Shown: piece by piece, positions 1 to 64,000 of the stretch
Layout: each line of letters opens with the position of its first letter
How positions within the stretch are numbered: the stretch's first letter is position 1
Assembly: GCA_003058525.1 (NCBI GenBank)
Contig: QBVD01000048.1
Coordinates: 1-64,000, forward strand
From: a gamma proteobacterium symbiont of Ctena orbiculata
GTDB lineage: Bacteria; Pseudomonadota; Gammaproteobacteria; Chromatiales; Chromatiaceae
DNA length: 64,000 nt
Direction of reading: 5' to 3'
The notes under the pieces: model-generated
The model's input: the letters and a program-made list of their open reading frames with translations, nothing else
The model's database searches: none
What the model was told of the DNA's origin: nothing
Program-made: the position numbers and the translations under genes

Positions 1-154
1 TACCCACCCGGCATGCCGCTAGATTGGCAAAATAGGGCAATACCTGAGATCGCCTGAGCATGCGCTTTTTGATCAGCTTTCCGCGTTGGTCACAGCAGAC
101 CACATGAAACAGATGCTTTGCCAGATCCAAACCGATTGTCGTAATCTTGTTCAT
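1..154 (-). CDS. IS110-family transposase, N-terminal fragment (cut by window edge)
   Basis: The ATG at 154 opens a reading frame that runs off the left edge, giving 51 residues. It begins MNKITTIGLDLAKHLFHVVC, the characteristic start of IS110/IS1111 DEDD transposases; Asp10 is the first catalytic acidic residue of the RuvC-like fold. An AGGAG ribosome site lies about 6 nt upstream. These enzymes mobilise their element without long terminal inverted repeats, and IS110-group members use a structured RNA from the non-coding end upstream of the gene. Only the amino end is visible, so whether the element is intact cannot be judged. The family call is based on the motif and is fairly secure. Confidence 0.8.
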   Translation of the reverse strand, partial: MNKITTIGLDLAKHLFHVVCCDQRGKLIKKRMLRRSQVLPYFANLAACRVG

Positions 155-235
155 GGTCTTCTCCTGCCTCCTTGATAGTTGGAACACTTCTATCATGGCG
201 CATTGTGACGCCGATTCGTGAGGTGGGAGGAGACC
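155..235 (-). other. Structured leader of the IS110 element (possible bridge-RNA region)
   Basis: The transposase leader can fold into three stems. An outer stem pairs 155-164 with 226-235 (9 of 10 bases, the tenth a possible wobble). It encloses a hairpin TGATAG/CTATCA (173-178 with 190-195, 11-nt loop) and a hairpin GGCG/CGCC (197-200 with 209-212, 8-nt loop). The outer stem would sequester the ribosome site. IS110-group elements are known to encode a bridge RNA in this position; calling this one is inference from location and folding only. Confidence 0.3.
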
Positions 236-241
236 ATTACA

Positions 242-262
242 TCGGCGTATGCCGGAATCCAG
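242..262 (-). repeat. REP-like repeat, left copy beside GIY-YIG gene
   Basis: The sequence CGGCGTATGCCGGAATCCAG is the reverse-complement form of the copy at 626-653, with one mismatch over the shared part. Its outer portion (about 234-241) has diverged, as if broken by the neighbouring IS110 element. It lies only 22 bp before the GIY-YIG start codon. Confidence 0.6.
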
Positions 263-283
263 GGAGAATGCCAGGGAGGTGGT

Positions 284-574
284 ATGAAGCGACAACCGTG
301 CGTGTATCTATTAGCCAGCAAACGAAATGGAACCCTATACACGGGTGTGACTTCTAACTTGCTAAAGCGGGTTTGGGAACATAAGAATAATCGAGTTGAA
401 GGTTTTACCAGTCAATACAGTGTGCATACATTAGTCTGGTATGAGATGCATGAGACGATGGCATCTGCTATTGAGCGGGAAAAAGCCATCAAGAATTGGA
501 AGCGGGCGTGGAAGTTAAAGACGATTGAAGCGATGAATCCAGACTGGCTGGATTTGTATCCGGAGCTGATTTGA
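284..574 (+). CDS. GIY-YIG nuclease family protein (96 aa)
   Basis: This is a single-domain GIY-YIG endonuclease of the short UPF0213-like type. The motif appears in relaxed form as VYLLAS...LYTGVT near residues 7-22, followed by the catalytic-type Arg in LLKRVWEHK and the metal-binding Glu region AIEREKAIKNWKRAWK. The start at 284 is chosen because the ATG follows GGGAGGTGGT and gives the normal family length; upstream codons in frame read through repeat DNA. The gene sits alone between two inverted REP-like repeats (242-262 and 626-653). Such small nucleases are common, but their substrate is unknown. Confidence 0.85.
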   Translation: MKRQPCVYLLASKRNGTLYTGVTSNLLKRVWEHKNNRVEGFTSQYSVHTLVWYEMHETMASAIEREKAIKNWKRAWKLKTIEAMNPDWLDLYPELI

Positions 575-926
575 CGAGCAATATTCTTTGCTGAAATAGA
601 GACGGTCGACAATCGTGTGGAGCATCTGGATTCCGGCCTACGCCGGAATGACGTGCTCGTAGGATCTTAGCTTGTGTGTTAGTTAGGCAGCGTCAGGTAG
701 TCAGAACTGACCCTTAAATAAAGATATTACTGATGATTTCAATATTGTTTTCGTCTTTCAATAGATTAGTGACACTTATTAATTAGAGCTACCTACAAAT
801 TACTCTAACGAGACAATTTTTTTATCAATCGCTTTCTTCTCTTAACTTGCTGGAATCACTCCATGGAAGAGAGAAACATAATGCTATCATAGGACCGTTT
901 TGCGGATTTGTAGTGTGACATGCCGG
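575..926. other. Gap without a gene; carries a REP-like repeat
   Basis: AT-rich 352 bp with no credible reading frame on either strand. The only recognisable structure is the 28-bp REP-like copy at 626-653. The remainder separates the GIY-YIG gene from the convergent small secreted-protein gene. Confidence 0.6.
626..653 (+). repeat. REP-like repeat, right copy
   Basis: A 28-bp unit starting CTGGATTCCGGCC and ending CGCCGGAATGACG, itself an imperfect palindrome. It is inverted relative to the copy at 242-262, and the same unit occurs as an inverted pair at 7057-7084 and 7108-7135. The family looks like the extragenic palindromes dispersed in many proteobacteria. Confidence 0.75.
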
Positions 927-1298
927 CTATTTGATCTTTACAACATGGGCGATCCCACCCCCATGATCCAACGATTCCAGTGCCATTGTCCCGCCATCAT
1001 ATGCAAGGATCTTCAATCGTCCGGGTAGTGCTCCCTTCATGTGAATGATATCCCCCTCGCAGCTATAGTCCCCTGTCTTATCGATTGCCGGACGGGATTT
1101 AAGAAAACGGACCGTGCCGTTTTTCATAAACTCCCAGGATTGACTATCGTCTTTAATGCTATTACCGGCAAACTCGACATGTGACTGCTGCCACTTGCCT
1201 ATGATGTCTTTTGCGCACTCAGCATATGCGTTGACAGGGGCAGCGATGACGACACTGAGCATGGCAGACAAGAAATAGAGTCCGGGTTTCATTTGCAT
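927..1298 (-). CDS. Small secreted protein of unknown function (123 aa)
   Basis: The product has a good Sec signal peptide (MQMKPGLYFLSAMLSVVIAA, predicted cut near AYA-E) and a mature region of roughly 95 residues. The mature part opens ECAKDIIGKWQQSHVEF and contains short beta-strand-like runs, with two Cys that could form a disulfide. The IIGKW opening and strand pattern recall small lipocalin-like stress proteins, but no family is recognised. The start at 1298 follows AAGGA by 8 nt; a longer frame upstream lacks a ribosome site. It stands alone, convergent with the GIY-YIG gene. Confidence 0.6.
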   Translation of the reverse strand: MQMKPGLYFLSAMLSVVIAAPVNAYAECAKDIIGKWQQSHVEFAGNSIKDDSQSWEFMKNGTVRFLKSRPAIDKTGDYSCEGDIIHMKGALPGRLKILAYDGGTMALESLDHGGGIAHVVKIK

Positions 1299-1752
1299 GG
1301 TAATAATCCTTGATCGAATTTGGTGATAAATTACGACAATCGTACAACGCAATGCCGAATCGGTTTCAGAAATCTTGACACTCACTCATCAACAACAGTC
1401 TAGCGGAGTTTTTACCATCGTCGACCCGCTGCTTCGCCGCCCTACCGCCCCGAGTAGACCCTGAATCCACACACTCCAGAACCTGTTGGCACTCATCCAA
1501 GTGGTTTTGTTGTCTCTGATCAAACGCCACTCATGGTACGAGAAAAGAAGCCTGGTCATTCATATCAGCGGCGAATGATCAGGTGCCTGTCCCTAACTTG
1601 TTGAAACCATTATTGCCTGATGGTTATGGACTAAGGTTTTTGATGGGTCTACTCAACAGGATTTGCTATCGTAATGGTCTGGACTTTTCTGCCAGTCGGA
1701 TTAAGCTAGGGTGTCGCGCGAAGGCCCACGGAACAACCAGAGAAGGTAACGG
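1299..1752. other. Gap without a gene
   Basis: About 450 bp between the divergent secreted-protein and GGDEF genes. No supported reading frame, tRNA or clear terminator is seen. It presumably holds both promoters. Confidence 0.5.
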
Positions 1753-2901
1753 GTGAATCAGATCAATTCCGGTCGACGTACAGCGGACAGACGTTCCGGT
1801 ATAGAACGCCGCAAAAACCAGACAGGTGGACAGGGATCCGAACACCGGATGTCCTGGGAAGACCAGCGCACCCAGTACTGGACACGCCTGCTGTTTTGCG
1901 GCCTGGCACTCCTCTATTTCAATTTCGGCGGCGAGGAACAGGTACGCGACTGGACCAGCCTTCAGGTGGTCAACCTGCTCTTCCTGGCCTTTGGCATCGA
2001 GATTCTGTTCTTCATGCGGCACGCTTCCCGGGTACCGCACGCGCCCTGGCGTCAACGCCTGACCATGTGGGTGGACATCATCATGGCCTCCTTCGCGGTA
2101 CTGGCGGATACCACCATCAGTTCCCCCGGTTTTCTGGTCTACCTGATGGTTATTCTCGGCAACGGCATGCGCTACGGCCTGCGGTTGTTCGGTGAAGCGG
2201 TCATAGGCAGCCTTGGCGCAGTCATATTGATCGTCAGCCTGCGGTTGTTTGACTATGTCGACCTGTTTTCGGTCAGCGCAATCTTTTTTCTCGTCTTCTT
2301 TGCGATCATCGTCATCTACTCCTACACCCTGACGGCCAAGATAGAACTCGGCCGCGCCAAACTTGCCCACGAGCGTAACATCGACGCCCTCACCGGGCTG
2401 CTCAACCGGCGCGCCCTGGTGGAACGCTCGTCATCCCTGTTCCAGAGCCAGGAGAACGGGAACAGCGTGGTTGTCCTGTTCGCTGACCTGGACGGCTTCA
2501 AGAAAGTCAACGACACCCATGGCCACCATGTGGGCGATCGCGTGCTGGCAGGCGTTGCAGACAGCATCGCCAATACAGTACGCGACGAAGACCTGGTGGC
2601 ACGCTACGGCGGAGACGAGTTCCTGCTACTGCTGCCCCATGCCACCAAACAGTGCGGTGAGACAGTTGCCCAACGCGTGAGACAGGCAATCGACGACTAC
2701 GCCAAAGAGAACGGCATCGACTTCAGCATCTCCATCGGCATGGGCAGATACCCCGATCATGGCCACGACCTGGATAGTGTGATCAGAAGTGTCGATCAGG
2801 CAATGTACCGCAGCAAACTGAAACATGGGGGCGGTGGGATATTACACGTTGAAGGCATTGAGCTGGACCCGGCAGGGTCAACTTCAGGGACTGCATATTG
2901 A
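1753..2901 (+). CDS. Membrane-anchored diguanylate cyclase (GGDEF)
   Basis: A 382-residue protein with about six membrane segments (roughly residues 45-200) followed by a C-terminal GGDEF domain. The signature GGDEF is at residues 286-290, preceded by RDED, an intact RxxD product-inhibition site five residues upstream. It should make c-di-GMP from GTP at the inner membrane. The N-terminus is very Arg-rich (GRRTADRRSGIERRK). The start is a GTG at 1753 preceded by AGAAGG. The membrane region is not a recognised sensor domain. The gene is monocistronic and convergent with a second GGDEF gene. Confidence 0.88.
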   Translation: MNQINSGRRTADRRSGIERRKNQTGGQGSEHRMSWEDQRTQYWTRLLFCGLALLYFNFGGEEQVRDWTSLQVVNLLFLAFGIEILFFMRHASRVPHAPWRQRLTMWVDIIMASFAVLADTTISSPGFLVYLMVILGNGMRYGLRLFGEAVIGSLGAVILIVSLRLFDYVDLFSVSAIFFLVFFAIIVIYSYTLTAKIELGRAKLAHERNIDALTGLLNRRALVERSSSLFQSQENGNSVVVLFADLDGFKKVNDTHGHHVGDRVLAGVADSIANTVRDEDLVARYGGDEFLLLLPHATKQCGETVAQRVRQAIDDYAKENGIDFSISIGMGRYPDHGHDLDSVIRSVDQAMYRSKLKHGGGGILHVEGIELDPAGSTSGTAY

Positions 2902-2992
2902 TTCTGTCATTCTGAATGGGGTCAGCTTGCAGGATCTCGCGTTTACAGCACGCTAGAGATTCATTTTCTTCCACTCAAGTACGCTTGGTTGC

Positions 2993-3931
2993 CTATCCAC
3001 CTCCTAACAATGCATTATCCCAGTACTCGACCCTGTTTTTTCCTCTCTCTTTCGCTCGGTAAAGCATGTGATCCGCGATACCAATAATATCTCTTTCCTT
3101 GCTCACCATGGCAGGCACCTGCTCCGCCAGTCCAATGCTAACTGTTAAATAAGTTACAGCGTCTGACTTGCCATTTGGTATTTTATGGTCGGCAATAGTG
3201 CATAACAACTTGTTCGTCAGCTTTTTAGCTTGTTCCAACTTTGTGTCACTCCATACAAGCGCGAACTCCTCTCCCCCATACCTAGCGCAGATGTCTCCTG
3301 GCCTTTTAGCAAACCCTTCGAGTAATTCCCCAACCTTAATCAAACACTCATCGCCAAATTGGTGACCATGATTATCATTGATCAATTTAAAATTATCGAT
3401 ATCCAGTATAGCGAGGCAGATAGGCTTTTTAAGCCTTCTACATCTTTTCCACTCTTTATCGAGGAATTCATCGAAAGCCCGGCGATTGGGGATACCTGTA
3501 AGACCATCCATTGTCGCAAGTCTTTTCACTTCATTCTCTGCCAGTTTTCTTTCGGAAATATTTTGATGTGAAATCACATAGTAGCTCTCAGCGGCTACTT
3601 GGAATGGGGTCACACGCATCATAAACCATCGCTTTTCGTCAGGACTGTGGCATGGGTATTCGAGGTAAAATATGTTTTCCTGCATATTTATAACGCTTTT
3701 GATCCCATTGCCTGCTCTTGTCCCGAATTCATCCCCCATGGCAGCGGCTTTGTCACATTCTTCGATGTAATTCACACCGACCCAGCCATCACCAACAATA
3801 CAGGCATTGTTGATCCCGAAATCTGACCAGCTTTTATTGACAAACTGGATTTTCCCTGTTTTATCCACGACAACAATGTGTTCAGTCAGTGAATCAAGAA
3901 CTCGATTCAGGAACTCGTATGATTTTTCCAT
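2993..3931 (-). CDS. PAS-GGDEF diguanylate cyclase
   Basis: A 312-residue soluble protein. An N-terminal PAS domain (about 5-125, opening LTEHIVVVDKTGKIQFVN) is linked through the PAC-like SHQNISERK segment to a GGDEF domain (about 135-305). The active site is GGEEF at 219-223 and the I-site is RPGD at 210-213, so it is predicted to be catalytically active and feedback-inhibited. The PAS ligand cannot be told from the sequence. It has no membrane segment, unlike its convergent neighbour. It stands alone; 280 bp upstream separate it from the small genes after katG. Confidence 0.9.
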   Translation of the reverse strand: MEKSYEFLNRVLDSLTEHIVVVDKTGKIQFVNKSWSDFGINNACIVGDGWVGVNYIEECDKAAAMGDEFGTRAGNGIKSVINMQENIFYLEYPCHSPDEKRWFMMRVTPFQVAAESYYVISHQNISERKLAENEVKRLATMDGLTGIPNRRAFDEFLDKEWKRCRRLKKPICLAILDIDNFKLINDNHGHQFGDECLIKVGELLEGFAKRPGDICARYGGEEFALVWSDTKLEQAKKLTNKLLCTIADHKIPNGKSDAVTYLTVSIGLAEQVPAMVSKERDIIGIADHMLYRAKERGKNRVEYWDNALLGGG

Positions 3932-4213
3932 AATCGACTCTCTTGCTTGTTATACGGGGGGATTGAATACAAGAACCTCCCTGTTTTTTAATTATATTTA
4001 CACCAGTTTTCTTATCGTTGCCAGCCATTTAATTCCTGAAAAACCAGACATACTCAGAACTAAGTTAACCCGCTATTCAATTAAAAAAGCGTCATTACAA
4101 GTTGATCGGGTGCCCAGCGGTTATAAGAGGGATGCTTGATTCATCTGAATTCGCTTATCCACAAAATAATAGGTTGAATCCAGTTATTGCAGATTCCTTG
4201 TGAGGATTCAAAA

Positions 4214-4363
4214 TCAATTGATTCCATACATCGCGATTAGAACAGGAACTGCCAGCCATAATAGTCCCTTGATCAGGAAAAACACGGGAAGCCCCCAGGC
4301 CAGCTTTTTTATCCAGGCTTTTGTGTGCTTTTCACGGACAGCAATAGTTGTAGGATTATTCAT
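4214..4363 (-). CDS. Small single-pass membrane protein downstream of katG (49 aa)
   Basis: The ATG at 4363 follows AGAGGAAAG with good spacing. The product has a basic N-terminal half (REKHTKAWIKKLAW) and one hydrophobic segment (LPVFFLIKGLLWLAVPVLIA), ending YGIN. No family function is recognised. It starts 13 nt after the stop of the small gene at 4377-4544, and both follow katG on the same strand, so co-transcription with katG is likely. A role near peroxide stress is inference from position only. Confidence 0.6.
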   Translation of the reverse strand: MNNPTTIAVREKHTKAWIKKLAWGLPVFFLIKGLLWLAVPVLIAMYGIN

Positions 4364-4376
4364 TGATCACTTTCCT

Positions 4377-4544
4377 CTATGGCATGCAGTTGTAGCCATC
4401 GCCTCGCCGGGTATGGGCCCTGTCATTAACCGGCTGGCTCTCCCCCGTGGTGGGGATGCCCATATCCAATACTGTCATCCAATCCGATCGCTTTACTGAA
4501 CGGGGTACACTCACACCACTGACTGCCCTGTTTGATACTTTCAT
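4377..4544 (-). CDS. Small hypothetical protein in the katG operon (55 aa)
   Basis: Its reading frame is chosen because the ATG at 4544 has a near-perfect ribosome site, GAGGAGGAATACAAC, which is hard to explain otherwise. The 55-residue product (MKVSNRAVSGVSVPRSVKRS...) is polar, basic near the start, has no membrane segment, and ends YNCMP. No family is recognised. It lies 75 bp after the katG stop and 13 bp before the small membrane protein gene. Translation is supported by the ribosome site, not by homology. Confidence 0.5.
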   Translation of the reverse strand: MKVSNRAVSGVSVPRSVKRSDWMTVLDMGIPTTGESQPVNDRAHTRRGDGYNCMP

Positions 4545-4619
4545 GTTGTATTCCTCCTCTTCTGAATTGTGTTTTCTGTTGCTGAAATGGCCACATCCCT
4601 GTAGCCATGATCACGCGGT

Positions 4620-6863
<2,244 letters not shown>

Positions 6864-7027
6864 TCAATTGTTTCTATTGTTTTGTTTGTTTTTTTCTATC
6901 GCCGATCTCTCCCGCAGCTGTTGCATATCTGTTAAGCGGTTACACAGCCAAAAACTGTGGGATCCCTGGTAAGATCACTTGACCATGGTCTGGATAGAAC
7001 GATGGGCAATAAAAGGGGCTCAGATCC

Positions 7028-7170
7028 GAATGGCGCTTACCTAAGCCAAGAACCACCGTCATCCCGGCGCAGGCCGGGATCCAGATTGCTTGATGGTGAG
7101 GGTATTCCTGGATTCCGGCCTGCGCCAGAATGACGAATATCCTGAAATTCGTCTTGAGTAAGTACCATTC
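7028..7170. mobile_element. 143-bp MITE-like element with internal REP pair and 11-bp direct duplication
   Basis: The exact 11-bp sequence GGCTCAGATCC occurs on both sides (7017-7027 and 7171-7181), as expected of a target-site duplication. The termini are imperfect inverted repeats: 7026-7045 starts CCGAATGGCGCTTAC and matches the reverse complement of 7153-7172 at 16 of 20 positions. Inside is an inverted pair of the REP-like unit. It has no coding capacity. Duplications of 10-13 bp are typical of IS4-family transposition, so a non-autonomous IS4-type relic is a reasonable guess. Confidence 0.55.
7057..7135. repeat. Inverted pair of REP-like repeats
   Basis: Two 28-bp copies, 7057-7084 and 7108-7135, in inverted orientation with a 23-bp spacer. 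Each contains the CCGGCGCAGGCCGG-type palindrome, and the pair could form a long cruciform (REPIN-like). They are related to the copies around the GIY-YIG gene near the left end. Confidence 0.7.
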
Positions 7171-7472
7171 GGCTCAGATCCCTTTCTCTCACTGGCAGTG
7201 AGCGAAGCCGGCAAGGTTTTGTAAGGCAAAATATTGGTGGATTGAAATATCCCGTGAGAGAAGGATTTTCTCTTGGACTGGATAGTGGGGCCTTCGGGAA
7301 CCTATATTCGGTTTTATAAACTTTGAGGATAAATACTTTTCCCCAGAGAAGTTTAAACCTGCAATGATGTAGTACGGTGATGCTGAAAAGGTCAAACAGA
7401 AGCTGAATACTCCAGGGCCTGTTATCTCTTTATCTGGCTTGGACTGTCTACGGCGGTAAAAAACGTTCGCGA

Positions 7473-7988
7473 TCAACTGACGCCAACCACCTGTACTGCG
7501 CATGTACGCTCGCGCGGCCCGTCCATCTCCAGAAACAGGATGGACTGGTAACGCCCAAGCACCAATGCACCACCATGTAGCGGCACCGTTTCACTGTTTC
7601 CAAGTATCATGGCAATCAGGTGGGCGTGTGCATTTTCGGGTTCGTCAGGCGGAATATTGATACACAGATGCAAGTCGTTATGCTTGTACGATCCCTCGGG
7701 CGAGGCAATGGTCAAGAAGAAGTTGCGTATATCCTCGAATAGACGCTCTTCGTTTTCGTTGACGGAAATTGCGCAGGTGGTATGCAGCAAAGTGATTGAT
7801 ACCGTTCCCTCCAATACACCCGACTCTCTTACCACGCCTTCGACTTGCTTGGTGATATCACATACTTCGAATGATCTGTTCGTGGAAAAATTCAATTCAT
7901 TGAAGAAATTCAATCTGCGGCATCTCTCTGTGTTTAGTCTGACTAATTGGCTTCGTGTAATTGCATGAAAATGTGGATTGGTTTTCAA
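7473..7988 (-). CDS. YjbQ/UPF0047 family protein (secondary thiamine-phosphate synthase-like)
   Basis: The UPF0047 core is present: the LHTTCAISVNENEE segment, the metal-site-like NDLHLCINIPPDEPENAHAH region and the C-terminal GRYQSILFLEMDGPRER. The family was annotated as a secondary thiamine-phosphate synthase from complementation; its physiological role is uncertain. At 171 residues it is about 30 longer than usual. The extra N-terminus (up to about LNFFNELNFST) may be untranslated, and a TTG near 7907 is an alternative start. It is the last gene of the kinase-regulator-transporter-cmoAB operon, 27 bp after cmoB. Confidence 0.85.
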   Translation of the reverse strand: MKTNPHFHAITRSQLVRLNTERCRRLNFFNELNFSTNRSFEVCDITKQVEGVVRESGVLEGTVSITLLHTTCAISVNENEERLFEDIRNFFLTIASPEGSYKHNDLHLCINIPPDEPENAHAHLIAMILGNSETVPLHGGALVLGRYQSILFLEMDGPRERTCAVQVVGVS

Positions 7989-8015
7989 GCATGGGTAATA
8001 CAGCTATGCGAGCCG

Positions 8016-8990
8016 CTATCCCCTGGCAATAAATATTGCCCTGCGAGGCGCTGGATAGCCCTCGATGGTCAAACGCCCGTCCGCCGGATCGAGATAGTCC
8101 GCCAGTGATTCAAAACGCATCCACTCCGTAGCACGCTGTTCCTCAGTGGTGGTTACCGATACATCGATCAGTTTCACCTGATTGAATCCGGCCCGTTCCA
8201 GCCATTTGTGCAGGGTTTCCGTGCTGGGTATAAACCAGACATTGCGCATCTTGGCATAGCGTCCCTGCGGTACCAGCACCTGGTTCGCCCCCCCTTCGAT
8301 CACCAAAGTCTCCAGTACCAGTTCACCGCCGTTGCGCAGTGCCCCTTTCAGTTCGGCCAAGTGGGCGAAGGGTGACTGGCGATGATAGAAGACACCCATA
8401 GAGAAAACGGTGTCGAACCCCTTGATATCCGGCGGCAGGTGCTCGATGCCGATGGGAAAGAGATGAACCGGATGGTGTTCGCCGAGGAAATGCTTGATGG
8501 CTTCGAACTGCATGATGAAGAGTTGGGTGGGGTCGATACCGATGACCAGTCTTGCGCCCTCCCCCAGCATGCGCCAGGCATGATAGCCGTTGCCGCAACC
8601 CACATCCAGCACCACCCTGTTGTTTAGCGGTTGAATATGGGATTGCAACCTGTCCCATTTGAAATCGGAGCGCCATTCGGTATCGATATGCAGGCCGCAT
8701 ATTTCGTAGGGCCCCTTACGCCAGGGATGCAATCCTGAGAGAAGCTGGATCAGTTGCCGGCGCATCGTCTCGTCACAGTCACCTGTCTCGCCCGCCCTGA
8801 TTCGTGTACTGTTCAAGTCGATGGATGACAGTTTTGGTGTTGGCAGCCGGGAGACGATCCGGCGCCATTCCTCCATATCCCCATGGGTCTTTTCCTGCCA
8901 TACCTGCTCGATCTGCTGGGGCAGTTGCTCAAACCATTTCCCCAACGGCCCCTCCATGAAGGGTTGTCGCCATGCCCATCGATCCGTCAT
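8016..8990 (-). CDS. cmoB: tRNA U34 carboxymethyltransferase CmoB
   Basis: This 324-residue enzyme transfers the carboxymethyl group from carboxy-SAM to 5-hydroxyuridine at the wobble position of certain tRNAs, giving cmo5U. Family marks are the N-terminal region ending in LSGLHPWRKGPYEI and the Rossmann motif VLDVGCGNGYHAWRM, followed by VIGIDPTQLF. Its ATG overlaps the cmoA stop in an ATGA arrangement, which fixes the start and implies translational coupling. Length matches the E. coli protein (323 aa). Confidence 0.95.
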   Translation of the reverse strand: MTDRWAWRQPFMEGPLGKWFEQLPQQIEQVWQEKTHGDMEEWRRIVSRLPTPKLSSIDLNSTRIRAGETGDCDETMRRQLIQLLSGLHPWRKGPYEICGLHIDTEWRSDFKWDRLQSHIQPLNNRVVLDVGCGNGYHAWRMLGEGARLVIGIDPTQLFIMQFEAIKHFLGEHHPVHLFPIGIEHLPPDIKGFDTVFSMGVFYHRQSPFAHLAELKGALRNGGELVLETLVIEGGANQVLVPQGRYAKMRNVWFIPSTETLHKWLERAGFNQVKLIDVSVTTTEEQRATEWMRFESLADYLDPADGRLTIEGYPAPRRAIFIARG

Positions 8991-9787
8991 TTGATTGCCA
9001 GCAGAGAGACAAAATTAAAACACTGGAACCAGACCTCGACCGTGGAAAAACCCACTCCCTTCAAGCGCTCGATGTGGCAGGCCAGGCTCTCGGGGATCAG
9101 CACATCCTCCAGTGCGGATCGCTTCTGGCTGATCTCCAGATCGGAGTAGCCCTGGGCCTTTTTGAAGCCATGATGCATCTGCGTGAAGAGCTGCTGGGCT
9201 GTATCGTTGGCTACCAGGATCTTTTCAGAGAGGACCAACAGGCCATCCGGCAACATCCCGTCATGGATCTTTTTCAGAATCGTGGTCCGCTCCCCGGCGG
9301 GCAGGAACTGCAGTGTGAAGTTCAAAACCACCATCGAGGCCTGTTGAATCGTCACATCGCGGATATCGGCGCATATCAGTTCAATCGCCGGATCCGGCCG
9401 GCATTGGGCCAGATTCGCCTTGGCCCTGGCCAACATCGCGGGGGAGTTGTCGACACCGACGAGGGCCACATCCTCTGCCTCGATGGCGGAGTGAATCGCC
9501 ATACTGGCGGCGCCCAGCGAACAGCCGAGATCGTAGCAGTATGAGCCGTCCTTGACATATTGTGCAGCCAGGGTACCGATCATGTTGATAATAGTTCCAT
9601 AGCCGGGAACCGACCGGTTGATCATATCGGGGAAGACACGGGCCACCCGGTCGTCGAAGACAAAATCGGGAACCAGTTCGTGGGCATCCGCATAGAGCAT
9701 GTCTTTGTTCGAATCATCTGCCATAGATCGAAAGGGTATCAGGTGAGTTGTCGCGCGGTTTGCAGGCTGCTCATCGTTGTTGATCAC
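8987..9787 (-). CDS. cmoA: Carboxy-SAM synthase CmoA
   Basis: It converts SAM and prephenate to carboxy-S-adenosyl-methionine, the cofactor CmoB uses. The family signature FDDRVARVFPDMINRSVPGYG is clear, followed by the SAM-binding YDLGCSLGAASMAI. The chosen GTG at 9787 overlaps the end of the transporter gene by 17 bp and is preceded by AGGAA. An internal ATG at 9724 would give 245 residues, closer to the E. coli length of 247, but has a weaker ribosome site. The cmoA-cmoB overlap is conserved widely. Confidence 0.94.
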   Translation of the reverse strand: MINNDEQPANRATTHLIPFRSMADDSNKDMLYADAHELVPDFVFDDRVARVFPDMINRSVPGYGTIINMIGTLAAQYVKDGSYCYDLGCSLGAASMAIHSAIEAEDVALVGVDNSPAMLARAKANLAQCRPDPAIELICADIRDVTIQQASMVVLNFTLQFLPAGERTTILKKIHDGMLPDGLLVLSEKILVANDTAQQLFTQMHHGFKKAQGYSDLEISQKRSALEDVLIPESLACHIERLKGVGFSTVEVWFQCFNFVSLLAIK

Positions 9788-11057
9788 CCATTTCCTGCAC
9801 CGCTCGTTCCCCCGCCTCTACATCCACGAAGTTCAATAGTACACCACCAATGATAAACAGGATGCTGATCGAGAGAATCGAGAGGCGGGTATCGCCGGTA
9901 AGCACGCCGATCCAGCCCATCAACAGCGGTCCCAGTACCGTGGCGAACTTACCCAGCATGTTATAAAAACCGAAGAACTCCGCTGACTGATCGTGGGGAA
10001 TCAGGCGTGCATAGAGGGAACGGGAGAGCGCCTGAATGCCGCCCTGTACCAGGCCGATGGCGATGGCCAGCAGATAGAACTCCCACACAGCCTCCATGTG
10101 ATAGGCCCACAGCAGAATCATCAGGTAACAGAAAATAGCCAGCATGATGCCCTGCTTGGGACCACGCCTGTTACCGATCTCGCCGAATACGATGGCGGCA
10201 GGGAAACCGACGAATTGGGTAATCAGCAGGGCCACCATCAGGTTGTTGGCATCGAATCCGATAGAGAGCCCGAAGTCCACCGCCATTCTGACAATCGTGT
10301 CGACACCGTCGATATAGCACCAATAGGCGACCAGAAACAGGAATGCCATGCGCAGTTGTTTCAGTTTACTGAAGGTGCCGATCAACTGGCGAAATCCTGC
10401 CAGTATCCAGCCCTTTTCATGGGCCCCGACCGATGGCTCCTCCACCAGCAGAAACAGGGGAATGGAGAACAGAGCCCACCACAACGCAACCAGTACGAAT
10501 GAGAGTCTCACCGCCTGTGCGGCATCGGCAAGACCGAAAAATGCAGGGAACAAGGTCATCAGGACATTGAAGGTGAACAAGACTCCGCCGCCCAGATAGC
10601 CGAAGGCAAATCCGTATGCGGAGACCTTGTCGTAGTTTTGCTTTTGCGTCACCGACACCATCAGAGAATCGTAGAAGATATTGCCACCGGAGAAACCGAG
10701 GACCCCCAGGCCGTACAGCACCAGGGCCATGGCCCAGTTACCCATCGCCACCAGATAGAGCCCACCGGTCATGACGATACCCATACCGGCAAAAAAGAGC
10801 AGAAAGCGCTTTTTCGCCCCGGCCTGGTCAGCCAGCGCCCCCAACAGCGGGGCAAGACATACGACGATGATGCTTGCCACCGAATTGGCCAAGCCTAAGC
10901 GAAAGGTGCTCTCGGTGGCCGCAACGTCCGCGCTCCAGTACTGTTTGAAGAAGATCGGAAAGAAACCGGCCATCACGGTAGTGGCGAAGGCGGAGTTTGC
11001 CCAGTCGTAGAAACTCCACGCGAGCACCCGAGGCTCCCTTAACAAGGACTTGGACAA
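9771..11057 (-). CDS. UMF1-type major facilitator transporter
   Basis: A 428-residue protein with about twelve membrane segments and the family opening LAWSFYDWANSAFATTV, typical of the UMF1/Atg22-like branch of the MFS. Bacterial members are poorly characterised; the yeast relative exports amino acids from the vacuole. It starts 6 bp after the response-regulator gene and overlaps cmoA, so it is inside the operon. The substrate cannot be predicted. Its position behind a two-component pair suggests regulation by it, which is inference. Confidence 0.88.
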   Translation of the reverse strand: MSKSLLREPRVLAWSFYDWANSAFATTVMAGFFPIFFKQYWSADVAATESTFRLGLANSVASIIVVCLAPLLGALADQAGAKKRFLLFFAGMGIVMTGGLYLVAMGNWAMALVLYGLGVLGFSGGNIFYDSLMVSVTQKQNYDKVSAYGFAFGYLGGGVLFTFNVLMTLFPAFFGLADAAQAVRLSFVLVALWWALFSIPLFLLVEEPSVGAHEKGWILAGFRQLIGTFSKLKQLRMAFLFLVAYWCYIDGVDTIVRMAVDFGLSIGFDANNLMVALLITQFVGFPAAIVFGEIGNRRGPKQGIMLAIFCYLMILLWAYHMEAVWEFYLLAIAIGLVQGGIQALSRSLYARLIPHDQSAEFFGFYNMLGKFATVLGPLLMGWIGVLTGDTRLSILSISILFIIGGVLLNFVDVEAGERAVQEMGDQQR

Positions 11058-11063
11058 CTGAGA

Positions 11064-11699
11064 CTACTCTTCGCTCTTTGACTCGGAGAGTGTGAGATTG
11101 GCACTGATCGCCATCCTGACCAGTTCGGCGAGGGAGTTGGCCTGCATCTTCTCCATGACCCTGGCCCGATGCGCTTCGACCGTCTTGGCGCTGACCCCCA
11201 GGCTGCTTGCAATCTCCTTGTTTGCCTTGCCGTTGGTCACCATGACCATCACTTCGTGTTCCCTCGGTGTCAGGCGTGCCAGACGGGTGGCGATCTCCGC
11301 ACGCTGTTTCTGCATATCCCGCTGCTTCACATCCAATGCCAGGGCATGGCGGATGCTCTCGAGCAGCATTTCATCATTGAAGGGTTTCTCGATGAAATCG
11401 ACCGCGCCCGATTTCATCGCCCTGACGGCCATCGGCACATCACCGTGACCGGTAATAATGATCACCGGTATGGCAATCTGGTTGGCCCGCAGATACTCCT
11501 GTAACTCCAGACCGCTCATCCCCGGCATGCGCACATCCAGCAACAGGCAGCCGGATCGTCCGGGATAATAACTCTTGATAAAGGCATCTGCCGACTCGAA
11601 TGTCTCCACCTGCATGGAAACCGATTCTATAAGCCATTTCAATGAATTCCGCATGGCTTGATCATCATCTACAACAAATACTGTCGGTGGTTTGGTCAT
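11064..11699 (-). CDS. FixJ/NarL-type response regulator
   Basis: A 211-residue two-domain regulator. The receiver (1-125) has acidic pocket residues D11/D12, phospho-acceptor D55 in CLLLDVRMPGMSG, and the switch Lys in FIEKPFND. The C-terminal LuxR-type HTH (about 140-205) opens LTPREHEVMVMVTNGKANKEIA. It lies 2 bp after the histidine kinase gene, its obvious partner. The FixJ subclass is indicated by the receiver-LuxR arrangement and the FixL-like H-box of the kinase. Targets are unknown. Confidence 0.93.
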   Translation of the reverse strand: MTKPPTVFVVDDDQAMRNSLKWLIESVSMQVETFESADAFIKSYYPGRSGCLLLDVRMPGMSGLELQEYLRANQIAIPVIIITGHGDVPMAVRAMKSGAVDFIEKPFNDEMLLESIRHALALDVKQRDMQKQRAEIATRLARLTPREHEVMVMVTNGKANKEIASSLGVSAKTVEAHRARVMEKMQANSLAELVRMAISANLTLSESKSEE

Positions 11700-11701
11700 G
11701 G

Positions 11702-14251
11702 TTAAAAACCTGGTAGTTCGAGTTTGGGATCCGTTGGCAGGATAACGTGAAAGGTCGTTCCTTCATCGACTTCGGATATGACTTCAATCATGCCATGGTG
11801 ATCTTGCATGATTTTCTGACTGATTCGCAAGCCCATTCCCATACCACCTTTCTTGGTGGAAAAAAACGCATCGAAGAGATGCTCCAGCGTCTCCGGCGAC
11901 ATACCGGGACCGCTATCCCTGACAAGAACCTGCACCATCTTGTTATTCACTCTCTCTGTCTTCAGCAGAAGTCTGCGCTGGGAGACATCGACCTGTTTCA
12001 TGGCATCGATTGCGTTTCTCACCAGGTTGAGCAACACCTGCTCTATCTGCACCAGGTCAACCATAACCGGAAGAACCTCATCGCTCAATTCCACGCAGAC
12101 CGCAACCTTCTGCCGGTCAGCCTCGAACTCTATGAATGAGGCAACTTCCAGCACCATGTGATTGAGATTAGCCGCCTCGCGCTCCTGGGGACGCTTTCCC
12201 ACCAGTGAACGCAATCGCTTGATAATCTCACCCGCCCGCTCCGCTTGCACAGTGATCTGAGCCATGGCGTCCAACAACTCGGCTTCACCACCGCTACCGG
12301 TTTGCAGGCGTCTGACACAACCACTGGCAAAATTGATGATTGCCGACAGCGGCTGGTTCAGCTCATGAGCCAAACCGGTGGACATCTCACCCATTGTACT
12401 GAGGCGACAGACATGGACAAGTTCTGACTGGTGCTGTCTGCTCTGCATCTCAGCCAGGCGCATTTGGGTGAAGTCGCGCCCGTAGATATTGACATAATCC
12501 AACTCTCTGATGGACGCCAGTTGTAATGAATAGATCTGGTCCTCTAGATTGATCTCATAGACCTTGTTGACGCCCTCCTTGAGGACACTGGCAACCAGGT
12601 TGCGCCAATAGAGCGGCAGCGTCTGACCGCGCTCGCAATCCCAATAGGCCAGCAGTGGCTCACTGGCATCGTTGGCATAGACAATGACCCCCCTATCATT
12701 GATACGCAACACAGGATTGGGATTTTCACTGGCAAGCTTGGCCAGACTCGCAATCTCTCGTTCGGCCTGTCTGCGCCCGCTGACATCACGGAGATAGACA
12801 TTGAATAGTGTCTGATTTTGGAGATGAATCGGAATGACGGAACACTCGATTGCCTTCTCTTCACCGTTGGCGGTTTCCGCCAGCATCGGCTGATCACGGC
12901 AGAAACTGGGTCCGACACTGCGCTTGATACATCGCCCCAACATGTCGCGGAAACGGCTACGATCATCCGGCTTGATCGCTATCTCCTCCAACCTCCTGCC
13001 CATCAGCAGTTTCCTTGAGAAACCAAAAGTCTGCAGCGCTGTTCCGTTGACTTCCACAACAATGCCCTGCTCGTCTAATGTCACAATCGACACCATGGAA
13101 TTATCGAATAGCGCACTCTTTAGAACTTCGGTTTCCCGAATTCGCTTCTCCTGTCTGTCGTGCAGGGTATCGCGTGCGGTGATCAACTGACGAAAAAACT
13201 TCTTTACCCAATCCTCCAGCTGCAGGAGTACGTTACCCTTTTCTATAACCGGCTGCTGCACACCCAATGCTTGTTGCCCGTAACTGGATATGCGCTTTAA
13301 AACCTGATTGATCTTGGCGGATATCAAAAAGATGATGAAGGAGAACACAACCACATAGACCAACGCAGCAAGCAGACGATCCAGTTGAGCAAGTTTGGAG
13401 ATATTTTTGATGTTCTGCTGTACTACATCCCGCGACACCATGGTGGTAAACAGCAGGTCATGATCCAATGATTGATACTGAGTGATGGCCTGGGAAGTCA
13501 ACAGATAGCTGTCGCGCCAATCCCGTATGTAGGAACCTTGGGGTATCTTATCCTGATCACTGCTTACCAGAAGTCTCTGATCATTGGAATCGATCAATGC
13601 GATAAGCGTATCCGTACCATGTGCCATCTTTTGTGACTCGGCAAGAAAATATTCATCGATATCGACGATCAGAAGAATGACCGCCGGATCTGTTTCCTGC
13701 TGGTAGGCAATGTTCGACCAGACCAATAGGTAGGGAGTACCCTCGATCAATGTGATGACTGCATCATCACGCTTTGGATATAACTCTAAGATTCTGTCTA
13801 TGCTGAACGGCAGCAATTTTCTTTGATAAATCTCACGAGCCTTGCCGCGCATATCCATCAGGACCACTTGGCCAGGATCTATCAAACTGACATTGGGGTG
13901 ACCTATTTCCAACCAGCTTGGCGACTCATTGTAGTATTTGGTCCGCTGTGCCGATTCCTGCCATGAAAAGGAGTTGAGATAGGTAATAAGCTGCCAGTGA
14001 TTCGAAAGCGCATGGCCCTGCAGTTGCCACTCTTTAATAAACTCTTCGAAACGGCGGCGTGTCTCCACGGCACGCATATCCAACCGGCTTACCAGTTCAT
14101 TTTGAAAGAGCTGTTCCAGGTGTTTACCCTGGATAGGATCTAACAGCAACCAGGCGACCAATCCACTAAAGATCCCGGCCAAAAGTGAAAGTGTTGGCAG
14201 GGAAAGGTTTACCAGCCTGTTCCGCCATTTTTGTGAATAATTAGTGCTCAT
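11702..14251 (-). CDS. Membrane PAS sensor histidine kinase (FixL/DctB-like)
   Basis: Around 849 residues. A membrane helix (about 18-38) is followed by a large periplasmic region (to about 290) with no close family recognised, then a second helix (LLAALVYVVVFSFIIFLISA), two PAS domains (about 375-480 and 500-600), and the kinase core. The H-box reads GLAHELNQPLSAIINF, the N-box LVRNAIDAM, and the G boxes RDSGPGMSPET and GMGMGLRIS. The start at 14251 (MSTNYSQKW) is preferred over a GTG at 14314, because it places the first helix naturally; neither has a good ribosome site. It heads the operon that includes its regulator. Confidence 0.9.
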   Translation of the reverse strand: MSTNYSQKWRNRLVNLSLPTLSLLAGIFSGLVAWLLLDPIQGKHLEQLFQNELVSRLDMRAVETRRRFEEFIKEWQLQGHALSNHWQLITYLNSFSWQESAQRTKYYNESPSWLEIGHPNVSLIDPGQVVLMDMRGKAREIYQRKLLPFSIDRILELYPKRDDAVITLIEGTPYLLVWSNIAYQQETDPAVILLIVDIDEYFLAESQKMAHGTDTLIALIDSNDQRLLVSSDQDKIPQGSYIRDWRDSYLLTSQAITQYQSLDHDLLFTTMVSRDVVQQNIKNISKLAQLDRLLAALVYVVVFSFIIFLISAKINQVLKRISSYGQQALGVQQPVIEKGNVLLQLEDWVKKFFRQLITARDTLHDRQEKRIRETEVLKSALFDNSMVSIVTLDEQGIVVEVNGTALQTFGFSRKLLMGRRLEEIAIKPDDRSRFRDMLGRCIKRSVGPSFCRDQPMLAETANGEEKAIECSVIPIHLQNQTLFNVYLRDVSGRRQAEREIASLAKLASENPNPVLRINDRGVIVYANDASEPLLAYWDCERGQTLPLYWRNLVASVLKEGVNKVYEINLEDQIYSLQLASIRELDYVNIYGRDFTQMRLAEMQSRQHQSELVHVCRLSTMGEMSTGLAHELNQPLSAIINFASGCVRRLQTGSGGEAELLDAMAQITVQAERAGEIIKRLRSLVGKRPQEREAANLNHMVLEVASFIEFEADRQKVAVCVELSDEVLPVMVDLVQIEQVLLNLVRNAIDAMKQVDVSQRRLLLKTERVNNKMVQVLVRDSGPGMSPETLEHLFDAFFSTKKGGMGMGLRISQKIMQDHHGMIEVISEVDEGTTFHVILPTDPKLELPGF

Positions 14252-14596
14252 TTTGCGGATAGTCGGGGTAGCCGGTAAAAAAAACAATTCGATATATAAA
14301 GCAATCTGCCACACGCAGACTTGGAAAAACGGCTACCGCACCCTTTTTACCCTGGTTGTTGTCACTATTCCAGTCTATTGGGTAATTCATCTGACAATCG
14401 GTTAGATCACGAGCATGCTCGACTCAGGGACGGTTGAAACTTATCCAACCGGTCCTGTTGGATATCGCTGCGATAAATCGAGATAGCGACATTGAATTAT
14501 ATAAAATCTAAAACAAAAAAAGACGCAGAATGCGTCTTTTCAAATCCGGATTCCAGCTAACTGGAGGTATTATAGTTTTCAGGAGGTTCGGTCAGT
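14252..14596. other. Gap with kinase-operon promoter region and PilZ terminator
   Basis: It holds the upstream region of the kinase operon, a perfect 12-bp palindrome CGAGCATGCTCG at 14410-14421 of unknown role, and a Rho-independent terminator at 14515-14540. No coding frame is supported. Confidence 0.5.
14515..14540 (-). terminator. Rho-independent terminator after the PilZ gene
   Basis: On the minus strand a GACGCA-ttc-TGCGTC hairpin is followed by a run of seven T. It lies about 55 bp after the PilZ-gene stop. The A-run on the other side of the stem could give weaker termination in the opposite direction. Confidence 0.85.
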
Positions 14597-14992
14597 TCAA
14601 TAGTTGGCACTGGCCCGGTTAGGCAGTGCTTGGGATGTATCACTGTAGCCGGTGTGCATATATGCCCTCTCCGCTACTGTGGCATAGCCATATAGCATCT
14701 TCCGCAACATCTGCCTGACACCGGCATCCAGCTCACTGAACATCAATCCCAGACAGCCGGGCTGCTGATGCACGATAAATGCTTTAGCCTGGCACTGGCT
14801 TTTACCGCCGCAGGATTCGACGGGAAATGAGACATCAACGATCGGATTAAGATGGTGTGAGCTGTCACCGATATCGACTAGCATACCACTCAGGCTGATA
14901 TTCCTTACCTTTCCATGTACTTGTCCGTGAGTACGATCATTGATTACGATTTCGAAGGATAGCAACTTGCGATGGTCACGTCTGTGTTCCAT
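14597..14992 (-). CDS. PilZ-domain protein (c-di-GMP effector candidate)
   Basis: A 131-residue protein consisting of one PilZ domain. The c-di-GMP binding marks are present: the RRDHR arginine motif at residues 4-8 and NISLSGM matching D/N-x-S-x-x-G. The C-terminal ~35 residues (after RKMLYG) look unstructured. It should bind c-di-GMP and act by protein contact; the partner is unknown. It is monocistronic with its own terminator. Together with two GGDEF proteins nearby it points to active c-di-GMP signalling. Confidence 0.88.
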   Translation of the reverse strand: MEHRRDHRKLLSFEIVINDRTHGQVHGKVRNISLSGMLVDIGDSSHHLNPIVDVSFPVESCGGKSQCQAKAFIVHQQPGCLGLMFSELDAGVRQMLRKMLYGYATVAERAYMHTGYSDTSQALPNRASANY

Positions 14993-15148
14993 GCTTTCGC
15001 TCCAAATAATTGCTGTATTAGCAGGACTTAAAAGTATGGACCCTGGTGCGGATTTTTCAAATCGGGAGTATTGCCTCAGAATGTTAGGGTTTATCCTAGG
15101 TTGAGGTCTCCGTGATCTCTTATTAACTACCCAATTGTATGTAGACAG

Positions 15149-15589
15149 ATGCCAACTTATAGCGCCCCGGAAGCCGAAGCAGCTCTCATTCCAGGCCTCA
15201 TCCGCCGTCTGGCCGCCATCCTTTACGACAGCTTGCTGTTAATCGCCCTATTGTTTGTAGCGACAGCTATCGTCACGCTTCCGTTCGGCAATCCCAGCGG
15301 TACGATGCTTCTTGTTTTCCAGTTTTTTATCTTTGAAATCATACCCTTGATATTCTTTACCGGCTTCTGGGCCCGAGGCGGTCAAACCCTTGGCATGCGT
15401 GCCTGGCGACTCAAACTGATACGTATGGACGGGGGGAATGTCGGTTGGTCGGATGCCCTCAAACGCCATCTCGCCGCCCTCTTTTCGGTTCTGGTTTTCG
15501 GGCTTGGATTTATCTGGATTCTGGTCGATCCGCAAAAGCTCGCGTGGCACGACCGGCTTTCAAAGACACGACTGATAATTGTCGAATAG
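15149..15589 (+). CDS. RDD family membrane protein
   Basis: 146 residues with the family hallmark: an N-terminal LIPGLIRRLAAILYDSLLL (R-x-x-A-x-x-x-D), three hydrophobic segments, GGQTLGMRAWRLKLI in the middle and WHDRLSKT at the end. RDD proteins are poorly defined integral membrane proteins; some affect ion exchange. The gene stands alone, convergent with purA about 190 bp away. Confidence 0.88.
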   Translation: MPTYSAPEAEAALIPGLIRRLAAILYDSLLLIALLFVATAIVTLPFGNPSGTMLLVFQFFIFEIIPLIFFTGFWARGGQTLGMRAWRLKLIRMDGGNVGWSDALKRHLAALFSVLVFGLGFIWILVDPQKLAWHDRLSKTRLIIVE

Positions 15590-15775
15590 TTGATGTAGAT
15601 CACATTTTCGTTACTGGTGGATTCGATCAGTTGGCAGAGCGAGTGAGGATGCTCAGGCGCGACGCCGATAGCAATTTGTTAATCACTATCCGGCGTTAAA
15701 CCTGGCGCCTGTTCACACTGATCCAATCGGTTCTTTTGCGTCGAGTAAGCGTACCGGAATATCGGGTGAGCAGAC

Positions 15776-17086
<1,311 letters not shown>

Positions 17087-17154
17087 TTATTTCCGATCGG
17101 AGTCGGATCTAGATTAAAGTTAAGTCAGCGATTCCTGCAGAAATCAATACAGAA

Positions 17155-18336
17155 TCAAACAGCCGTCAGCTGCCACCGACCATTCGTCAATACCAGCTGT
17201 TGCTCACATCCCATCTCTTCGGCATCGCCGTGTTGACCAGGCAACGCACTGACAACCCTATGTCCTTCAGAACGCAAACGTGCGATCTCTTTCTGTAGCC
17301 CGGGATCATCCGAAGCAGGCGCAAAAATGGTGGGGCGACTCGCCGTCCGTTGCGGTAAATGAGCCACCCGAATCAGTGTCTTGAGGTCACTGCTAAAACC
17401 GGTCGCGGGTCTCGACCTGCCGAACACGCTGCCAATGGCATCGTAGCGCCCGCCGCGGGCAATCTCTTTTCCGCTGCCGGGTACAAAAGCTGCAAACACC
17501 ACGCCTGTATGGAAGTGGTATCCGCGCAACTCAGCAAGATCGAAGTGGACCGGCACCTCAGGCAGCCAGACAGCGATCTGGTCAGCCATCATCTGCAGGT
17601 AATCCAGCGCCTCTTTCACGACCTCGGAAGCATTCTGCAACAGATCTCTCGCCTGCTGCAGCGCCCTGTCACCACTCAGCTCCCCCAAGCAGGCAAGCAT
17701 GGCGGCATGCTCTGGGGCGATGGAAAAGGCTTCTAGGAGCCTGTCGACCTCGGACATTGCCTTACGCTGCAAAGCATCGAAAAGCTCGCGTTCCTGATAT
17801 TCGTTGAGACCGGCCTGTTCGGCCAGACCTTTGTAGACACCAACATGGCCAAGATCGAGATAGACGTCCTCAACACCGGTGGTCTTGAGGGTCTCCATCA
17901 TCAGACGCAACACCTCGATGTCACTTTCAACACCGCTGTGGCCATACAGTTCTGCACCGATCTGCAACGGACTGCGGGTACCGGCGAATCCATCGGAGCG
18001 TGTATGCAATACCGTACCCAGGTAGCACAGACGGGTTGGGCTTTGAGAGCGGATGTGATGAGCGTCAATGCGCGCGGCCTGGGGTGTGATATCCGCGCGA
18101 ATACCCATCATCCTGCCGGAGAGCTGATCGGTCAGTTTGAAGGTATTCAGATCCAGATCACTGCCCGTGCCGGTCAGCAATGAATCGAGAAACTCCACAA
18201 ACGGCGGAATAACAAAGTCATAGCCCCAACTGCTATATAGATCGAGCAACTCACGGCGTTTGCGCTCGATATTACCCGCTTCAGGAGGAAGCACTTCATC
18301 GATACCATCTGGCAGTATCCAACGTTCGTTTTCCAT
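17155..18336 (-). CDS. hisZ: ATP phosphoribosyltransferase regulatory subunit HisZ
   Basis: A HisRS-like paralog that forms the regulatory half of the short-form HisG enzyme and allows histidine feedback. The protein opens MENERWILPDGIDEVLPPEA and contains class II synthetase-type motifs (LTGTGSDLDLNTFKLTD, MGIRADITPQAARID), but lacks the anticodon-binding domain of a true HisRS. The start at 18336 is preferred over a TTG at 18351 that overlaps the preceding gene. HisZ implies a short HisG elsewhere in the genome. hisZ-purA adjacency is common in gammaproteobacteria outside the Enterobacteriaceae. Confidence 0.95.
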   Translation of the reverse strand: MENERWILPDGIDEVLPPEAGNIERKRRELLDLYSSWGYDFVIPPFVEFLDSLLTGTGSDLDLNTFKLTDQLSGRMMGIRADITPQAARIDAHHIRSQSPTRLCYLGTVLHTRSDGFAGTRSPLQIGAELYGHSGVESDIEVLRLMMETLKTTGVEDVYLDLGHVGVYKGLAEQAGLNEYQERELFDALQRKAMSEVDRLLEAFSIAPEHAAMLACLGELSGDRALQQARDLLQNASEVVKEALDYLQMMADQIAVWLPEVPVHFDLAELRGYHFHTGVVFAAFVPGSGKEIARGGRYDAIGSVFGRSRPATGFSSDLKTLIRVAHLPQRTASRPTIFAPASDDPGLQKEIARLRSEGHRVVSALPGQHGDAEEMGCEQQLVLTNGRWQLTAV

Positions 18337-18347
18337 CTTAGCCACAA

Positions 18348-18533
18348 TCAATTCACAAGATAAAGCAGGATTACCCCGGACGCCATACTGATAAGGCCGC
18401 TGATTCTCAGTGAGCGGTTGTCTTGTTGCGCCAGCATCAAGAAGACCTCCCGCATACTGTTTGGGCTGAGGAAAGGCCAGATGCCTTCGATCACCAACAA
18501 GAGCGCCAAGGCCACAAGCAAGTCATGCCACAT
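18348..18533 (-). CDS. DUF2065 family small membrane protein (YjeT-like)
   Basis: The start at 18533 (MWHDLLVALALLLVIEGIWP) gives the family length of 61 residues; a longer frame upstream reads through a hairpin. Two membrane segments are predicted, separated by FLSPNSMREVFLMLAQQDNRS, and the RISGLISMASGVILLYLV ending is typical. E. coli YjeT lies in the same place between hflC and purA. Function is unknown. It overlaps or abuts hisZ, suggesting coupled translation. Confidence 0.88.
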   Translation of the reverse strand: MWHDLLVALALLLVIEGIWPFLSPNSMREVFLMLAQQDNRSLRISGLISMASGVILLYLVN

Positions 18534-18548
18534 CAATGAAATCCCCAT

Positions 18549-18572
18549 AAAAAAACCGGGGATCATCCCGGT
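18549..18572 (-). terminator. Hairpin with T-run between hflC and the DUF2065 gene
   Basis: On the minus strand the sequence ACCGGGATGATCCCCGGT forms a 6-bp stem followed by seven T. It lies just before the DUF2065 start and could end the hflKC transcript or attenuate reading into hisZ-purA. Confidence 0.65.
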
Positions 18573-18709
18573 CGAGAGCATGCGGTCCGCTAGCCATTCT
18601 CTCAGAGCAGGACGCTGTTGTCCATGCAGACAGAGTCAATAAACCGATATCCAGAGAAAATAAGCTTTAAAAAAACAGCTGAATGATCAAACTGTATCGG
18701 AGGGATGCC

Positions 18710-18745
18710 AATCAGCTGCCGCCGCTCAGCGGGCGGCAGCTGATT
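18710..18745. repeat. Perfect 14-bp inverted repeat after hflC
   Basis: AATCAGCTGCCGCC at 18710-18723 is the exact complement of 18732-18745, with an 8-nt loop. It begins 15 bp after the hflC stop. No T-run follows, so it looks like an mRNA-stabilising or partial-termination hairpin ahead of the true terminator at 18549-18572. Confidence 0.7.
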
Positions 18746-18760
18746 TGTCATCTGAGCCTA

Positions 18761-19627
18761 TTATTGACCCTGGCGCTTTTTCAAGTAGCGGAAGAAATCG
18801 GAGTCGGGTTGTAAAACCATCACATCGGAGCGGTTCTGAAAGCTGTTTTTATAGGCATTCAGGCTCCGATAAAAGGAGTAAAACTCGCTGTCCTGTTTAT
18901 AGGCATTGGCATAGGTCTCCGCAGCCTTGCCGTCTCCCTCACCACGTAATTTTTCGGCCTCCCGGTAGGCGGAGGCCACGATGACCACGCGCTCACGATC
19001 GGCGTTGGCGCGGATCTTCTCAGCCGCCTCAGCACCCTTGGCTCGAAGGTCCCTGGCTACACGTTCACGTTCTGCGCGCATCCGTTGATAGACCGACTCA
19101 CTCACTTCGGGGGGTAGATCGATCTGTTTGACCCTGACGTCGAGGATCTCGACACCTAGCTCTGCCGCCTTGGCATCGGAATCCTTAGTCAGCTTGTCCA
19201 TGATCTCCGTACGTTCGCCGGAGATAACCTCCTGCACCGTGCGCTTACCGAACTCATCACGCAGACTGGTATTGATACGCTCCTGCAACAGGCGGGCTGT
19301 CTTGTCGAGACTGCCGCCGGTAGAGCGGTAATACTGTGCCACGCTGGCGATACGCCATTTGGCGAAATAGTCGACGATAACATCCTTCTTTTCCGCGGTC
19401 AGAAAGCGTTCGGGACGGGCATCCATGGTCTGGATTCGGGCATCGAAGGTCTGGACATTATTGAGTATCGGCACCAACCAGTGGAGACCCGGTTTGTAGT
19501 CGGTGGCGACAATTTCACCCAGACGCAGCTTCAACGCCACCTCCCACTGATTGACAACGAAGGCGGAAGTGTAGATCACGATTGCCCCAATCGCGACCAC
19601 AGGGATTAGCAATTTAGGCACTCTCAT
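18761..19627 (-). CDS. hflC: HflC, SPFH regulator of FtsH protease
   Basis: A 288-residue single-pass membrane protein: N-terminal anchor (about 5-24), then an SPFH/band-7 domain opening NQWEVALKLRLGEIVATDYK and a long charged helical tail (MRAERERVARDLRAKGAEAA). With HflK it forms the periplasmic cage around FtsH. The ATG overlaps the hflK stop by one base (TGATG), giving translational coupling. The segment after the helical tail (YANAYKQDSEFYSFYRSLNAY) is typical of HflC. Confidence 0.95.
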   Translation of the reverse strand: MRVPKLLIPVVAIGAIVIYTSAFVVNQWEVALKLRLGEIVATDYKPGLHWLVPILNNVQTFDARIQTMDARPERFLTAEKKDVIVDYFAKWRIASVAQYYRSTGGSLDKTARLLQERINTSLRDEFGKRTVQEVISGERTEIMDKLTKDSDAKAAELGVEILDVRVKQIDLPPEVSESVYQRMRAERERVARDLRAKGAEAAEKIRANADRERVVIVASAYREAEKLRGEGDGKAAETYANAYKQDSEFYSFYRSLNAYKNSFQNRSDVMVLQPDSDFFRYLKKRQGQ

Positions 19628-20778
19628 CAGCGAACCCCCCTTGTACGATCGACATTGCGGATCTGACCGCTACCGCTCTGACTGCGTGAGGTCTCTTTGG
19701 TTGAAAACTGTTGCTCCCTCACCGCTCTGCCCTTCTCATCACCTTGAATCAGTTTATCCAGTGGCAGATACATCAGGCTGTTCCCATCCTGAGTGTCGAG
19801 CATCACTTTGCTAGACTGCCCCAGCATCGACTCAATGGCGTCCAGATAGAGGCGTTCCCGGGTGACTTCGGGTTCCCGACGGTACTCTTTGAGAATCGCA
19901 AGAAAACGGCTCACATCACCTTCCGCTTCCGCAATCACCCGGTCTCTGTAGGCATTCGCATCCGCCGTACGGCGTGCCGCCTCACCACGGGCCTTGGGTA
20001 CAACCTCATTGGCGTAGGCTTCGGCCTGATTCTCCAACTTCTCCTTATCCTCACGCGCCTTGATGGCGTCATCGAAAGCGCTTTTGACCTGCTCGGGCGG
20101 TTTGGCGGGTTGCATGTTCACACTGGTGATAATGAGGCCGGTCTTGTATACGTCTATCAAACCCTGGGCACCCTGCATAATTCGATCCGCGATGGCGCCA
20201 CGTCCCTGGGTGAGGATAAAGTCGAGATCGCTCTTACCGATGATTTCGCGTACAGCGGTCTCGGTTGCATCGCGCAAGGTCTTGTTCGGATCCCGATCCT
20301 GAAAAAGGAAGTCTGCCGCATCCTGAATTCGGGACTGAATGGTGAACTCCACATCGACGATGTTTTCATCACGGGTCAGCATCTGCGCCTTGTGACGAAA
20401 TGAGGAGATCTGGTCGACGTTGACCAGGATCCGGCGTTCGACTGGAAAAGGGATATGCCAGTGCGGTCCGGGTTGCGTAGTCTCGGAATAGGCGCCGAAA
20501 CGCAACACCACACCACGCTCGGCGGGTTCGACGATGTAGATGCCGCTGGCCAGCCAGACAATCAACCCGATTGCAACGATTACACTAATCGTTTTGGAAC
20601 CGGGTCCTGAACCACCGCCAGCCGACGAACCGCCACGGGAAGGCTTGCCGCCACCGAATATTCCACCTAATTTATCCTGAAGTTTTTTTACCACTTCATC
20701 GAGGTCCGGTGGACCCTGATCGCCACCTTTACCGCTCCAAGGATCTTTACCGTTTCCACCCGGTTCATTCCAGGCCAT
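19627..20778 (-). CDS. hflK: HflK, SPFH regulator of FtsH protease
   Basis: 383 residues starting MAWNEPGGNGKDPWSG, which is the family N-terminus; an in-frame codon 12 bp upstream lacks a ribosome site, while this ATG follows GGAG. A Gly-rich cytoplasmic leader (to about 65) precedes one membrane segment (SVIVAIGLIVWLASGIYIV), then the SPFH domain and a coiled helical arm. The partner is HflC, immediately downstream; together they modulate FtsH. The order hfq-hflX-hflK-hflC matches E. coli. Confidence 0.95.
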   Translation of the reverse strand: MAWNEPGGNGKDPWSGKGGDQGPPDLDEVVKKLQDKLGGIFGGGKPSRGGSSAGGGSGPGSKTISVIVAIGLIVWLASGIYIVEPAERGVVLRFGAYSETTQPGPHWHIPFPVERRILVNVDQISSFRHKAQMLTRDENIVDVEFTIQSRIQDAADFLFQDRDPNKTLRDATETAVREIIGKSDLDFILTQGRGAIADRIMQGAQGLIDVYKTGLIITSVNMQPAKPPEQVKSAFDDAIKAREDKEKLENQAEAYANEVVPKARGEAARRTADANAYRDRVIAEAEGDVSRFLAILKEYRREPEVTRERLYLDAIESMLGQSSKVMLDTQDGNSLMYLPLDKLIQGDEKGRAVREQQFSTKETSRSQSGSGQIRNVDRTRGVR

Positions 20779-20948
20779 TGAACACTCCAACTATAGTTAC
20801 TGGTTTAATTCGCTTTGGCTCAAGCAACCGAAACCTGTAAATGGGTTCGGTTAAAGCCAAATTCAATCCATAACACTCCAACCTGGCACCATTCTATCAG
20901 CACCCAGGTACCGAGTGTACATCGTGATCGGTTCTGTGACACGCCACA

Positions 20949-22232
20949 CTAACCGATAATGCAATTTTCCAGTACAGGTTCTTCCTTCAATAATTTAAGG
21001 AACTCCCGCTCCGGCATATCGATATCCATCTCCCAGCCCCCCTCGTCTGTACTCGACTCATTAAGCACCGAACCGCGTTCAAACAGCAGGGCGTGCAAGC
21101 GACCATCCCCCGGATTCAAGCGCAATCGCTGCTGTACATGGTTTTTTCTAAAAAACTCAGCAAGTGCCTGATGCAGCAAGTCAGCTCCCTCTCCCGTAAT
21201 GGCGGAGAGCCAGATACGTGTAATCTGACCATTCCCGTCCCGATCTACTCTCGGTTCAACATTGTCAAGTAGATCCGTTTTGTTAAATATCTCTATCTGG
21301 TGGACCTTGTCTGCACCAATTTGTCGCAGCACATCGTTGACTTCCCTTATACAGGTCGCCCTCTGCTGGCTGGAGGCATCCACCACATGCAGTAACAGAG
21401 AGGCATCCGTGGTCTCCTGCAAGGTCGATTTGAAGGCGGCCACCAGATCATGTGGCAAATGGCTGATAAATCCAACCGTGTCGGCCAGTACAATCGGTCC
21501 CTCGCCCTTCAGTTCCAGCCTCCTCAATGTCGGATCAAGGGTGGCGAACAGCTGGTCAGCGGCATATACGTTGGAGCCCACCAGTTTATTGAAAAGCGTG
21601 GATTTACCCGCATTGGTATAGCCAACCAGGGAAACTGTAGGGATATCAGCTCTTTCACGCCCCCGTCGTCCCTGTTCACGCTGAGAATCCACCCGTTCGA
21701 GGCGCCGTTTTATCTGATTGATTCGCTGGTTCAGCAATCGACGGTCACTCTCCAATTGCGTCTCACCCGGTCCGCGCAGGCCAATACCGCCTTTCTGCCG
21801 TTCCAGATGGGTCCACCCCCTCACCAGACGGGTAGAGAGGTGTTGCAACTGGGCCAGCTCCACCTGGAGCTTACCCTCAAATGATCGCGCCCGTTGACTG
21901 AATATGTCCAGAATCAAACCGGTACGATCGACGACTCGACACTTGAATTCCCGTTCCAGGTTCCTCTCCTGGCTGGGTGAGAGCGTATGATCAAAAATCA
22001 CCAGATCGGCACTCTCCTCGGCAACAATATGCTTTATCTCTTCCGCCTTACCACGTCCGATAAATAGTTTGGGATCGGGTTGCTGTCGACTCCCATAGAT
22101 AAGCGTGACGATCTCCGCACCTGCAGAGATTGCCAAGTCACGAAACTCGTTGATCTCATCCTGATCCCTGGTTATACCCAGGTCAAGATGGACAAGTACA
22201 GCGCGTTCACCCGCTTTGGGACGTTCAAACAT
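20949..22232 (-). CDS. hflX: Ribosome-associated GTPase HflX
   Basis: 427 residues. The N-terminal HflX domain contains the glycine-rich segment GGIGLRGPGETQLE, and the GTPase domain has G1 GYTNAGKSTLFNKL, G3 DTVGF and G4 NKTD. HflX splits stalled or heat-damaged 70S ribosomes. It opens FERPKAGERAVLVHLDLG. It lies 111 bp after hfq and 170 bp before hflK, so it may have extra internal promoters. Gene order is conserved. Confidence 0.96.
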   Translation of the reverse strand: MFERPKAGERAVLVHLDLGITRDQDEINEFRDLAISAGAEIVTLIYGSRQQPDPKLFIGRGKAEEIKHIVAEESADLVIFDHTLSPSQERNLEREFKCRVVDRTGLILDIFSQRARSFEGKLQVELAQLQHLSTRLVRGWTHLERQKGGIGLRGPGETQLESDRRLLNQRINQIKRRLERVDSQREQGRRGRERADIPTVSLVGYTNAGKSTLFNKLVGSNVYAADQLFATLDPTLRRLELKGEGPIVLADTVGFISHLPHDLVAAFKSTLQETTDASLLLHVVDASSQQRATCIREVNDVLRQIGADKVHQIEIFNKTDLLDNVEPRVDRDGNGQITRIWLSAITGEGADLLHQALAEFFRKNHVQQRLRLNPGDGRLHALLFERGSVLNESSTDEGGWEMDIDMPEREFLKLLKEEPVLENCIIG

Positions 22233-22290
22233 ATTGGATCGGATAGATCAGGCTGGAAAATATCAGGTCATGCTACCGGGCAAAACCGGG

Positions 22291-22304
22291 GCCTGTTAAC
22301 AGGC
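22291..22304. repeat. Solo palindromic repeat after hfq
   Basis: Perfect 14-bp palindrome GCCTGTTAACAGGC, preceded by GGG. It lies 40 bp after the hfq stop. On the minus strand it is followed by CCCGGTTTT, so it might act as a weak terminator. It belongs to the GGGCCTGTTAACAGGCCC family seen at several gene ends in this window. Confidence 0.6.
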
Positions 22305-22343
22305 TTCAGTGGGACAGGCCCGATAGCGAATCGATTGGAAAGA

Positions 22344-22613
22344 CTAAAAGTTACCAGCACCGGAGGGTGGTGCTGGCTCTTCGCCCTGGCCGTTTGCATG
22401 CTGAATACGCACATTCCGTGCGGGAACGACCGTCGAAATGGCGTGTTTGTAGACCATTTGACTGACACTGTTTTTTAAAAGCACCACAAATTGGTCAAAG
22501 GATTCAATCTGTCCCTGCAGTTTGATACCGTTGACAAGAAAAATCGACACTGGTACACGTTCCTTCCTCAGTGCATTCAAAAAAGGGTCTTGTAGACTTT
22601 GCCCTTTAGACAT
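22344..22613 (-). CDS. hfq: RNA chaperone Hfq
   Basis: An 89-residue Sm-like protein. It opens [20 protein letters not shown], carries the Sm1 segment [19 protein letters not shown] and the Sm2 YKHAIST signature that forms the uridine-binding pocket; the C-terminal tail is short (about 20 residues) and Gln/Pro-rich. The hexamer anneals small RNAs to mRNAs. An AAGGAG site precedes the ATG and a TATAAT box lies 25-30 bp upstream, so hfq probably has its own promoter within the miaA-hflX cluster. Confidence 0.97.
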
Positions 22614-22637
22614 GGAGTTTCTCCTTATTGTGTTTCT

Positions 22638-22665
22638 ATTATAGGCAGTGATATCAAATGCATAA
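22638..22665 (-). promoter_or_regulatory. Candidate sigma-70 promoter of hfq
   Basis: A consensus TATAAT -10 box (22638-22643, minus strand) lies about 25 bp before the hfq ATG, with a weak TTATGC -35 at a 16-bp spacing. Internal hfq promoters are known in E. coli; here the call rests on the -10 match. Confidence 0.4.
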
Positions 22666-22789
22666 TGTAAGCTGGCAAGTGTAAAAACGACGCCACAGGC
22701 GAAAGTTTAGCACAATGTTTTTTTGTCCACGCATACAAAACATAAATAGCAATTAAGTAAAAAATAGTAACCGAACCAACGGGAAGAGG

Positions 22790-23758
22790 CTAGGTAGGGA
22801 TAAAAAACGACTTAAACCGGCTTGAAATCAGTACCAGAGCCTGTTTTATCACATCCCCCTCTTCATCCAGCCAGTGACACCCTCTACAGCTGCGCAACCA
22901 GGTAAACTGGCGTTTCGCAAGCTGACGAGTGGCAATTATGCCCCTTTCTATCATCTCTTCACGCGATAACTCACCCAACAGGTAGCTGAGCATCTGACGA
23001 TACCCGACGGCCCTCATTGATGGCATTGCGGGTGAGAGATCGCCCCGACGCATCAGGGCCCTGACCTCCCGCTCGAAACCCTGTGCCAGCATTTCGTGGA
23101 AACGCCGCTCTATTCGAGCATGTAACAGGCTTCGCTCCTGAGGTGCACGCACCAGCTTCAACACACTGTACGGAAATGTATGACCAACACAGCCCTGCTG
23201 AAGTTCAGTCAGGGTTTTTCCGCTGATTTCAATCACCTCAAGTGCACGAAGGATCCGCTGAGGGTCGTTGGCATGAATACGTCCGCCTGCTGCGGGATCC
23301 AGACATGAAAGGCGCTGATGCAACGCTTCCAATCCGAGCCGGCCCAACTCTTGCTCCAGGCGCGACCTGATCCCTGGATCTGCTTCAGGCAAGTCGGAAA
23401 GCCCCTCTTCCAGCGCCTTGAAATAGAGCATGGTGCCGCCAACCAACAGGGGAACTTTGCCAGCCCGGGTTATTTCGGCCATCTCGGTCAGTGCGTCCTC
23501 GCGAAAGGCGGCGGCCGAGTAGCTCTCCGATGGATCCCTGATATCTATCAGCCGATGCGGCGCGATCCGCAACGTGGCCTGGTCAGGCTTGGCTGTGCCA
23601 ATATCCATACCCCGGTAGATTAGCGCTGAATCCACACTGATGATCTCCAGTGGCAGGCGTTCAGCCAGTTCCACAGCCAGTGCGGTCTTACCTGATGCGG
23701 TGGGCCCCATAAGAAAGATGGCGGGTGGTAGTGACTGAGGATGCTGCTTCAACTCCAC
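22790..23758 (-). CDS. miaA: tRNA dimethylallyltransferase MiaA
   Basis: It adds a dimethylallyl group to A37 of tRNAs reading UNN codons. The P-loop [15 protein letters not shown], the catalytic-region [19 protein letters not shown] and the late [11 protein letters not shown] tRNA-binding motif are present. A GTG at 23758, one base after the mutL stop and preceded by GGGGTC, gives 322 residues, close to E. coli (316). A longer start (GTG at 23794) inside mutL is possible. The mutL-miaA-hfq order is conserved. Confidence 0.95.
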
Positions 23759-23759
23759 T

Positions 23760-25538
23760 TCAGCGACCCCGCAGGAAGAGCCGGTCCAATTCACTTAAGG
23801 ACATCTGTACCCAGGTTGGTCTGCCGTGATTGCACTGATCCGCCCGTTCCGTCCTTTCCATATCGCGCAGTAAGGCGTTCATCTCATCCAGTTCAAGGCG
23901 TCGATTCGCCCTTACCGAGCCATGGCAGGCCATAGTGGCCAATACCTTTTCGATCTCGACCTGCATACGATCGGTGTGACCGTACTCCGCGAGGTCAGCG
24001 AGCAGATCACGCAACAGTTTCTCCGCATCAGCACCCCGTAGCAGGGCAGGGATAGTCCTGATCGCCAGGGAATTCTTACCCAAACGGCTGACTTCGATGC
24101 CGAGTCGATCCAAAAACGGTTGATACTCCTCAACCAAATCCGCCTCTGATGCACTGACCGCAACCGTCACGGGCACCAACAACGGTTGACTGGTAATGCC
24201 GTCACCATGGTAAGTCAGCTTAAAGCGTTCATAGGTGATACGCTCATGGGCCGCATGCATATCAACCAGCACCAGGCCGGCTTCGTTTTGCGCCAGGATA
24301 TAGACACCATGCAATTGTCCTAGAGCAAACCCCAAAGGTGGTATCTGCTCCGTCTGGGAAGGCTCCGCCTCTGAATATTCCTGTGCATGCGCCGGTTGTT
24401 GAGCCGTGAATGCCGCCCGATAGGCGGCAGGACGCTGCGCCACACGCAAATCCATACCCTGCTGTCGGCTGTAGCCGGATGCCGTTGGCTCATTGACTGA
24501 CGGTATCGTTTCAACAGCCGGCTCCTGGCCATGCTGGGGTCGGGTCTGAGCCAACAGTCGGTGCAGGCCCCGATAGATGAAATCGTGCACCGAGCGGGAA
24601 TCGCGAAAGCGTACTTCATGTTTTGTCGGATGGACATTGACATCCACCTTGCGGGGATCCAAACAGAGGAACAGCAAATAGGCCGGATAACGGCCGTGAT
24701 AGAGTACATCCTGATAGCTCTGTCGAATAGCATGTGTTACCAGTTTATCCCGGACCATTCGCCGATTGACATAAAAGTACTGCATATCCGCCTGTGAGCG
24801 GGAAAAACCTGGTCTAGCCACCCACCCGCTCAGGATCATATCCCCCGCCTGTTCTTCAATGGCAAGCGCCTGATCCATAAAGCCAGCTCCAAGCAATTCC
24901 CGGATGCGCCCCTCTCTGTCCTGGCGATCACCGCAGGGCGGTAAGGCAAAGATCTGACGGCGATTGTGGAGGAGAGAGAATCCCACATCGAAATGCATCA
25001 GGGCAAAACGTTGGAACAGTGCGCTGATGTGGTTGAACTCGGTCTTTTCAGTGCGCAGAAACTTACGCCTTGCCGGGGTATTGTAAAAGAGATCGCATAC
25101 CTCGACACTGGTGCCTGGTGGGTGTGCCGCCGGCTTGGGTTCGGTAACGGCATCTGAACCATCTCCCGCCACTTCCCAAGCCTCCTCCGCTTCCTGATGG
25201 CGGGAGATCAGCCTGAGTCGGGATACCGAACTGATGCTGGGCAGCGCCTCGCCCCTGAACCCCATGCTTTGCAATGACTCCAAATCCTTGAATTGGATGA
25301 CCTTGCTGGTGGCATGTCGAGACAATGCCATGGTCAACTCCCGCTGTTCAATACCGACACCATCGTCACGAATGTGGATACGTTTGATACCCCCCTGGTC
25401 GACCTCGATATCGATCTTTCGCGCCCCGGCGTCAAGACTGTTCTCCACCAACTCCTTGACCACCGATGCCGGACGTTCCACCACTTCGCCGGCGGCAATC
25501 TGATTGATCAGTTGAGGGGGCAGGATTCGAATCGGCAT
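23760..25538 (-). CDS. mutL: DNA mismatch repair protein MutL
   Basis: 592 residues from [20 protein letters not shown], the invariant family start. The N-terminal GHKL ATPase shows [18 protein letters not shown] and the [10 protein letters not shown] lid. The C-terminal dimerisation domain carries [12 protein letters not shown], which fits the D-x-H-A-x2-E-x4-E metal-binding motif of endonuclease-type MutL, and the companion ACHGSVRAN and CNHGRPT motifs. E. coli MutL lacks this motif, so here MutL may nick DNA itself. The linker (about 345-415) is Gln/Pro-rich. Confidence 0.96.
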
Positions 25539-25646
25539 AGTCAGCAGGCGCAGTCGTCGGTAGAGGCTGTGGGAATGGGGTATTGTGCCATCCATCCCGG
25601 AAACGGGCCATGGCTAAGTGGGTGGAGAGGCAGGATGGTTTATTGA

Positions 25647-26963
25647 TCAGCCGCCAGGGATCTGCAGTACCTGGCCGATACGGATGGTATCGCTCTTCAA
25701 TTCGTTGGCGTTGCGCAGACGGCTGACACTCACCTGATATCGATTGGCGATGGCGATCAGTGTTTCACCGCGGGAGATCACATGCTTTCGCGGTGCCTTC
25801 TTAGCCAGGTTGGAGGCAAGCAAAGTACCTGGTGGCGGCTGGAACTTGAAATAGGTGCGAATGCCTTTCATCAAGGCGGTAGCCACCTTTTGCTGATGTT
25901 TTACGCTCCTCAGGCGGCGCTCTTCATCCGGGTTGGAGATGAAGGCGGTCTCCACCAGCATGGAAGGGATATCCGGTGACTTCAATACCACAAAACCCGC
26001 CTGTTGCACCTTCCGCTTATGGGTTTTTCCAAGCGTTTTGAGCTGCTTCAACACCCTATTGGCGGCCCCTGAACTTGCCTGCAGGGTACCGATCTGGGAG
26101 AGATCCAACAGCACCGAGGCAAGCATGTCGTCCTTATCCTCGAGAGAGACGCCACCGACGAGATCCGCGCTGTTCTCCCTTTCAGCCAGCCAACGGGCAG
26201 CTTCATTGGAGGCCCCGCTTCTTGACAGGGTATAGACGGATGAGCCACGCACCTTCGGATCGTGAAAGGCATCGGCATGAATCGACACGAACAGGTCAGC
26301 CTGATGCTCTCTCGCCTTGGCGATACGTTTACGCAAGCCGAGATAGTAGTCGCCATCCCGAATCAGTACCGCCCGCATCCCCTCCTGCTTATTGATCGAA
26401 GTGACCAGTTTACGCGCAATCGCCAACACCACATCCTTTTCATAAGTCCCCTTGAGGCCGCGCGCGCCCGGATCCTCGCCACCGTGCCCCGGATCCACGG
26501 CTATCACCACATCCCGTTTTCCCAGCGCCTTTGCCGTCTTCACCGGTTGTGAACGCCGACTGGTGGTGGCTTTGCCGTCATACAGATCGACAACCAGGCG
26601 GTGACCATACTCTCGATTGGGCTTGAGTGAAAAACTTTTCGGTTTGACCGCGCTCTTGAGATCGAAGACAACCCGCATATCGCGCTTGTTGCGAACCGCA
26701 GACCGCATTCCCCGGATGATCTTGTTCTCCTTGGTCGGGTCGGGAAGATGTTCTGTCAGGGTGGTATTCTTCAGATCGAGCACCAACCGGTCAGGCCCCT
26801 TCAGGGTGAAGATCTTGTGGCTGATCTGACTGTTGGCATCGAATACCAGTCTGACATGGTCGGGGGCCGACCAGATGCGTAATCCGGTGATCTGAGACTG
26901 ATTTGCGTAGAGAGGGAGACTGCTTAGCAAGATCAGCAGCAGCAATAGGCAACGCTTCCTCAT
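25647..26963 (-). CDS. amiC: N-acetylmuramoyl-L-alanine amidase (AmiB/AmiC type) with LysM
   Basis: 438 residues: signal peptide (MRKRCLLLLLILLSSLPLYA), an AMIN domain for septal localisation (about 22-120), the zinc amidase_3 domain (about 155-380) with VAIDPGHGGEDPGARG and later metal-site residues in SIHADAFHDP and VETAFISN, and a C-terminal LysM (HVISRGETLIAIANRYQV). It cuts septal peptidoglycan during cell separation. The ATG at 26963 is chosen for the signal peptide; 26996 is an alternative. Whether amiB or amiC is the better name is a naming matter; the position matches E. coli amiB. Confidence 0.93.
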   Translation of the reverse strand: MRKRCLLLLLILLSSLPLYANQSQITGLRIWSAPDHVRLVFDANSQISHKIFTLKGPDRLVLDLKNTTLTEHLPDPTKENKIIRGMRSAVRNKRDMRVVFDLKSAVKPKSFSLKPNREYGHRLVVDLYDGKATTSRRSQPVKTAKALGKRDVVIAVDPGHGGEDPGARGLKGTYEKDVVLAIARKLVTSINKQEGMRAVLIRDGDYYLGLRKRIAKAREHQADLFVSIHADAFHDPKVRGSSVYTLSRSGASNEAARWLAERENSADLVGGVSLEDKDDMLASVLLDLSQIGTLQASSGAANRVLKQLKTLGKTHKRKVQQAGFVVLKSPDIPSMLVETAFISNPDEERRLRSVKHQQKVATALMKGIRTYFKFQPPPGTLLASNLAKKAPRKHVISRGETLIAIANRYQVSVSRLRNANELKSDTIRIGQVLQIPGG

Positions 26964-27067
26964 TTCCCCATGACCTTTGTATACGAGCAAATTCATCCTA
27001 AAAATAGCACGCTATAATCATTTTTCCAAGGTTTTCTGGCAGATAGGTCGGTTTCTTTTAAAAAAAC

Positions 27068-27538
27068 TTAAACTTTCGCCACTGCTTTTTGCAACTGCAG
27101 AAGAGATTCTGCGCCCCGCTCTGTCCCGGCGTCAAATTTGAGCACACGTGCCTGATCATGGTGGGTGAAATGGATCATCAGATCCGCTTGCGGCAATACG
27201 CCAGCCCCTTTCTCGGGCCACTCTATCAACAGTAATGCATCGCTATTCAGTAGATCCTCGATACCTAAATAATCCAACTCCCTGGGATCGGACAGACGAT
27301 AGAGGTCAAAATGGTAGTAGGAACGACCCGCAAAGTCGTAGGGCTCAAGCAACGTATATGTTGGGCTCTTTACCCTTCCCTGATACCCAAGCTGCCTCAG
27401 AAACCCCCTGACCAGGGTTGTCTTTCCTGTTCCAAGATCACCCTCGAGATAGACAATAAAGGGCGGGCTGCAGTTCAACGCCAGACAGGCGCCGACCGCC
27501 TCCTGCCGCTCTTCGCCTTCAACCTCTATTTCAAACAC
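27068..27538 (-). CDS. tsaE: tRNA threonylcarbamoyladenosine biosynthesis ATPase TsaE
   Basis: 156 residues with Walker A GDLGTGKTTLVRGFL, the SPTYTLLEPY segment and the HFDLYRLSDPRELDYLG motif of TsaE. It is the ATPase that drives turnover of the TsaBD complex making t6A37 in ANN-reading tRNAs. The GTG start overlaps the nnr stop by 13 bp. The nnr-tsaE-amidase order is the standard one. Confidence 0.95.
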   Translation of the reverse strand: MFEIEVEGEERQEAVGACLALNCSPPFIVYLEGDLGTGKTTLVRGFLRQLGYQGRVKSPTYTLLEPYDFAGRSYYHFDLYRLSDPRELDYLGIEDLLNSDALLLIEWPEKGAGVLPQADLMIHFTHHDQARVLKFDAGTERGAESLLQLQKAVAKV

Positions 27539-29028
27539 GGGTGCGTCTCATTCAGAAGGGTTCTGACTTCAGGCAGCAGATCACCTGCCAAAAGACCGAT
27601 CTCACCATTCACAGCGGCCCGGTCGCCTGCGGCGGCATGCAGACAGACTCCCATCTCGGCGGCCTCGCGATAGGTATATTCCTGTGCCATGAATGCACCT
27701 ATGATACCGCTTAAGACGTCACCGCACCCTCCCGTGGCCATTCCGGGATTACCGTCACTGCAGAGTGAAGCGGGCTGGGCGCTCCCATCACATATCAGAG
27801 TGCCTGCCCCTTTCAGTATCACCACGCCGCCAAAGCGCTGCTGTATCTTTTCAACAGCTTGAAATCTGTCATTTTCAACCCTCTTCGTATCATAACCGAG
27901 AAGCCTCGATGCCTCCCCCGGGTGCGGTGTCAGGATCCAATTCTCCCGTTGCTGCGGCCACTCGGCCAGCCAGTTGAGGCCATCCGCATCGATGACCATC
28001 GGCAACGTGGAATCGAGGGCGGCCCGGTAACACATCTCTCCCCACGCATTTCGTCCAAGACCAGGCCCCAGAACCAGGGCATCAGCCCGCTGCGTCAGCT
28101 GTTCTATCTCCTGCACTTCACTCACTCCCCGCACCATCAGCTCTGGACGGCCCAGGTTTATACAGTGGGCATGGTCGGGATGGGTTGCCAGGGTCACCAG
28201 CCCTACCCCACTTCGGGCGGCCGCTTCTGCTGCCAGACGGGCGGCACCCGGATAACCCCTGTCACCGGCGATAACCAAAAGATGTCCGAAATCACCCTTA
28301 TGTGCAGTACGGCGCCTGGGTGCGACCAGACCACACCGCTTCCGCCAATCGATACGCTTGCAGGCAAGTACTTGATGGGCATAGACACGGGCAGGAATCC
28401 CTAGGGTATCGAAAACGATTTCACCACAGCAATCCGGACCACGTCCGGTGAACATCCCCTGTTTCAGGCCGATGAAACTGATGGTGGCGGCCGCCTCGAT
28501 GGCGCAGCCCATAATACGGCCGGTATCGGCATGCAGCCCGGATGGGATGTCGATGGCCAATACCTCGGCGCGATGTCTGTTTATCTGTTCGATGGCCGAG
28601 GCCCAACGACCAGTGACATCCCGTTCGAGTCCCGTGCCCAAAACCGCGTCCACGATAAGGTCGGGATTCCCCAAATCCTCGAAGGGTTCGATAGCATGAC
28701 CCAGTGCTGTCCAGGATTCCGCCATGATCAGGGCATCGCCCTTAAGCTGCAGGGCGTCGCCCAACTGCAATACCCGTACCCGCAGACCAGCCTGACTTGC
28801 CAGCCGGGCAACGACATATCCATCACCACCGTTATTTCCCATACCACAGACCACGACGATCTCGGACAGATCCGGCCAGCGTTGTTTCAAGAACCGATAA
28901 GCGCTGCTGCCGGCACGTTTCATCAATTCCGCACCAGGAATATCGTATTCTTCAATGGCGATACGATCGAACTCCCTTACCTGCCTCGCCCGATAGAGGG
29001 CATAAGGCAGTTCCTCGGTATGTGGCAT
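27526..29028 (-). CDS. nnr: Bifunctional NAD(P)H-hydrate repair enzyme Nnr
   Basis: 500 residues in two domains. The N-terminal NAD(P)HX epimerase (about 1-215) has VVCGMGNNGGDGYVVARL, and the C-terminal ADP-dependent dehydratase (about 225-500) has the VLGPGLGRN and GNPGMATGGCGDVLSG motifs. It restores NADH and NADPH damaged by hydration. The start MPHTEELPYALYRARQVREF at 29028 matches homologues; ATGs at 29037 and farther upstream are less likely. It is the first gene of the long minus-strand cluster and divergent from queG. Confidence 0.94.
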   Translation of the reverse strand: MPHTEELPYALYRARQVREFDRIAIEEYDIPGAELMKRAGSSAYRFLKQRWPDLSEIVVVCGMGNNGGDGYVVARLASQAGLRVRVLQLGDALQLKGDALIMAESWTALGHAIEPFEDLGNPDLIVDAVLGTGLERDVTGRWASAIEQINRHRAEVLAIDIPSGLHADTGRIMGCAIEAAATISFIGLKQGMFTGRGPDCCGEIVFDTLGIPARVYAHQVLACKRIDWRKRCGLVAPRRRTAHKGDFGHLLVIAGDRGYPGAARLAAEAAARSGVGLVTLATHPDHAHCINLGRPELMVRGVSEVQEIEQLTQRADALVLGPGLGRNAWGEMCYRAALDSTLPMVIDADGLNWLAEWPQQRENWILTPHPGEASRLLGYDTKRVENDRFQAVEKIQQRFGGVVILKGAGTLICDGSAQPASLCSDGNPGMATGGCGDVLSGIIGAFMAQEYTYREAAEMGVCLHAAAGDRAAVNGEIGLLAGDLLPEVRTLLNETHPCLK

Positions 29029-29482
29029 AACACGCATTCGATAAATCTCATGGCAAGTCGACGTTTCACAAAGCGTATACAACTCATCGCTTGGGCAAAC
29101 CATACCCTGTTGCGGACAAGGGTTCAAAAGCCCTGATCAGGCATCAATGCCGACTGCTGTAACAGTCGATGGTCAGTGAAGGATTTATGATTGATACTTG
29201 TGGGAATTCGTGGATATCAAGCGCGTAGATGACGGGGCATGGCCCCACCTTTCCCGGCTGTCCGGGAGCGTGGCTGTTCAGATTTGTTTGGATATACGCC
29301 TGCACAATTTCTTTCAATCACTGGCACAGGTTATCGATTCGATAACCCGGTATGATGGGTATTCGGCAAAGATGATAACCGGAGGCGGACAGACAGGAGG
29401 AGCTTGAGAGTCGGGTTATAGTGGCACTCCGACACCCGTTCAGGTGAGTTTCCCAGCCGTTGCATCCGAATGAACAATCTTT
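29029..29482. other. Divergent promoter region between nnr and queG
   Basis: About 450 bp with no supported gene. The notable structure is a 19-bp palindrome at 29329-29347, followed by TATGAT, which could be a -10 box for queG. A G/C-rich hairpin-capable stretch lies near 29235-29270. Confidence 0.5.
29329..29347. promoter_or_regulatory. Perfect 19-bp palindrome upstream of queG (candidate operator)
   Basis: GGTTATCGA and TCGATAACC flank a single central T. The site lies directly before a TATGAT element. The protein that might bind it cannot be named. Confidence 0.35.
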
Positions 29483-30568
29483 ATGCAATACGCATTGCAA
29501 CATACACAACTGGCACTGTTGACCCGTAAGATAAAGACTTGGGCCCATTCCCTGGGATTGAGCGCCATCGGTATCACGGACACGGACCTGACCGATGCGG
29601 AAGCCAAGTTCGAGGCGTGGCTTGCAAAAGGTTTTCACGGGGACATGGGCTATATGGAAAAACATGGCACCAAGCGCAGCCGTCCAACGGAACTGGAACC
29701 AGGCACCACCAGGATCATATCAGCCAGATTAAACTATCTACCTGAATCCGTGACCCAGTCCGAACGAATCCTTGCAGATCCGGAGCGGGCATTTGTTGCG
29801 CGTTACGCCTTGGGACGCGACTACCACAAGCTGTTACGCAAGCGATTGCAGAAACTGGTGGAATTGATCCGCACCGAGGTGGATAACGCCAACTGCAGGG
29901 TATATGTCGATTCGGCACCGGTATTGGAAAAACCCCTGGCGCAAAAAGCGGGTCTGGGCTGGATCGGCAAGCATACCAACCTGATCGCCAGAAACGCCGG
30001 TTCCTGGTTCTTTCTGGGAGAGATCTATACCGACATACCATTACTCTGCGACTCGCCGGCTCAAGATCATTGCGGTGACTGTTCGGCCTGTATAGAGTGT
30101 TGTCCCACACAGGCTATCGTAGCGCCCTATCAACTGGATGCCAGACGTTGTATCTCCTATCTGACCATCGAACTCCATGGTTCGATACCCGAGCATCTCA
30201 GACGAGACATGGGCAACAGAATATTTGGCTGTGACGACTGTATGCAGGTCTGCCCATGGAACCGTTTCGCACAACTTACCCGTGAGATCGATTTCCTCCC
30301 CCGCGCCTCCCTCGACAGCGCCACCCTTGTCGTACTCTTCAATTGGGACGAGGCCACTTTCCTGCAGCGTACCGAAGGATCTGCTATCCGGCGCTTAGGC
30401 CATACCCACTGGTTAAGAAATATCGCCGTTGCCCTGGGCAACGCCCCCACAAATACAGGGGTTGTGACTGCCCTGCAAGAGCGCCTCGAAGACAGCTCGC
30501 CACTGGTACGTGAACACATTGTATGGGCCTTGCAACAACATCGAAAAAGCAATCCGGGTTATCAATGA
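29483..30568 (+). CDS. queG: Epoxyqueuosine reductase QueG
   Basis: 361 residues. A cobalamin-dependent iron-sulfur enzyme making queuosine at tRNA wobble G34 from epoxyqueuosine. Two ferredoxin-like 4Fe-4S motifs are clear: CGDCSACIECCPTQAI (about 196-211) and GCDDCMQVCPWNRF (about 250-263). The C-terminus carries HEAT-like repeats. Residue runs such as YVDSAPVLEKPLAQKAGLGW are family-specific. It diverges from nnr and converges on orn with 15 bp between stops. Confidence 0.96.
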   Translation: MQYALQHTQLALLTRKIKTWAHSLGLSAIGITDTDLTDAEAKFEAWLAKGFHGDMGYMEKHGTKRSRPTELEPGTTRIISARLNYLPESVTQSERILADPERAFVARYALGRDYHKLLRKRLQKLVELIRTEVDNANCRVYVDSAPVLEKPLAQKAGLGWIGKHTNLIARNAGSWFFLGEIYTDIPLLCDSPAQDHCGDCSACIECCPTQAIVAPYQLDARRCISYLTIELHGSIPEHLRRDMGNRIFGCDDCMQVCPWNRFAQLTREIDFLPRASLDSATLVVLFNWDEATFLQRTEGSAIRRLGHTHWLRNIAVALGNAPTNTGVVTALQERLEDSSPLVREHIVWALQQHRKSNPGYQ

Positions 30569-30583
30569 AATAGATCGCAGATG

Positions 30584-31132
30584 TCAGGGCAGACGCAGGA
30601 AATGGTCCCGGTAGTAGCACAATTCATTGATGGAATCCTTGATGTCATCCAATGCGAGATGTTTTCCCGCTTTCGACAATCCCTCGCTCAGTGACGGCGC
30701 CCATCTATTCATCAGCTCCTTCAGGGTACTGACGTCCAGATTCCGGTAGTGAAAAAAGGCCTCAAGCTTCGGCATCGTCCGTGCCAGGAAACGCCGATCC
30801 TGACAGATGCTGTTGCCACACATGGGCGAGGCGCCACTGGGCAGGTAATACTGCAAAAATTGCAGGGTTTCAGCCTCTGCCCGCGCCTCATCATAGTCAC
30901 TCTTCTGGACACGCTCAATCAGCCCGGAGGCACCATGTTGACGTTGATTCCACTCATCCATCGCATCCAGCCTTCGTTGTGACTGGTGTATTGCGATCAT
31001 GGGCCCCTCAGCCAGGATGTTTAGTCGTGCATCGGTGACAATCGTCGCGATCTCGATAATCTCATCATTCTGGGGATCGAGACCAGTCATTTCCAAATCA
31101 ATCCATATCAGGTTGGAGGCATCAACAGGCAT
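30584..31132 (-). CDS. orn: Oligoribonuclease Orn
   Basis: A 182-residue DEDDh 3'-to-5' exonuclease. Motifs are [11 protein letters not shown] with two catalytic acids, the [12 protein letters not shown] region and [12 protein letters not shown] with His and the last Asp. It degrades 2-5 nt RNAs and pGpG, the product of c-di-GMP breakdown, so it finishes c-di-GMP turnover in a genome with several GGDEF genes. Length is standard (E. coli 181). Confidence 0.97.
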
Positions 31133-31284
31133 CTTGTTATCCTTATTTCACTATCAGCCGCCAGATTCTAGCAGGAAGCTGCCACTCTCTGTATTCTAGG
31201 CCCTGAAAAACTGTGAGCATTTTTCAACTGAAATGATCTAATAGAACATTCGTACACCTCCGACTGAGTTAACAATCTGGACTG

Positions 31285-32523
31285 ATGCCGATATTTACCC
31301 AACTATTCCTCACATTTCTCGCGATTGGCACCTTGCTTCAGCTCTGGTTGCTGTTACGGCACCTTGGGCACGTCTCTCGACATCGTAGCCAGGTACCCGG
31401 GGAATTCAGTGATAGAGTGACACTCAACGAGCATCAGAAGGCAGCGGACTACACCCTGGCCAAAGGTCGCCTTACGATCCTTGAAGCCGTAGTGGGTGTG
31501 GCACTGCTGCTCATATGGACCCTGGGGGGAGGACTCGATCTACTCGATCACATGTGGCGCGACCTTGCCTGGGAGGAGATCACCATCGGCATGCTTTTCA
31601 TCTTCTCCTTCTTCCTCATCAACAGCCTGCTGGAAATGCCTTTCGACCTTTATCGGACATTCCGCCTAGAAACTGCCTTCGGTTTCAACCGCACCACCCC
31701 GCAGCAATATCTCAAGGACCGGCTGCTCGGCCTCATGCTCTCCATCCTGCTGGGAGGTCCCCTGCTCTGGATCGTCCTGCAACTCATGCAAGGTGCCGGT
31801 CAATACTGGTGGCTTGCCGCATGGATCGTCTGGATGGGCTTCACGCTGACCTTAAGCTGGGCTTACCCAAAGTTTATCGCCCCGTTGTTCAATCGATTTA
31901 CCCCATTGGATGATGGCGATATGCGGAACCGTATCCAGTCCCTATTGCAGCGATGCGGATTTACCAGCGACGGCATCTTTGTCATGGACGGCTCAAAACG
32001 TTCTAATCACGGTAATGCCTATTTCACCGGTTTCGGTAAAAGCAAGCGCATCGTCTTTTTCGACACCCTGCTGGATGCATTGACGATTGATGAGATGGAA
32101 GCGGTCCTGGCCCACGAGCTTGGCCATTTCCGCTACAAACATATCCTGAAACAGATATTGCTGATGGGTCTCCTCTCTCTGCTCGGATTGGCCCTGCTGG
32201 GCTGGCTCTCTCAACAGCCATGGTTCTATAACGGCCTGGGGATCAGCCAACCCTCCAATGCAGCCGCCCTGCTGCTGTTTATGCTGGCGATTCCGGTTTT
32301 CACCGTCTTTTTTACGCCCCTGGGGAGTTACCTGTCCCGTCGTTACGAGTTTCAGGCCGACAACTATGCCGTCAGGCAGACGAATGGAGAGTTTCTTGTG
32401 CAGGCATTGGTCAAACTCTACCAGGACAACGCGAGCACCTTGACACCGGATCCGCTCTATTCACTGTTTCATGACAGCCACCCACCGGCACCCGTGCGTA
32501 TTGCCAATATCCGGAATCGATAG
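31285..32523 (+). CDS. M48 family membrane zinc endopeptidase (Ste24-like)
   Basis: 412 residues with about six to seven membrane segments and an N-terminal M48 pro-domain (about 1-200). The zinc site HELGH lies in VLAHELGHFRYKH at about 275, with the third ligand probably Glu in RRYEFQADNYAV. Bacterial Ste24-like proteases act in membrane protein quality control; the natural substrate is unknown. It lies 130 bp upstream of a small cytochrome and rsgA on the same strand. Confidence 0.93.
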   Translation: MPIFTQLFLTFLAIGTLLQLWLLLRHLGHVSRHRSQVPGEFSDRVTLNEHQKAADYTLAKGRLTILEAVVGVALLLIWTLGGGLDLLDHMWRDLAWEEITIGMLFIFSFFLINSLLEMPFDLYRTFRLETAFGFNRTTPQQYLKDRLLGLMLSILLGGPLLWIVLQLMQGAGQYWWLAAWIVWMGFTLTLSWAYPKFIAPLFNRFTPLDDGDMRNRIQSLLQRCGFTSDGIFVMDGSKRSNHGNAYFTGFGKSKRIVFFDTLLDALTIDEMEAVLAHELGHFRYKHILKQILLMGLLSLLGLALLGWLSQQPWFYNGLGISQPSNAAALLLFMLAIPVFTVFFTPLGSYLSRRYEFQADNYAVRQTNGEFLVQALVKLYQDNASTLTPDPLYSLFHDSHPPAPVRIANIRNR

Positions 32524-32655
32524 ACCTGTATTTATATCTATGTCAGCCATATTTTCCCACTCCCCCATACAGATTGCGAGCGCCGATGACTGGAAGAGAG
32601 GCGAATACCAGTCGTTTGCGGAACAACAGAAACCACTGGTCAATGGAGATAGCAA

Positions 32656-32940
32656 ATGATCAAAACCGTGATACCCGCAATGATGCTGACACTCGCATCA
32701 ACAACCTCACAGGGGGCCGACCCCGCAATAGGAAAGCAGTTAACCGAAGAGCACTGCATCAGGTGTCACGGCAGTGAAGTCTATAGGCGGGAAAACCGGC
32801 GTGTTACCTCCCTGCCGGGGCTACACAAACAGGTACGCTTTTGTGAACAGAATCTTGGACTGACCTGGTTTGATGATCAGATCGATAGTACCGCGACATA
32901 CCTCAATTTGGAGTTCTACAAGTTCGGCATCAAACCCTGA
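32656..32940 (+). CDS. Small periplasmic c-type cytochrome
   Basis: 94 residues: signal peptide (cut near SQGA-D), then one heme-binding CIRCH at residues 34-38. The rest ([20 protein letters not shown]) matches a small cytochrome family seen in sulfur bacteria and relatives. No Met is present after the heme motif, so the axial ligand is not the usual Met. A single additional Cys (FCEQ) is notable. It probably carries electrons in the periplasm; partner unknown. It lies 8 bp before rsgA. Confidence 0.85.
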
Positions 32941-32948
32941 GGCATTCG

Positions 32949-33950
32949 ATGGCCAAACGTCGCCTGACCAAACAACAGAAAACACGCATTCAGGCCATAC
33001 AGGAGAAACGTCGCAAACGACTCGATTCAAAGGCCAGGCAATCACTTTCAGAGGCTGGGGACAACCCGGCTCTGGAGGGACGCGTTATCATCCGCCACGG
33101 TGCAACCCTGGGTGTCATGGACGCACAGGGCAAGCTGTTTCGCTGTCAGACACGACAACATATCGGCCACCCGGTCTGTGGTGATTGGGTCATTTGGCAA
33201 CAGGTGGATGAAACCACTGGTGTGGTGACAGCGCTGCAACCTCGAAGCAGTGTCCTCAGCCGCCCCGACTACAGCGGCAGACACAAACCATTGGCGGCCA
33301 ATATCACCCAACTGGTGATAGTGCTTGCACCCAAGCCGGAACCCAGTGGCTACCTTCTGGACCAGTATCTGGTGACTGCCGAAACCATAGGTATCCCACC
33401 CTTGATCGCTATCAACAAGATCGACCTGCTGGGGGGGGGACTGGAACATGAATTCATGCGGCGCTTTGAACCATATAGGTCGATCGGATATACGGTTATC
33501 GGGGTAAGCGCCAAACGTGAACATGGATTGGATCTTCTGATCGATAATCTGAAGGATGAGACAAGTATCATGCTGGGACAGTCAGGTGTGGGTAAGTCAT
33601 CGCTGGTCAATGCACTGCTGCCATCGATGAAGGTGGAAACAGGACGTCTCTCCAATACGACCGGCCTGGGTAGACATACCACCTCGGCGGCAACCTGTTA
33701 TACCCTTCCCCAGGGTGGCGAACTGATCGATTCACCGGGTGTACGCAGCTTTCGCCTTACCGATCTTTCCCGGCAGGAACTGGAACAGGGGTTTATCGAA
33801 TTCCGGCCGTTTCTCGGTCATTGCCGGTTTCATAATTGCAGTCACGACCATGAACCGGGTTGTGCCATTCAGGCGGCCATGGAGAGTGCCGAGATTACAC
33901 CCCATCGCTTGGATAACTTCCTCAGGTTAAGCCAGGTAGCAGACCATTGA
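32949..33950 (+). CDS. rsgA: Small ribosomal subunit biogenesis GTPase RsgA
   Basis: 333 residues: N-terminal OB fold (about 35-105), a circularly permuted GTPase with G4 NKIDLL before G1 GQSGVGKSSLVNALL and G3 DSPGVRSF, and a C-terminal zinc-binding segment CRFHNCSHDHEPGC. It assists late 30S maturation. The basic N-terminus (AKRRLTKQQKTRIQAIQEKR) is usual. In E. coli rsgA lies beside orn too, so the arrangement is conserved. Confidence 0.97.
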   Translation: MAKRRLTKQQKTRIQAIQEKRRKRLDSKARQSLSEAGDNPALEGRVIIRHGATLGVMDAQGKLFRCQTRQHIGHPVCGDWVIWQQVDETTGVVTALQPRSSVLSRPDYSGRHKPLAANITQLVIVLAPKPEPSGYLLDQYLVTAETIGIPPLIAINKIDLLGGGLEHEFMRRFEPYRSIGYTVIGVSAKREHGLDLLIDNLKDETSIMLGQSGVGKSSLVNALLPSMKVETGRLSNTTGLGRHTTSAATCYTLPQGGELIDSPGVRSFRLTDLSRQELEQGFIEFRPFLGHCRFHNCSHDHEPGCAIQAAMESAEITPHRLDNFLRLSQVADH

Positions 33951-33993
33951 ACGATTAGAACACCGACCCTCTTTCTGAATGGTTGGAAGGTCT

Positions 33994-35352
33994 TCATCCT
34001 CCGGGGAGATAAACCTGCACAGCCGCGCCACCCAGCTGTTCGGCCACACCTATTTCGATCCGCCCCCCATACGCGGCAACAATATCGGCAGCGACCGAGA
34101 GTCCGATTCCCTGGCCGGGCAGCTGCTGGTCGGCACGATGTCCTCGCTGTAATACCGATTCCACCTGATCTTCAGGTATACCCTTTCCATTGTCCTCCAC
34201 GCTTAGATGGAGATCCTTCCCTGTTACTGCCCTGATCCGCACATGGCCATGACCGTATTTGCAGGCGTTTTCCATCAGGTTCCCCAGAAGCTCCATAAGA
34301 TCGCCCTCATCGCCGCGAAAAAGGACCCCCTCTGCAACATCAAGATCCCAGGTTATTCTCTGTTCCCGATAGACCTTTTCCAGGGAGCCCGCGATACGTT
34401 CCACTACCGGTTTGACGGACAGGTTTTGGGTCAGCACGCTGCTCCCTGAGGCTGCTGCCCGTTGCAGCTGATGGCTGACGATCTGGTTCATGCGCTCGAC
34501 CTGTTCGCGCAGCGTATTTTTAATTGCCTGCTGATTGTCACCCTCATTCTCAGCGACACCCTGCAAAACCGCCAGGGGTGTCTTGAGGCTATGGGCAAGG
34601 TCACCGAGACTGTCTCGATAACGCTGTTGACGGGCCTGGGCATGGCGAATCAGGGAATTGATATTCGAGGTCAGACGATTCAGCTCCTTCGGATAGACTC
34701 CCTTCAGTTGATCCTCGCGACCAGACTCAATCTCGGTCAGCGCCTGTGCCACTTCCCGCAACGGATGCAATCCCCAGCGCAACACCCAGCCCTGTACCAG
34801 CAACAGCAGCAGCGCAGCGCCGCCAAGCCAGAGAAAAAGGGTATCGCGGAATGCGGCAATCTGTTCCTGCAACGGTTTTAAGTCCTCTGCCACCGCCAGG
34901 ATATATTGCAGTTCACGCCCTTGGAAATCCTCCCAAACCACACCGAAGCTCAATCCCATGGTTGCGGCGCCGTCGAGCTTGAATCGTTCGAATTTCGACT
35001 CACCCGGCTGCATTTCTCGTACAAAGCCAAGCTTGTGTCCCACAGAAGAGGGTGATATCCATAGGTAGCTCTCCTGCTTGCCGCTGACCTGGGCATAAAG
35101 TCCCGATTCCGGTCGGTTGAAACGGGGATCGGTCAATAGCTGAGGCATCCTGAGTCGTCCCGCTTCATCCTCCTCTGCCGCCGCCAAAAGTGCATAGACA
35201 CTGCTGTAAAGGCGTGCCTGTAGCGCCTCTTCACTGGCCGAACGGAATGCCTTGTCGAGGGCCAGTCCCGTCAATCCAAGAAAGGCGCTCAATACCAGAC
35301 TGGCCGCCAACAACAGGCGTTGATGTATGGAGAAGGTACGAACTTGTCCCAT
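33994..35352 (-). CDS. PhoQ-like sensor histidine kinase
   Basis: 452 residues: membrane helix (about 12-32), periplasmic sensor (about 33-165), second helix (FLWLGGAALLLLLVQGWVL), HAMP linker, and a kinase core. The H-box LAHSLKTPLAVLQ is that of PhoQ; the N-box reads LMENACKYGHG, and the G boxes DNGKGIP and GQGIGLSVA. The periplasmic domain has acidic runs (AAEEDEAG), consistent with cation or peptide sensing, but this is inference. It follows its regulator by 40 bp on the same strand. Confidence 0.92.
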   Translation of the reverse strand: MGQVRTFSIHQRLLLAASLVLSAFLGLTGLALDKAFRSASEEALQARLYSSVYALLAAAEEDEAGRLRMPQLLTDPRFNRPESGLYAQVSGKQESYLWISPSSVGHKLGFVREMQPGESKFERFKLDGAATMGLSFGVVWEDFQGRELQYILAVAEDLKPLQEQIAAFRDTLFLWLGGAALLLLLVQGWVLRWGLHPLREVAQALTEIESGREDQLKGVYPKELNRLTSNINSLIRHAQARQQRYRDSLGDLAHSLKTPLAVLQGVAENEGDNQQAIKNTLREQVERMNQIVSHQLQRAAASGSSVLTQNLSVKPVVERIAGSLEKVYREQRITWDLDVAEGVLFRGDEGDLMELLGNLMENACKYGHGHVRIRAVTGKDLHLSVEDNGKGIPEDQVESVLQRGHRADQQLPGQGIGLSVAADIVAAYGGRIEIGVAEQLGGAAVQVYLPGG

Positions 35353-35392
35353 CCAGGCCGTTTTGCTCCCTTAGTGGTAACAGTGGAAAGGA

Positions 35393-36067
35393 TCAGCGTT
35401 CGAGGGCAAAACGGTAACCTCGACCACGGAGCGTTTCAATCGGTTTGTAGCGCTCATCCGGATCGAGCTTTTTTCGCAGGCGGCGTACGAACACCTCGAT
35501 GGTATTACTGTCACGATCCCAATCCTGGTCGTAGATATGCTCAGTAAGATCGGTCTTGGAGATTACCTTACCGGCATGCAGCATCATGTACTCGAGCACC
35601 TTGTATTCATAGGCTGTCAATTCCACCGGATCGCCATGCAGGGTGACCGACTGGGTACGGGTATCGAGTTCCACCGGGCCACCCGAAAGCACCGGTTGTG
35701 ACCAACCGCCAGTACGTCGCAACAGTGCATTAAGACGGGCCAGCAGTTCTTCCACGTGGAAAGGTTTGACCAGATAGTCATCGGCGCCCGCCTCCAGCCC
35801 CTCGACCTTGTCCTGCCAGTTGCCGCGGGCGGTCAGAATCAGAATCGGAAAGTGCTTGTCCAGCTTACGCAGCTCCCTGATCAACTCGATCCCTGACAAC
35901 TTCGGCAATCCGATATCGACGATACCCACGTCGATGCCATACTCCCTGCCGAGAAACAGTCCGGCGGCACCATCCTCGGCACTATCTACGGTATACCCCT
36001 GCTTGCGCAGTTTATCCGCCAATGGCTCGCGAATATCCGCTTCATCCTCTACTAATAGCACACGCAT
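35393..36067 (-). CDS. PhoP-like response regulator
   Basis: 224 residues: receiver with D51 phospho-acceptor in GIVDIGLPKLSG and Lys in YLVKPFHVEE, and an OmpR/PhoB winged helix (about 125-222). The segments LTARGNWQDKVEGLEAGADD and YDQDWDRDSNTIEVFVRRL are nearly diagnostic of PhoP. It is expected to control envelope or divalent-cation genes together with the downstream kinase. A PepSY gene lies 95 bp upstream on the same strand and may be in the operon. Confidence 0.93.
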   Translation of the reverse strand: MRVLLVEDEADIREPLADKLRKQGYTVDSAEDGAAGLFLGREYGIDVGIVDIGLPKLSGIELIRELRKLDKHFPILILTARGNWQDKVEGLEAGADDYLVKPFHVEELLARLNALLRRTGGWSQPVLSGGPVELDTRTQSVTLHGDPVELTAYEYKVLEYMMLHAGKVISKTDLTEHIYDQDWDRDSNTIEVFVRRLRKKLDPDERYKPIETLRGRGYRFALER

Positions 36068-36162
36068 CTGCAGATCCGATACCTGGACTTATCGTCAGGT
36101 CAGTTGAATATTGCTGAAAACGGCCTGTTCCGCGATTCATGATCAGTTGTTGAACGCACCAA

Positions 36163-36429
36163 TCAACGGCGACCTTTGTGGTGACGACGACCGCCTTCGG
36201 CATTGATCCGCAATCTACGCACCTTGCCGTCCTTGGTAAGGATACGGACGTTGTGAACCCGTTTGCCATCACGTTCCCGCGTCTCGGCGGAGATCACTCG
36301 ACCTCCCAGGCGCTGTTTGGCCTGCTCCACCGCTTGATCCAGGCTCATATCGCCTTTGGCATAGAGGCTGGATATCAGCAGCAGTGCGCACAACAGCATC
36401 TTGGATATAAATCGAGTTCTATTCGTCAT
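36163..36429 (-). CDS. PepSY-domain secreted protein
   Basis: 88 residues: signal peptide (MTNRTRFISKMLLCALLLIS) and one PepSY domain (about 28-78) with MSLDQAVEQAKQRLGGRVIS and HNVRILTKDGKVRRLRINAE. The tail is rich in His and Arg (GGRRHHKGRR). PepSY proteins next to PhoPQ-like pairs are common and are thought to modulate the kinase in the periplasm. The role is inferred from context. Confidence 0.87.
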   Translation of the reverse strand: MTNRTRFISKMLLCALLLISSLYAKGDMSLDQAVEQAKQRLGGRVISAETRERDGKRVHNVRILTKDGKVRRLRINAEGGRRHHKGRR

Positions 36430-36455
36430 CGTCTTGGATTTGTGTAGTGTTAGCT

Positions 36456-36989
36456 CTAATCATCACCCACTGGTCTGACAGTTACCGCAACCGGAATCCT
36501 TTTTCCGGGATGATTATTGGTACGGGTAGTGAATTCACGCCCCTTATACCGATATGTTACATCATAGCCGACCAATTGTTCCTCGTAGCGGGTGTGGTGT
36601 GTGACTTCACAACGGCGTTCCACCGATGTGGTGTGGTGCCCGCCCCGGTGCTGCTGACTGAGATCGTGACCGATGGCACCACCGAGCAGAGTGCCCGCCA
36701 GGGTGGCGGCATCTCTGCCTCGACCACGGCCTCGACTGATCTTGTTCGCTACCACGCCACCGATAATACCGCCCAATACCGTGCCGGTGTAACGGCGTCC
36801 ATCCGGATGATAGCGGTCGACCTCTTGATCCCAACACTCTCTCTCGGGATACGAAACCTCTACATTACGGTAGATCGGCTCAACATCGATAACCTTGGCG
36901 CTATCGTGAAAGTAGTCGCGCTGACCGGCAGCGGCTGTCATCGATGCAATCATGAGTGCTGTACCAATTGTCAATGCCTCTGTTTTCAT
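36456..36989 (-). CDS. Glycine-zipper 2TM envelope protein
   Basis: 177 residues with an N-terminal signal (MKTEALTIGTALMIASMTAA, cut near AAG-Q) but no lipobox. The central TGTVLGGIIGGVVANKI and AGTLLGGAIGHDL pieces form a Gly zipper of the type in 17-kDa antigen and SlyB relatives. The C-terminal part (CEVTHHTRYEEQLVGYDVTY) is typical of these periplasmic or outer-membrane proteins. It precedes the PepSY-phoPQ set by 26 bp on the same strand; SlyB-like genes are part of the PhoP regulon in enterics. Confidence 0.85.
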   Translation of the reverse strand: MKTEALTIGTALMIASMTAAAGQRDYFHDSAKVIDVEPIYRNVEVSYPERECWDQEVDRYHPDGRRYTGTVLGGIIGGVVANKISRGRGRGRDAATLAGTLLGGAIGHDLSQQHRGGHHTTSVERRCEVTHHTRYEEQLVGYDVTYRYKGREFTTRTNNHPGKRIPVAVTVRPVGDD

Positions 36990-37169
36990 CTCTTCTCTCC
37001 TGCTCTCTAAGCTTTAATCCTGACTTGTGAGTCACTCTCTCGATATGGTTAAAGCTTACGAGGTTGAAACTGAACCACGCCTGAACCGGAAGAGAAGAAG
37101 ATATCTCCATGTTTTTCAACAGATTAAATACGCCTGAAATTGTTTCTGTGGAGAGCGTTCGTGTGCCGC

Positions 37170-37760
37170 TCAGCGATCTCTGCACCACACCAGAATTCGG
37201 TTATTCACAGGCATCTCCACATCCTCGGAGAAGATCAGATGATTTGCAGCGGCGAGTTCATCGAGCATTTCGAAATCCCGAATACCACTCAAGGGATCCC
37301 TTGATTTCAGCCACTGATCAAACCTTTGATTGCTTTCGCTGGTATACCCTCCCTGATAATTGAATGGGCCATAGAGTGCAAAACAGCCTCCTCGTTTCAG
37401 TACCTGCCCGACTCCCTGAAACATCAGTTCGACTTCAGGCCATGACATGATGTGGGTGGTATTGGCACTGAAGATCGCATCATACTCCCCGGCAGGCCAT
37501 GCACGACTCACATCCAGCCCGAGCGGATTGCGAACATTGGGTAGAGCGGCCTCCCGCAACCAGGCATGGATCCCCGGGTGATTCTCCTCCATGTCACTGG
37601 TCTGCCAGGTTAGGTGGGGCATGGCGGCGGCGAAGTGGACCGCATGCTGACCGGTACCGCTGCCGATCTCAAGGACGGTCTGAACATCACGGAACAGGCG
37701 TAGAAGCACTTCCAGGATGGGCGCTTTGTTCTCATCACAGGCTTCTGAGTAGGGTTTCAT
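37170..37760 (-). CDS. DUF938 family SAM-dependent methyltransferase
   Basis: 196 residues. The SAM-binding motif VLEIGSGTGQHAVHFA is clear, and the family marks are SEACDENKAPI at the start, TWQTSDMEENHPGI, SANTTHIMSW and the YGPFNYQGGYTSESNQRFD region. The substrate is unknown. It lies 12 bp after hemF on the same strand, with a palindromic repeat covering the hemF stop and part of the gap. Confidence 0.9.
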   Translation of the reverse strand: MKPYSEACDENKAPILEVLLRLFRDVQTVLEIGSGTGQHAVHFAAAMPHLTWQTSDMEENHPGIHAWLREAALPNVRNPLGLDVSRAWPAGEYDAIFSANTTHIMSWPEVELMFQGVGQVLKRGGCFALYGPFNYQGGYTSESNQRFDQWLKSRDPLSGIRDFEMLDELAAANHLIFSEDVEMPVNNRILVWCRDR

Positions 37761-37772
37761 GGTGTGGTTACA

Positions 37773-38762
<990 letters not shown>

Positions 38763-38874
38763 TCATTGGTTCCAGTTTAATTGAAACTCAGTAGTCATTG
38801 CCGGTCTGAAAAAGATGACTACCGGGTACCGAAGGTTAAACTAACATGCCTGTTTTCAGCACGGCCAGTCCTAT

Positions 38875-39105
38875 TAGGGCCTGTTAACACTAATCCAATG
38901 CACCCTGTTGTGCCTGAAAAAGCGCCAATCAAGGCGCACCCCAAGGGCACTTCCTTCGGGGCGCAACCCGAAGGGCTGGGGCTGTTTTCGCCCCCAGCGG
39001 CGTTATCATTCGCTCATGTAGAATAACTACACCACGCTCATGCTGCCTTGCTGGGCACGAAAACAGCCCCAGCAGGGCGTATTGGATTAGTGTTAACAGG
39101 CCCTA
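38875..39105. mobile_element. 231-bp MITE-like element with 25-bp perfect terminal inverted repeats
   Basis: The 25 bp at 38875-38899, starting TAGGGCCTGTTAACA, are an exact inverted copy of 39081-39105. Inside is a second inverted pair built on TGGGGCTGTTTTCG (near 38977) and its complement (near 39059-39072), so the element could form a long nested hairpin. It has no coding capacity, and no clear target duplication was found. It lies between hemF and a TPR gene. Degenerate single ends occur elsewhere in the window. Confidence 0.7.
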
Positions 39106-39126
39106 GTAAGCTCATTTTACAGATTC

Positions 39127-39432
39127 TTATTCGAGCCGCTTCAAAAAGACACCCATCTCTTTAGCTGCCTGGACATCCCCGCGGGCCTCAGCTACGGCAA
39201 TCCCCTTCCGATAGGCCTTCCTTGCCTCTTCCTCCCTGTTCAATGCGGCCAGTGCCTTACCATACAATTTCCAACTTGCTGAATGGTTTGGGTCTTGTTT
39301 CAGCGCCTCGGCCAGATGCCTTACGGCCATATCCGCGTCCTTTTCCTTCAAACAGAGCGAACCCAATGTATAGCGTAACAGGGCGTTGTCATTCCCCTGT
39401 TCGAGCATCTTCTCCAGGTTTTCTCGTTGCAT
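39127..39432 (-). CDS. Tetratricopeptide-repeat protein (101 aa)
   Basis: Two to three TPR units, for example ALLRYTLGSLCLKEKDADMA, VRHLAEALKQDPNHSASWKL and YGKALAALNREEEARKAYRK. It has no signal peptide, so it is cytoplasmic and likely a protein-contact adaptor. It follows the persulfide dioxygenase gene by one base on the same strand, so they are co-transcribed. Function is unknown. Confidence 0.85.
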   Translation of the reverse strand: MQRENLEKMLEQGNDNALLRYTLGSLCLKEKDADMAVRHLAEALKQDPNHSASWKLYGKALAALNREEEARKAYRKGIAVAEARGDVQAAKEMGVFLKRLE

Positions 39433-39433
39433 A

Positions 39434-40126
39434 TTAGTTCAAGCCACACGCCAGGTTACCGGGTATCGCGATATCCATGTGTTCAGGCTTGTCCAGCTTC
39501 ATTGCCTGCATGATTTGAATATAGTCACTACGTGGGGTTGCATTCCCCAACCTGGGATTGCAACGCTTCTCTTCACCCACGGTGCTGCTGGTAAAACCGT
39601 TATAGTCATGGGCTGGATATATCACCGTATCATCCGCAAGGCTGAACAACCGTTGGGTGATTGAGTCGTAGGATAAGCCAGGATCCCCCGACTGAAAGTC
39701 AGTACGGCCACTGCCGCGTATCAAGAGGATATCGCCGCTAAAAACCACTCCTTCGGCAAGAATGGAGATATCGTTATCGGTATGCCCCGGCGTGTGGATG
39801 ATCTCGAGCTTTTCATTACCCAGATGAACGATATCGCCATCGGTCAGTTTGAGATCAGTACAATCGCATGCCGCCTTTTCATGCACCGCCACTTGACAGC
39901 CCAGCCGTTCGCGAAGCTGTCCGCTTCCTGTGATATGGTCTGCGTGAATATGGGTTTCCAAGGCGACCTTCAGGGTCAGGCCCAACTCATCGATCAACCT
40001 GGCATCACGTTCAACCTGTTCGCTCACAGAGTCGATAATCGCCGCCTCACGGCTGTTTGCTTCCCATACCAGGTAGGTATAGGTACTCGATTGCCGGTCG
40101 AATAGCTGTCGTATGTGTATCTTCAC
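39434..40126 (-). CDS. ETHE1-type persulfide dioxygenase (MBL fold)
   Basis: 230 residues with metallo-beta-lactamase motifs THIHADHITG, HTPGHTDNDIS, GDILLIRGSGRTDFQ and YPAHDYNGF. The GRTDFQ segment and short length place it with ETHE1 glutathione persulfide dioxygenases, which oxidise GSSH to sulfite with a mono-iron centre. This fits the gshA gene nearby and a sulfur-oxidising lifestyle. Related glyoxalase II enzymes are excluded by the motif set. Confidence 0.9.
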   Translation of the reverse strand: MKIHIRQLFDRQSSTYTYLVWEANSREAAIIDSVSEQVERDARLIDELGLTLKVALETHIHADHITGSGQLRERLGCQVAVHEKAACDCTDLKLTDGDIVHLGNEKLEIIHTPGHTDNDISILAEGVVFSGDILLIRGSGRTDFQSGDPGLSYDSITQRLFSLADDTVIYPAHDYNGFTSSTVGEEKRCNPRLGNATPRSDYIQIMQAMKLDKPEHMDIAIPGNLACGLN

Positions 40127-40267
40127 AATAGTTACCGCCTACGCCCTGTTGAGGTGTATTATTGTCATTAGATGCGGGTAGTCAAAGATCATTCAACCCA
40201 CAGGGTTTCAGGGAAATGTTCAGCAGATGGTTTGCTACTATTTCCAATAACGTATAGTGATTTGCCC

Positions 40268-40471
40268 ATGACTATCGACAAGGCACGCGAGATTATCAAA
40301 CAACAGATCAGCTTCGGCAGCGGTTACAACCGCAATGCAGTGCGCCTGCTGCTTGGCGAAATACAGCGTGAATATGGCCTGCAGGCTGGTGACCAGTTGA
40401 TTGAAGAGCTGAACCTGGAACAGGCCTTCGGACTACATCCGGGCACTGACTTTACCCGCGTGGCCCACTAG
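40268..40471 (+). CDS. Short conserved-looking hypothetical protein (67 aa)
   Basis: The ATG at 40268 starts MTIDKAREIIKQQISFGSGY, a helical protein ending HPGTDFTRVAH. An earlier in-frame start would add 32 poor residues. The composition and helix pattern look like a small soluble protein of the type found beside sulfur-metabolism genes in gammaproteobacteria, but no family name is recognised. It diverges from the persulfide dioxygenase gene. Confidence 0.65.
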   Translation: MTIDKAREIIKQQISFGSGYNRNAVRLLLGEIQREYGLQAGDQLIEELNLEQAFGLHPGTDFTRVAH

Positions 40472-40563
40472 ACCGCGTATCAGATCCAAAATAGTATTCA
40501 GTTACGATATTTGTACATCATCATTCATAGCGGTAGAGCCACAATCTACCTGATCCCCGCTTG

Positions 40564-41154
40564 TCATGATTTTTCCGCTACCAGCATTGCCACATCCCGC
40601 GTACCTTCCTCCAGGTTACCCAAAAGATTCTCCTCACGGTAATATCGCAGTTTCAAACTGGAGAACAGTTGCAACAGCTCATTATCCGCCAATCTGAAGG
40701 CCGGGTTACTCGGTCCCAGGTTCGACACAGCAGCCTGTATGAAGGTCTGATAGAAGATCAAACCGTCCGGTAACAATGCCTCGATCAGATCAGGTATCAA
40801 GGTCCTCTCAAGATAATAACTGACAACTATCAGATCAAAGCTGTTGGGAGATGGAGGCAACTGTTCTACATCACGCACTTCTGCTGATAGATTCTTCAAT
40901 CCCGCTTCTGCGGCATAGGTCTTAAGCCGCTGAATGGCGACGGGGGAGATATCCCATGCCACTGTATCCAGTCCGTGACGCGCCAGGGTCAGCGCATTGC
41001 CTCCTATTCCACAGGCAAGATCCAGTGCGGTACCCTTGGCTGGCAGCAGATGCAGATTTCTTTCCAGAACCTCTGCGGGAGTGGGACGTTTATCCGCATC
41101 GGCATGGCGCCTGTCCCACTTGTCACGCAGGCTTTGAAAATCGTTGCTGTTCAC
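40564..41154 (-). CDS. Class I SAM-dependent methyltransferase (TehB-like)
   Basis: 196 residues with the Rossmann motif ALDLACGIGGNALTLARHG and a second motif VAWDISPVAIQRL. The 5' WDRRHADAD and the later DLIVVSYYLERTLIPDLIEAL resemble tellurite-resistance TehB-like methyltransferases. The substrate is unknown. Its ATG overlaps the metZ stop by 4 bp, so it is translationally coupled to metZ. Confidence 0.85.
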   Translation of the reverse strand: MNSNDFQSLRDKWDRRHADADKRPTPAEVLERNLHLLPAKGTALDLACGIGGNALTLARHGLDTVAWDISPVAIQRLKTYAAEAGLKNLSAEVRDVEQLPPSPNSFDLIVVSYYLERTLIPDLIEALLPDGLIFYQTFIQAAVSNLGPSNPAFRLADNELLQLFSSLKLRYYREENLLGNLEEGTRDVAMLVAEKS

Positions 41155-42341
41155 AAACTATCGAGACCGCGGGCCAGATCGTTTTTGATATCCTCAACAT
41201 TTTCCAACCCCACAGCGATGCGCACCAGACCGTTTTGTATTCCGGCCTGGCTTCGCTCCTCGGGTGTCAATCTGCCGTGTGTCGTGGTCGCCGGATGGGT
41301 GATAGTCGTCTTGGTATCGCCAAGATTGGCCGTGATTGAGAGTACTCGGGTGGAATCTATGACTGTCCATGCCGCCGGCTGCCCGCCCTTGACATTGAAA
41401 GAGACAATACTGCCGGGCGCACGCTGCTGTTTCATCGCCAGGGCGTGTTGAGGATGACTCGCAAGGCCGGGAAAATAGACACGCTCGATCTGTGGATGCT
41501 GCTCCAGCCATTCGGCCAATACTTGGGCATTGCGTGAATGGGCGTGCATGCGCAGTTCGAGTGTTTCAAGTCCCTTAAGGAAGACCCAGGCGTTGAATGG
41601 ACTCATGGTTGGACCTGCGGTTCGCAGTACCCCGAACACAGCATCACCAACCACTTCTTGACTGCCCACCACAGCCCCCCCGACACAACGCCCCTGGCCA
41701 TCCAGAAACTTTGTTGCCGAGTGAATGACGATATCCGCCCCCAACTTGAGTGGTTGCTGCAGGGCAGGCGTGCAAAAGCAGTTGTCCACCACCAGCAGGC
41801 AATCACGGGCATGCGCCAACTCACTCAAGTGAGTGATATCAGCCACATCTGTCAGTGGATTGGAAGGGGTCTCGAGAAACAGCAGTTTCGTTTCCGGACG
41901 AAGCGCGGCCTCCCAGGCCTGCGGATCATTGAGGTCGACAAAACTGGTCTCGATGCCGAATCGGGTGAGATACTTGTTGAACAGCATGGTGGTCGACCCG
42001 AACACGCTTTGCGATGAGACGATGTGGTCACCCGTCTGCAGTAAGCCGATGCAGGTCGACATGATTGCCGACATGCCGGATGCGGTAGCGACGCAACACT
42101 CTCCTCCCTCCAACGCCGCCAGTCGCTCTTCGAAAGTTCTTACCGTGGGATTGGTGAAACGTGAATAGATGTTACCCGGCTCATCACCACTGAATCGCGC
42201 CGCGGCCTCGGCGGCACTGCGGAAGACAAAGCTGGAAGTCGGAAAGATCGGCTCAGCATGCTCACCTTCCGGTGTACGGTGGTGTCCTACGCGCACAGCC
42301 TGGGTAGAAAACCCCCAATCTCCATAGTTCTGTTCCCCCAT
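41151..42341 (-). CDS. metZ: O-succinylhomoserine sulfhydrylase MetZ
   Basis: A 396-residue PLP enzyme of the Cys/Met metabolism class. PLP-Lys lies in HSATKFLDGQG, the phosphate-binding region in TASGMSAIMS, and the N-terminal GFSTQAVRVGHHRTPEGEHA is the MetZ type. It makes homocysteine from O-succinylhomoserine and sulfide, so it is a direct sulfide-assimilation route. Distinguishing it from cystathionine gamma-synthase rests on the N-terminal pattern. The next gene is a methyltransferase that overlaps it by 4 bp. Confidence 0.93.
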   Translation of the reverse strand: MGEQNYGDWGFSTQAVRVGHHRTPEGEHAEPIFPTSSFVFRSAAEAAARFSGDEPGNIYSRFTNPTVRTFEERLAALEGGECCVATASGMSAIMSTCIGLLQTGDHIVSSQSVFGSTTMLFNKYLTRFGIETSFVDLNDPQAWEAALRPETKLLFLETPSNPLTDVADITHLSELAHARDCLLVVDNCFCTPALQQPLKLGADIVIHSATKFLDGQGRCVGGAVVGSQEVVGDAVFGVLRTAGPTMSPFNAWVFLKGLETLELRMHAHSRNAQVLAEWLEQHPQIERVYFPGLASHPQHALAMKQQRAPGSIVSFNVKGGQPAAWTVIDSTRVLSITANLGDTKTTITHPATTTHGRLTPEERSQAGIQNGLVRIAVGLENVEDIKNDLARGLDSL

Positions 42342-42407
42342 AACCCATCCTCGTTCTTCATATATTTTTTGATTCGTTGTGTCGTTACATGAGCGCCATT
42401 CTACAAC

Positions 42408-44078
42408 TCAGCTTGCCGATATGCTTCTCTTTTCTACTTTGCGGGATAGGTCCTCATCGAGCTGTTGGGCGAAGTAGTCCTCCAGGAACAGATCAAAACT
42501 GACTCTGTCTGATGCCTCCAACTCCCGCTGGCGCTGCCATGAATCGGTCGCCTCCTGACGCAGCAACAGTTGATCCTGACTTGAGTGTTCCTGCTGCATA
42601 AAGGTGTGTTGGTGCTGCTTCGACATACGCTGGGCAAATTGGAAAAAACTCTCCCCATTGCCACGCATCTCCGCGAGCATGCGCGCCGAGGGAGTCAGAT
42701 CGGCATCCTGCAGGCGATAGCGCTGTATCATCAGGCTTTCGCTGTAGGGATTGCCCGGCATGCCCGCCTCCAACAGTTCGCATAGGGGCAGCATGGCGTC
42801 GCATATTTCCAACCCCCAACTCCGCAAAGCAACTTTCTCTCCATTACGCTGCAACATCAATCCGGGCTTTCTTCCCTGGTGGGCGGCCGTCAACTCGTTC
42901 CAGTCGATCTCCTTCTGTTCCGCCACATTGATCACCGGACTTGCGTGCAACAGACACATCAGCATCAGGGCCTCGATAAAAAAGATCTGCTCTTCTGCGA
43001 TACCCAGTGGATGAAAGGCATTCACATCCAGGGAGCGCAATTCCACATAACGTACTCCACGACGTTGCAGGGCATGGATCGGTTTCTCCATCATCTCGGG
43101 AATCTGTTTGGGACGCACCGTACTGTAGTACTCGTTCTCGATCTGCAGAATATTGGCGTTCAGCTGCTCATAACGACCATCGACCTTGACCCCAATGGCT
43201 TGATAGATCGGACAGGGTGTTTCGATGGCCCGAGAGAGGGTTTCGATGTAGGCGTTGAGGCAATCGTAACAGGCTTTGATACCGGTACCCTGTTCCTTAC
43301 TGTTCTGGTAACCGATATCCCCCATCCTTAAAGATGTGGCATAGGGGGAGTAGTAACTGTATTCATCAAACACCTGCAGCGTGGTAGGTCTGCCTCCGAG
43401 AAAGGATTTGCATACTGCAGGTGAAGCCCCGAACAGGTAGGGGATCAGCCAGCCGACCCGCTGCAGGTTGCGCAGCATGGCAAAATAGGATTCCGAAATA
43501 AAAGACTGTATCGGTGTTTCATCCTGTTCCAAGTGCTGAAACACCTGCCAGAACGGCAGTGGTATAGAGTAGTTGAAATGGACCCCGGCTATCACCTGCA
43601 TAACTCTGCCGTAGCGGTGACCCAGCCCTCTGCGGTAGACGGTTTTCATCATACCGGCATTGGAGTCGCCATATTCTGCGATCGGAATCAGTTCATCGCT
43701 TTCGACTATGCAGGGCATACTGGTTGACCAGAGGATCTCATCACCCAGGTGCTGGTAGAGGAAATGGTGCGCCTCGGACAAAAACCGTAACGGCTCTTCA
43801 CGATCCGCTGAAGGTGGCGTGATGATTTCGGTCAGGGCTTCGGAATAATCCGTCGTAATGTACCTGTTGGTCAGGGCGGACCCCAACGCCCCGGGATGTC
43901 TGTTTTGCGAGATACAGCCGGACGGGGATACCCGCAACCCCTCTTTTTCCAGACCTATCAGCCCCCCTCTCAGCAGCCCGGCCTGATCTGCTTGACGCAG
44001 TTTTTCCAAACGTTGTTCAAGTGTCGTATACAAACCGGGAGCAGTCCATGTAATAGATTGGATTGAGGCCGGAACCAA
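42408..44078 (-). CDS. gshA: Glutamate-cysteine ligase GshA
   Basis: 556 residues. It makes gamma-glutamylcysteine, the first step of glutathione synthesis. Marks of the proteobacterial type 1 family include GLIGLEKEGLRVSPSG, TDYSEALTEIITPP, FNYSIPLPFW and the ATP-site region YVELRSLDVNAFHPLGI. The start is a TTG at 44078 with a weak ribosome site; a slightly later one is possible. Glutathione is the carrier used by the nearby persulfide dioxygenase. Confidence 0.94.
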   Translation of the reverse strand: MVPASIQSITWTAPGLYTTLEQRLEKLRQADQAGLLRGGLIGLEKEGLRVSPSGCISQNRHPGALGSALTNRYITTDYSEALTEIITPPSADREEPLRFLSEAHHFLYQHLGDEILWSTSMPCIVESDELIPIAEYGDSNAGMMKTVYRRGLGHRYGRVMQVIAGVHFNYSIPLPFWQVFQHLEQDETPIQSFISESYFAMLRNLQRVGWLIPYLFGASPAVCKSFLGGRPTTLQVFDEYSYYSPYATSLRMGDIGYQNSKEQGTGIKACYDCLNAYIETLSRAIETPCPIYQAIGVKVDGRYEQLNANILQIENEYYSTVRPKQIPEMMEKPIHALQRRGVRYVELRSLDVNAFHPLGIAEEQIFFIEALMLMCLLHASPVINVAEQKEIDWNELTAAHQGRKPGLMLQRNGEKVALRSWGLEICDAMLPLCELLEAGMPGNPYSESLMIQRYRLQDADLTPSARMLAEMRGNGESFFQFAQRMSKQHQHTFMQQEHSSQDQLLLRQEATDSWQRQRELEASDRVSFDLFLEDYFAQQLDEDLSRKVEKRSISAS

Positions 44079-44213
44079 ATTGATGATTCTGACTTAACTT
44101 GTAAACATGCAATGAGGCAATATACAGGCCAGGTGAATTTATGCCGCACAGGGGCGTAGACTGAAGGCACGCATCATACCATCAATTGTCATTTTGAAGC
44201 ATGCCTTTACAGA

Positions 44214-46301
44214 CTAGCGCATCACCGCCCTGGGCGCCTGCATTCGGATCAAGTCCGTCAGAATGCGGGCCGCTTCGTTCAACTCGATGCGTTGTGTCGC
44301 TTCCGACTCCTTGTCATCAACATCAACATCTAGGTCTTCCTGGTCGATGGATTTGATGGCCTGCAAGCCTTGCGACGCCCTGAACCGGTTCTTGTGCACT
44401 AGCTGCTCCTGCTCGCGATCATCCCATTCAGACCGGCGGCGGCTCTCCAGCAGACTTGTCTCAGTACGCTTGTCCAGTGCCTGAAAGCGTTTTTCCCGAT
44501 CGACCAGCATTTCGAATCCGGGATCATGCTCAACCCGGCTCATGTGGTTATCAACGAGATGGGGTACGGCCCATTTCCCTTTGGTAGCGAAATTGGCCGG
44601 TCTGATCTGTGCCCAGGGCAGCGCATTCTCCAATGAACGCTCCCCGAAATCTTCTGAGAATTTCGCCATTGGAAACTGAATATCGGGCACCACTCCCCGG
44701 TGCTGGGTGCTGCCGCCATTGATGCGGAAGAACTGCGCCATGGTCAGCCGCAATCTGCCCAAGTCTTTCTTGCGGCCGGGCACGAAGCGCCCCAGATCCA
44801 CCAGCGTCTGCACAGTTCCCTTACCGAAGGTGGGTTCGCCGATGACGATGCCCCGCTTGTAATCCTGGATGGCACCGGCAAATATTTCCGAGGCGGAGGC
44901 ACTGTTGCGATCGACCAGAACCGCCAAAGGTCCCTCGTAGGCTATGGTTTGATCCGGATCCTGCTCGATCTCGATCTTACCGAAGGCGTCCTTGATCTGA
45001 ACCACGGGCCCGGAATCGATGAACAACCCCGTCAGTTCGGTCGCTTCGGATAGCGAGCCGCCACCGTTTTCCCGCAGATCGATGACGATGCCGTTGACAC
45101 CCTGCTTCTTCAGATCACCCAGGAGGTTGCGAACATCCCTGGTGGTGCTGCGGAAATCCTCATCCCCTCTCGCCTCGGCGGCGAAATCGCGGTAGAAAGT
45201 CGGCACTTCGACAACACCGATGCGCATACCCTTCATCCCGTCCAGGTCCTCGATGATATAGCTTTTCGCCGCCTGCTCCTCAAGCTTTATCTTATTGCGC
45301 ACGAGCGTGATGGTCTTGCGCTTGGAACCGGTTTCAGTCCCCTTTGGCAGGATGTCGAGCCTGACGACCGAGCCCTTGGGACCACGGATCTGCTCCACCA
45401 CATCCTGCAATCGCCAACCGACGATATCGATGATTTCACCCTCCAGCCCCTGTCCGACACCGACAATACGATCACCCGAATGCAACAGCTCACTCTGTTC
45501 AGCGGGTCCGCCTATCACTGTCTTCTGGACCACGGTAAAGCCGTCTTCATCCTTGAGTACTGCGCCTATGCCTTCCAGGGAGAGGCGCATGCTGATATCG
45601 AAGTTTTCCGATGTGCTCGGCGACATATAACTGGTATGGGGTTCCAGACTCAGGGTATAGGCATTGACGAAGGTCTGAAAAACATCGTTGGCATCGAACT
45701 GCTCCACCCGGCTCAACAGACGTTTATAGCGTTCACGCAGGGTTTTACGAATCTCATCGTCTTTTTTGTCCATCAACCGCAGATTGAGGAAATCATTCTT
45801 TACCCGCTTGCGCCATATCTCCTGCAGTTCAGTACGGGTTTGAGGCCAGGGTTCTTTGTCACGCTCGAATCGATAGCTCTCATCGATTGTGAAATCAAAC
45901 GCTTTATCAACCAGTTTTTGCGCATGAGCCACCGCCTCCGCTACACGCTTGCGATAGAGGCGAAAAATCTCGAAGGCAGGCTCGATTCTGGCATTCTTCA
46001 GGTAGTCATCGAGTTTATCCTGATAGAGTGAGAAACGAACGATATCTCTGGCGCGAAAAAAAGAGCGGTTGGGATCGAGGGCGTCAAAGTAACGATCGAG
46101 GATCATCTTAGACATGGCATCGTCGAGCGCCACCTCTTTGTAATGGTATTTTTCGATAACCTTGACGATGACATTTGCCGTTTGCTGCTGCTCCGGAGTC
46201 GGTTGCAGTTCGCTGATCGGGACAACCTGGCGATTGGCCCATAGCGCCGTACTGCTGAACAGAAACAGCGAGCTGAGCAGAATAACCTTGAAAAATTTCA
46301 T
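44214..46301 (-). CDS. prc: Tail-specific periplasmic protease Prc
   Basis: 695 residues: signal peptide (MKFFKVILLSSLFLFSSTAL), an N-terminal helical domain (about 35-220), a PDZ (about 240-330), the S41 protease core with catalytic Ser in DRNSASASEIFAGA and Lys in PTFGKGTVQT, and the C-terminal DUF3340 region rich in charged residues. It degrades proteins with nonpolar C-termini and processes lipoproteins and FtsI. Length is like E. coli Prc (682). Stands alone. Confidence 0.95.
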   Translation of the reverse strand: MKFFKVILLSSLFLFSSTALWANRQVVPISELQPTPEQQQTANVIVKVIEKYHYKEVALDDAMSKMILDRYFDALDPNRSFFRARDIVRFSLYQDKLDDYLKNARIEPAFEIFRLYRKRVAEAVAHAQKLVDKAFDFTIDESYRFERDKEPWPQTRTELQEIWRKRVKNDFLNLRLMDKKDDEIRKTLRERYKRLLSRVEQFDANDVFQTFVNAYTLSLEPHTSYMSPSTSENFDISMRLSLEGIGAVLKDEDGFTVVQKTVIGGPAEQSELLHSGDRIVGVGQGLEGEIIDIVGWRLQDVVEQIRGPKGSVVRLDILPKGTETGSKRKTITLVRNKIKLEEQAAKSYIIEDLDGMKGMRIGVVEVPTFYRDFAAEARGDEDFRSTTRDVRNLLGDLKKQGVNGIVIDLRENGGGSLSEATELTGLFIDSGPVVQIKDAFGKIEIEQDPDQTIAYEGPLAVLVDRNSASASEIFAGAIQDYKRGIVIGEPTFGKGTVQTLVDLGRFVPGRKKDLGRLRLTMAQFFRINGGSTQHRGVVPDIQFPMAKFSEDFGERSLENALPWAQIRPANFATKGKWAVPHLVDNHMSRVEHDPGFEMLVDREKRFQALDKRTETSLLESRRRSEWDDREQEQLVHKNRFRASQGLQAIKSIDQEDLDVDVDDKESEATQRIELNEAARILTDLIRMQAPRAVMR

Positions 46302-46451
46302 GTAACTACCTGGCCTTTTTTTGCGCCTTAACAGTCAGCGCTTGACTATACATCATAGTAAACAGGACTAGGATTGGACTGGATTACCGCATCACTGGTT
46401 CAATTTAGTGCCTAAAAGGTGTACTGGACCGCAAGATAAAGCCCCACCCGC

Positions 46452-47312
46452 CTATATATTCTCGTGCAGACCCTGTACCAGATCCAGATAACCGGACGTT
46501 TCGGGATTTATAATCCCATGGCGCACTAGAAAGTCAATCACTACAAGATTGCAGTTGAGCTTGAATTCATCGGTCTTTGCAACCAGTCTCGCCACCTCGT
46601 CAACAGGCAGCAGCATGAACTCAGCCACTTCGCCGTCACTGTTCCGGGGTAGGAAATCACCCGGGAGCTCGAGATCATAACAATAGAGCGTATCGGGTTT
46701 CAGTCCGACAGCTGTCTCGGTGCAATAGGTCAGAACACCCACGGAGATCGCTCGGTTCGCCAGCGATGGAGGCACATTGGCCTCTTCCATGCACTCCTTA
46801 CGCAGATTCTCGGCAAGGGAGATGCTGTGAGGGAGCCCCCCTGCCACCATATTGTCCAGACAACCGGGAAAGTTACGCCGGTCGGCCGCACGTCTTGCGA
46901 TCCAGAGTTTCAGCGTCTCCCCATGGCGTACGAAACCATTCAGATGTTGACCATAGGCCCGCAATCCGAAATAGGGGGCGCTGGCGCGATCCATCGTGGC
47001 AATCGCCGTCTCCCTGCCGGCATGAGTAACCGGATACTGTTCACCGTGGATATGTGATATGACCCCCTCATCAACCAAGGTCGAGGTGATCTCCGCAAAC
47101 AGTCCGGTACGGGCTTCGAAGCTGTCGTAGTGAGCCTGGAGATGAAGACCCTCATCATCCTGTCTGAAGGCATCGGACCATTGACCGAGGGCCTTCCACA
47201 CGGGTTGCTTTAGACGCCCGATACGCTGCCCCTGGAAGAAGAGCGATTTGAAGTTCCCCGGATTCCAGTGATTTAGGCGCTCGATATGGCGCAGATACCC
47301 TTGTAAGCTCAT
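46452..47312 (-). CDS. DUF4743/NUDIX hydrolase
   Basis: 286 residues: an N-terminal DUF4743 (about 1-115) and a NUDIX domain (about 120-275). The NUDIX helix reads GGLPHSISLAENLRKECMEE, which departs from the canonical box at the first Glu and Arg but matches this family. The family is related to the NUDIX half of yeast thiamine pyrophosphokinase-type proteins, some of which act on damaged thiamine forms. The reaction here is unproven. It is monocistronic. Confidence 0.87.
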   Translation of the reverse strand: MSLQGYLRHIERLNHWNPGNFKSLFFQGQRIGRLKQPVWKALGQWSDAFRQDDEGLHLQAHYDSFEARTGLFAEITSTLVDEGVISHIHGEQYPVTHAGRETAIATMDRASAPYFGLRAYGQHLNGFVRHGETLKLWIARRAADRRNFPGCLDNMVAGGLPHSISLAENLRKECMEEANVPPSLANRAISVGVLTYCTETAVGLKPDTLYCYDLELPGDFLPRNSDGEVAEFMLLPVDEVARLVAKTDEFKLNCNLVVIDFLVRHGIINPETSGYLDLVQGLHENI

Positions 47313-47412
47313 GGATTGATGGACGCTTTCGTCTCCAGTGGTTTGGTTTTTACACAGTCATATCATCCGATCCGTGACTGCGGCGAAGAGACAATCATAC
47401 AACCGTGCACGC

Positions 47413-47437
47413 GGGGCTGTTAACACCCATCCAACAG
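47413..47437. repeat. Degenerate palindromic repeat after lexA
   Basis: GGGGCTGTTAACACCCATCC resembles the end of the 231-bp element (starts GGGCCTGTTAACACTAATCC), with several changes. It lies 22 bp after the lexA stop. Confidence 0.45.
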
Positions 47438-47458
47438 GCTGATCAAGCTGTTGCCCCG

Positions 47459-48055
47459 TTATGTATAGGATCTGAGCAGCCCCCGCAGCACCCCTTGTAT
47501 GCTGACCTCTTCCGGCCGATAGACCATCGCACTCATCGAGTGGTTCGCGGGATGAAGTACAATCTCACCCGGACGCTGCTCGATTCTCTTCAGTGTGGCC
47601 TCTTCGTTATGGATCAATGCCACAACGATATCACCATTCTGCGCATGCTCCTGCTGCTCGATAACCACATAGTCACCGTGGTGGATGCCTTCATCGATCA
47701 TCGAATCCCCCGACACCTGGAGCACATAACATGGCCCCTTTCCCAGCAACTCATCGGGAACCTGCATCGGCTCTGCGTTGCTAATGGCCTCGATGGGCCT
47801 GCCGGCAGCGATGCGGCCGAGATAGGGGATGCCCTGCACCACACCGTGCTCAACCAGGCGAATACCCCGTTTCAGACCCTCCATGGGCTCCACCAATCCC
47901 GCCTCTACCAGCGCCTGGATATGTTTGTGCAACGAACCCCGGGATTTCAGCCCGAGCAACCTACAGACCTCGTCATAGGTGGGGGCATGCTCATAGTGTT
48001 CGATACAGTCGCGCAGGGCCTGGTAGATCTCCTGCTGGCGTCGGGTCAATTTCAT
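47459..48055 (-). CDS. lexA: LexA-type SOS repressor
   Basis: 198 residues: an N-terminal winged-helix DNA-binding domain (about 1-68, KLTRRQQEIYQALRDCIEHY) and a C-terminal self-cleaving S24 domain. The cut site is A84-G85, the active Ser is S118 in SGDSMID and the Lys is K156 in EATLKRI. The recognition helix (SRGSLHKHIQALVEAG) differs clearly from E. coli LexA (RSPNAAEEHLKAL). That agrees with the unusual boxes upstream, GTTC-N7-GTTC. It diverges from the MrfA-like helicase gene. It might be a second LexA paralog. Confidence 0.93.
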   Translation of the reverse strand: MKLTRRQQEIYQALRDCIEHYEHAPTYDEVCRLLGLKSRGSLHKHIQALVEAGLVEPMEGLKRGIRLVEHGVVQGIPYLGRIAAGRPIEAISNAEPMQVPDELLGKGPCYVLQVSGDSMIDEGIHHGDYVVIEQQEHAQNGDIVVALIHNEEATLKRIEQRPGEIVLHPANHSMSAMVYRPEEVSIQGVLRGLLRSYT

Positions 48056-48070
48056 CGGGATCCTTGATTT

Positions 48071-48085
48071 GTTCTCCGGTTGTTC
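48071..48085 (-). promoter_or_regulatory. Candidate SOS box facing lexA (GTTC-N7-GTTC)
   Basis: GTTC at 48071-48074 and GTTC at 48082-48085 are separated by exactly 7 bp. The box lies 16 bp before the lexA ATG. Direct-repeat boxes of this spacing are the alphaproteobacterial LexA format. Autoregulation of lexA is expected. Confidence 0.65.
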
Positions 48086-48102
48086 TCTATTCTATACCAG
48101 GA

Positions 48103-48117
48103 GAACAGGAAGAGAAC
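48103..48117 (+). promoter_or_regulatory. Candidate SOS box facing the MrfA-like gene (GTTC-N7-GTTC on the minus strand)
   Basis: GAAC at 48103-48106 and at 48114-48117, 7 bp apart, read as GTTC-N7-GTTC on the opposite strand. It overlaps the region just before the helicase ATG at 48122 and mirrors the lexA-facing box 17 bp away. A repressor bound to both would shut both promoters. Confidence 0.65.
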
Positions 48118-48121
48118 AACC

Positions 48122-50521
48122 ATGACTAGTCCCATTGCAGCCATAACTGCCACAAAGCCGGTTACCCGGCTTGATCCAGCCGACCATTTTGCCGCCAAAT
48201 TGCGTAGCGAATATGGAGAGCGTATCACAGGCGAACTGATACTCCCCGCCAAGCAGGGTAACTACCGCCCACTGCCCGATGATCTCGACCAGCGGCTCGC
48301 CGATGCCTTGCAAAAGCACGGGATCAAACGACTCTACACGCATCAGGCTGCGGCCTGGGAATCGGTACGGAATGGTCGGCATACAGTAATCGTCACCCCT
48401 ACGGCATCAGGTAAGACCCTCTGCTACAACCTGCCGGTACTGCAGGAGGTGCTGCAGGCGCAGGCCAAAGCCCTTTACCTTTTCCCCACCAAGGCCCTGG
48501 CCCAGGACCAGGTGGCCGAGTTGACTGCCCTCAACCAGGCCGCCGAACTGGGCCTACGTACTTTCACCTTTGATGGCGACACGCCGGGGGATGCGCGCAA
48601 GGCGGTGCGGACCCGTGGTGATATGGTGCTCTCAAATCCGGACATGTTGCACCAGGGGATACTGCCCCACCACACCAAATGGGCTCAGTTTTTCGAGTCC
48701 TTGCGCTATGTGGTGATCGACGAAATGCATACATACCGCGGCGTATTCGGCTCCCACGTTGCGAATGTGATGAGGCGTCTGCGGCGTATCTGTCGCTTCT
48801 ATGGCTCAGACCCTCTGTTCATCCTCTGCTCCGCCACTATCGCCAATCCCGCCCAACTGGCGCATGAACTGATCGGAGACGAAGTCAATGCAATTACCGA
48901 GAGCGGCGCACCGCAGGGAGGCAAGCACCTGTTATTGTGGAACCCGCCGGTGGTCAATGCCGATCTCGGCATGCGTGCATCCGCCCGTTCCCAGACCACA
49001 CGTATTACCAAACTGGCAATGGGTCAGGGGCTAAAGAGCATTGTCTTCGCCCGCTCACGCCTGATGGTTGAAGTACTGACCAAGTATCTCAAGGATGCCT
49101 TTGACCGGGACCCCAGACATCCAGCCAGGGTAGCCGCCTATCGTGGCGGCTACCTGCCCGCTGAACGGCGCGATATGGAACGGCGACTGCGTGAAGGGCA
49201 ACTCGACTGTGTGGTCTCCACCTCAGCGTTGGAACTGGGAGTGGACATCGGCGCCCTCGATCTCTGTGTCCTCAACGGTTATCCCGGCACTATTGCCGCC
49301 ACCTGGCAGCGCCTGGGACGCGCCGGCAGACGCCAGCGCACAGCGGTTGGCGTGCTGGTGGCCAGCAGCCTGCCGCTGGATCAATACATTATTCGCAATC
49401 CCGACTTCTTCCTTGGCGCCTCACCGGAACAGGCACGTATCGATGCCGATCAGTTGCTGATCCTGCTTGATCATGTTCGCTGCGCCGCCTTCGAACTGCC
49501 GTTCAAGGATGGAGAGCGGTTCGGCGACCAACCGCTGAGCGAGTTACTCGCCTATCTGGAGGAACATGGCATCCTGCACCGGGAGGCGGATGAGTGGCAC
49601 TGGATAAGCGACAGCTACCCCGCCAACAGTATCAGCCTGCGATCGGTGGCGGAGGGTAATTTCGTGGTGGTGGATACAACCGGGGGCGGAAAAACCGTGA
49701 TTGCCGAAGTCGACTACAGTTCCGCACCGATGACCATCCATGAAGGCGCCATCTACATGGTTCAATCAACTCCCTATCAGGTTGAGCGACTCGATTGGGA
49801 GGGACGCAAGGCATTCGTTACCCGCACCCGAGCCGATTACTACACCGATGCCATAGACTATACACGCCTTAAGATTCTGGAGTCTTTCGAGGAGCACGAG
49901 TATGACCGTCATGGCGTGGCCCAGGGTGAGGTCCATCTTGTCAAGCGCATAACCGGCTACAAAAAGATTCGCTACTACAGTCACGACAACGTGGGCTACG
50001 GCAAGATCGAGCTACCGGATCAGGAGATGCACACCACCGCCGTCTGGTGGCAGATAAATCCACAGGCGCTGGAGGCTGCATTCCACTCACGACAGACTGC
50101 CCTGGACGGCTTTCTCGGCGCCAGCTATGCACTTCATATCGTCGCCACCATGCACATGCTTTCCGAACCCGGAGATATCGGCAAGGCGGTGGGTGACGGC
50201 AACGCCCGCTGGTTCGCCACAGTACATGCCGGTGGACGGGGAGAGTTGCGCAACAGGGAGGACCAGCGAATTGATCCGGCGCAGCTGGATCGCTTCACTC
50301 CCACGCTGTTTCTCTACGACAACTATCCTGGAGGCATCGGACTGTCATCACCGCTTTGCGAGAGCCGTGAGACCATCGTTCATGAAGCGAAGCGGCTTGT
50401 CGTTGACTGCAGCTGTAACCATGGCTGCCCCAGCTGCATCGGCCCTATCCTGGCCAGCGACGAGATGCGGGGCTACTCGCCCAAACAGGCCGCACTCGAA
50501 GTGCTTTCACTCCTAATGTAG
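48122..50521 (+). CDS. MrfA/YprA-like DEAD/DEAH helicase with C-terminal DUF1998
   Basis: 799 residues from MTSPIAAITATKPVTRLDP; the ATG at 48122 follows AGGAAG. Helicase motifs are PTASGKT, DEMHTYRG (DExH), CSATIANP (SAT), STSALELGVDIGALD and QRLGRAGRRQ. The C-terminal zinc-type region has DCSCNHGCPSCIGP, the four-Cys cluster of the DUF1998 domain. Bacillus MrfA has the same layout and repairs mitomycin lesions with MrfB. The downstream gene is MrfB-like, so the pair is probably an SOS-linked repair operon. The call is by domain layout and context. Confidence 0.9.
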   Translation: MTSPIAAITATKPVTRLDPADHFAAKLRSEYGERITGELILPAKQGNYRPLPDDLDQRLADALQKHGIKRLYTHQAAAWESVRNGRHTVIVTPTASGKTLCYNLPVLQEVLQAQAKALYLFPTKALAQDQVAELTALNQAAELGLRTFTFDGDTPGDARKAVRTRGDMVLSNPDMLHQGILPHHTKWAQFFESLRYVVIDEMHTYRGVFGSHVANVMRRLRRICRFYGSDPLFILCSATIANPAQLAHELIGDEVNAITESGAPQGGKHLLLWNPPVVNADLGMRASARSQTTRITKLAMGQGLKSIVFARSRLMVEVLTKYLKDAFDRDPRHPARVAAYRGGYLPAERRDMERRLREGQLDCVVSTSALELGVDIGALDLCVLNGYPGTIAATWQRLGRAGRRQRTAVGVLVASSLPLDQYIIRNPDFFLGASPEQARIDADQLLILLDHVRCAAFELPFKDGERFGDQPLSELLAYLEEHGILHREADEWHWISDSYPANSISLRSVAEGNFVVVDTTGGGKTVIAEVDYSSAPMTIHEGAIYMVQSTPYQVERLDWEGRKAFVTRTRADYYTDAIDYTRLKILESFEEHEYDRHGVAQGEVHLVKRITGYKKIRYYSHDNVGYGKIELPDQEMHTTAVWWQINPQALEAAFHSRQTALDGFLGASYALHIVATMHMLSEPGDIGKAVGDGNARWFATVHAGGRGELRNREDQRIDPAQLDRFTPTLFLYDNYPGGIGLSSPLCESRETIVHEAKRLVVDCSCNHGCPSCIGPILASDEMRGYSPKQAALEVLSLLM

Positions 50522-50536
50522 TGTCAACAGGTCATA
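50519..50536. repeat. Degenerate palindromic repeat at the helicase stop
   Basis: TAGTGTCAACAGGTCATA resembles the inner end of the MITE terminus (TTAGTGTTAACAGGCCCTA). Its first bases are the TAG stop of the helicase gene. Similar placement is seen at hemF and at the end of the exonuclease gene. Confidence 0.45.
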
Positions 50537-50543
50537 ACCGACA

Positions 50544-51761
50544 ATGACACTCGGAACAAAACTCAGCCGTCTGAGGGCACTGAAAAAGGATCGAGGGCAA
50601 CAGCCTGTTGCATCTGCGACGGATCTGCGACATCGCTTGGCACGGATCGACCGGGCACGACTTTCTGATGATGCGAAAGGGCGGCGACAAGAGTCAATAG
50701 AGGAGAGACTGGCAAAACAGCTGAAGGGGTACCAAATCAGCGATGGTCTGATCAAGATACAGCGTCATATACCCCTGCATGGATCAATGGGCCGCCATCC
50801 TCTCTCGCTACTGCAACAACTACCCGTCCTGCCCGGAGACAGAGTGCTGGCCAACCGCCGCCAGGTCTACTTCGATACCGAAACCACCGGACTCTCGGGG
50901 GGTAGCGGCACCCTCGCCTTCCTGTTCGGTTTTGCAGTGATTGAGCAGGAGAACCTTGAGACAACCCAGTACCTGATCACCCGCTTTGCCGGCGAAAATG
51001 CCATGCTCGAGAGGATTAACAGTATACTCAGCCCAGATGATCGGCTGGTGAGCTATAACGGCAAGTGTTACGACATTCCCCTGATGAATACCCGCTACCG
51101 CATGCGGAATATACCAGCCATATTGGATCGGCTGCCTCACCTGGACCTGTTGCATGCCGTGCGCCGACTGTTTGGCCGCAATTGGCCGGATTGCCGGCTG
51201 ATGACGCTGGAACAGCGCCTGCTCGGTCTGAAAAGACACAACGACCTGCCGGGTTCGCAAGCCCCTGAAGCCTGGTTCGATTGTGTAACAACGGGCGCTA
51301 CGGCGCGACTAGCGCGGGTGGTGGATCACAATTTTCAGGATATCATCTCTCTCCCCATGGCCCACGCTGTCCTGTCTCGGGTGATTGAGCAACCGGAACG
51401 CCATAACGCAGACATTGCGGCCCTCGCCCGCTGGTTGACGGATAGCGACAAGACTGCTGCCTATACCTTGTTAATGCGCCAGCGGCAGACACTGTCGATC
51501 AGTGGCAAGAGGTTACTGGGTCGACTAGCCAGGCGTTTCGGCAACTGGGAGTTGGCAGTGGAGATATGGGAAGCCTTATCCCGGGGTGGCTGTCGACAAG
51601 CTACAGAACAACTTGCCAAATATCATGAGCACATCAGCAAGGATCTGGAGAATGCAAAATATTACTGTGAGCTGCTCCCCGTCGACGATGAGCAACGGCG
51701 GCGGTTGAACCGAATCTTACTCAAGCGCCATCGTCAGGAGATACAACCGGCACTGGATTAG
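50544..51761 (+). CDS. MrfB/YprB-like exonuclease with RNase H-like domain
   Basis: 405 residues. The central domain (about 105-275) is a DnaQ-type DEDD 3'-to-5' exonuclease fold: RQVYFDTETTGLSGGSGTLA holds the first two acids, SYNGKCYDIPLMNTRYRM the third, and the GATARLARVVDHNFQDIISL segment supplies His and the last Asp. The C-terminal helical part (about 290-400) resembles TPR. Bacillus MrfB has the same domain order and is encoded beside the helicase MrfA. The gene starts 22 bp after the helicase. Its stop codon lies in a repeat copy. Confidence 0.85.
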   Translation: MTLGTKLSRLRALKKDRGQQPVASATDLRHRLARIDRARLSDDAKGRRQESIEERLAKQLKGYQISDGLIKIQRHIPLHGSMGRHPLSLLQQLPVLPGDRVLANRRQVYFDTETTGLSGGSGTLAFLFGFAVIEQENLETTQYLITRFAGENAMLERINSILSPDDRLVSYNGKCYDIPLMNTRYRMRNIPAILDRLPHLDLLHAVRRLFGRNWPDCRLMTLEQRLLGLKRHNDLPGSQAPEAWFDCVTTGATARLARVVDHNFQDIISLPMAHAVLSRVIEQPERHNADIAALARWLTDSDKTAAYTLLMRQRQTLSISGKRLLGRLARRFGNWELAVEIWEALSRGGCRQATEQLAKYHEHISKDLENAKYYCELLPVDDEQRRRLNRILLKRHRQEIQPALD

Positions 51762-51777
51762 TGTTAACAGGCTCTAA
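51753..51777. repeat. Solo MITE end at the exonuclease stop
   Basis: This copy shares 23 of 25 bp with the right end of the 231-bp element (39081-39105), starting ACTGGATTAGTGTTAACAGG. The TAG stop of the exonuclease gene lies inside it, and it ends next to the stop of the convergent acyltransferase gene at 51774. Confidence 0.7.
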
Positions 51778-53786
51778 AGTGCCTTTTCGCATCTCTGCGT
51801 CAGTTCGATAGCCTGCTTGACATAATCCTTATACCATTCGTTGACGGTCAGAATAAATTCGGACAAGGACTCGGCATCATCCGGATCGTTTATGTAGTCG
51901 CTCACTTTGAAAGGGGGAAAGACTGTGGCCGCGGTACAGGTACGTGTCAGTCGCTTGTCGAAATTGGCGACCGCGATGGGTACGATCAGTGGCTCTATAT
52001 CGGCCGCCAGCGCCAGACGGAACACCCCGGCCTTGAATGGACCGGGTGACTCCTCGGTGTAGTAACAGCGTCCCTCCGGACAGATAATGATATTGTCCCC
52101 CTGTTGCAGCCTTTCCAGTGCCTGTTCAATGAACTGGCGGTTGCGTTGCTCGCGGGTCAGGTGATGATCACGATCCTCCTCATCGACCTCGCCAGGGTAG
52201 ACATAGAGATACTCAAGGCGGTCGAAATATTGTTGAAATCCGTACCAGTCGAGCTCCGGCTTCTTCACCACCCTGATCGGTGCTTCATGATATTTCGGGT
52301 AGATCACCATGCTCGACACGAAGTGGGTGTCCAGGGTTAGGCGAAAATCATTTGGCAGCATATTATCGGTATGGTTTTCCAGATGATTCATGATAAACAG
52401 ATGCCCTGAGGAGTCTGGCAGGTGCTCCTCGCCAGCCACGTTATAGTGGGTCTGCTCGAACAACGCCCGGAACGTTCGCATACAGTGATGTCGCACTTCC
52501 CTTGGCGTCTGATCCTCGGGAGCATTGGCAACGCTTTCATAAATACGCTGCAGTCCCTGATAAAAATGGAGTTCATCGTGCACCTTTTCCAGGATATCCA
52601 GAGACAGTCTTGCCAGGTTGCGCTCATTTTCATCCTCGCCATGATTACGGATCAGTTCCAAGGTACCGAACGCATCGGAGAGGGTCAGTCTGTTTTCCAA
52701 TAGATAGGGGATTTTATGCAGCGGCGAAGTCACATGCAGGGTAGCGGCATTCTGTTCCAGTAACGCCGTTACAGCCAATGTCTCTTTATGATAGCGCCTT
52801 GCAATCAATTGGGTACGGGCCATACGCAGCCGATTGCCGATCAACCAGATCACCCGTTCCATTAGTTCTGTTGCGAACAACGGTTCCCGGTGACACAGAG
52901 CCGTCAATGCTTCAGCTGTGAATACCAGGGCACAGACTGAATCACTGGCGATTGCGGATACCTGATAGTGATTGGGTTCGACCAAAGCGGACCAGCCGAA
53001 TGCCTGCCCTGTGCTCTCCAGACTATTGAGAAAAAAACAGATCTTGCCATCACTGCTGCAATACCAGAGTTCGATCCGTCCGCTGACAAGCAGGTAGAAC
53101 TTCTCCGCCTCACCTCCCTGCTGAAACAGTGTTGTGCCAGGGTTCACGCGAATCATTTGCCCCAATGACAACATGGATCGTAAATGATGATCTGACATGG
53201 CTTCAAAAAAAGTGACATGGCGCAGAAACCTGAAGGTTGACTCCTGATCGCTGCCCAGGTTTTCAAACTCGACAAGCGGGTTTGATCCCCGGGTTCTCAT
53301 TGCGGCAGCAGGTTCCACCATGTTTCTCCCTTCGACACCGCTACTGGCGATCAGGCGGTCCCTGTTATTTTCAAGTCGATGCGCCAGAACTATCGCCACA
53401 CGGCGTAAAAGCGTGTAGGCGATGAGCGGTGATCCTCCCATCAACTCAGTTAACAGTGTTCTCGGAATACGTATAAAACTGCATTCTGTTTCACAGCGTA
53501 CGGTCACCGTATGGCGATAGGGTGCGCGAAACACAGACCAGCCAATCAGTGCCCCAACCTCACTGTCGGTGCCGACAAGAAGATCATCCATACCTGCCAC
53601 ATGGATCAGAAACTGCACCTTTCCAGTTGCTAAAAAATAGAGTGCGATGGCACGATCATGCTGGTGCAGTAAAATCTCCCCTTGATCCATTTGCCGCACC
53701 TCGGAGCCTTTAGCCAGAAAGTCGATCACATCCCTGTCGATATCCTGGAAGAATGCAAGTTCGGAAAGTTCAGAGGCATCCATCAT
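51774..53786 (-). CDS. Two cyclic-nucleotide-binding domains fused to a PlsC-like acyltransferase
   Basis: 670 residues. Two Crp-like cNMP-binding domains (about 8-125 and 185-310) are followed by a helical linker and a C-terminal 1-acylglycerol-3-phosphate acyltransferase-like domain (about 450-665). The acyltransferase motif ICPEGRCYYTEESPGPFKAG fits motif III. The usual NHX4D is not intact (reads MNHLENHTDNM), so catalysis may be altered or the motif shifted. The fusion suggests lipid acylation controlled by a cyclic nucleotide. A start at 53786 follows AGGG. Confidence 0.8.
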   Translation of the reverse strand: MMDASELSELAFFQDIDRDVIDFLAKGSEVRQMDQGEILLHQHDRAIALYFLATGKVQFLIHVAGMDDLLVGTDSEVGALIGWSVFRAPYRHTVTVRCETECSFIRIPRTLLTELMGGSPLIAYTLLRRVAIVLAHRLENNRDRLIASSGVEGRNMVEPAAAMRTRGSNPLVEFENLGSDQESTFRFLRHVTFFEAMSDHHLRSMLSLGQMIRVNPGTTLFQQGGEAEKFYLLVSGRIELWYCSSDGKICFFLNSLESTGQAFGWSALVEPNHYQVSAIASDSVCALVFTAEALTALCHREPLFATELMERVIWLIGNRLRMARTQLIARRYHKETLAVTALLEQNAATLHVTSPLHKIPYLLENRLTLSDAFGTLELIRNHGEDENERNLARLSLDILEKVHDELHFYQGLQRIYESVANAPEDQTPREVRHHCMRTFRALFEQTHYNVAGEEHLPDSSGHLFIMNHLENHTDNMLPNDFRLTLDTHFVSSMVIYPKYHEAPIRVVKKPELDWYGFQQYFDRLEYLYVYPGEVDEEDRDHHLTREQRNRQFIEQALERLQQGDNIIICPEGRCYYTEESPGPFKAGVFRLALAADIEPLIVPIAVANFDKRLTRTCTAATVFPPFKVSDYINDPDDAESLSEFILTVNEWYKDYVKQAIELTQRCEKAL

Positions 53787-53920
53787 CACGATCACCCTTT
53801 CAAGAGCATGTCACTTATTATTGTCTCTTCTCAACATCGATGTGATTTGAATATTCAAACGACAATATTATTGGCCCTGCACCACTAACCACACCCCTAT
53901 TACTAATCTATAGTAGATAT

Positions 53921-54877
53921 ATGCGGCGCCAATTCAAACCGGAACACACCAAGCCAAGGGATTTTGATCTTTTCTGGCGGGAGACGCTGAACAAACTGGA
54001 GAACATCGATCCGGATCCGATAATCGCAGGCGTGGAACATTCGCCCAACCATCCGGAACTTCTACTGGAGTATGTGGAATTTGTGTCATTGGACGATGTG
54101 CGCATTACCGGGCTGCTCACTCATTGGAAGGATGATCTACCACGACCGCTGGTTGTCTACAGCCACGGTTACGGCTCTCAATGCATGCCTCAATGGTCAT
54201 GGGTGAGCTCCGGTCTGAATTGCTTTGGCGTGGATATTCGTGGCTTCGGCCGCTCGCATGACGCACTTCGAGAGTACTCTCAGTGGGGCTGGGTATTGAC
54301 GGGCATCCAAGCACCGGAGACCTCAGTGATAAGAGGCGCCGTCTGCGATTACATTCAAGGCGCAAGAGTCGCTGAGCAACTGCTCCCCAACCCGACCACC
54401 CACCATACCTATCAGGGTGTCAGTTTTGCAGGTGCACTGGCACTCAAATCCGCATCGGTACTGGGATCGCCCGACCTGCTGGCGGTAGGTGTTCCCACAT
54501 TCGGCTGGACTGAAGGGCGCTATATCTTCGTCAAATCAGGTTCCGGCGCACAGATTAATCACTATCTCGCCAACCATCCGGAACGATTGGATGATGTGAT
54601 GCTGGTGATGCGTTACTTTGATCCTGTCAATTTTGCCGATAGCGTGCACTGTCCCGCTCTCATCGGCCTGGGACTCAAAGATGATGTGGTGCCGGCCAAG
54701 ACAGTCTATGCCATTGCCAACCATCTGGTTGGAAAGAAGGAGATTATGGAGTTTCCCGTCAGCCATACCGATCTGCCGGAGGAGCGTCTCTGGGATCGTT
54801 TTGAACAATATTGGTTGACACTGACGATTGAGGGGATCAGCCAGGATTTTGGATCGAAACCCCTCCTTTTCGATTGA
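53921..54877 (+). CDS. Alpha/beta hydrolase, acetyl-xylan esterase (AXE1/CE7)-like
   Basis: 318 residues. The core fold marks are LVVYSHGYGS (oxyanion region), the nucleophile elbow GVSFAG, the acidic GLKDDVVPAKT and the final His in VSHTDLPEER. The AXE1-like overall pattern (RPRDFDLFWRET, VDIRGFGRSHDAL, WGWVLTGIQ) points to carbohydrate esterase family 7. Substrate is likely an acetyl ester, but not proven. It has no signal peptide, so it is cytoplasmic. It diverges from the acyltransferase gene. Confidence 0.85.
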   Translation: MRRQFKPEHTKPRDFDLFWRETLNKLENIDPDPIIAGVEHSPNHPELLLEYVEFVSLDDVRITGLLTHWKDDLPRPLVVYSHGYGSQCMPQWSWVSSGLNCFGVDIRGFGRSHDALREYSQWGWVLTGIQAPETSVIRGAVCDYIQGARVAEQLLPNPTTHHTYQGVSFAGALALKSASVLGSPDLLAVGVPTFGWTEGRYIFVKSGSGAQINHYLANHPERLDDVMLVMRYFDPVNFADSVHCPALIGLGLKDDVVPAKTVYAIANHLVGKKEIMEFPVSHTDLPEERLWDRFEQYWLTLTIEGISQDFGSKPLLFD

Positions 54878-54944
54878 TAGCTTTCTACCGCAATTGAAGC
54901 TCTTCCATCCTTATCGAGGCCAGACAAAGACGTTTATCACTTTA

Positions 54945-55223
54945 TCATTTATGCGCAGAGTATTTTTTATATCGCCTCCACGAGTAGAGAGAGAGCGTGG
55001 AAAGGAGCAGTAATTCAACAGGAAACAGCACAATCAGATCGACTCTGATATTGCACTCGCCTGTGCAGTTTTCCAAAACCCAGGTCTCATAGGCAACGGG
55101 CAGTAGCAACATCACGGAAGACAGCGCCTGCAGGCCCTGCTTTGAGCGGATATAGAGTGCAAAAAAGAAGACACCCATGGCGGCACAGATGAGCATGAAA
55201 AGATAGTAGACCAGGATCAACAT
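54945..55223 (-). CDS. Small membrane protein of unknown function (92 aa)
   Basis: Three hydrophobic segments: MLILVYYLFMLICAAMGVFF, LSSVMLLLPVAYETWVL and VDLIVLFPVELLLLSTLSLY. Two Cys (ENCTGEC) sit in a loop that could form a disulfide, and the C-terminus is basic. No family is recognised. The ATG at 55223 is preferred over a TTG at 55235. It is 128 bp from the YcgR-like gene upstream. Confidence 0.6.
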   Translation of the reverse strand: MLILVYYLFMLICAAMGVFFFALYIRSKQGLQALSSVMLLLPVAYETWVLENCTGECNIRVDLIVLFPVELLLLSTLSLYSWRRYKKYSAHK

Positions 55224-55351
55224 ATTCAAAGGCAAAATCTCAAAACCACTATACAGATCATAGCCGACTGTCAGGATACAACAGTGCTGTGCCTATGTCG
55301 CTTGTCAGCGGCACCCGACAGAGGGGGTCGACCGGTCAGCCGGATCCAACG

Positions 55352-56020
55352 TCAGCCTCGCTCCCTGGCGATACTACCCAAGACATAGGAACAGAGTACC
55401 AGTTGTTGAAATCGATTCAGACCGCGAAACTCCAATCCATGGACAAAGGTGTTTCTGCCATCCCTGCCTGCCGTCTCGCGAATATTGCGAATCACACCCA
55501 TGATTTTCAGCATGTCTTCCCCACCGCATACCGACAAGGTATAGATCACCTGAACTACATCCCCAACTTTACCAAGCGTTTGCCGGTCTAATATCCGGGC
55601 TCCCGTACTACTGATATCGGAAATGATGACAGATCGTTTCTTCTCCCCCCCCGAGGCACCCTGGGGCCAGACAACTTCCGCATTTATTTCAGTCGGCACC
55701 CGGGGTGCGTTGCGCACGACGGCGCTCTCTACATCCGACGGATAGGAGAGATGGACATGTGGATAGGGTTTAGATGATGCATTCAGGACTTGTGAAACAA
55801 AACCGAATATATTGCTGCCCTGTAACATCCTGACCGTAAAACTCTGACCATCGCGTACGATAATCGGTTTTCCGTGTTTACGGGGTGTCGTGATCACCAG
55901 ACTGTGACCAGGTAGAAAGCCGATCAGGGTGGCCGCAAAGCGCTCGGCGTTTTCATTGGGTGACGCCCACTGCAACTGCAGTACATCACCAATCTGCAAG
56001 TATCTGACACTGTCTGGCAA
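55352..56020 (-). CDS. YcgR-like flagellar brake protein (YcgR_2-PilZ)
   Basis: 222 residues. The N-terminal half (about 1-105) is a YcgR_2-type regulatory domain (LQIGDVLQLQW, GFLPGHSLVITTPRK), and the C-terminal half is a PilZ domain with RNAPRVPT (the R-x3-R motif) and DISSTGARI. In E. coli YcgR binds c-di-GMP and slows the flagellar motor. No flagellar gene lies nearby, so the target is inferred from domain content only. Confidence 0.88.
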   Translation of the reverse strand: MPDSVRYLQIGDVLQLQWASPNENAERFAATLIGFLPGHSLVITTPRKHGKPIIVRDGQSFTVRMLQGSNIFGFVSQVLNASSKPYPHVHLSYPSDVESAVVRNAPRVPTEINAEVVWPQGASGGEKKRSVIISDISSTGARILDRQTLGKVGDVVQVIYTLSVCGGEDMLKIMGVIRNIRETAGRDGRNTFVHGLEFRGLNRFQQLVLCSYVLGSIARERG

Positions 56021-56257
56021 GGCCTCACTCCCAAGCGGCTTATGTTAATATTGAATCACAAATCGACTAAAACCAGCTGCTATGATTCAGCACATAACAA
56101 TCAGTGGCAAGCATTTGTCAGTCTAGGGCATGTAAACACACATTGACCCGGCAGAGACAATATACCCAGCGTTTACAGGTCTTTACATAATGCGAATTTT
56201 TTATTTTAAAAACAAGTAGCTGTTAAGATTAGTTTAAGTCCTTTAAATCGGCAAACG

Positions 56258-56977
56258 ATGATTTTTGTGCTTGACGACAACCCGGATACGCCATTTCCTG
56301 ACGTCTCCCTCGCGGAACGCGAGCCGGACGGGTTGCTGGCGGTGGGCGGCGATCTAACGCCTCAACGGCTGATTCAGGCTTATCAGCTGGGAATATTTCC
56401 CTGGTTCACAGAGGGTGAACCCATACTCTGGTGGTCACCGGACCCACGCACGGTACTCTATCCCGAAAAGATAAAAATCAGTCGCAGCCTGAGAAAAGTA
56501 CTAAAAAAAAAGGTCTATAAAGTATCCTTTGATCAAGACTTCGAGGCTGTGATCAAGGGTTGCGCGGCGCCGCGTGAAAACTCGCCTGGAACATGGCTGG
56601 TACCCGAGATGATCGATGCCTATCGCCAACAACACCAGCTGGGAATGGCACACTCCGTTGAGGTATGGCGCAACGACGAGTTGGTGGGTGGCCTCTACGG
56701 CATGGCCATAGGTGCTGTCTTCTTCGGTGAATCGATGTTCAGCCGTACGTCCGACAGCTCCAAAATCGCTCTGGTTCACCTCAGTCGAAGACTGACTCAG
56801 TGGGGATTCAAGATGATCGACTGTCAAGTCTATACCAATCATCTGGCCAGTCTGGGAGCTGAAGAGATACCCAGGTCCAGTTTTTGCGCCGACCTTCATC
56901 GCTGGACCCGGCTTGAAGGACGAACAGGCAGTTGGGCTGACCAGGGCAGGCACTTTCCAGAGGCCGATATATGCTGA
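56258..56977 (+). CDS. aat: Leucyl/phenylalanyl-tRNA-protein transferase Aat
   Basis: 239 residues with FPWFTEGEPILWWSPDPRTV, LVPEMIDAYRQQHQLGMAHS, SVEVWRNDELVGGLYGMAIG and FFGESMFSRTSDSSKIAL. It attaches Leu or Phe to N-terminal Lys or Arg, marking proteins for ClpSP degradation. Overlaps the next gene by 7 bp. In many gammaproteobacteria aat, bpt and infA are adjacent; here infA is missing after bpt. Confidence 0.96.
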   Translation: MIFVLDDNPDTPFPDVSLAEREPDGLLAVGGDLTPQRLIQAYQLGIFPWFTEGEPILWWSPDPRTVLYPEKIKISRSLRKVLKKKVYKVSFDQDFEAVIKGCAAPRENSPGTWLVPEMIDAYRQQHQLGMAHSVEVWRNDELVGGLYGMAIGAVFFGESMFSRTSDSSKIALVHLSRRLTQWGFKMIDCQVYTNHLASLGAEEIPRSSFCADLHRWTRLEGRTGSWADQGRHFPEADIC

Positions 56978-57741
56978 ATCCACCTCCAGGATTCGAACAG
57001 GAGGCGAGTTATGCTCTCTACATGAGCCAGGTTCACGGCTGCTCCTATCTACCTGGTCGTGAGGCACGCAATCTGTTTCTCGATCCGAATGCGAAAGTCA
57101 CTCAACATCTCTATCAACAGTTGATAGACCGGGGTTTTCGTCGCAGCGGCTGCTATCTGTATCAACCTGCTTGCCCGCAATGTAATGATTGCATCTCCCT
57201 GAGGATACCGACAGCATGGTTTCAACCATCTCGCAGTCAACGCCGCATCTGGAAACGCAACCTATCACTTTACGAAGTGAACCCTGGTCCCGCCGGATTC
57301 AATGAAGCACACTATCATCTCTACCAGCGATACCTGCTGGAGCGTCATCCCGATGGTGCCATGGCATGCAACAGCCCGGGGCAATATTCTCAATTTCTGA
57401 CCTGCGAATGGGCTGAAACACAATTTATCGAATTCCGTAAGGCCGGCAAGCTGGTAGCCGTTGCAGTCAGTGATCTGCTACCGAATGGCACCTCATCCGT
57501 GTATACCTTCTTCGACCCGGACATGTCACAGGACAGCCTGGGCATCTTCGCCCTGCTGTGGCAGATTGACTATTCGCGTGGACTCGGCCTGAAATGGGTC
57601 TATCCCGGGTTCTGGATCGAGAACTGCGAAAAGATGAGCTACAAGTCCCGCTTTCGTCCGTTTGAGGCCTGGACAGGGCAACAGTGGATAGATCATACTG
57701 AAATCGGGAATCGCGGCTACGGAACGAATGACAGTGTCTGA
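56971..57741 (+). CDS. bpt: Aspartate/glutamate leucyltransferase Bpt
   Basis: 256 residues; the N-terminal region has CPQCNDCISLRIPTAWF, a Cys-containing motif of ATE/Bpt proteins, and the C-terminal part has FFDPDMSQDSLGIFALLWQI and KWVYPGFWIENCEKMSYKSR. It adds Leu to N-terminal Asp or Glu, extending the bacterial N-degron pathway. The name bpt rather than ate follows length and context. ATG at 56971 overlaps aat by 7 bp, so the pair is coupled. Confidence 0.94.
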   Translation: MLNPPPGFEQEASYALYMSQVHGCSYLPGREARNLFLDPNAKVTQHLYQQLIDRGFRRSGCYLYQPACPQCNDCISLRIPTAWFQPSRSQRRIWKRNLSLYEVNPGPAGFNEAHYHLYQRYLLERHPDGAMACNSPGQYSQFLTCEWAETQFIEFRKAGKLVAVAVSDLLPNGTSSVYTFFDPDMSQDSLGIFALLWQIDYSRGLGLKWVYPGFWIENCEKMSYKSRFRPFEAWTGQQWIDHTEIGNRGYGTNDSV

Positions 57742-57797
57742 CCTGTAGCTGGCAAACTATTCCATCCCTGGTAAGCGATACTTCGCTGGAGACATTG

Positions 57798-60700
57798 ATG
57801 TCCAAACCGATTAGATGCAGCATCTCCGCTGTCCTGCTAAGCACTCTCCTCTCTCTTTTAAGTGGCTGCAACTCCTCCGATAGTGGAGAGACCACACCTG
57901 TTGAAGCTGATGTAGCGCTGAAACGATTCGATCATTGTGACGAATTGAAGTCATACCTGATCAGTACAAGTGCGCAGCAGAGTGAGCTTTCGGCCTATGT
58001 GCAAAACTCAGCGGTTATACCCCAGGATGACTTTAGCAGTTCCCCAGAAACCACCACGGATAGTGGCTCAGGGCAGCCCGCAATCAATCGTGTAAGCGGG
58101 ACGAACAATCAGGTCGCGGGTGTGGATGAGGCGGATTTTATCAAGACAAGTGGCGACTATACCTACCTCCTTTCTGGCGGGAATTTGGTGATTTTACAGA
58201 CCTGGCCGGCGGATCAGAGCCAGGAGATCTCGAGAACAGAGATCGATGGCTCGCCCAGGGCGCTCTTTTTAAATGACGATATCGTCTGGGTGGTGAGTGA
58301 CCTGTCGCAACAGAGCTATCCCCAATTCGAGGAGAGTCTGGCGGCTGATATCGCACCCCGAACCAACCAGACGACCAAGGTCACTCTGCTACGGGTCACC
58401 GATCCCGCACAGCCTGTCCTGATCAGAGAGACCGTACTTGAATCAAGCTATGTGGATGCGCGCATGATAGGGCAACAGATTTATCTGATTGTCACTGCAC
58501 AACTTGATCTGAGCCCTGTGCTTGAGGACCCCGAGAATGTCGAAATCGATGAGCTGTTGCCCTCCCTGGCCGATAACACAGCCCCCTCTGCAAACAGTGA
58601 CCCCACTACCTCTGTGATCTGTGGTTGTGATGCAGTCTATCGACCCGAAATTGCCAATGGCACCGGCACCACGACGATTCTCGGCTTCGATCTGGCGAAC
58701 CCGCTGGCAACCATTTCCAGCCAGACCATACTGGGTAACAGCGGCCTGGTCTACGCCAGTCAGGAAAATCTTTACATCGCCAGTGTGGAGGACCAAAACT
58801 GGCTCTGGCTGCCGGTGATGGAAGGGGAAGAGGATCCGACACCCTCCACCACCATCCATAAATTCACTCTTCAATCGAATCCCCAATATGTTGCCAGCGG
58901 AAGTGTCGATGGCCATCTGCTCAACCAATTTGCCATGGATGAGTATCAGGGTACATTGCGCCTGGTGACCACCGAACAGGCATGGTGGAGTGATGCCGAT
59001 CCTGAAAACCGACTCTATGTCCTGGAACAGTTGGGTGACCAACTGATGCAGCGCGCAGTGCTTGATGGTCTCGGCAAGCCTGGAGAGAGTGTCTTTGCAG
59101 TACGCTTCGATGAGGACAAGGGCTACCTGGTGACCTTTGAACAGATCGACCCCCTGATCACCCTGGATCTCAGTGACACCGGCAATCCACTGGTCGCAGG
59201 TGAATTGGAGGTGCCGGGATTCTCCACCTATCTGCACCCGATCGAGGGGGACCTGATCCTCGCCATCGGTCAGGATACCGATACCAACGGTATCAAGCTG
59301 AGCCTGTTCGATATCAGTGATCTCGCCCAACCGGTGTTGCTCAATGAGCATTTAATCGGTGCCGGCAGCTACTCCGAGGCCGCCTACAATCATCACGCTT
59401 TCACCTGGTTCGAGCAGGAGCAGATGCTGGCTATTCCGGTGACCCATTGGAACAGCTCGGCGCTTGAAGCGATTTTTAATGTGAATGACATATTCAATGG
59501 GCTGGAGCTGTTCAAAGTAACCGCGCAACAGGGCATACAGCCCTATGCCGCCATTGACCACGACATCTTCTATCGAAATCAAAGCAACTCAAGATGGCTC
59601 TACCCCGAGGGGATCCGCAGAAGTTTGTTTGTCTCTGATGAGGCAATGAACAGTTATATCTACTCCATCAGCGACCGTGGATTTCTGGTCAACGACCTCG
59701 CCTCACCGGATATAAACCTGGCAGAGATAGAACTGCCAACCGATAGTGACTATGTCTATCTCTTCAACGAAGCGCAACTGACACGATTCGATACATGTGA
59801 TGAAGTCAAGTCATTTCTGATCGATACGAATCGTCAACAGAATAATCTTTTGTCTTATGTAGGCGCCTCGTCCGGTAGTGATTTCAGCAGCGCCCCCATA
59901 TCAGGACCCGCCCCTCTGCCGGATTTTGACTCGGGGCAAAGTGAATCACAACCCTCCGTCAATAGCGTAACCGGTACAAATAATCAGGTCGCCGGCGTGG
60001 ATGAGCCGGACTTCATCAAGACCACCGGCAACCATACCTACCTGCTATCCGGCAGTAATCTGGTGATTATGCAAACCTGGCCGGCTGCCGAAAGCCGGGA
60101 ATTGTCGAGAACGCAGATCGATGGCACCCCCAGGGCGCTGTTTCTTTATGAGGATATCGTCTGGGTGGTGAGTGATATGTCGCAGTTCAACCACCCACAA
60201 TTCGCCCAGAGTCTTGCAGCGGATTTCGCACCCAGAGTTTATCAAATGACCAAGGTCACAATGTTCCGGGTCACCAATCCCCAGCAACCTGCCCTGATCA
60301 GGGAGACGGTACTCGAATCGAGCTATGTGGATGCGCGCAGAATCGGTCCGCAAGTCTACCTGATTGTTAGCGCGTTAATCGATCTGAACCCTGCGCTTGA
60401 CGATCCCGTCAATGTGGAGATCGATGAACTGCTGCCGATTCAGTCAGATAACACTGCTCCCGGGACAGAGACTCAACCCGACACCTCAGCGATCTGTGGT
60501 TGTGACGCGATCTATCGGCCTGAAATCCCCAACGGAACCGGTACCCTGACGATTCTCAATTTCGATCTGGCCAACCCGTTGGCTGATACTTCCAGCCAGA
60601 CCATACTGGGCAACACCGGTCTGGTCTACGCCAGCCAGGACAATCTCTACATCGCCAGTGTCGAGGATAATTTCTGGACCTGGTTGCCTGTGATGCTAGG

Positions 60701-61625
60701 GGGAGCTGATCTCACAGTTACCACCACCATCCATAAATTCAGTCTTCAATCATCCCCCCAATATCTTGCCAGTGGTCGTGTCGAGGGCCATCTGCTGAAT
60801 CAATTCGCCATGGATGAACACCAGGGTGTGTTGCGCCTGGTGACGTCCGAGCGGGACTGGCGGTCATGGGAAACAAACAACCGGCTTTATGTATTGGCCC
60901 AATCGGGAGAGCAACTGGCAGAGCGCGCCTATCTGGAAGGTCTCGGCAAACCCGGTGAAGAGGTCTATGCGGTGCGCTTCGATGAGGAGAAGGGCTATGT
61001 GGTGACCTTCCAACAGATCGATCCTCTGATCACCCTGGACCTCAGCGATAACAGAAATCCGCTGGTTGCAGGTGAATTGGAGGTACCGGGATTCTCCACC
61101 TACCTGCACCCCATCGAGGGGGATATGATTCTTGCCGTCGGCCGTGAAGGCAGAAGTATCAAGCTCAGCCTGTTCGATATCAGTGATTTCGCCCAGCCTG
61201 CGTTGCTATATGACCATCTTATCGGCTCTAGAAGTTACACCGAAGCCGCCTACAACCATCACGCCTTCACCTGGTTCGAGCAGGAGAAGATGCTAGCTAT
61301 CCCAATAACGGAATGGGGTCAAACAGGTACCGCATTTGATTACAACGACATATTCAACGGGCTGGAACTGTTCAGGGTCACTGCGCAAGCGGGTATCCAA
61401 CCCTATGCCGCCATCGACCATGACATTTTCTACAAGGATCCAAACAGCCCGAACTTTTACTACCCCGAGAGCGTACGCAGGAGTTTCTTTGTCGCCGATG
61501 ATGCAATGAACAGTTATATCTATTCCATCAGCGGCCGGGGATTACTGGTCAACGACCTCGCGGCACCGGACACCAACCTGGCGGAGACCGCACTGCCGAG
61601 TGACAATAACGATTATCTTTATTAG
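57798..61625 (+). CDS. Internally duplicated beta-propeller lipoprotein
   Basis: 1275 residues. A lipobox LLSGC with Cys24 follows a basic N-terminus, so it is a lipoprotein; the +2 Asn favours the outer membrane. The rest is two tandem copies of a beta-propeller domain of the PF09826 type, about 620 residues each (residues 43-662 and 663-1275). Both open R-F-D-x-C-D-E and contain TNNQVAGVDE, ICGCDAxYRPEI and TTIHKF. Only the first has a signal. Such proteins are secreted, of unknown role. The start at 57798 follows GGAG. Confidence 0.9.
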   Translation: MSKPIRCSISAVLLSTLLSLLSGCNSSDSGETTPVEADVALKRFDHCDELKSYLISTSAQQSELSAYVQNSAVIPQDDFSSSPETTTDSGSGQPAINRVSGTNNQVAGVDEADFIKTSGDYTYLLSGGNLVILQTWPADQSQEISRTEIDGSPRALFLNDDIVWVVSDLSQQSYPQFEESLAADIAPRTNQTTKVTLLRVTDPAQPVLIRETVLESSYVDARMIGQQIYLIVTAQLDLSPVLEDPENVEIDELLPSLADNTAPSANSDPTTSVICGCDAVYRPEIANGTGTTTILGFDLANPLATISSQTILGNSGLVYASQENLYIASVEDQNWLWLPVMEGEEDPTPSTTIHKFTLQSNPQYVASGSVDGHLLNQFAMDEYQGTLRLVTTEQAWWSDADPENRLYVLEQLGDQLMQRAVLDGLGKPGESVFAVRFDEDKGYLVTFEQIDPLITLDLSDTGNPLVAGELEVPGFSTYLHPIEGDLILAIGQDTDTNGIKLSLFDISDLAQPVLLNEHLIGAGSYSEAAYNHHAFTWFEQEQMLAIPVTHWNSSALEAIFNVNDIFNGLELFKVTAQQGIQPYAAIDHDIFYRNQSNSRWLYPEGIRRSLFVSDEAMNSYIYSISDRGFLVNDLASPDINLAEIELPTDSDYVYLFNEAQLTRFDTCDEVKSFLIDTNRQQNNLLSYVGASSGSDFSSAPISGPAPLPDFDSGQSESQPSVNSVTGTNNQVAGVDEPDFIKTTGNHTYLLSGSNLVIMQTWPAAESRELSRTQIDGTPRALFLYEDIVWVVSDMSQFNHPQFAQSLAADFAPRVYQMTKVTMFRVTNPQQPALIRETVLESSYVDARRIGPQVYLIVSALIDLNPALDDPVNVEIDELLPIQSDNTAPGTETQPDTSAICGCDAIYRPEIPNGTGTLTILNFDLANPLADTSSQTILGNTGLVYASQDNLYIASVEDNFWTWLPVMLGGADLTVTTTIHKFSLQSSPQYLASGRVEGHLLNQFAMDEHQGVLRLVTSERDWRSWETNNRLYVLAQSGEQLAERAYLEGLGKPGEEVYAVRFDEEKGYVVTFQQIDPLITLDLSDNRNPLVAGELEVPGFSTYLHPIEGDMILAVGREGRSIKLSLFDISDFAQPALLYDHLIGSRSYTEAAYNHHAFTWFEQEKMLAIPITEWGQTGTAFDYNDIFNGLELFRVTAQAGIQPYAAIDHDIFYKDPNSPNFYYPESVRRSFFVADDAMNSYIYSISGRGLLVNDLAAPDTNLAETALPSDNNDYLY
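57924..61622 (+). repeat. Two tandem gene-internal copies of about 1.85 kb
   Basis: Copy 1 runs about 57924-59783 and copy 2 about 59784-61622. The starts of the R-F-D-x-C-D motif are 1860 bp apart. Similarity extends throughout the protein level with mainly conservative changes, so this is an old intragenic duplication, not a recent one. Confidence 0.85.
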
Positions 61626-62036
61626 CGCTACCTGAGGCATCTGTTTTTACGTTAATGCCACTTACCCTGGCCATGGGTCTGATCCTGTCCGGTCGTATAC
61701 ATAACAGCACATAACACAATTGCGTTTATTCGCGTTTATTTGCGGACTAAAAAATCATTCGCGAGTATTTGCGGCTGTTTTTTAAGCAGTTTGTTACTCA
61801 CTTGAGCTGGGGAGAGCCTTGACAGGCAGCTTCATGCCATATGACGCACTATTGCGTGATATGCCCCACACCTCCACTAATCACAATCTATTAATTACTT
61901 ACGAATCTGTAGTTTAACGATTGGTCCGCTAATTGCCTTTGTATCAGAGATCTCTGTCCAAGGACGCACTATTTTTTCCCAGGTAAATGGCACATTGAGG
62001 TGAACCTATGCCTGATTGATTCGGATATGAAGTTGT
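61626..62036. other. Gap upstream of the TonB-dependent receptor with iterated motifs
   Basis: 411 bp with no coding frame. Motifs seen: a tandem decamer GCGTTTATT-rich run at 61721-61745 with a relative at 61760-61774, ATAACA repeats near 61701-61717, and two 11-bp copies of GACGCACTATT (61843-61853 and 61964-61974) in direct orientation. They may be regulator sites for the receptor gene or an integration-site relic. No Fur box was identified with confidence. Confidence 0.45.
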
Positions 62037-64000
62037 ATGAAACGCCTGCCACGAAACAATAATCTCAAATACCCCCTCATTATCTCTCTCACCCTTTTTC
62101 ATCTCAGCATATCTGCCGCTGATGAGAATGATGTTGCAGAGCCAGATACCGATGAAAAATATGACATCATCAGTGTCACCGCCTCCCGCGTCGAACGACG
62201 CACCCAGGATGTTGCCGGTTCCATTGACGTGATCGATGCCGAGCGCATCGAAAGCGAAAAAATGTTCAATATCAAGGACGCCATCCAGGGCAGCCCCGGC
62301 GTTCTGATCAACTCCAAGAATTCTGCCTATGACAGCCGTCTTATCATCCGCGGTGCCGGGCAGAAGGCAAATTATGGCGTTCGGGAGATCATGGTCATCC
62401 GCGATGGCGTACCGATGACCGACCCGGACAGCTTCTCCCGTTTCGACTTTATCGATACCCAGGATATCGAGCGCATCGAGATCACCAAAGGGCCTGGATC
62501 ACTGTTCGGTGCCGGTTCCTCCGGCGGCACCATTCAGATCATTTCCAAGTCGGTGTTCGATACCGACAGCAACCGTATCAAACTGGGTGTCGGTGCGTTC
62601 GGTCAAGGCAATCTGCATGGCCGTCTTGCGGGTGATCTCGATGACAGCAATGCCTACTCTCTCACGGCCTCCTACCGTAAGAGTGATAACGACTGGCGAG
62701 AATGGAATGAATTCGAGTCCAAGCAGCTCGCATTCAAACACGGATATCTGCTCGATAGCGGCGCCACCCTGGAATCTGAGCTGAGCTATCACGAGGCGGA
62801 TCTGCAGATCCCGGGGTCCATGGATGAGGGCGAATTCGAAAGCTACCTCGAAAGTGGAGAGCAGAAAGATACCACCAGCAGTCCCTGGCAGCACAGCGGC
62901 CGTTACTCGACCATCTGGTTCTTCAACTCCCGCTATGAACAGGAGATGGGCGACCTGACCCTGAAACCGCGTATCTACGCCAATCACTGGGACCATTACC
63001 ATCCGGTCACCGGCGCAATCAACGACAATCCCGGCACGCTCGTGCTCGGCACAGACCTCGAGATGGCCTACAAGCACCAACTCTGGGGCCCCAGTACACT
63101 GGTTGCAGGCGTGACCGCCCGGCGCGACGACACTGAAGGCGCAAAAAAATTCACCTACGCGGATGTTGAAACCAGCCCGCCGCCTTCCTGGAATCCGATG
63201 GGGCCTGAAACCATCCTGCATACCAACTCCGATGAAGCCGGCGAATTACTCGAGGAGGAGGATGCGACTAATACATTGTACGGTTTCTTTATCCAGGAGA
63301 CCCTGCAACCGAATCGGCGCACCACCATCGACATCGGATTTCGTTACGACCGCAACCACTTCGATATCGACAATATCGCCTATGGCGAATACAGCTGGGG
63401 CGCCGCAAGCTATACATTCTTCGATACCCCGGAGGTCACCAATACAGATAAGACCTTCAACCTCTTCTCACCCAAGCTGGGCCTGACTTATGAACTCAGC
63501 AATTTGTTGAATCTTTACACTGTCGTCGCCCAGTCGGGACAGGTCCCATCGGAGTCGGAGATTCAGAGCAACCCGAAACTTGATGCCGCCACCGCACGCA
63601 ATGTGGAGATCGGTTTGAAGGGGCGTGCTCAAGCATGGTCCTTCGACCTCGCCCTCTACCGCACCACGGTCAGTGACGAGATCGTTTCGGTACTGAATGA
63701 GGATCTGACCACAGAGTTTCAAAATGCCGGCGAGACGCTGAAGAAGGGATTGGAGTTGAGCGGGCGCTACGATCTCAACCGTCATTTCTGGCTGGAAGGC
63801 AGTTTTGCTTACAGCGACTACAGCTTCACTGACTTTGAGGAGTTGGTGCGTACAGGCCGAACCCAAACACCGGTCGATCGCTCCGGCAATCAGCTTCCCT
63901 TCATACCCAGGCAACAATACGGCCTCGGCATGGGCTACAGTCACCCGGCCGGTTTCAAAGCGGTATTACGCAGCAACAGCTGGGGCAACTACTACGTCGA
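62037..64000 (+). CDS. TonB-dependent outer-membrane receptor, partial (cut by window edge)
   Basis: The ATG at 62037 opens a frame that runs to the window end (about 654 residues visible). After a signal peptide (LKYPLIISLTLFHLSISAA), the plug domain begins VTASRVERRTQDVAGSIDVI, with PGVLI, RGAGQ and the ITKGPGSLFGAGSSGGTIQI family signature. The beta-barrel region follows, with alternating strands. The ligand cannot be told; siderophore or vitamin B12 receptors share these motifs. The beta-propeller gene lies 411 bp upstream. Confidence 0.9.
   Translation, partial: MKRLPRNNNLKYPLIISLTLFHLSISAADENDVAEPDTDEKYDIISVTASRVERRTQDVAGSIDVIDAERIESEKMFNIKDAIQGSPGVLINSKNSAYDSRLIIRGAGQKANYGVREIMVIRDGVPMTDPDSFSRFDFIDTQDIERIEITKGPGSLFGAGSSGGTIQIISKSVFDTDSNRIKLGVGAFGQGNLHGRLAGDLDDSNAYSLTASYRKSDNDWREWNEFESKQLAFKHGYLLDSGATLESELSYHEADLQIPGSMDEGEFESYLESGEQKDTTSSPWQHSGRYSTIWFFNSRYEQEMGDLTLKPRIYANHWDHYHPVTGAINDNPGTLVLGTDLEMAYKHQLWGPSTLVAGVTARRDDTEGAKKFTYADVETSPPPSWNPMGPETILHTNSDEAGELLEEEDATNTLYGFFIQETLQPNRRTTIDIGFRYDRNHFDIDNIAYGEYSWGAASYTFFDTPEVTNTDKTFNLFSPKLGLTYELSNLLNLYTVVAQSGQVPSESEIQSNPKLDAATARNVEIGLKGRAQAWSFDLALYRTTVSDEIVSVLNEDLTTEFQNAGETLKKGLELSGRYDLNRHFWLEGSFAYSDYSFTDFEELVRTGRTQTPVDRSGNQLPFIPRQQYGLGMGYSHPAGFKAVLRSNSWGNYYV

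Follow-up and report, generated by a model that had tools for sequence, protein, structure and literature searches.

A probable self-contained SOS module: a lexA gene with mirrored direct-repeat boxes divergent from an mrfAB operon in a gammaproteobacterial symbiont

Analysis of a 64,000-nucleotide window from the genome of a gammaproteobacterial symbiont of Ctena orbiculata revealed a lexA gene (lexA-A) that was divergent from a two-gene mrfA-mrfB operon. The two were separated by a 66 bp spacer (48056-48121), with the helicase ATG at 48122. We consider it likely, at roughly four chances in five, that this locus is a self-contained SOS module in which LexA-A controls both itself and mrfAB through two mirrored repeats. 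From the computed boxes, their conservation and linkage, the LexA tree and an association between residues and bases, we infer the following mechanism. By binding the two GTTCTC-N5-GTTCTC repeats of the promoter region common to both sides, LexA-A would repress its own gene and the mrfA-mrfB operon. Upon DNA damage, RecA filaments would trigger LexA self-cleavage and both sides would be switched on, after which MrfA (a 3'-5' helicase) and MrfB (a 3'-5' exonuclease) would help to remove mitomycin-type lesions. The repressor is one member of a gammaproteobacterial lineage that shares its direct repeat with alpha-type LexA and often lies beside one damage cassette. No report of SOS-controlled MrfAB with a direct-repeat LexA system was listed in searches of an open-access paper library, and the words LexA and SOS were absent from the main text of two MrfAB papers (PMC11194089, PMC12458937). 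If the proposal is correct, MrfAB repair is under SOS control, an arrangement described in no paper found.

Features of the lexA-A/mrfAB locus (positions in the window)
Feature	Position	Strand	Description	Basis
lexA-A	47459..48055	-	LexA repressor, 198 aa	TIGR00498, PF01726, PF00717, alignment
LexA box 1	48071..48087	+	Direct repeat GTTCTC-N5-GTTCTC	Pattern search; hexamers conserved, spacer bases variable
LexA box 2	48101..48117	-	Mirror of box 1	Pattern search; hexamers conserved, spacer bases variable
Candidate mrfA promoter	48064..48093	+	TTGATT-18 nt-TATTCT, box 1 inside spacer	By eye; putative
Candidate lexA promoter	48091..48119	-	TTGTTC-17 nt-TATAGA, box 2 over first hexamer and spacer	By eye; putative
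mrfA (yprA) homologue	48122..50521	+	DExH helicase, winged helix, MrfA Zn-binding domain, 799 aa	6znp; PF00270, PF09369
mrfB (yprB) homologue	50544..51761	+	DEDDh exonuclease, 405 aa	8un9; PF13482

Gammaproteobacterial LexA usually binds CTGT-N8-ACAG, and GTTC-N7-GTTC is the alphaproteobacterial box. An earlier note on this DNA had placed GTTC-N7-GTTC at 48071-48085 and its mirror at 48103-48117, and both positions were confirmed exactly, the first on the plus and the second on the minus strand. The plain motif alone was weak evidence: the window contained four matches where 1.86 would be expected. The extended GTTCTC-N5-GTTCTC pattern occurred in the window only at the two spacer sites (mean of 0.00 in 100 shuffles), and when the spacer was dinucleotide-shuffled 20,000 times, GTTC-N7-GTTC was found on either strand in 71 of the shuffled sequences and on both strands in none. 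The extended search and the shuffles upheld the note's assignment of the boxes to the alpha-type direct-repeat format. There was no CTGT-N8-ACAG site in the window, but this result says little by itself since only 0.65 was expected. A consensus promoter scan gave no match at either the mrfA-side or the lexA-side candidate promoter.

Throughout the symbiont genome the plain pattern was rejected as evidence, because its 109 matches fell below the 129 of the reversed control. GTTCTC-N5-GTTCTC with at most one mismatch gave 12 sites compared to 14 for the reversed control, so a large regulon was unsupported and the direct-repeat regulon of this genome looks small. Neither a direct-repeat nor a CTGT-N8-ACAG box was seen in the 400 bp upstream of recA, and control of that gene by either box type was discarded as a candidate.

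The product of lexA-A scored 174.9 bits against TIGR00498 (cut-off 110.95) and contained the DNA-binding (PF01726) and S24 protease (PF00717) domains. Its AAG cleavage site and its SGDSM and ATLKR motifs aligned with those of solved LexA chains, and the Ser and Lys of the latter two motifs are presumably the catalytic pair. The recognition-helix motif, SRGSLHKH, starts at residue 38 and lined up, in register, with the SPNAAEEH motif in solved LexA chains of the E. coli type, which bore out the claim that this helix is unlike that of E. coli. Neither the SPNAAE-type helix nor the CTGT-N8-ACAG operator that mark canonical gammaproteobacterial LexA was found for this protein. It had instead the marks of direct-repeat (alpha-type) LexA, namely GTTC-N7-GTTC in its own promoter region and the corresponding grouping in the tree.

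The helicase and the second gene had been read as the Bacillus MrfA/MrfB pair, and comparison with solved structures agreed. Among solved structures, the SF2 helicase was closest to YprA/MrfA (6znp, E = 7.9e-222), with the Cys cluster of its MZB/DUF1998 domain (PF09369) aligned. MrfB (8un9, E = 9.6e-26) was the only PDB match of the second gene at E ≤ 0.001; the product of this gene has an RNase_H_2 domain (PF13482) and the DEDDh residues D111, E113, D177, H262 and D266, which were invariant in all ten aligned sequences. A structure model of MrfB built from three sequences (mean pLDDT of 43.7) was too poor to use; the C-terminus, which was helical in that model, gave no Pfam TPR match. As in B. 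subtilis, a helicase is followed by a DEDDh exonuclease and the Cys cluster and catalytic residues are kept, whereas the symbiont pair adjoins its own LexA. A role of the two genes in phage defence, or in some other YprA-type system, instead of in repair is very improbable, given these two structural matches and the assignment of MrfB-associated helicases to a repair branch in the accessible part of a preprint.

LexA control of mrfAB was supported by conservation across genomes. LexA-A was found in 14 of the 22 genomes of the genus and mrfA lay beside lexA-A in the same 14, while the other eight had neither gene. All 14 lexA-A/mrfA spacers kept the mirrored boxes, the hexamers being preserved across relatives while the bases between them changed. 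In the class sample, a strict box was present in the shared spacer of each of nine divergent lexA-A/mrfA loci (the symbiont locus and eight others). Genus-wide, GTTCTCNNNNNGTTCTM gave 68 matches compared to seven for the reversed pattern, with none in the two genomes that had no LexA match. Since boxes and linkage were conserved in this way, LexA control, as the earlier note had proposed, is the best reading of the arrangement.

The boxes might serve only the autoregulation of lexA, with mrfAB sharing the spacer but expressed constitutively or in response to another signal. Both boxes of a mirrored pair could be directed at lexA, and mrfA was not seen nearby in 12 of 20 fetched LexA-A regions, most of which were still boxed. 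However, mirrored boxes preceded mrfA in one genome (G084) in which it was on a different contig from lexA-A, and in another (G264) the box pair adjoined mrfA, 285-253 bp from lexA. Together with the occurrence of both genes in the same 14 genomes of the genus, these loci make a purely autoregulatory role quite unlikely. A box conserved among relatives was found in the mrfA promoter region, with two exceptions: an unlinked mrfA without a strict box (G134), and an mrfA in a genome with neither LexA-A nor a box (G165). In a further genome (G036) the locus was cut by the contig end.

The earlier note had also called for a search for a second LexA with CTGT-N8-ACAG sites. A second LexA (LexA-B, C57) was found in the symbiont genome, adjoining a Y-family polymerase gene, but the boxes in its promoter were direct repeats of the same type and not of the CTGT type. 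A LexA of the E. coli type was not matched in this genome. Because LexA-A and LexA-B have a common box type, either could act at mrfA; LexA-B also has a Lys at the helix position of Arg39. It is therefore possible, though doubtful, that LexA-B sets mrfAB expression, alone or with LexA-A, and the joint version overlaps with our preferred explanation. Against LexA-B, the presence of mrfA tracked LexA-A and not LexA-B, which was found in 20 of the 22 genomes, and mrfA is physically linked to LexA-A.

The type of box went with the LexA group. A strict GTTC-N7-GTTC box within 120 bp was present in 16 of 23 LexA-A, 23 of 26 LexA-B and 15 of 18 alpha promoters but in none of 20 canonical ones; CTGT-N8-ACAG occurred in 14 of the 20 canonical promoters and in none of the other three groups. 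The reversed-control box appeared in one LexA-B row, one alpha row and no LexA-A or canonical row. One of the seven LexA-A promoters without a strict box within 120 bp was that of G264, whose pair lies farther upstream. Since the LexA-A and LexA-B loci were picked by similarity to the window LexA, the sizes of these groups are not frequencies. The alpha group comprised rows with an SKSG-type helix, their alphaproteobacterial assignment being a reading; a search for alpha LexA by way of plasmids listed mostly UmuD/MucA rows, so a phylum sample was used. Two rows (L247, L241) were treated separately as GTAC type and two (L108, L235) counted as canonical. Before counting, L111_1 (an additional copy within a single genome, likewise with a boxed promoter), the false hits L056_2 and L061_2, and L250 (the same locus as L105) were dropped or moved. 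L239, L244, L224 and L225 were left out of the trees, L063, which had no recognisable cleavage motif, was excluded from the protease-domain tree, and two weak matches without a box (L003, L004) were not used further.

The unrooted full-length tree separated LexA-A, LexA-B and alpha LexA from the canonical and GTAC types with support of 100/100. The same split was recovered from the protease domain alone (100/99; unrooted, with few columns and an unsettled bootstrap). The window LexA is therefore part of a lineage in Gammaproteobacteria that falls with alpha-type LexA and apart from the E. coli type, and the direct repeat is the usual box of that lineage. An independent origin of the box in Gammaproteobacteria after LexA duplication would be compatible with an unrooted tree and with the changes of LexA motifs after duplication reported in the available text of PMC8565304, but is unlikely given that all three groups fall on one side of this branch. 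The symbiont system differs from that of alphaproteobacterial LexA in its gammaproteobacterial host, in the two mirrored repeats in one spacer, and in its apparently small regulon with a recA lacking such a box.

In relatives, a third LexA (LexA-C) adjoined imuA-imuB and had TTTC-N7-TTTC boxes. With mrfAB, the Y-family polymerase and, on one plasmid, umuDC also found beside members, the relatives suggest a LexA lineage often placed beside one damage-response cassette. LexA2 of P. putida has a GTAC-type box. The lexA2-imuA-imuB-imuC cassette of that species, as described in the accessible text of PMC3901139, is similar in that a second LexA travels with one damage cassette, but the symbiont LexA has a direct-repeat box and mrfAB as its cargo.

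The second residue of the helix motif was associated with the first base of the half-site. Of 106 rows, 81 had an adequate box and were scored: among the 69 rows with Lys or Arg, 59 had mostly G at base 1 and ten had no G majority, whereas none of the 12 rows with other residues had mostly G there. Among loci fetched after the prediction had been noted, base 1 was mostly G in 19 of 23 Lys/Arg cases versus none of five others; 35 of these 38 loci were kept once canonical ones were removed, and a narrower helix motif matched 26 of the 38. In the window LexA, residue 2 of the motif is Arg39, and base 1 of both half-sites is probably read by it. A phylogeny-aware test never reversed the association in 200 random pairings, but yielded two independent pairs on well-supported branches and six on the best tree, a number that does not suffice for significance. 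The exact rule that Gln reads A was rejected; G occurred in two of the 12 half-sites of the three Gln rows and A, T or C in the others, which leaves only the pairing of Lys/Arg, and not of other residues, with G. A second coupling, between helix residue 6 and base 4, was dropped because there were too few cases.

We lean slightly towards a broader proposal. Gammaproteobacteria may possess, as a second line of LexA, an alpha-type lineage spreading in the form of plug-in SOS modules, each damage cassette (mrfAB, Y-polymerase, imuA-imuB, plasmid umuDC) having a LexA to itself. Modules in one cell could become insulated because one helix residue reads one base (G for Lys/Arg, T for Val, mixed for Gln). 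In Thiodiazotropha this lineage may have replaced LexA of the E. coli type, and mobile elements may have had their operators, such as that of the integron integrase gene intI, converted to the direct repeat. If so, various Gammaproteobacteria use a direct-repeat LexA system, either in addition to the E. coli type or in its place, and operator divergence follows a simple residue-to-base rule that is open to direct test.

No repeats of at least 30 bases were found near intI of the symbiont genome, so no cassette array was shown there. A LexA-like direct-repeat box was located just upstream of a subset of the intI genes of the genus (24 of 30 intI loci examined). This position is like that of the box of SOS-controlled integron integrases, the difference here being the direct repeat. 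The available text of Cambray 2011 (PMC3108266) describes a search of 1,103 intI promoters with 15 motifs in which only the E. coli-type box was found, and the genus boxes would bear on the inference published there that integron integrases are controlled by LexA solely through that box.

The lexA gene of the window (LexA-A type) and the divergent helicase gene, designated mrfA, share a spacer with two mirrored direct repeats. The earlier note had described these repeats as a GTTC-N7-GTTC pair. When the spacer was dinucleotide-shuffled 20,000 times, GTTC-N7-GTTC on each strand was obtained in no case. The short pattern by itself was not significant in either the window or the own-genome counts. 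The extended form, GTTCTC-N5-GTTCTC, was found in the window only at these two sites, with a mean of 0.00 in 100 shuffles.

Features of the divergent lexA/mrfA locus
Feature	Position	Strand	Context
lexA (lexA-A)	47459-48055	-	divergent from helicase gene
Helicase gene mrfA	ATG at 48122		divergent from lexA, 66 bp between
LexA box 1, GTTCTC-N5-GTTCTC	48071-48087	+	lexA/mrfA spacer
LexA box 2, mirror of box 1	48101-48117	-	lexA/mrfA spacer

The window LexA exceeded the family cut-off and retained the cleavage site and catalytic residues. As had been proposed, its recognition helix was unlike that of E. coli; alignment placed SRGSLHKH at the position of SPNAAEEH in E. coli-type LexA. The identification of the helicase and exonuclease genes as a MrfA/MrfB pair was also upheld. 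The helicase matched the solved Bacillus subtilis YprA/MrfA structure (E 7.9e-222) and its Cys cluster was in alignment, MrfB was the only PDB match of the product of the following gene, mrfB (E 9.6e-26), and D111, E113, D177, H262 and D266 of that product were invariant in 10/10 aligned relatives. DEDDh residues and a TPR domain are known for B. subtilis MrfB (PMC11194089, in excerpt); the latter was not confirmed for the window mrfB product. An ORF at 51774-53795 encoded an acyltransferase domain and two cyclic-nucleotide-binding stretches.

Candidatus Thiodiazotropha endolucinida (Chromatiales, Sedimenticolaceae; LexA 98% identical) is the closest relative with a name. The genome of the symbiont (4.74 Mb, 112 contigs) contained two TIGR00498 matches, neither of E. 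coli type. The earlier note had suggested looking for a second LexA with CTGT-N8-ACAG sites; the second protein, LexA-B, instead had mirrored direct-repeat boxes like those of lexA-A/mrfA. Its gene precedes a Y-family polymerase gene, and such a gene (at least 50% identity) lay beside 15 of 26 LexA-B genes. A 138-aa ORF after the LexA-B polymerase gene (L010:5081-5497; L-numbers denote fetched loci) matched nothing in Pfam or NCBIfam; several genomes had relatives of it in the same position.

In the 120 bp upstream, with duplicates removed, the strict GTTC-N7-GTTC box preceded 16/23 LexA-A, 23/26 LexA-B, 15/18 alpha-type (SKSG helix) and 0/20 canonical genes; the reversed control was found in 0, 1, 1 and 0 genes, respectively. 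CTGT-N8-ACAG preceded 14 of the 20 canonical genes and none in the other groups. The direct repeat is given for Alphaproteobacteria in PMC8565304 (in excerpt), which also lists 17 reported LexA motifs. An unrooted tree of 88 LexA proteins split the A, B and alpha groups from the canonical and GTAC types (100/100), and a protease-domain tree gave the same split (100/99), on 87 rows and 124 columns and with a bootstrap that did not settle. Since the split was kept on the protease domain alone, helix convergence by itself is an unlikely source of the common box. The unrooted tree does not distinguish between old paralogy and transfer; lateral acquisition of an alpha lexA has reportedly occurred in Acidobacterium capsulatum (a title cited in PMC3323433). 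On the sequence evidence, the window LexA is a member of a LexA lineage, not an oddity. One LexA-A copy (L063, G033:C124; G-numbers denote sampled genomes) lacked the usual Ala-Gly cleavage motif, had Ala at the expected catalytic Ser, and may be non-cleavable.

LexA-A was present in 14 of 22 Thiodiazotropha genomes, mrfA (E 1e-30 or better) in the same 14, and neither in the other eight; the two genes adjoined by coordinates, with mirrored boxes in their spacer, in 14/14. Among 274 class-sample genomes, 13 had an MrfA match (1e-60 or better). In nine of these mrfA was divergent from LexA-A, and at least one strict box was present in all nine shared spacers (own genome included). In G084 the two genes were on separate contigs and mirrored boxes still preceded mrfA; G134 had no strict box, neither LexA-A nor a box was found in G165, and a contig end truncated the G036 locus. 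In one fetched set, 12/20 LexA-A regions showed no mrfA in the vicinity, so the link between LexA-A and mrfAB is not universal. A Methylobacter sp. YRD-M1 plasmid (NZ_CP091426.1, L342) carried a LexA-A type gene (56.9% identical) that likewise has the SRGSLHKH helix. Genes for UmuD and a Y-family polymerase lie divergently to it; their spacer carries GTTCTCTTTTTGTTCTA, a GTTCTC-N5-GTTCTA box.

In a genus-wide search for further boxes, GTTCTCNNNNNGTTCTM gave 68 matches in 22 genomes versus 7 for the reversed pattern. In the own genome alone, no excess was seen with one mismatch allowed (12 versus 14). Placed by coordinates and contexts, 28 of the 68 were at lexA-A/mrfA, 21 at LexA-B genes, one at a LexA-B-like fragment, two at intI ORFs (one shortened) and three at IS91/ISCR-type transposase ORFs; 13 had no assignment. 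G290 and G292 had no LexA query match and no direct-repeat boxes. Neither box type was found within 400 bp upstream of recA.

From family knowledge, LexA-A bound at the two mirrored repeats would repress lexA-A and mrfAB; damage would activate RecA, leading to LexA self-cleavage and induction of the module, which would then act in repair. The repeats overlie possible promoter hexamers read by eye; a promoter scan of the spacer found none. LexA-B may act at this spacer as well. Among the open-access papers searched, none was found to report a GTTC-N7-GTTC LexA in Gammaproteobacteria or SOS control of mrfAB, and the novelty of both is relative to that literature.

A third protein, LexA-C, was found in five genus genomes (L294-L298, in G284, G282, G283, G276 and G294), with helix SVGTVHRYV (Val at position 2) and TTTCTC-N5-TTTCTC boxes. 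It was divergent from ImuA (over cut-off) and Y-family polymerase-like (imuB-like) ORFs in the two genomes tested; the remaining three genomes had similar ORFs there. A reading of half-site base 1 by residue 2 of the helix was recorded as a prediction before 38 previously unseen loci were scored. In these, base 1 was only G in 17/21 Lys/Arg rows with a good box, and G in 2/12 half-sites of three Gln rows. In a second scoring, which took no account of bases 1 and 4, G was the majority at base 1 in 59/69 Lys/Arg rows versus 0/12 with other residues, five of these 12 being from one genus (earlier loci, 40/46 versus 0/7; later loci, 19/23 versus 0/5). Only two independent pairs lay on well-supported branches; both agree with the association and carry no statistical weight.

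Direct-repeat boxes of the form GAGAAC-N5-GAG(A/T)A(C/A) were present just upstream in 7/24 genus integron-integrase-like loci examined (30 returned); the seven, from closely related genomes and not independent, all had a KSPFL start, and one box was a strict repeat. The own-genome intI scored 470.8 bits (cut-off 265). Genus intI genes with a direct-repeat box directly in front, and not CTGT-N8-ACAG, include those at L050:605-1591, L131 and L156. A similar SPFL start was seen in 7/30 class intI loci, five with CTGT-N8-ACAG in front (G033, G080, G128, G122 and G052), one with neither box type upstream (G201) and one with too little upstream sequence (G009). In contrast to the genus intI genes, only E. 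coli-type sites are described among 1,103 intI promoters by Cambray 2011 (PMC3108266, in excerpt), a pattern to which the genus genes would be an exception. At L009:328, L048:3030, L116 and L148, GTTCTC-N5-GTTCTC or near-matching boxes also lay directly in front of transposase ORFs of IS91/ISCR type, some of which were shortened.
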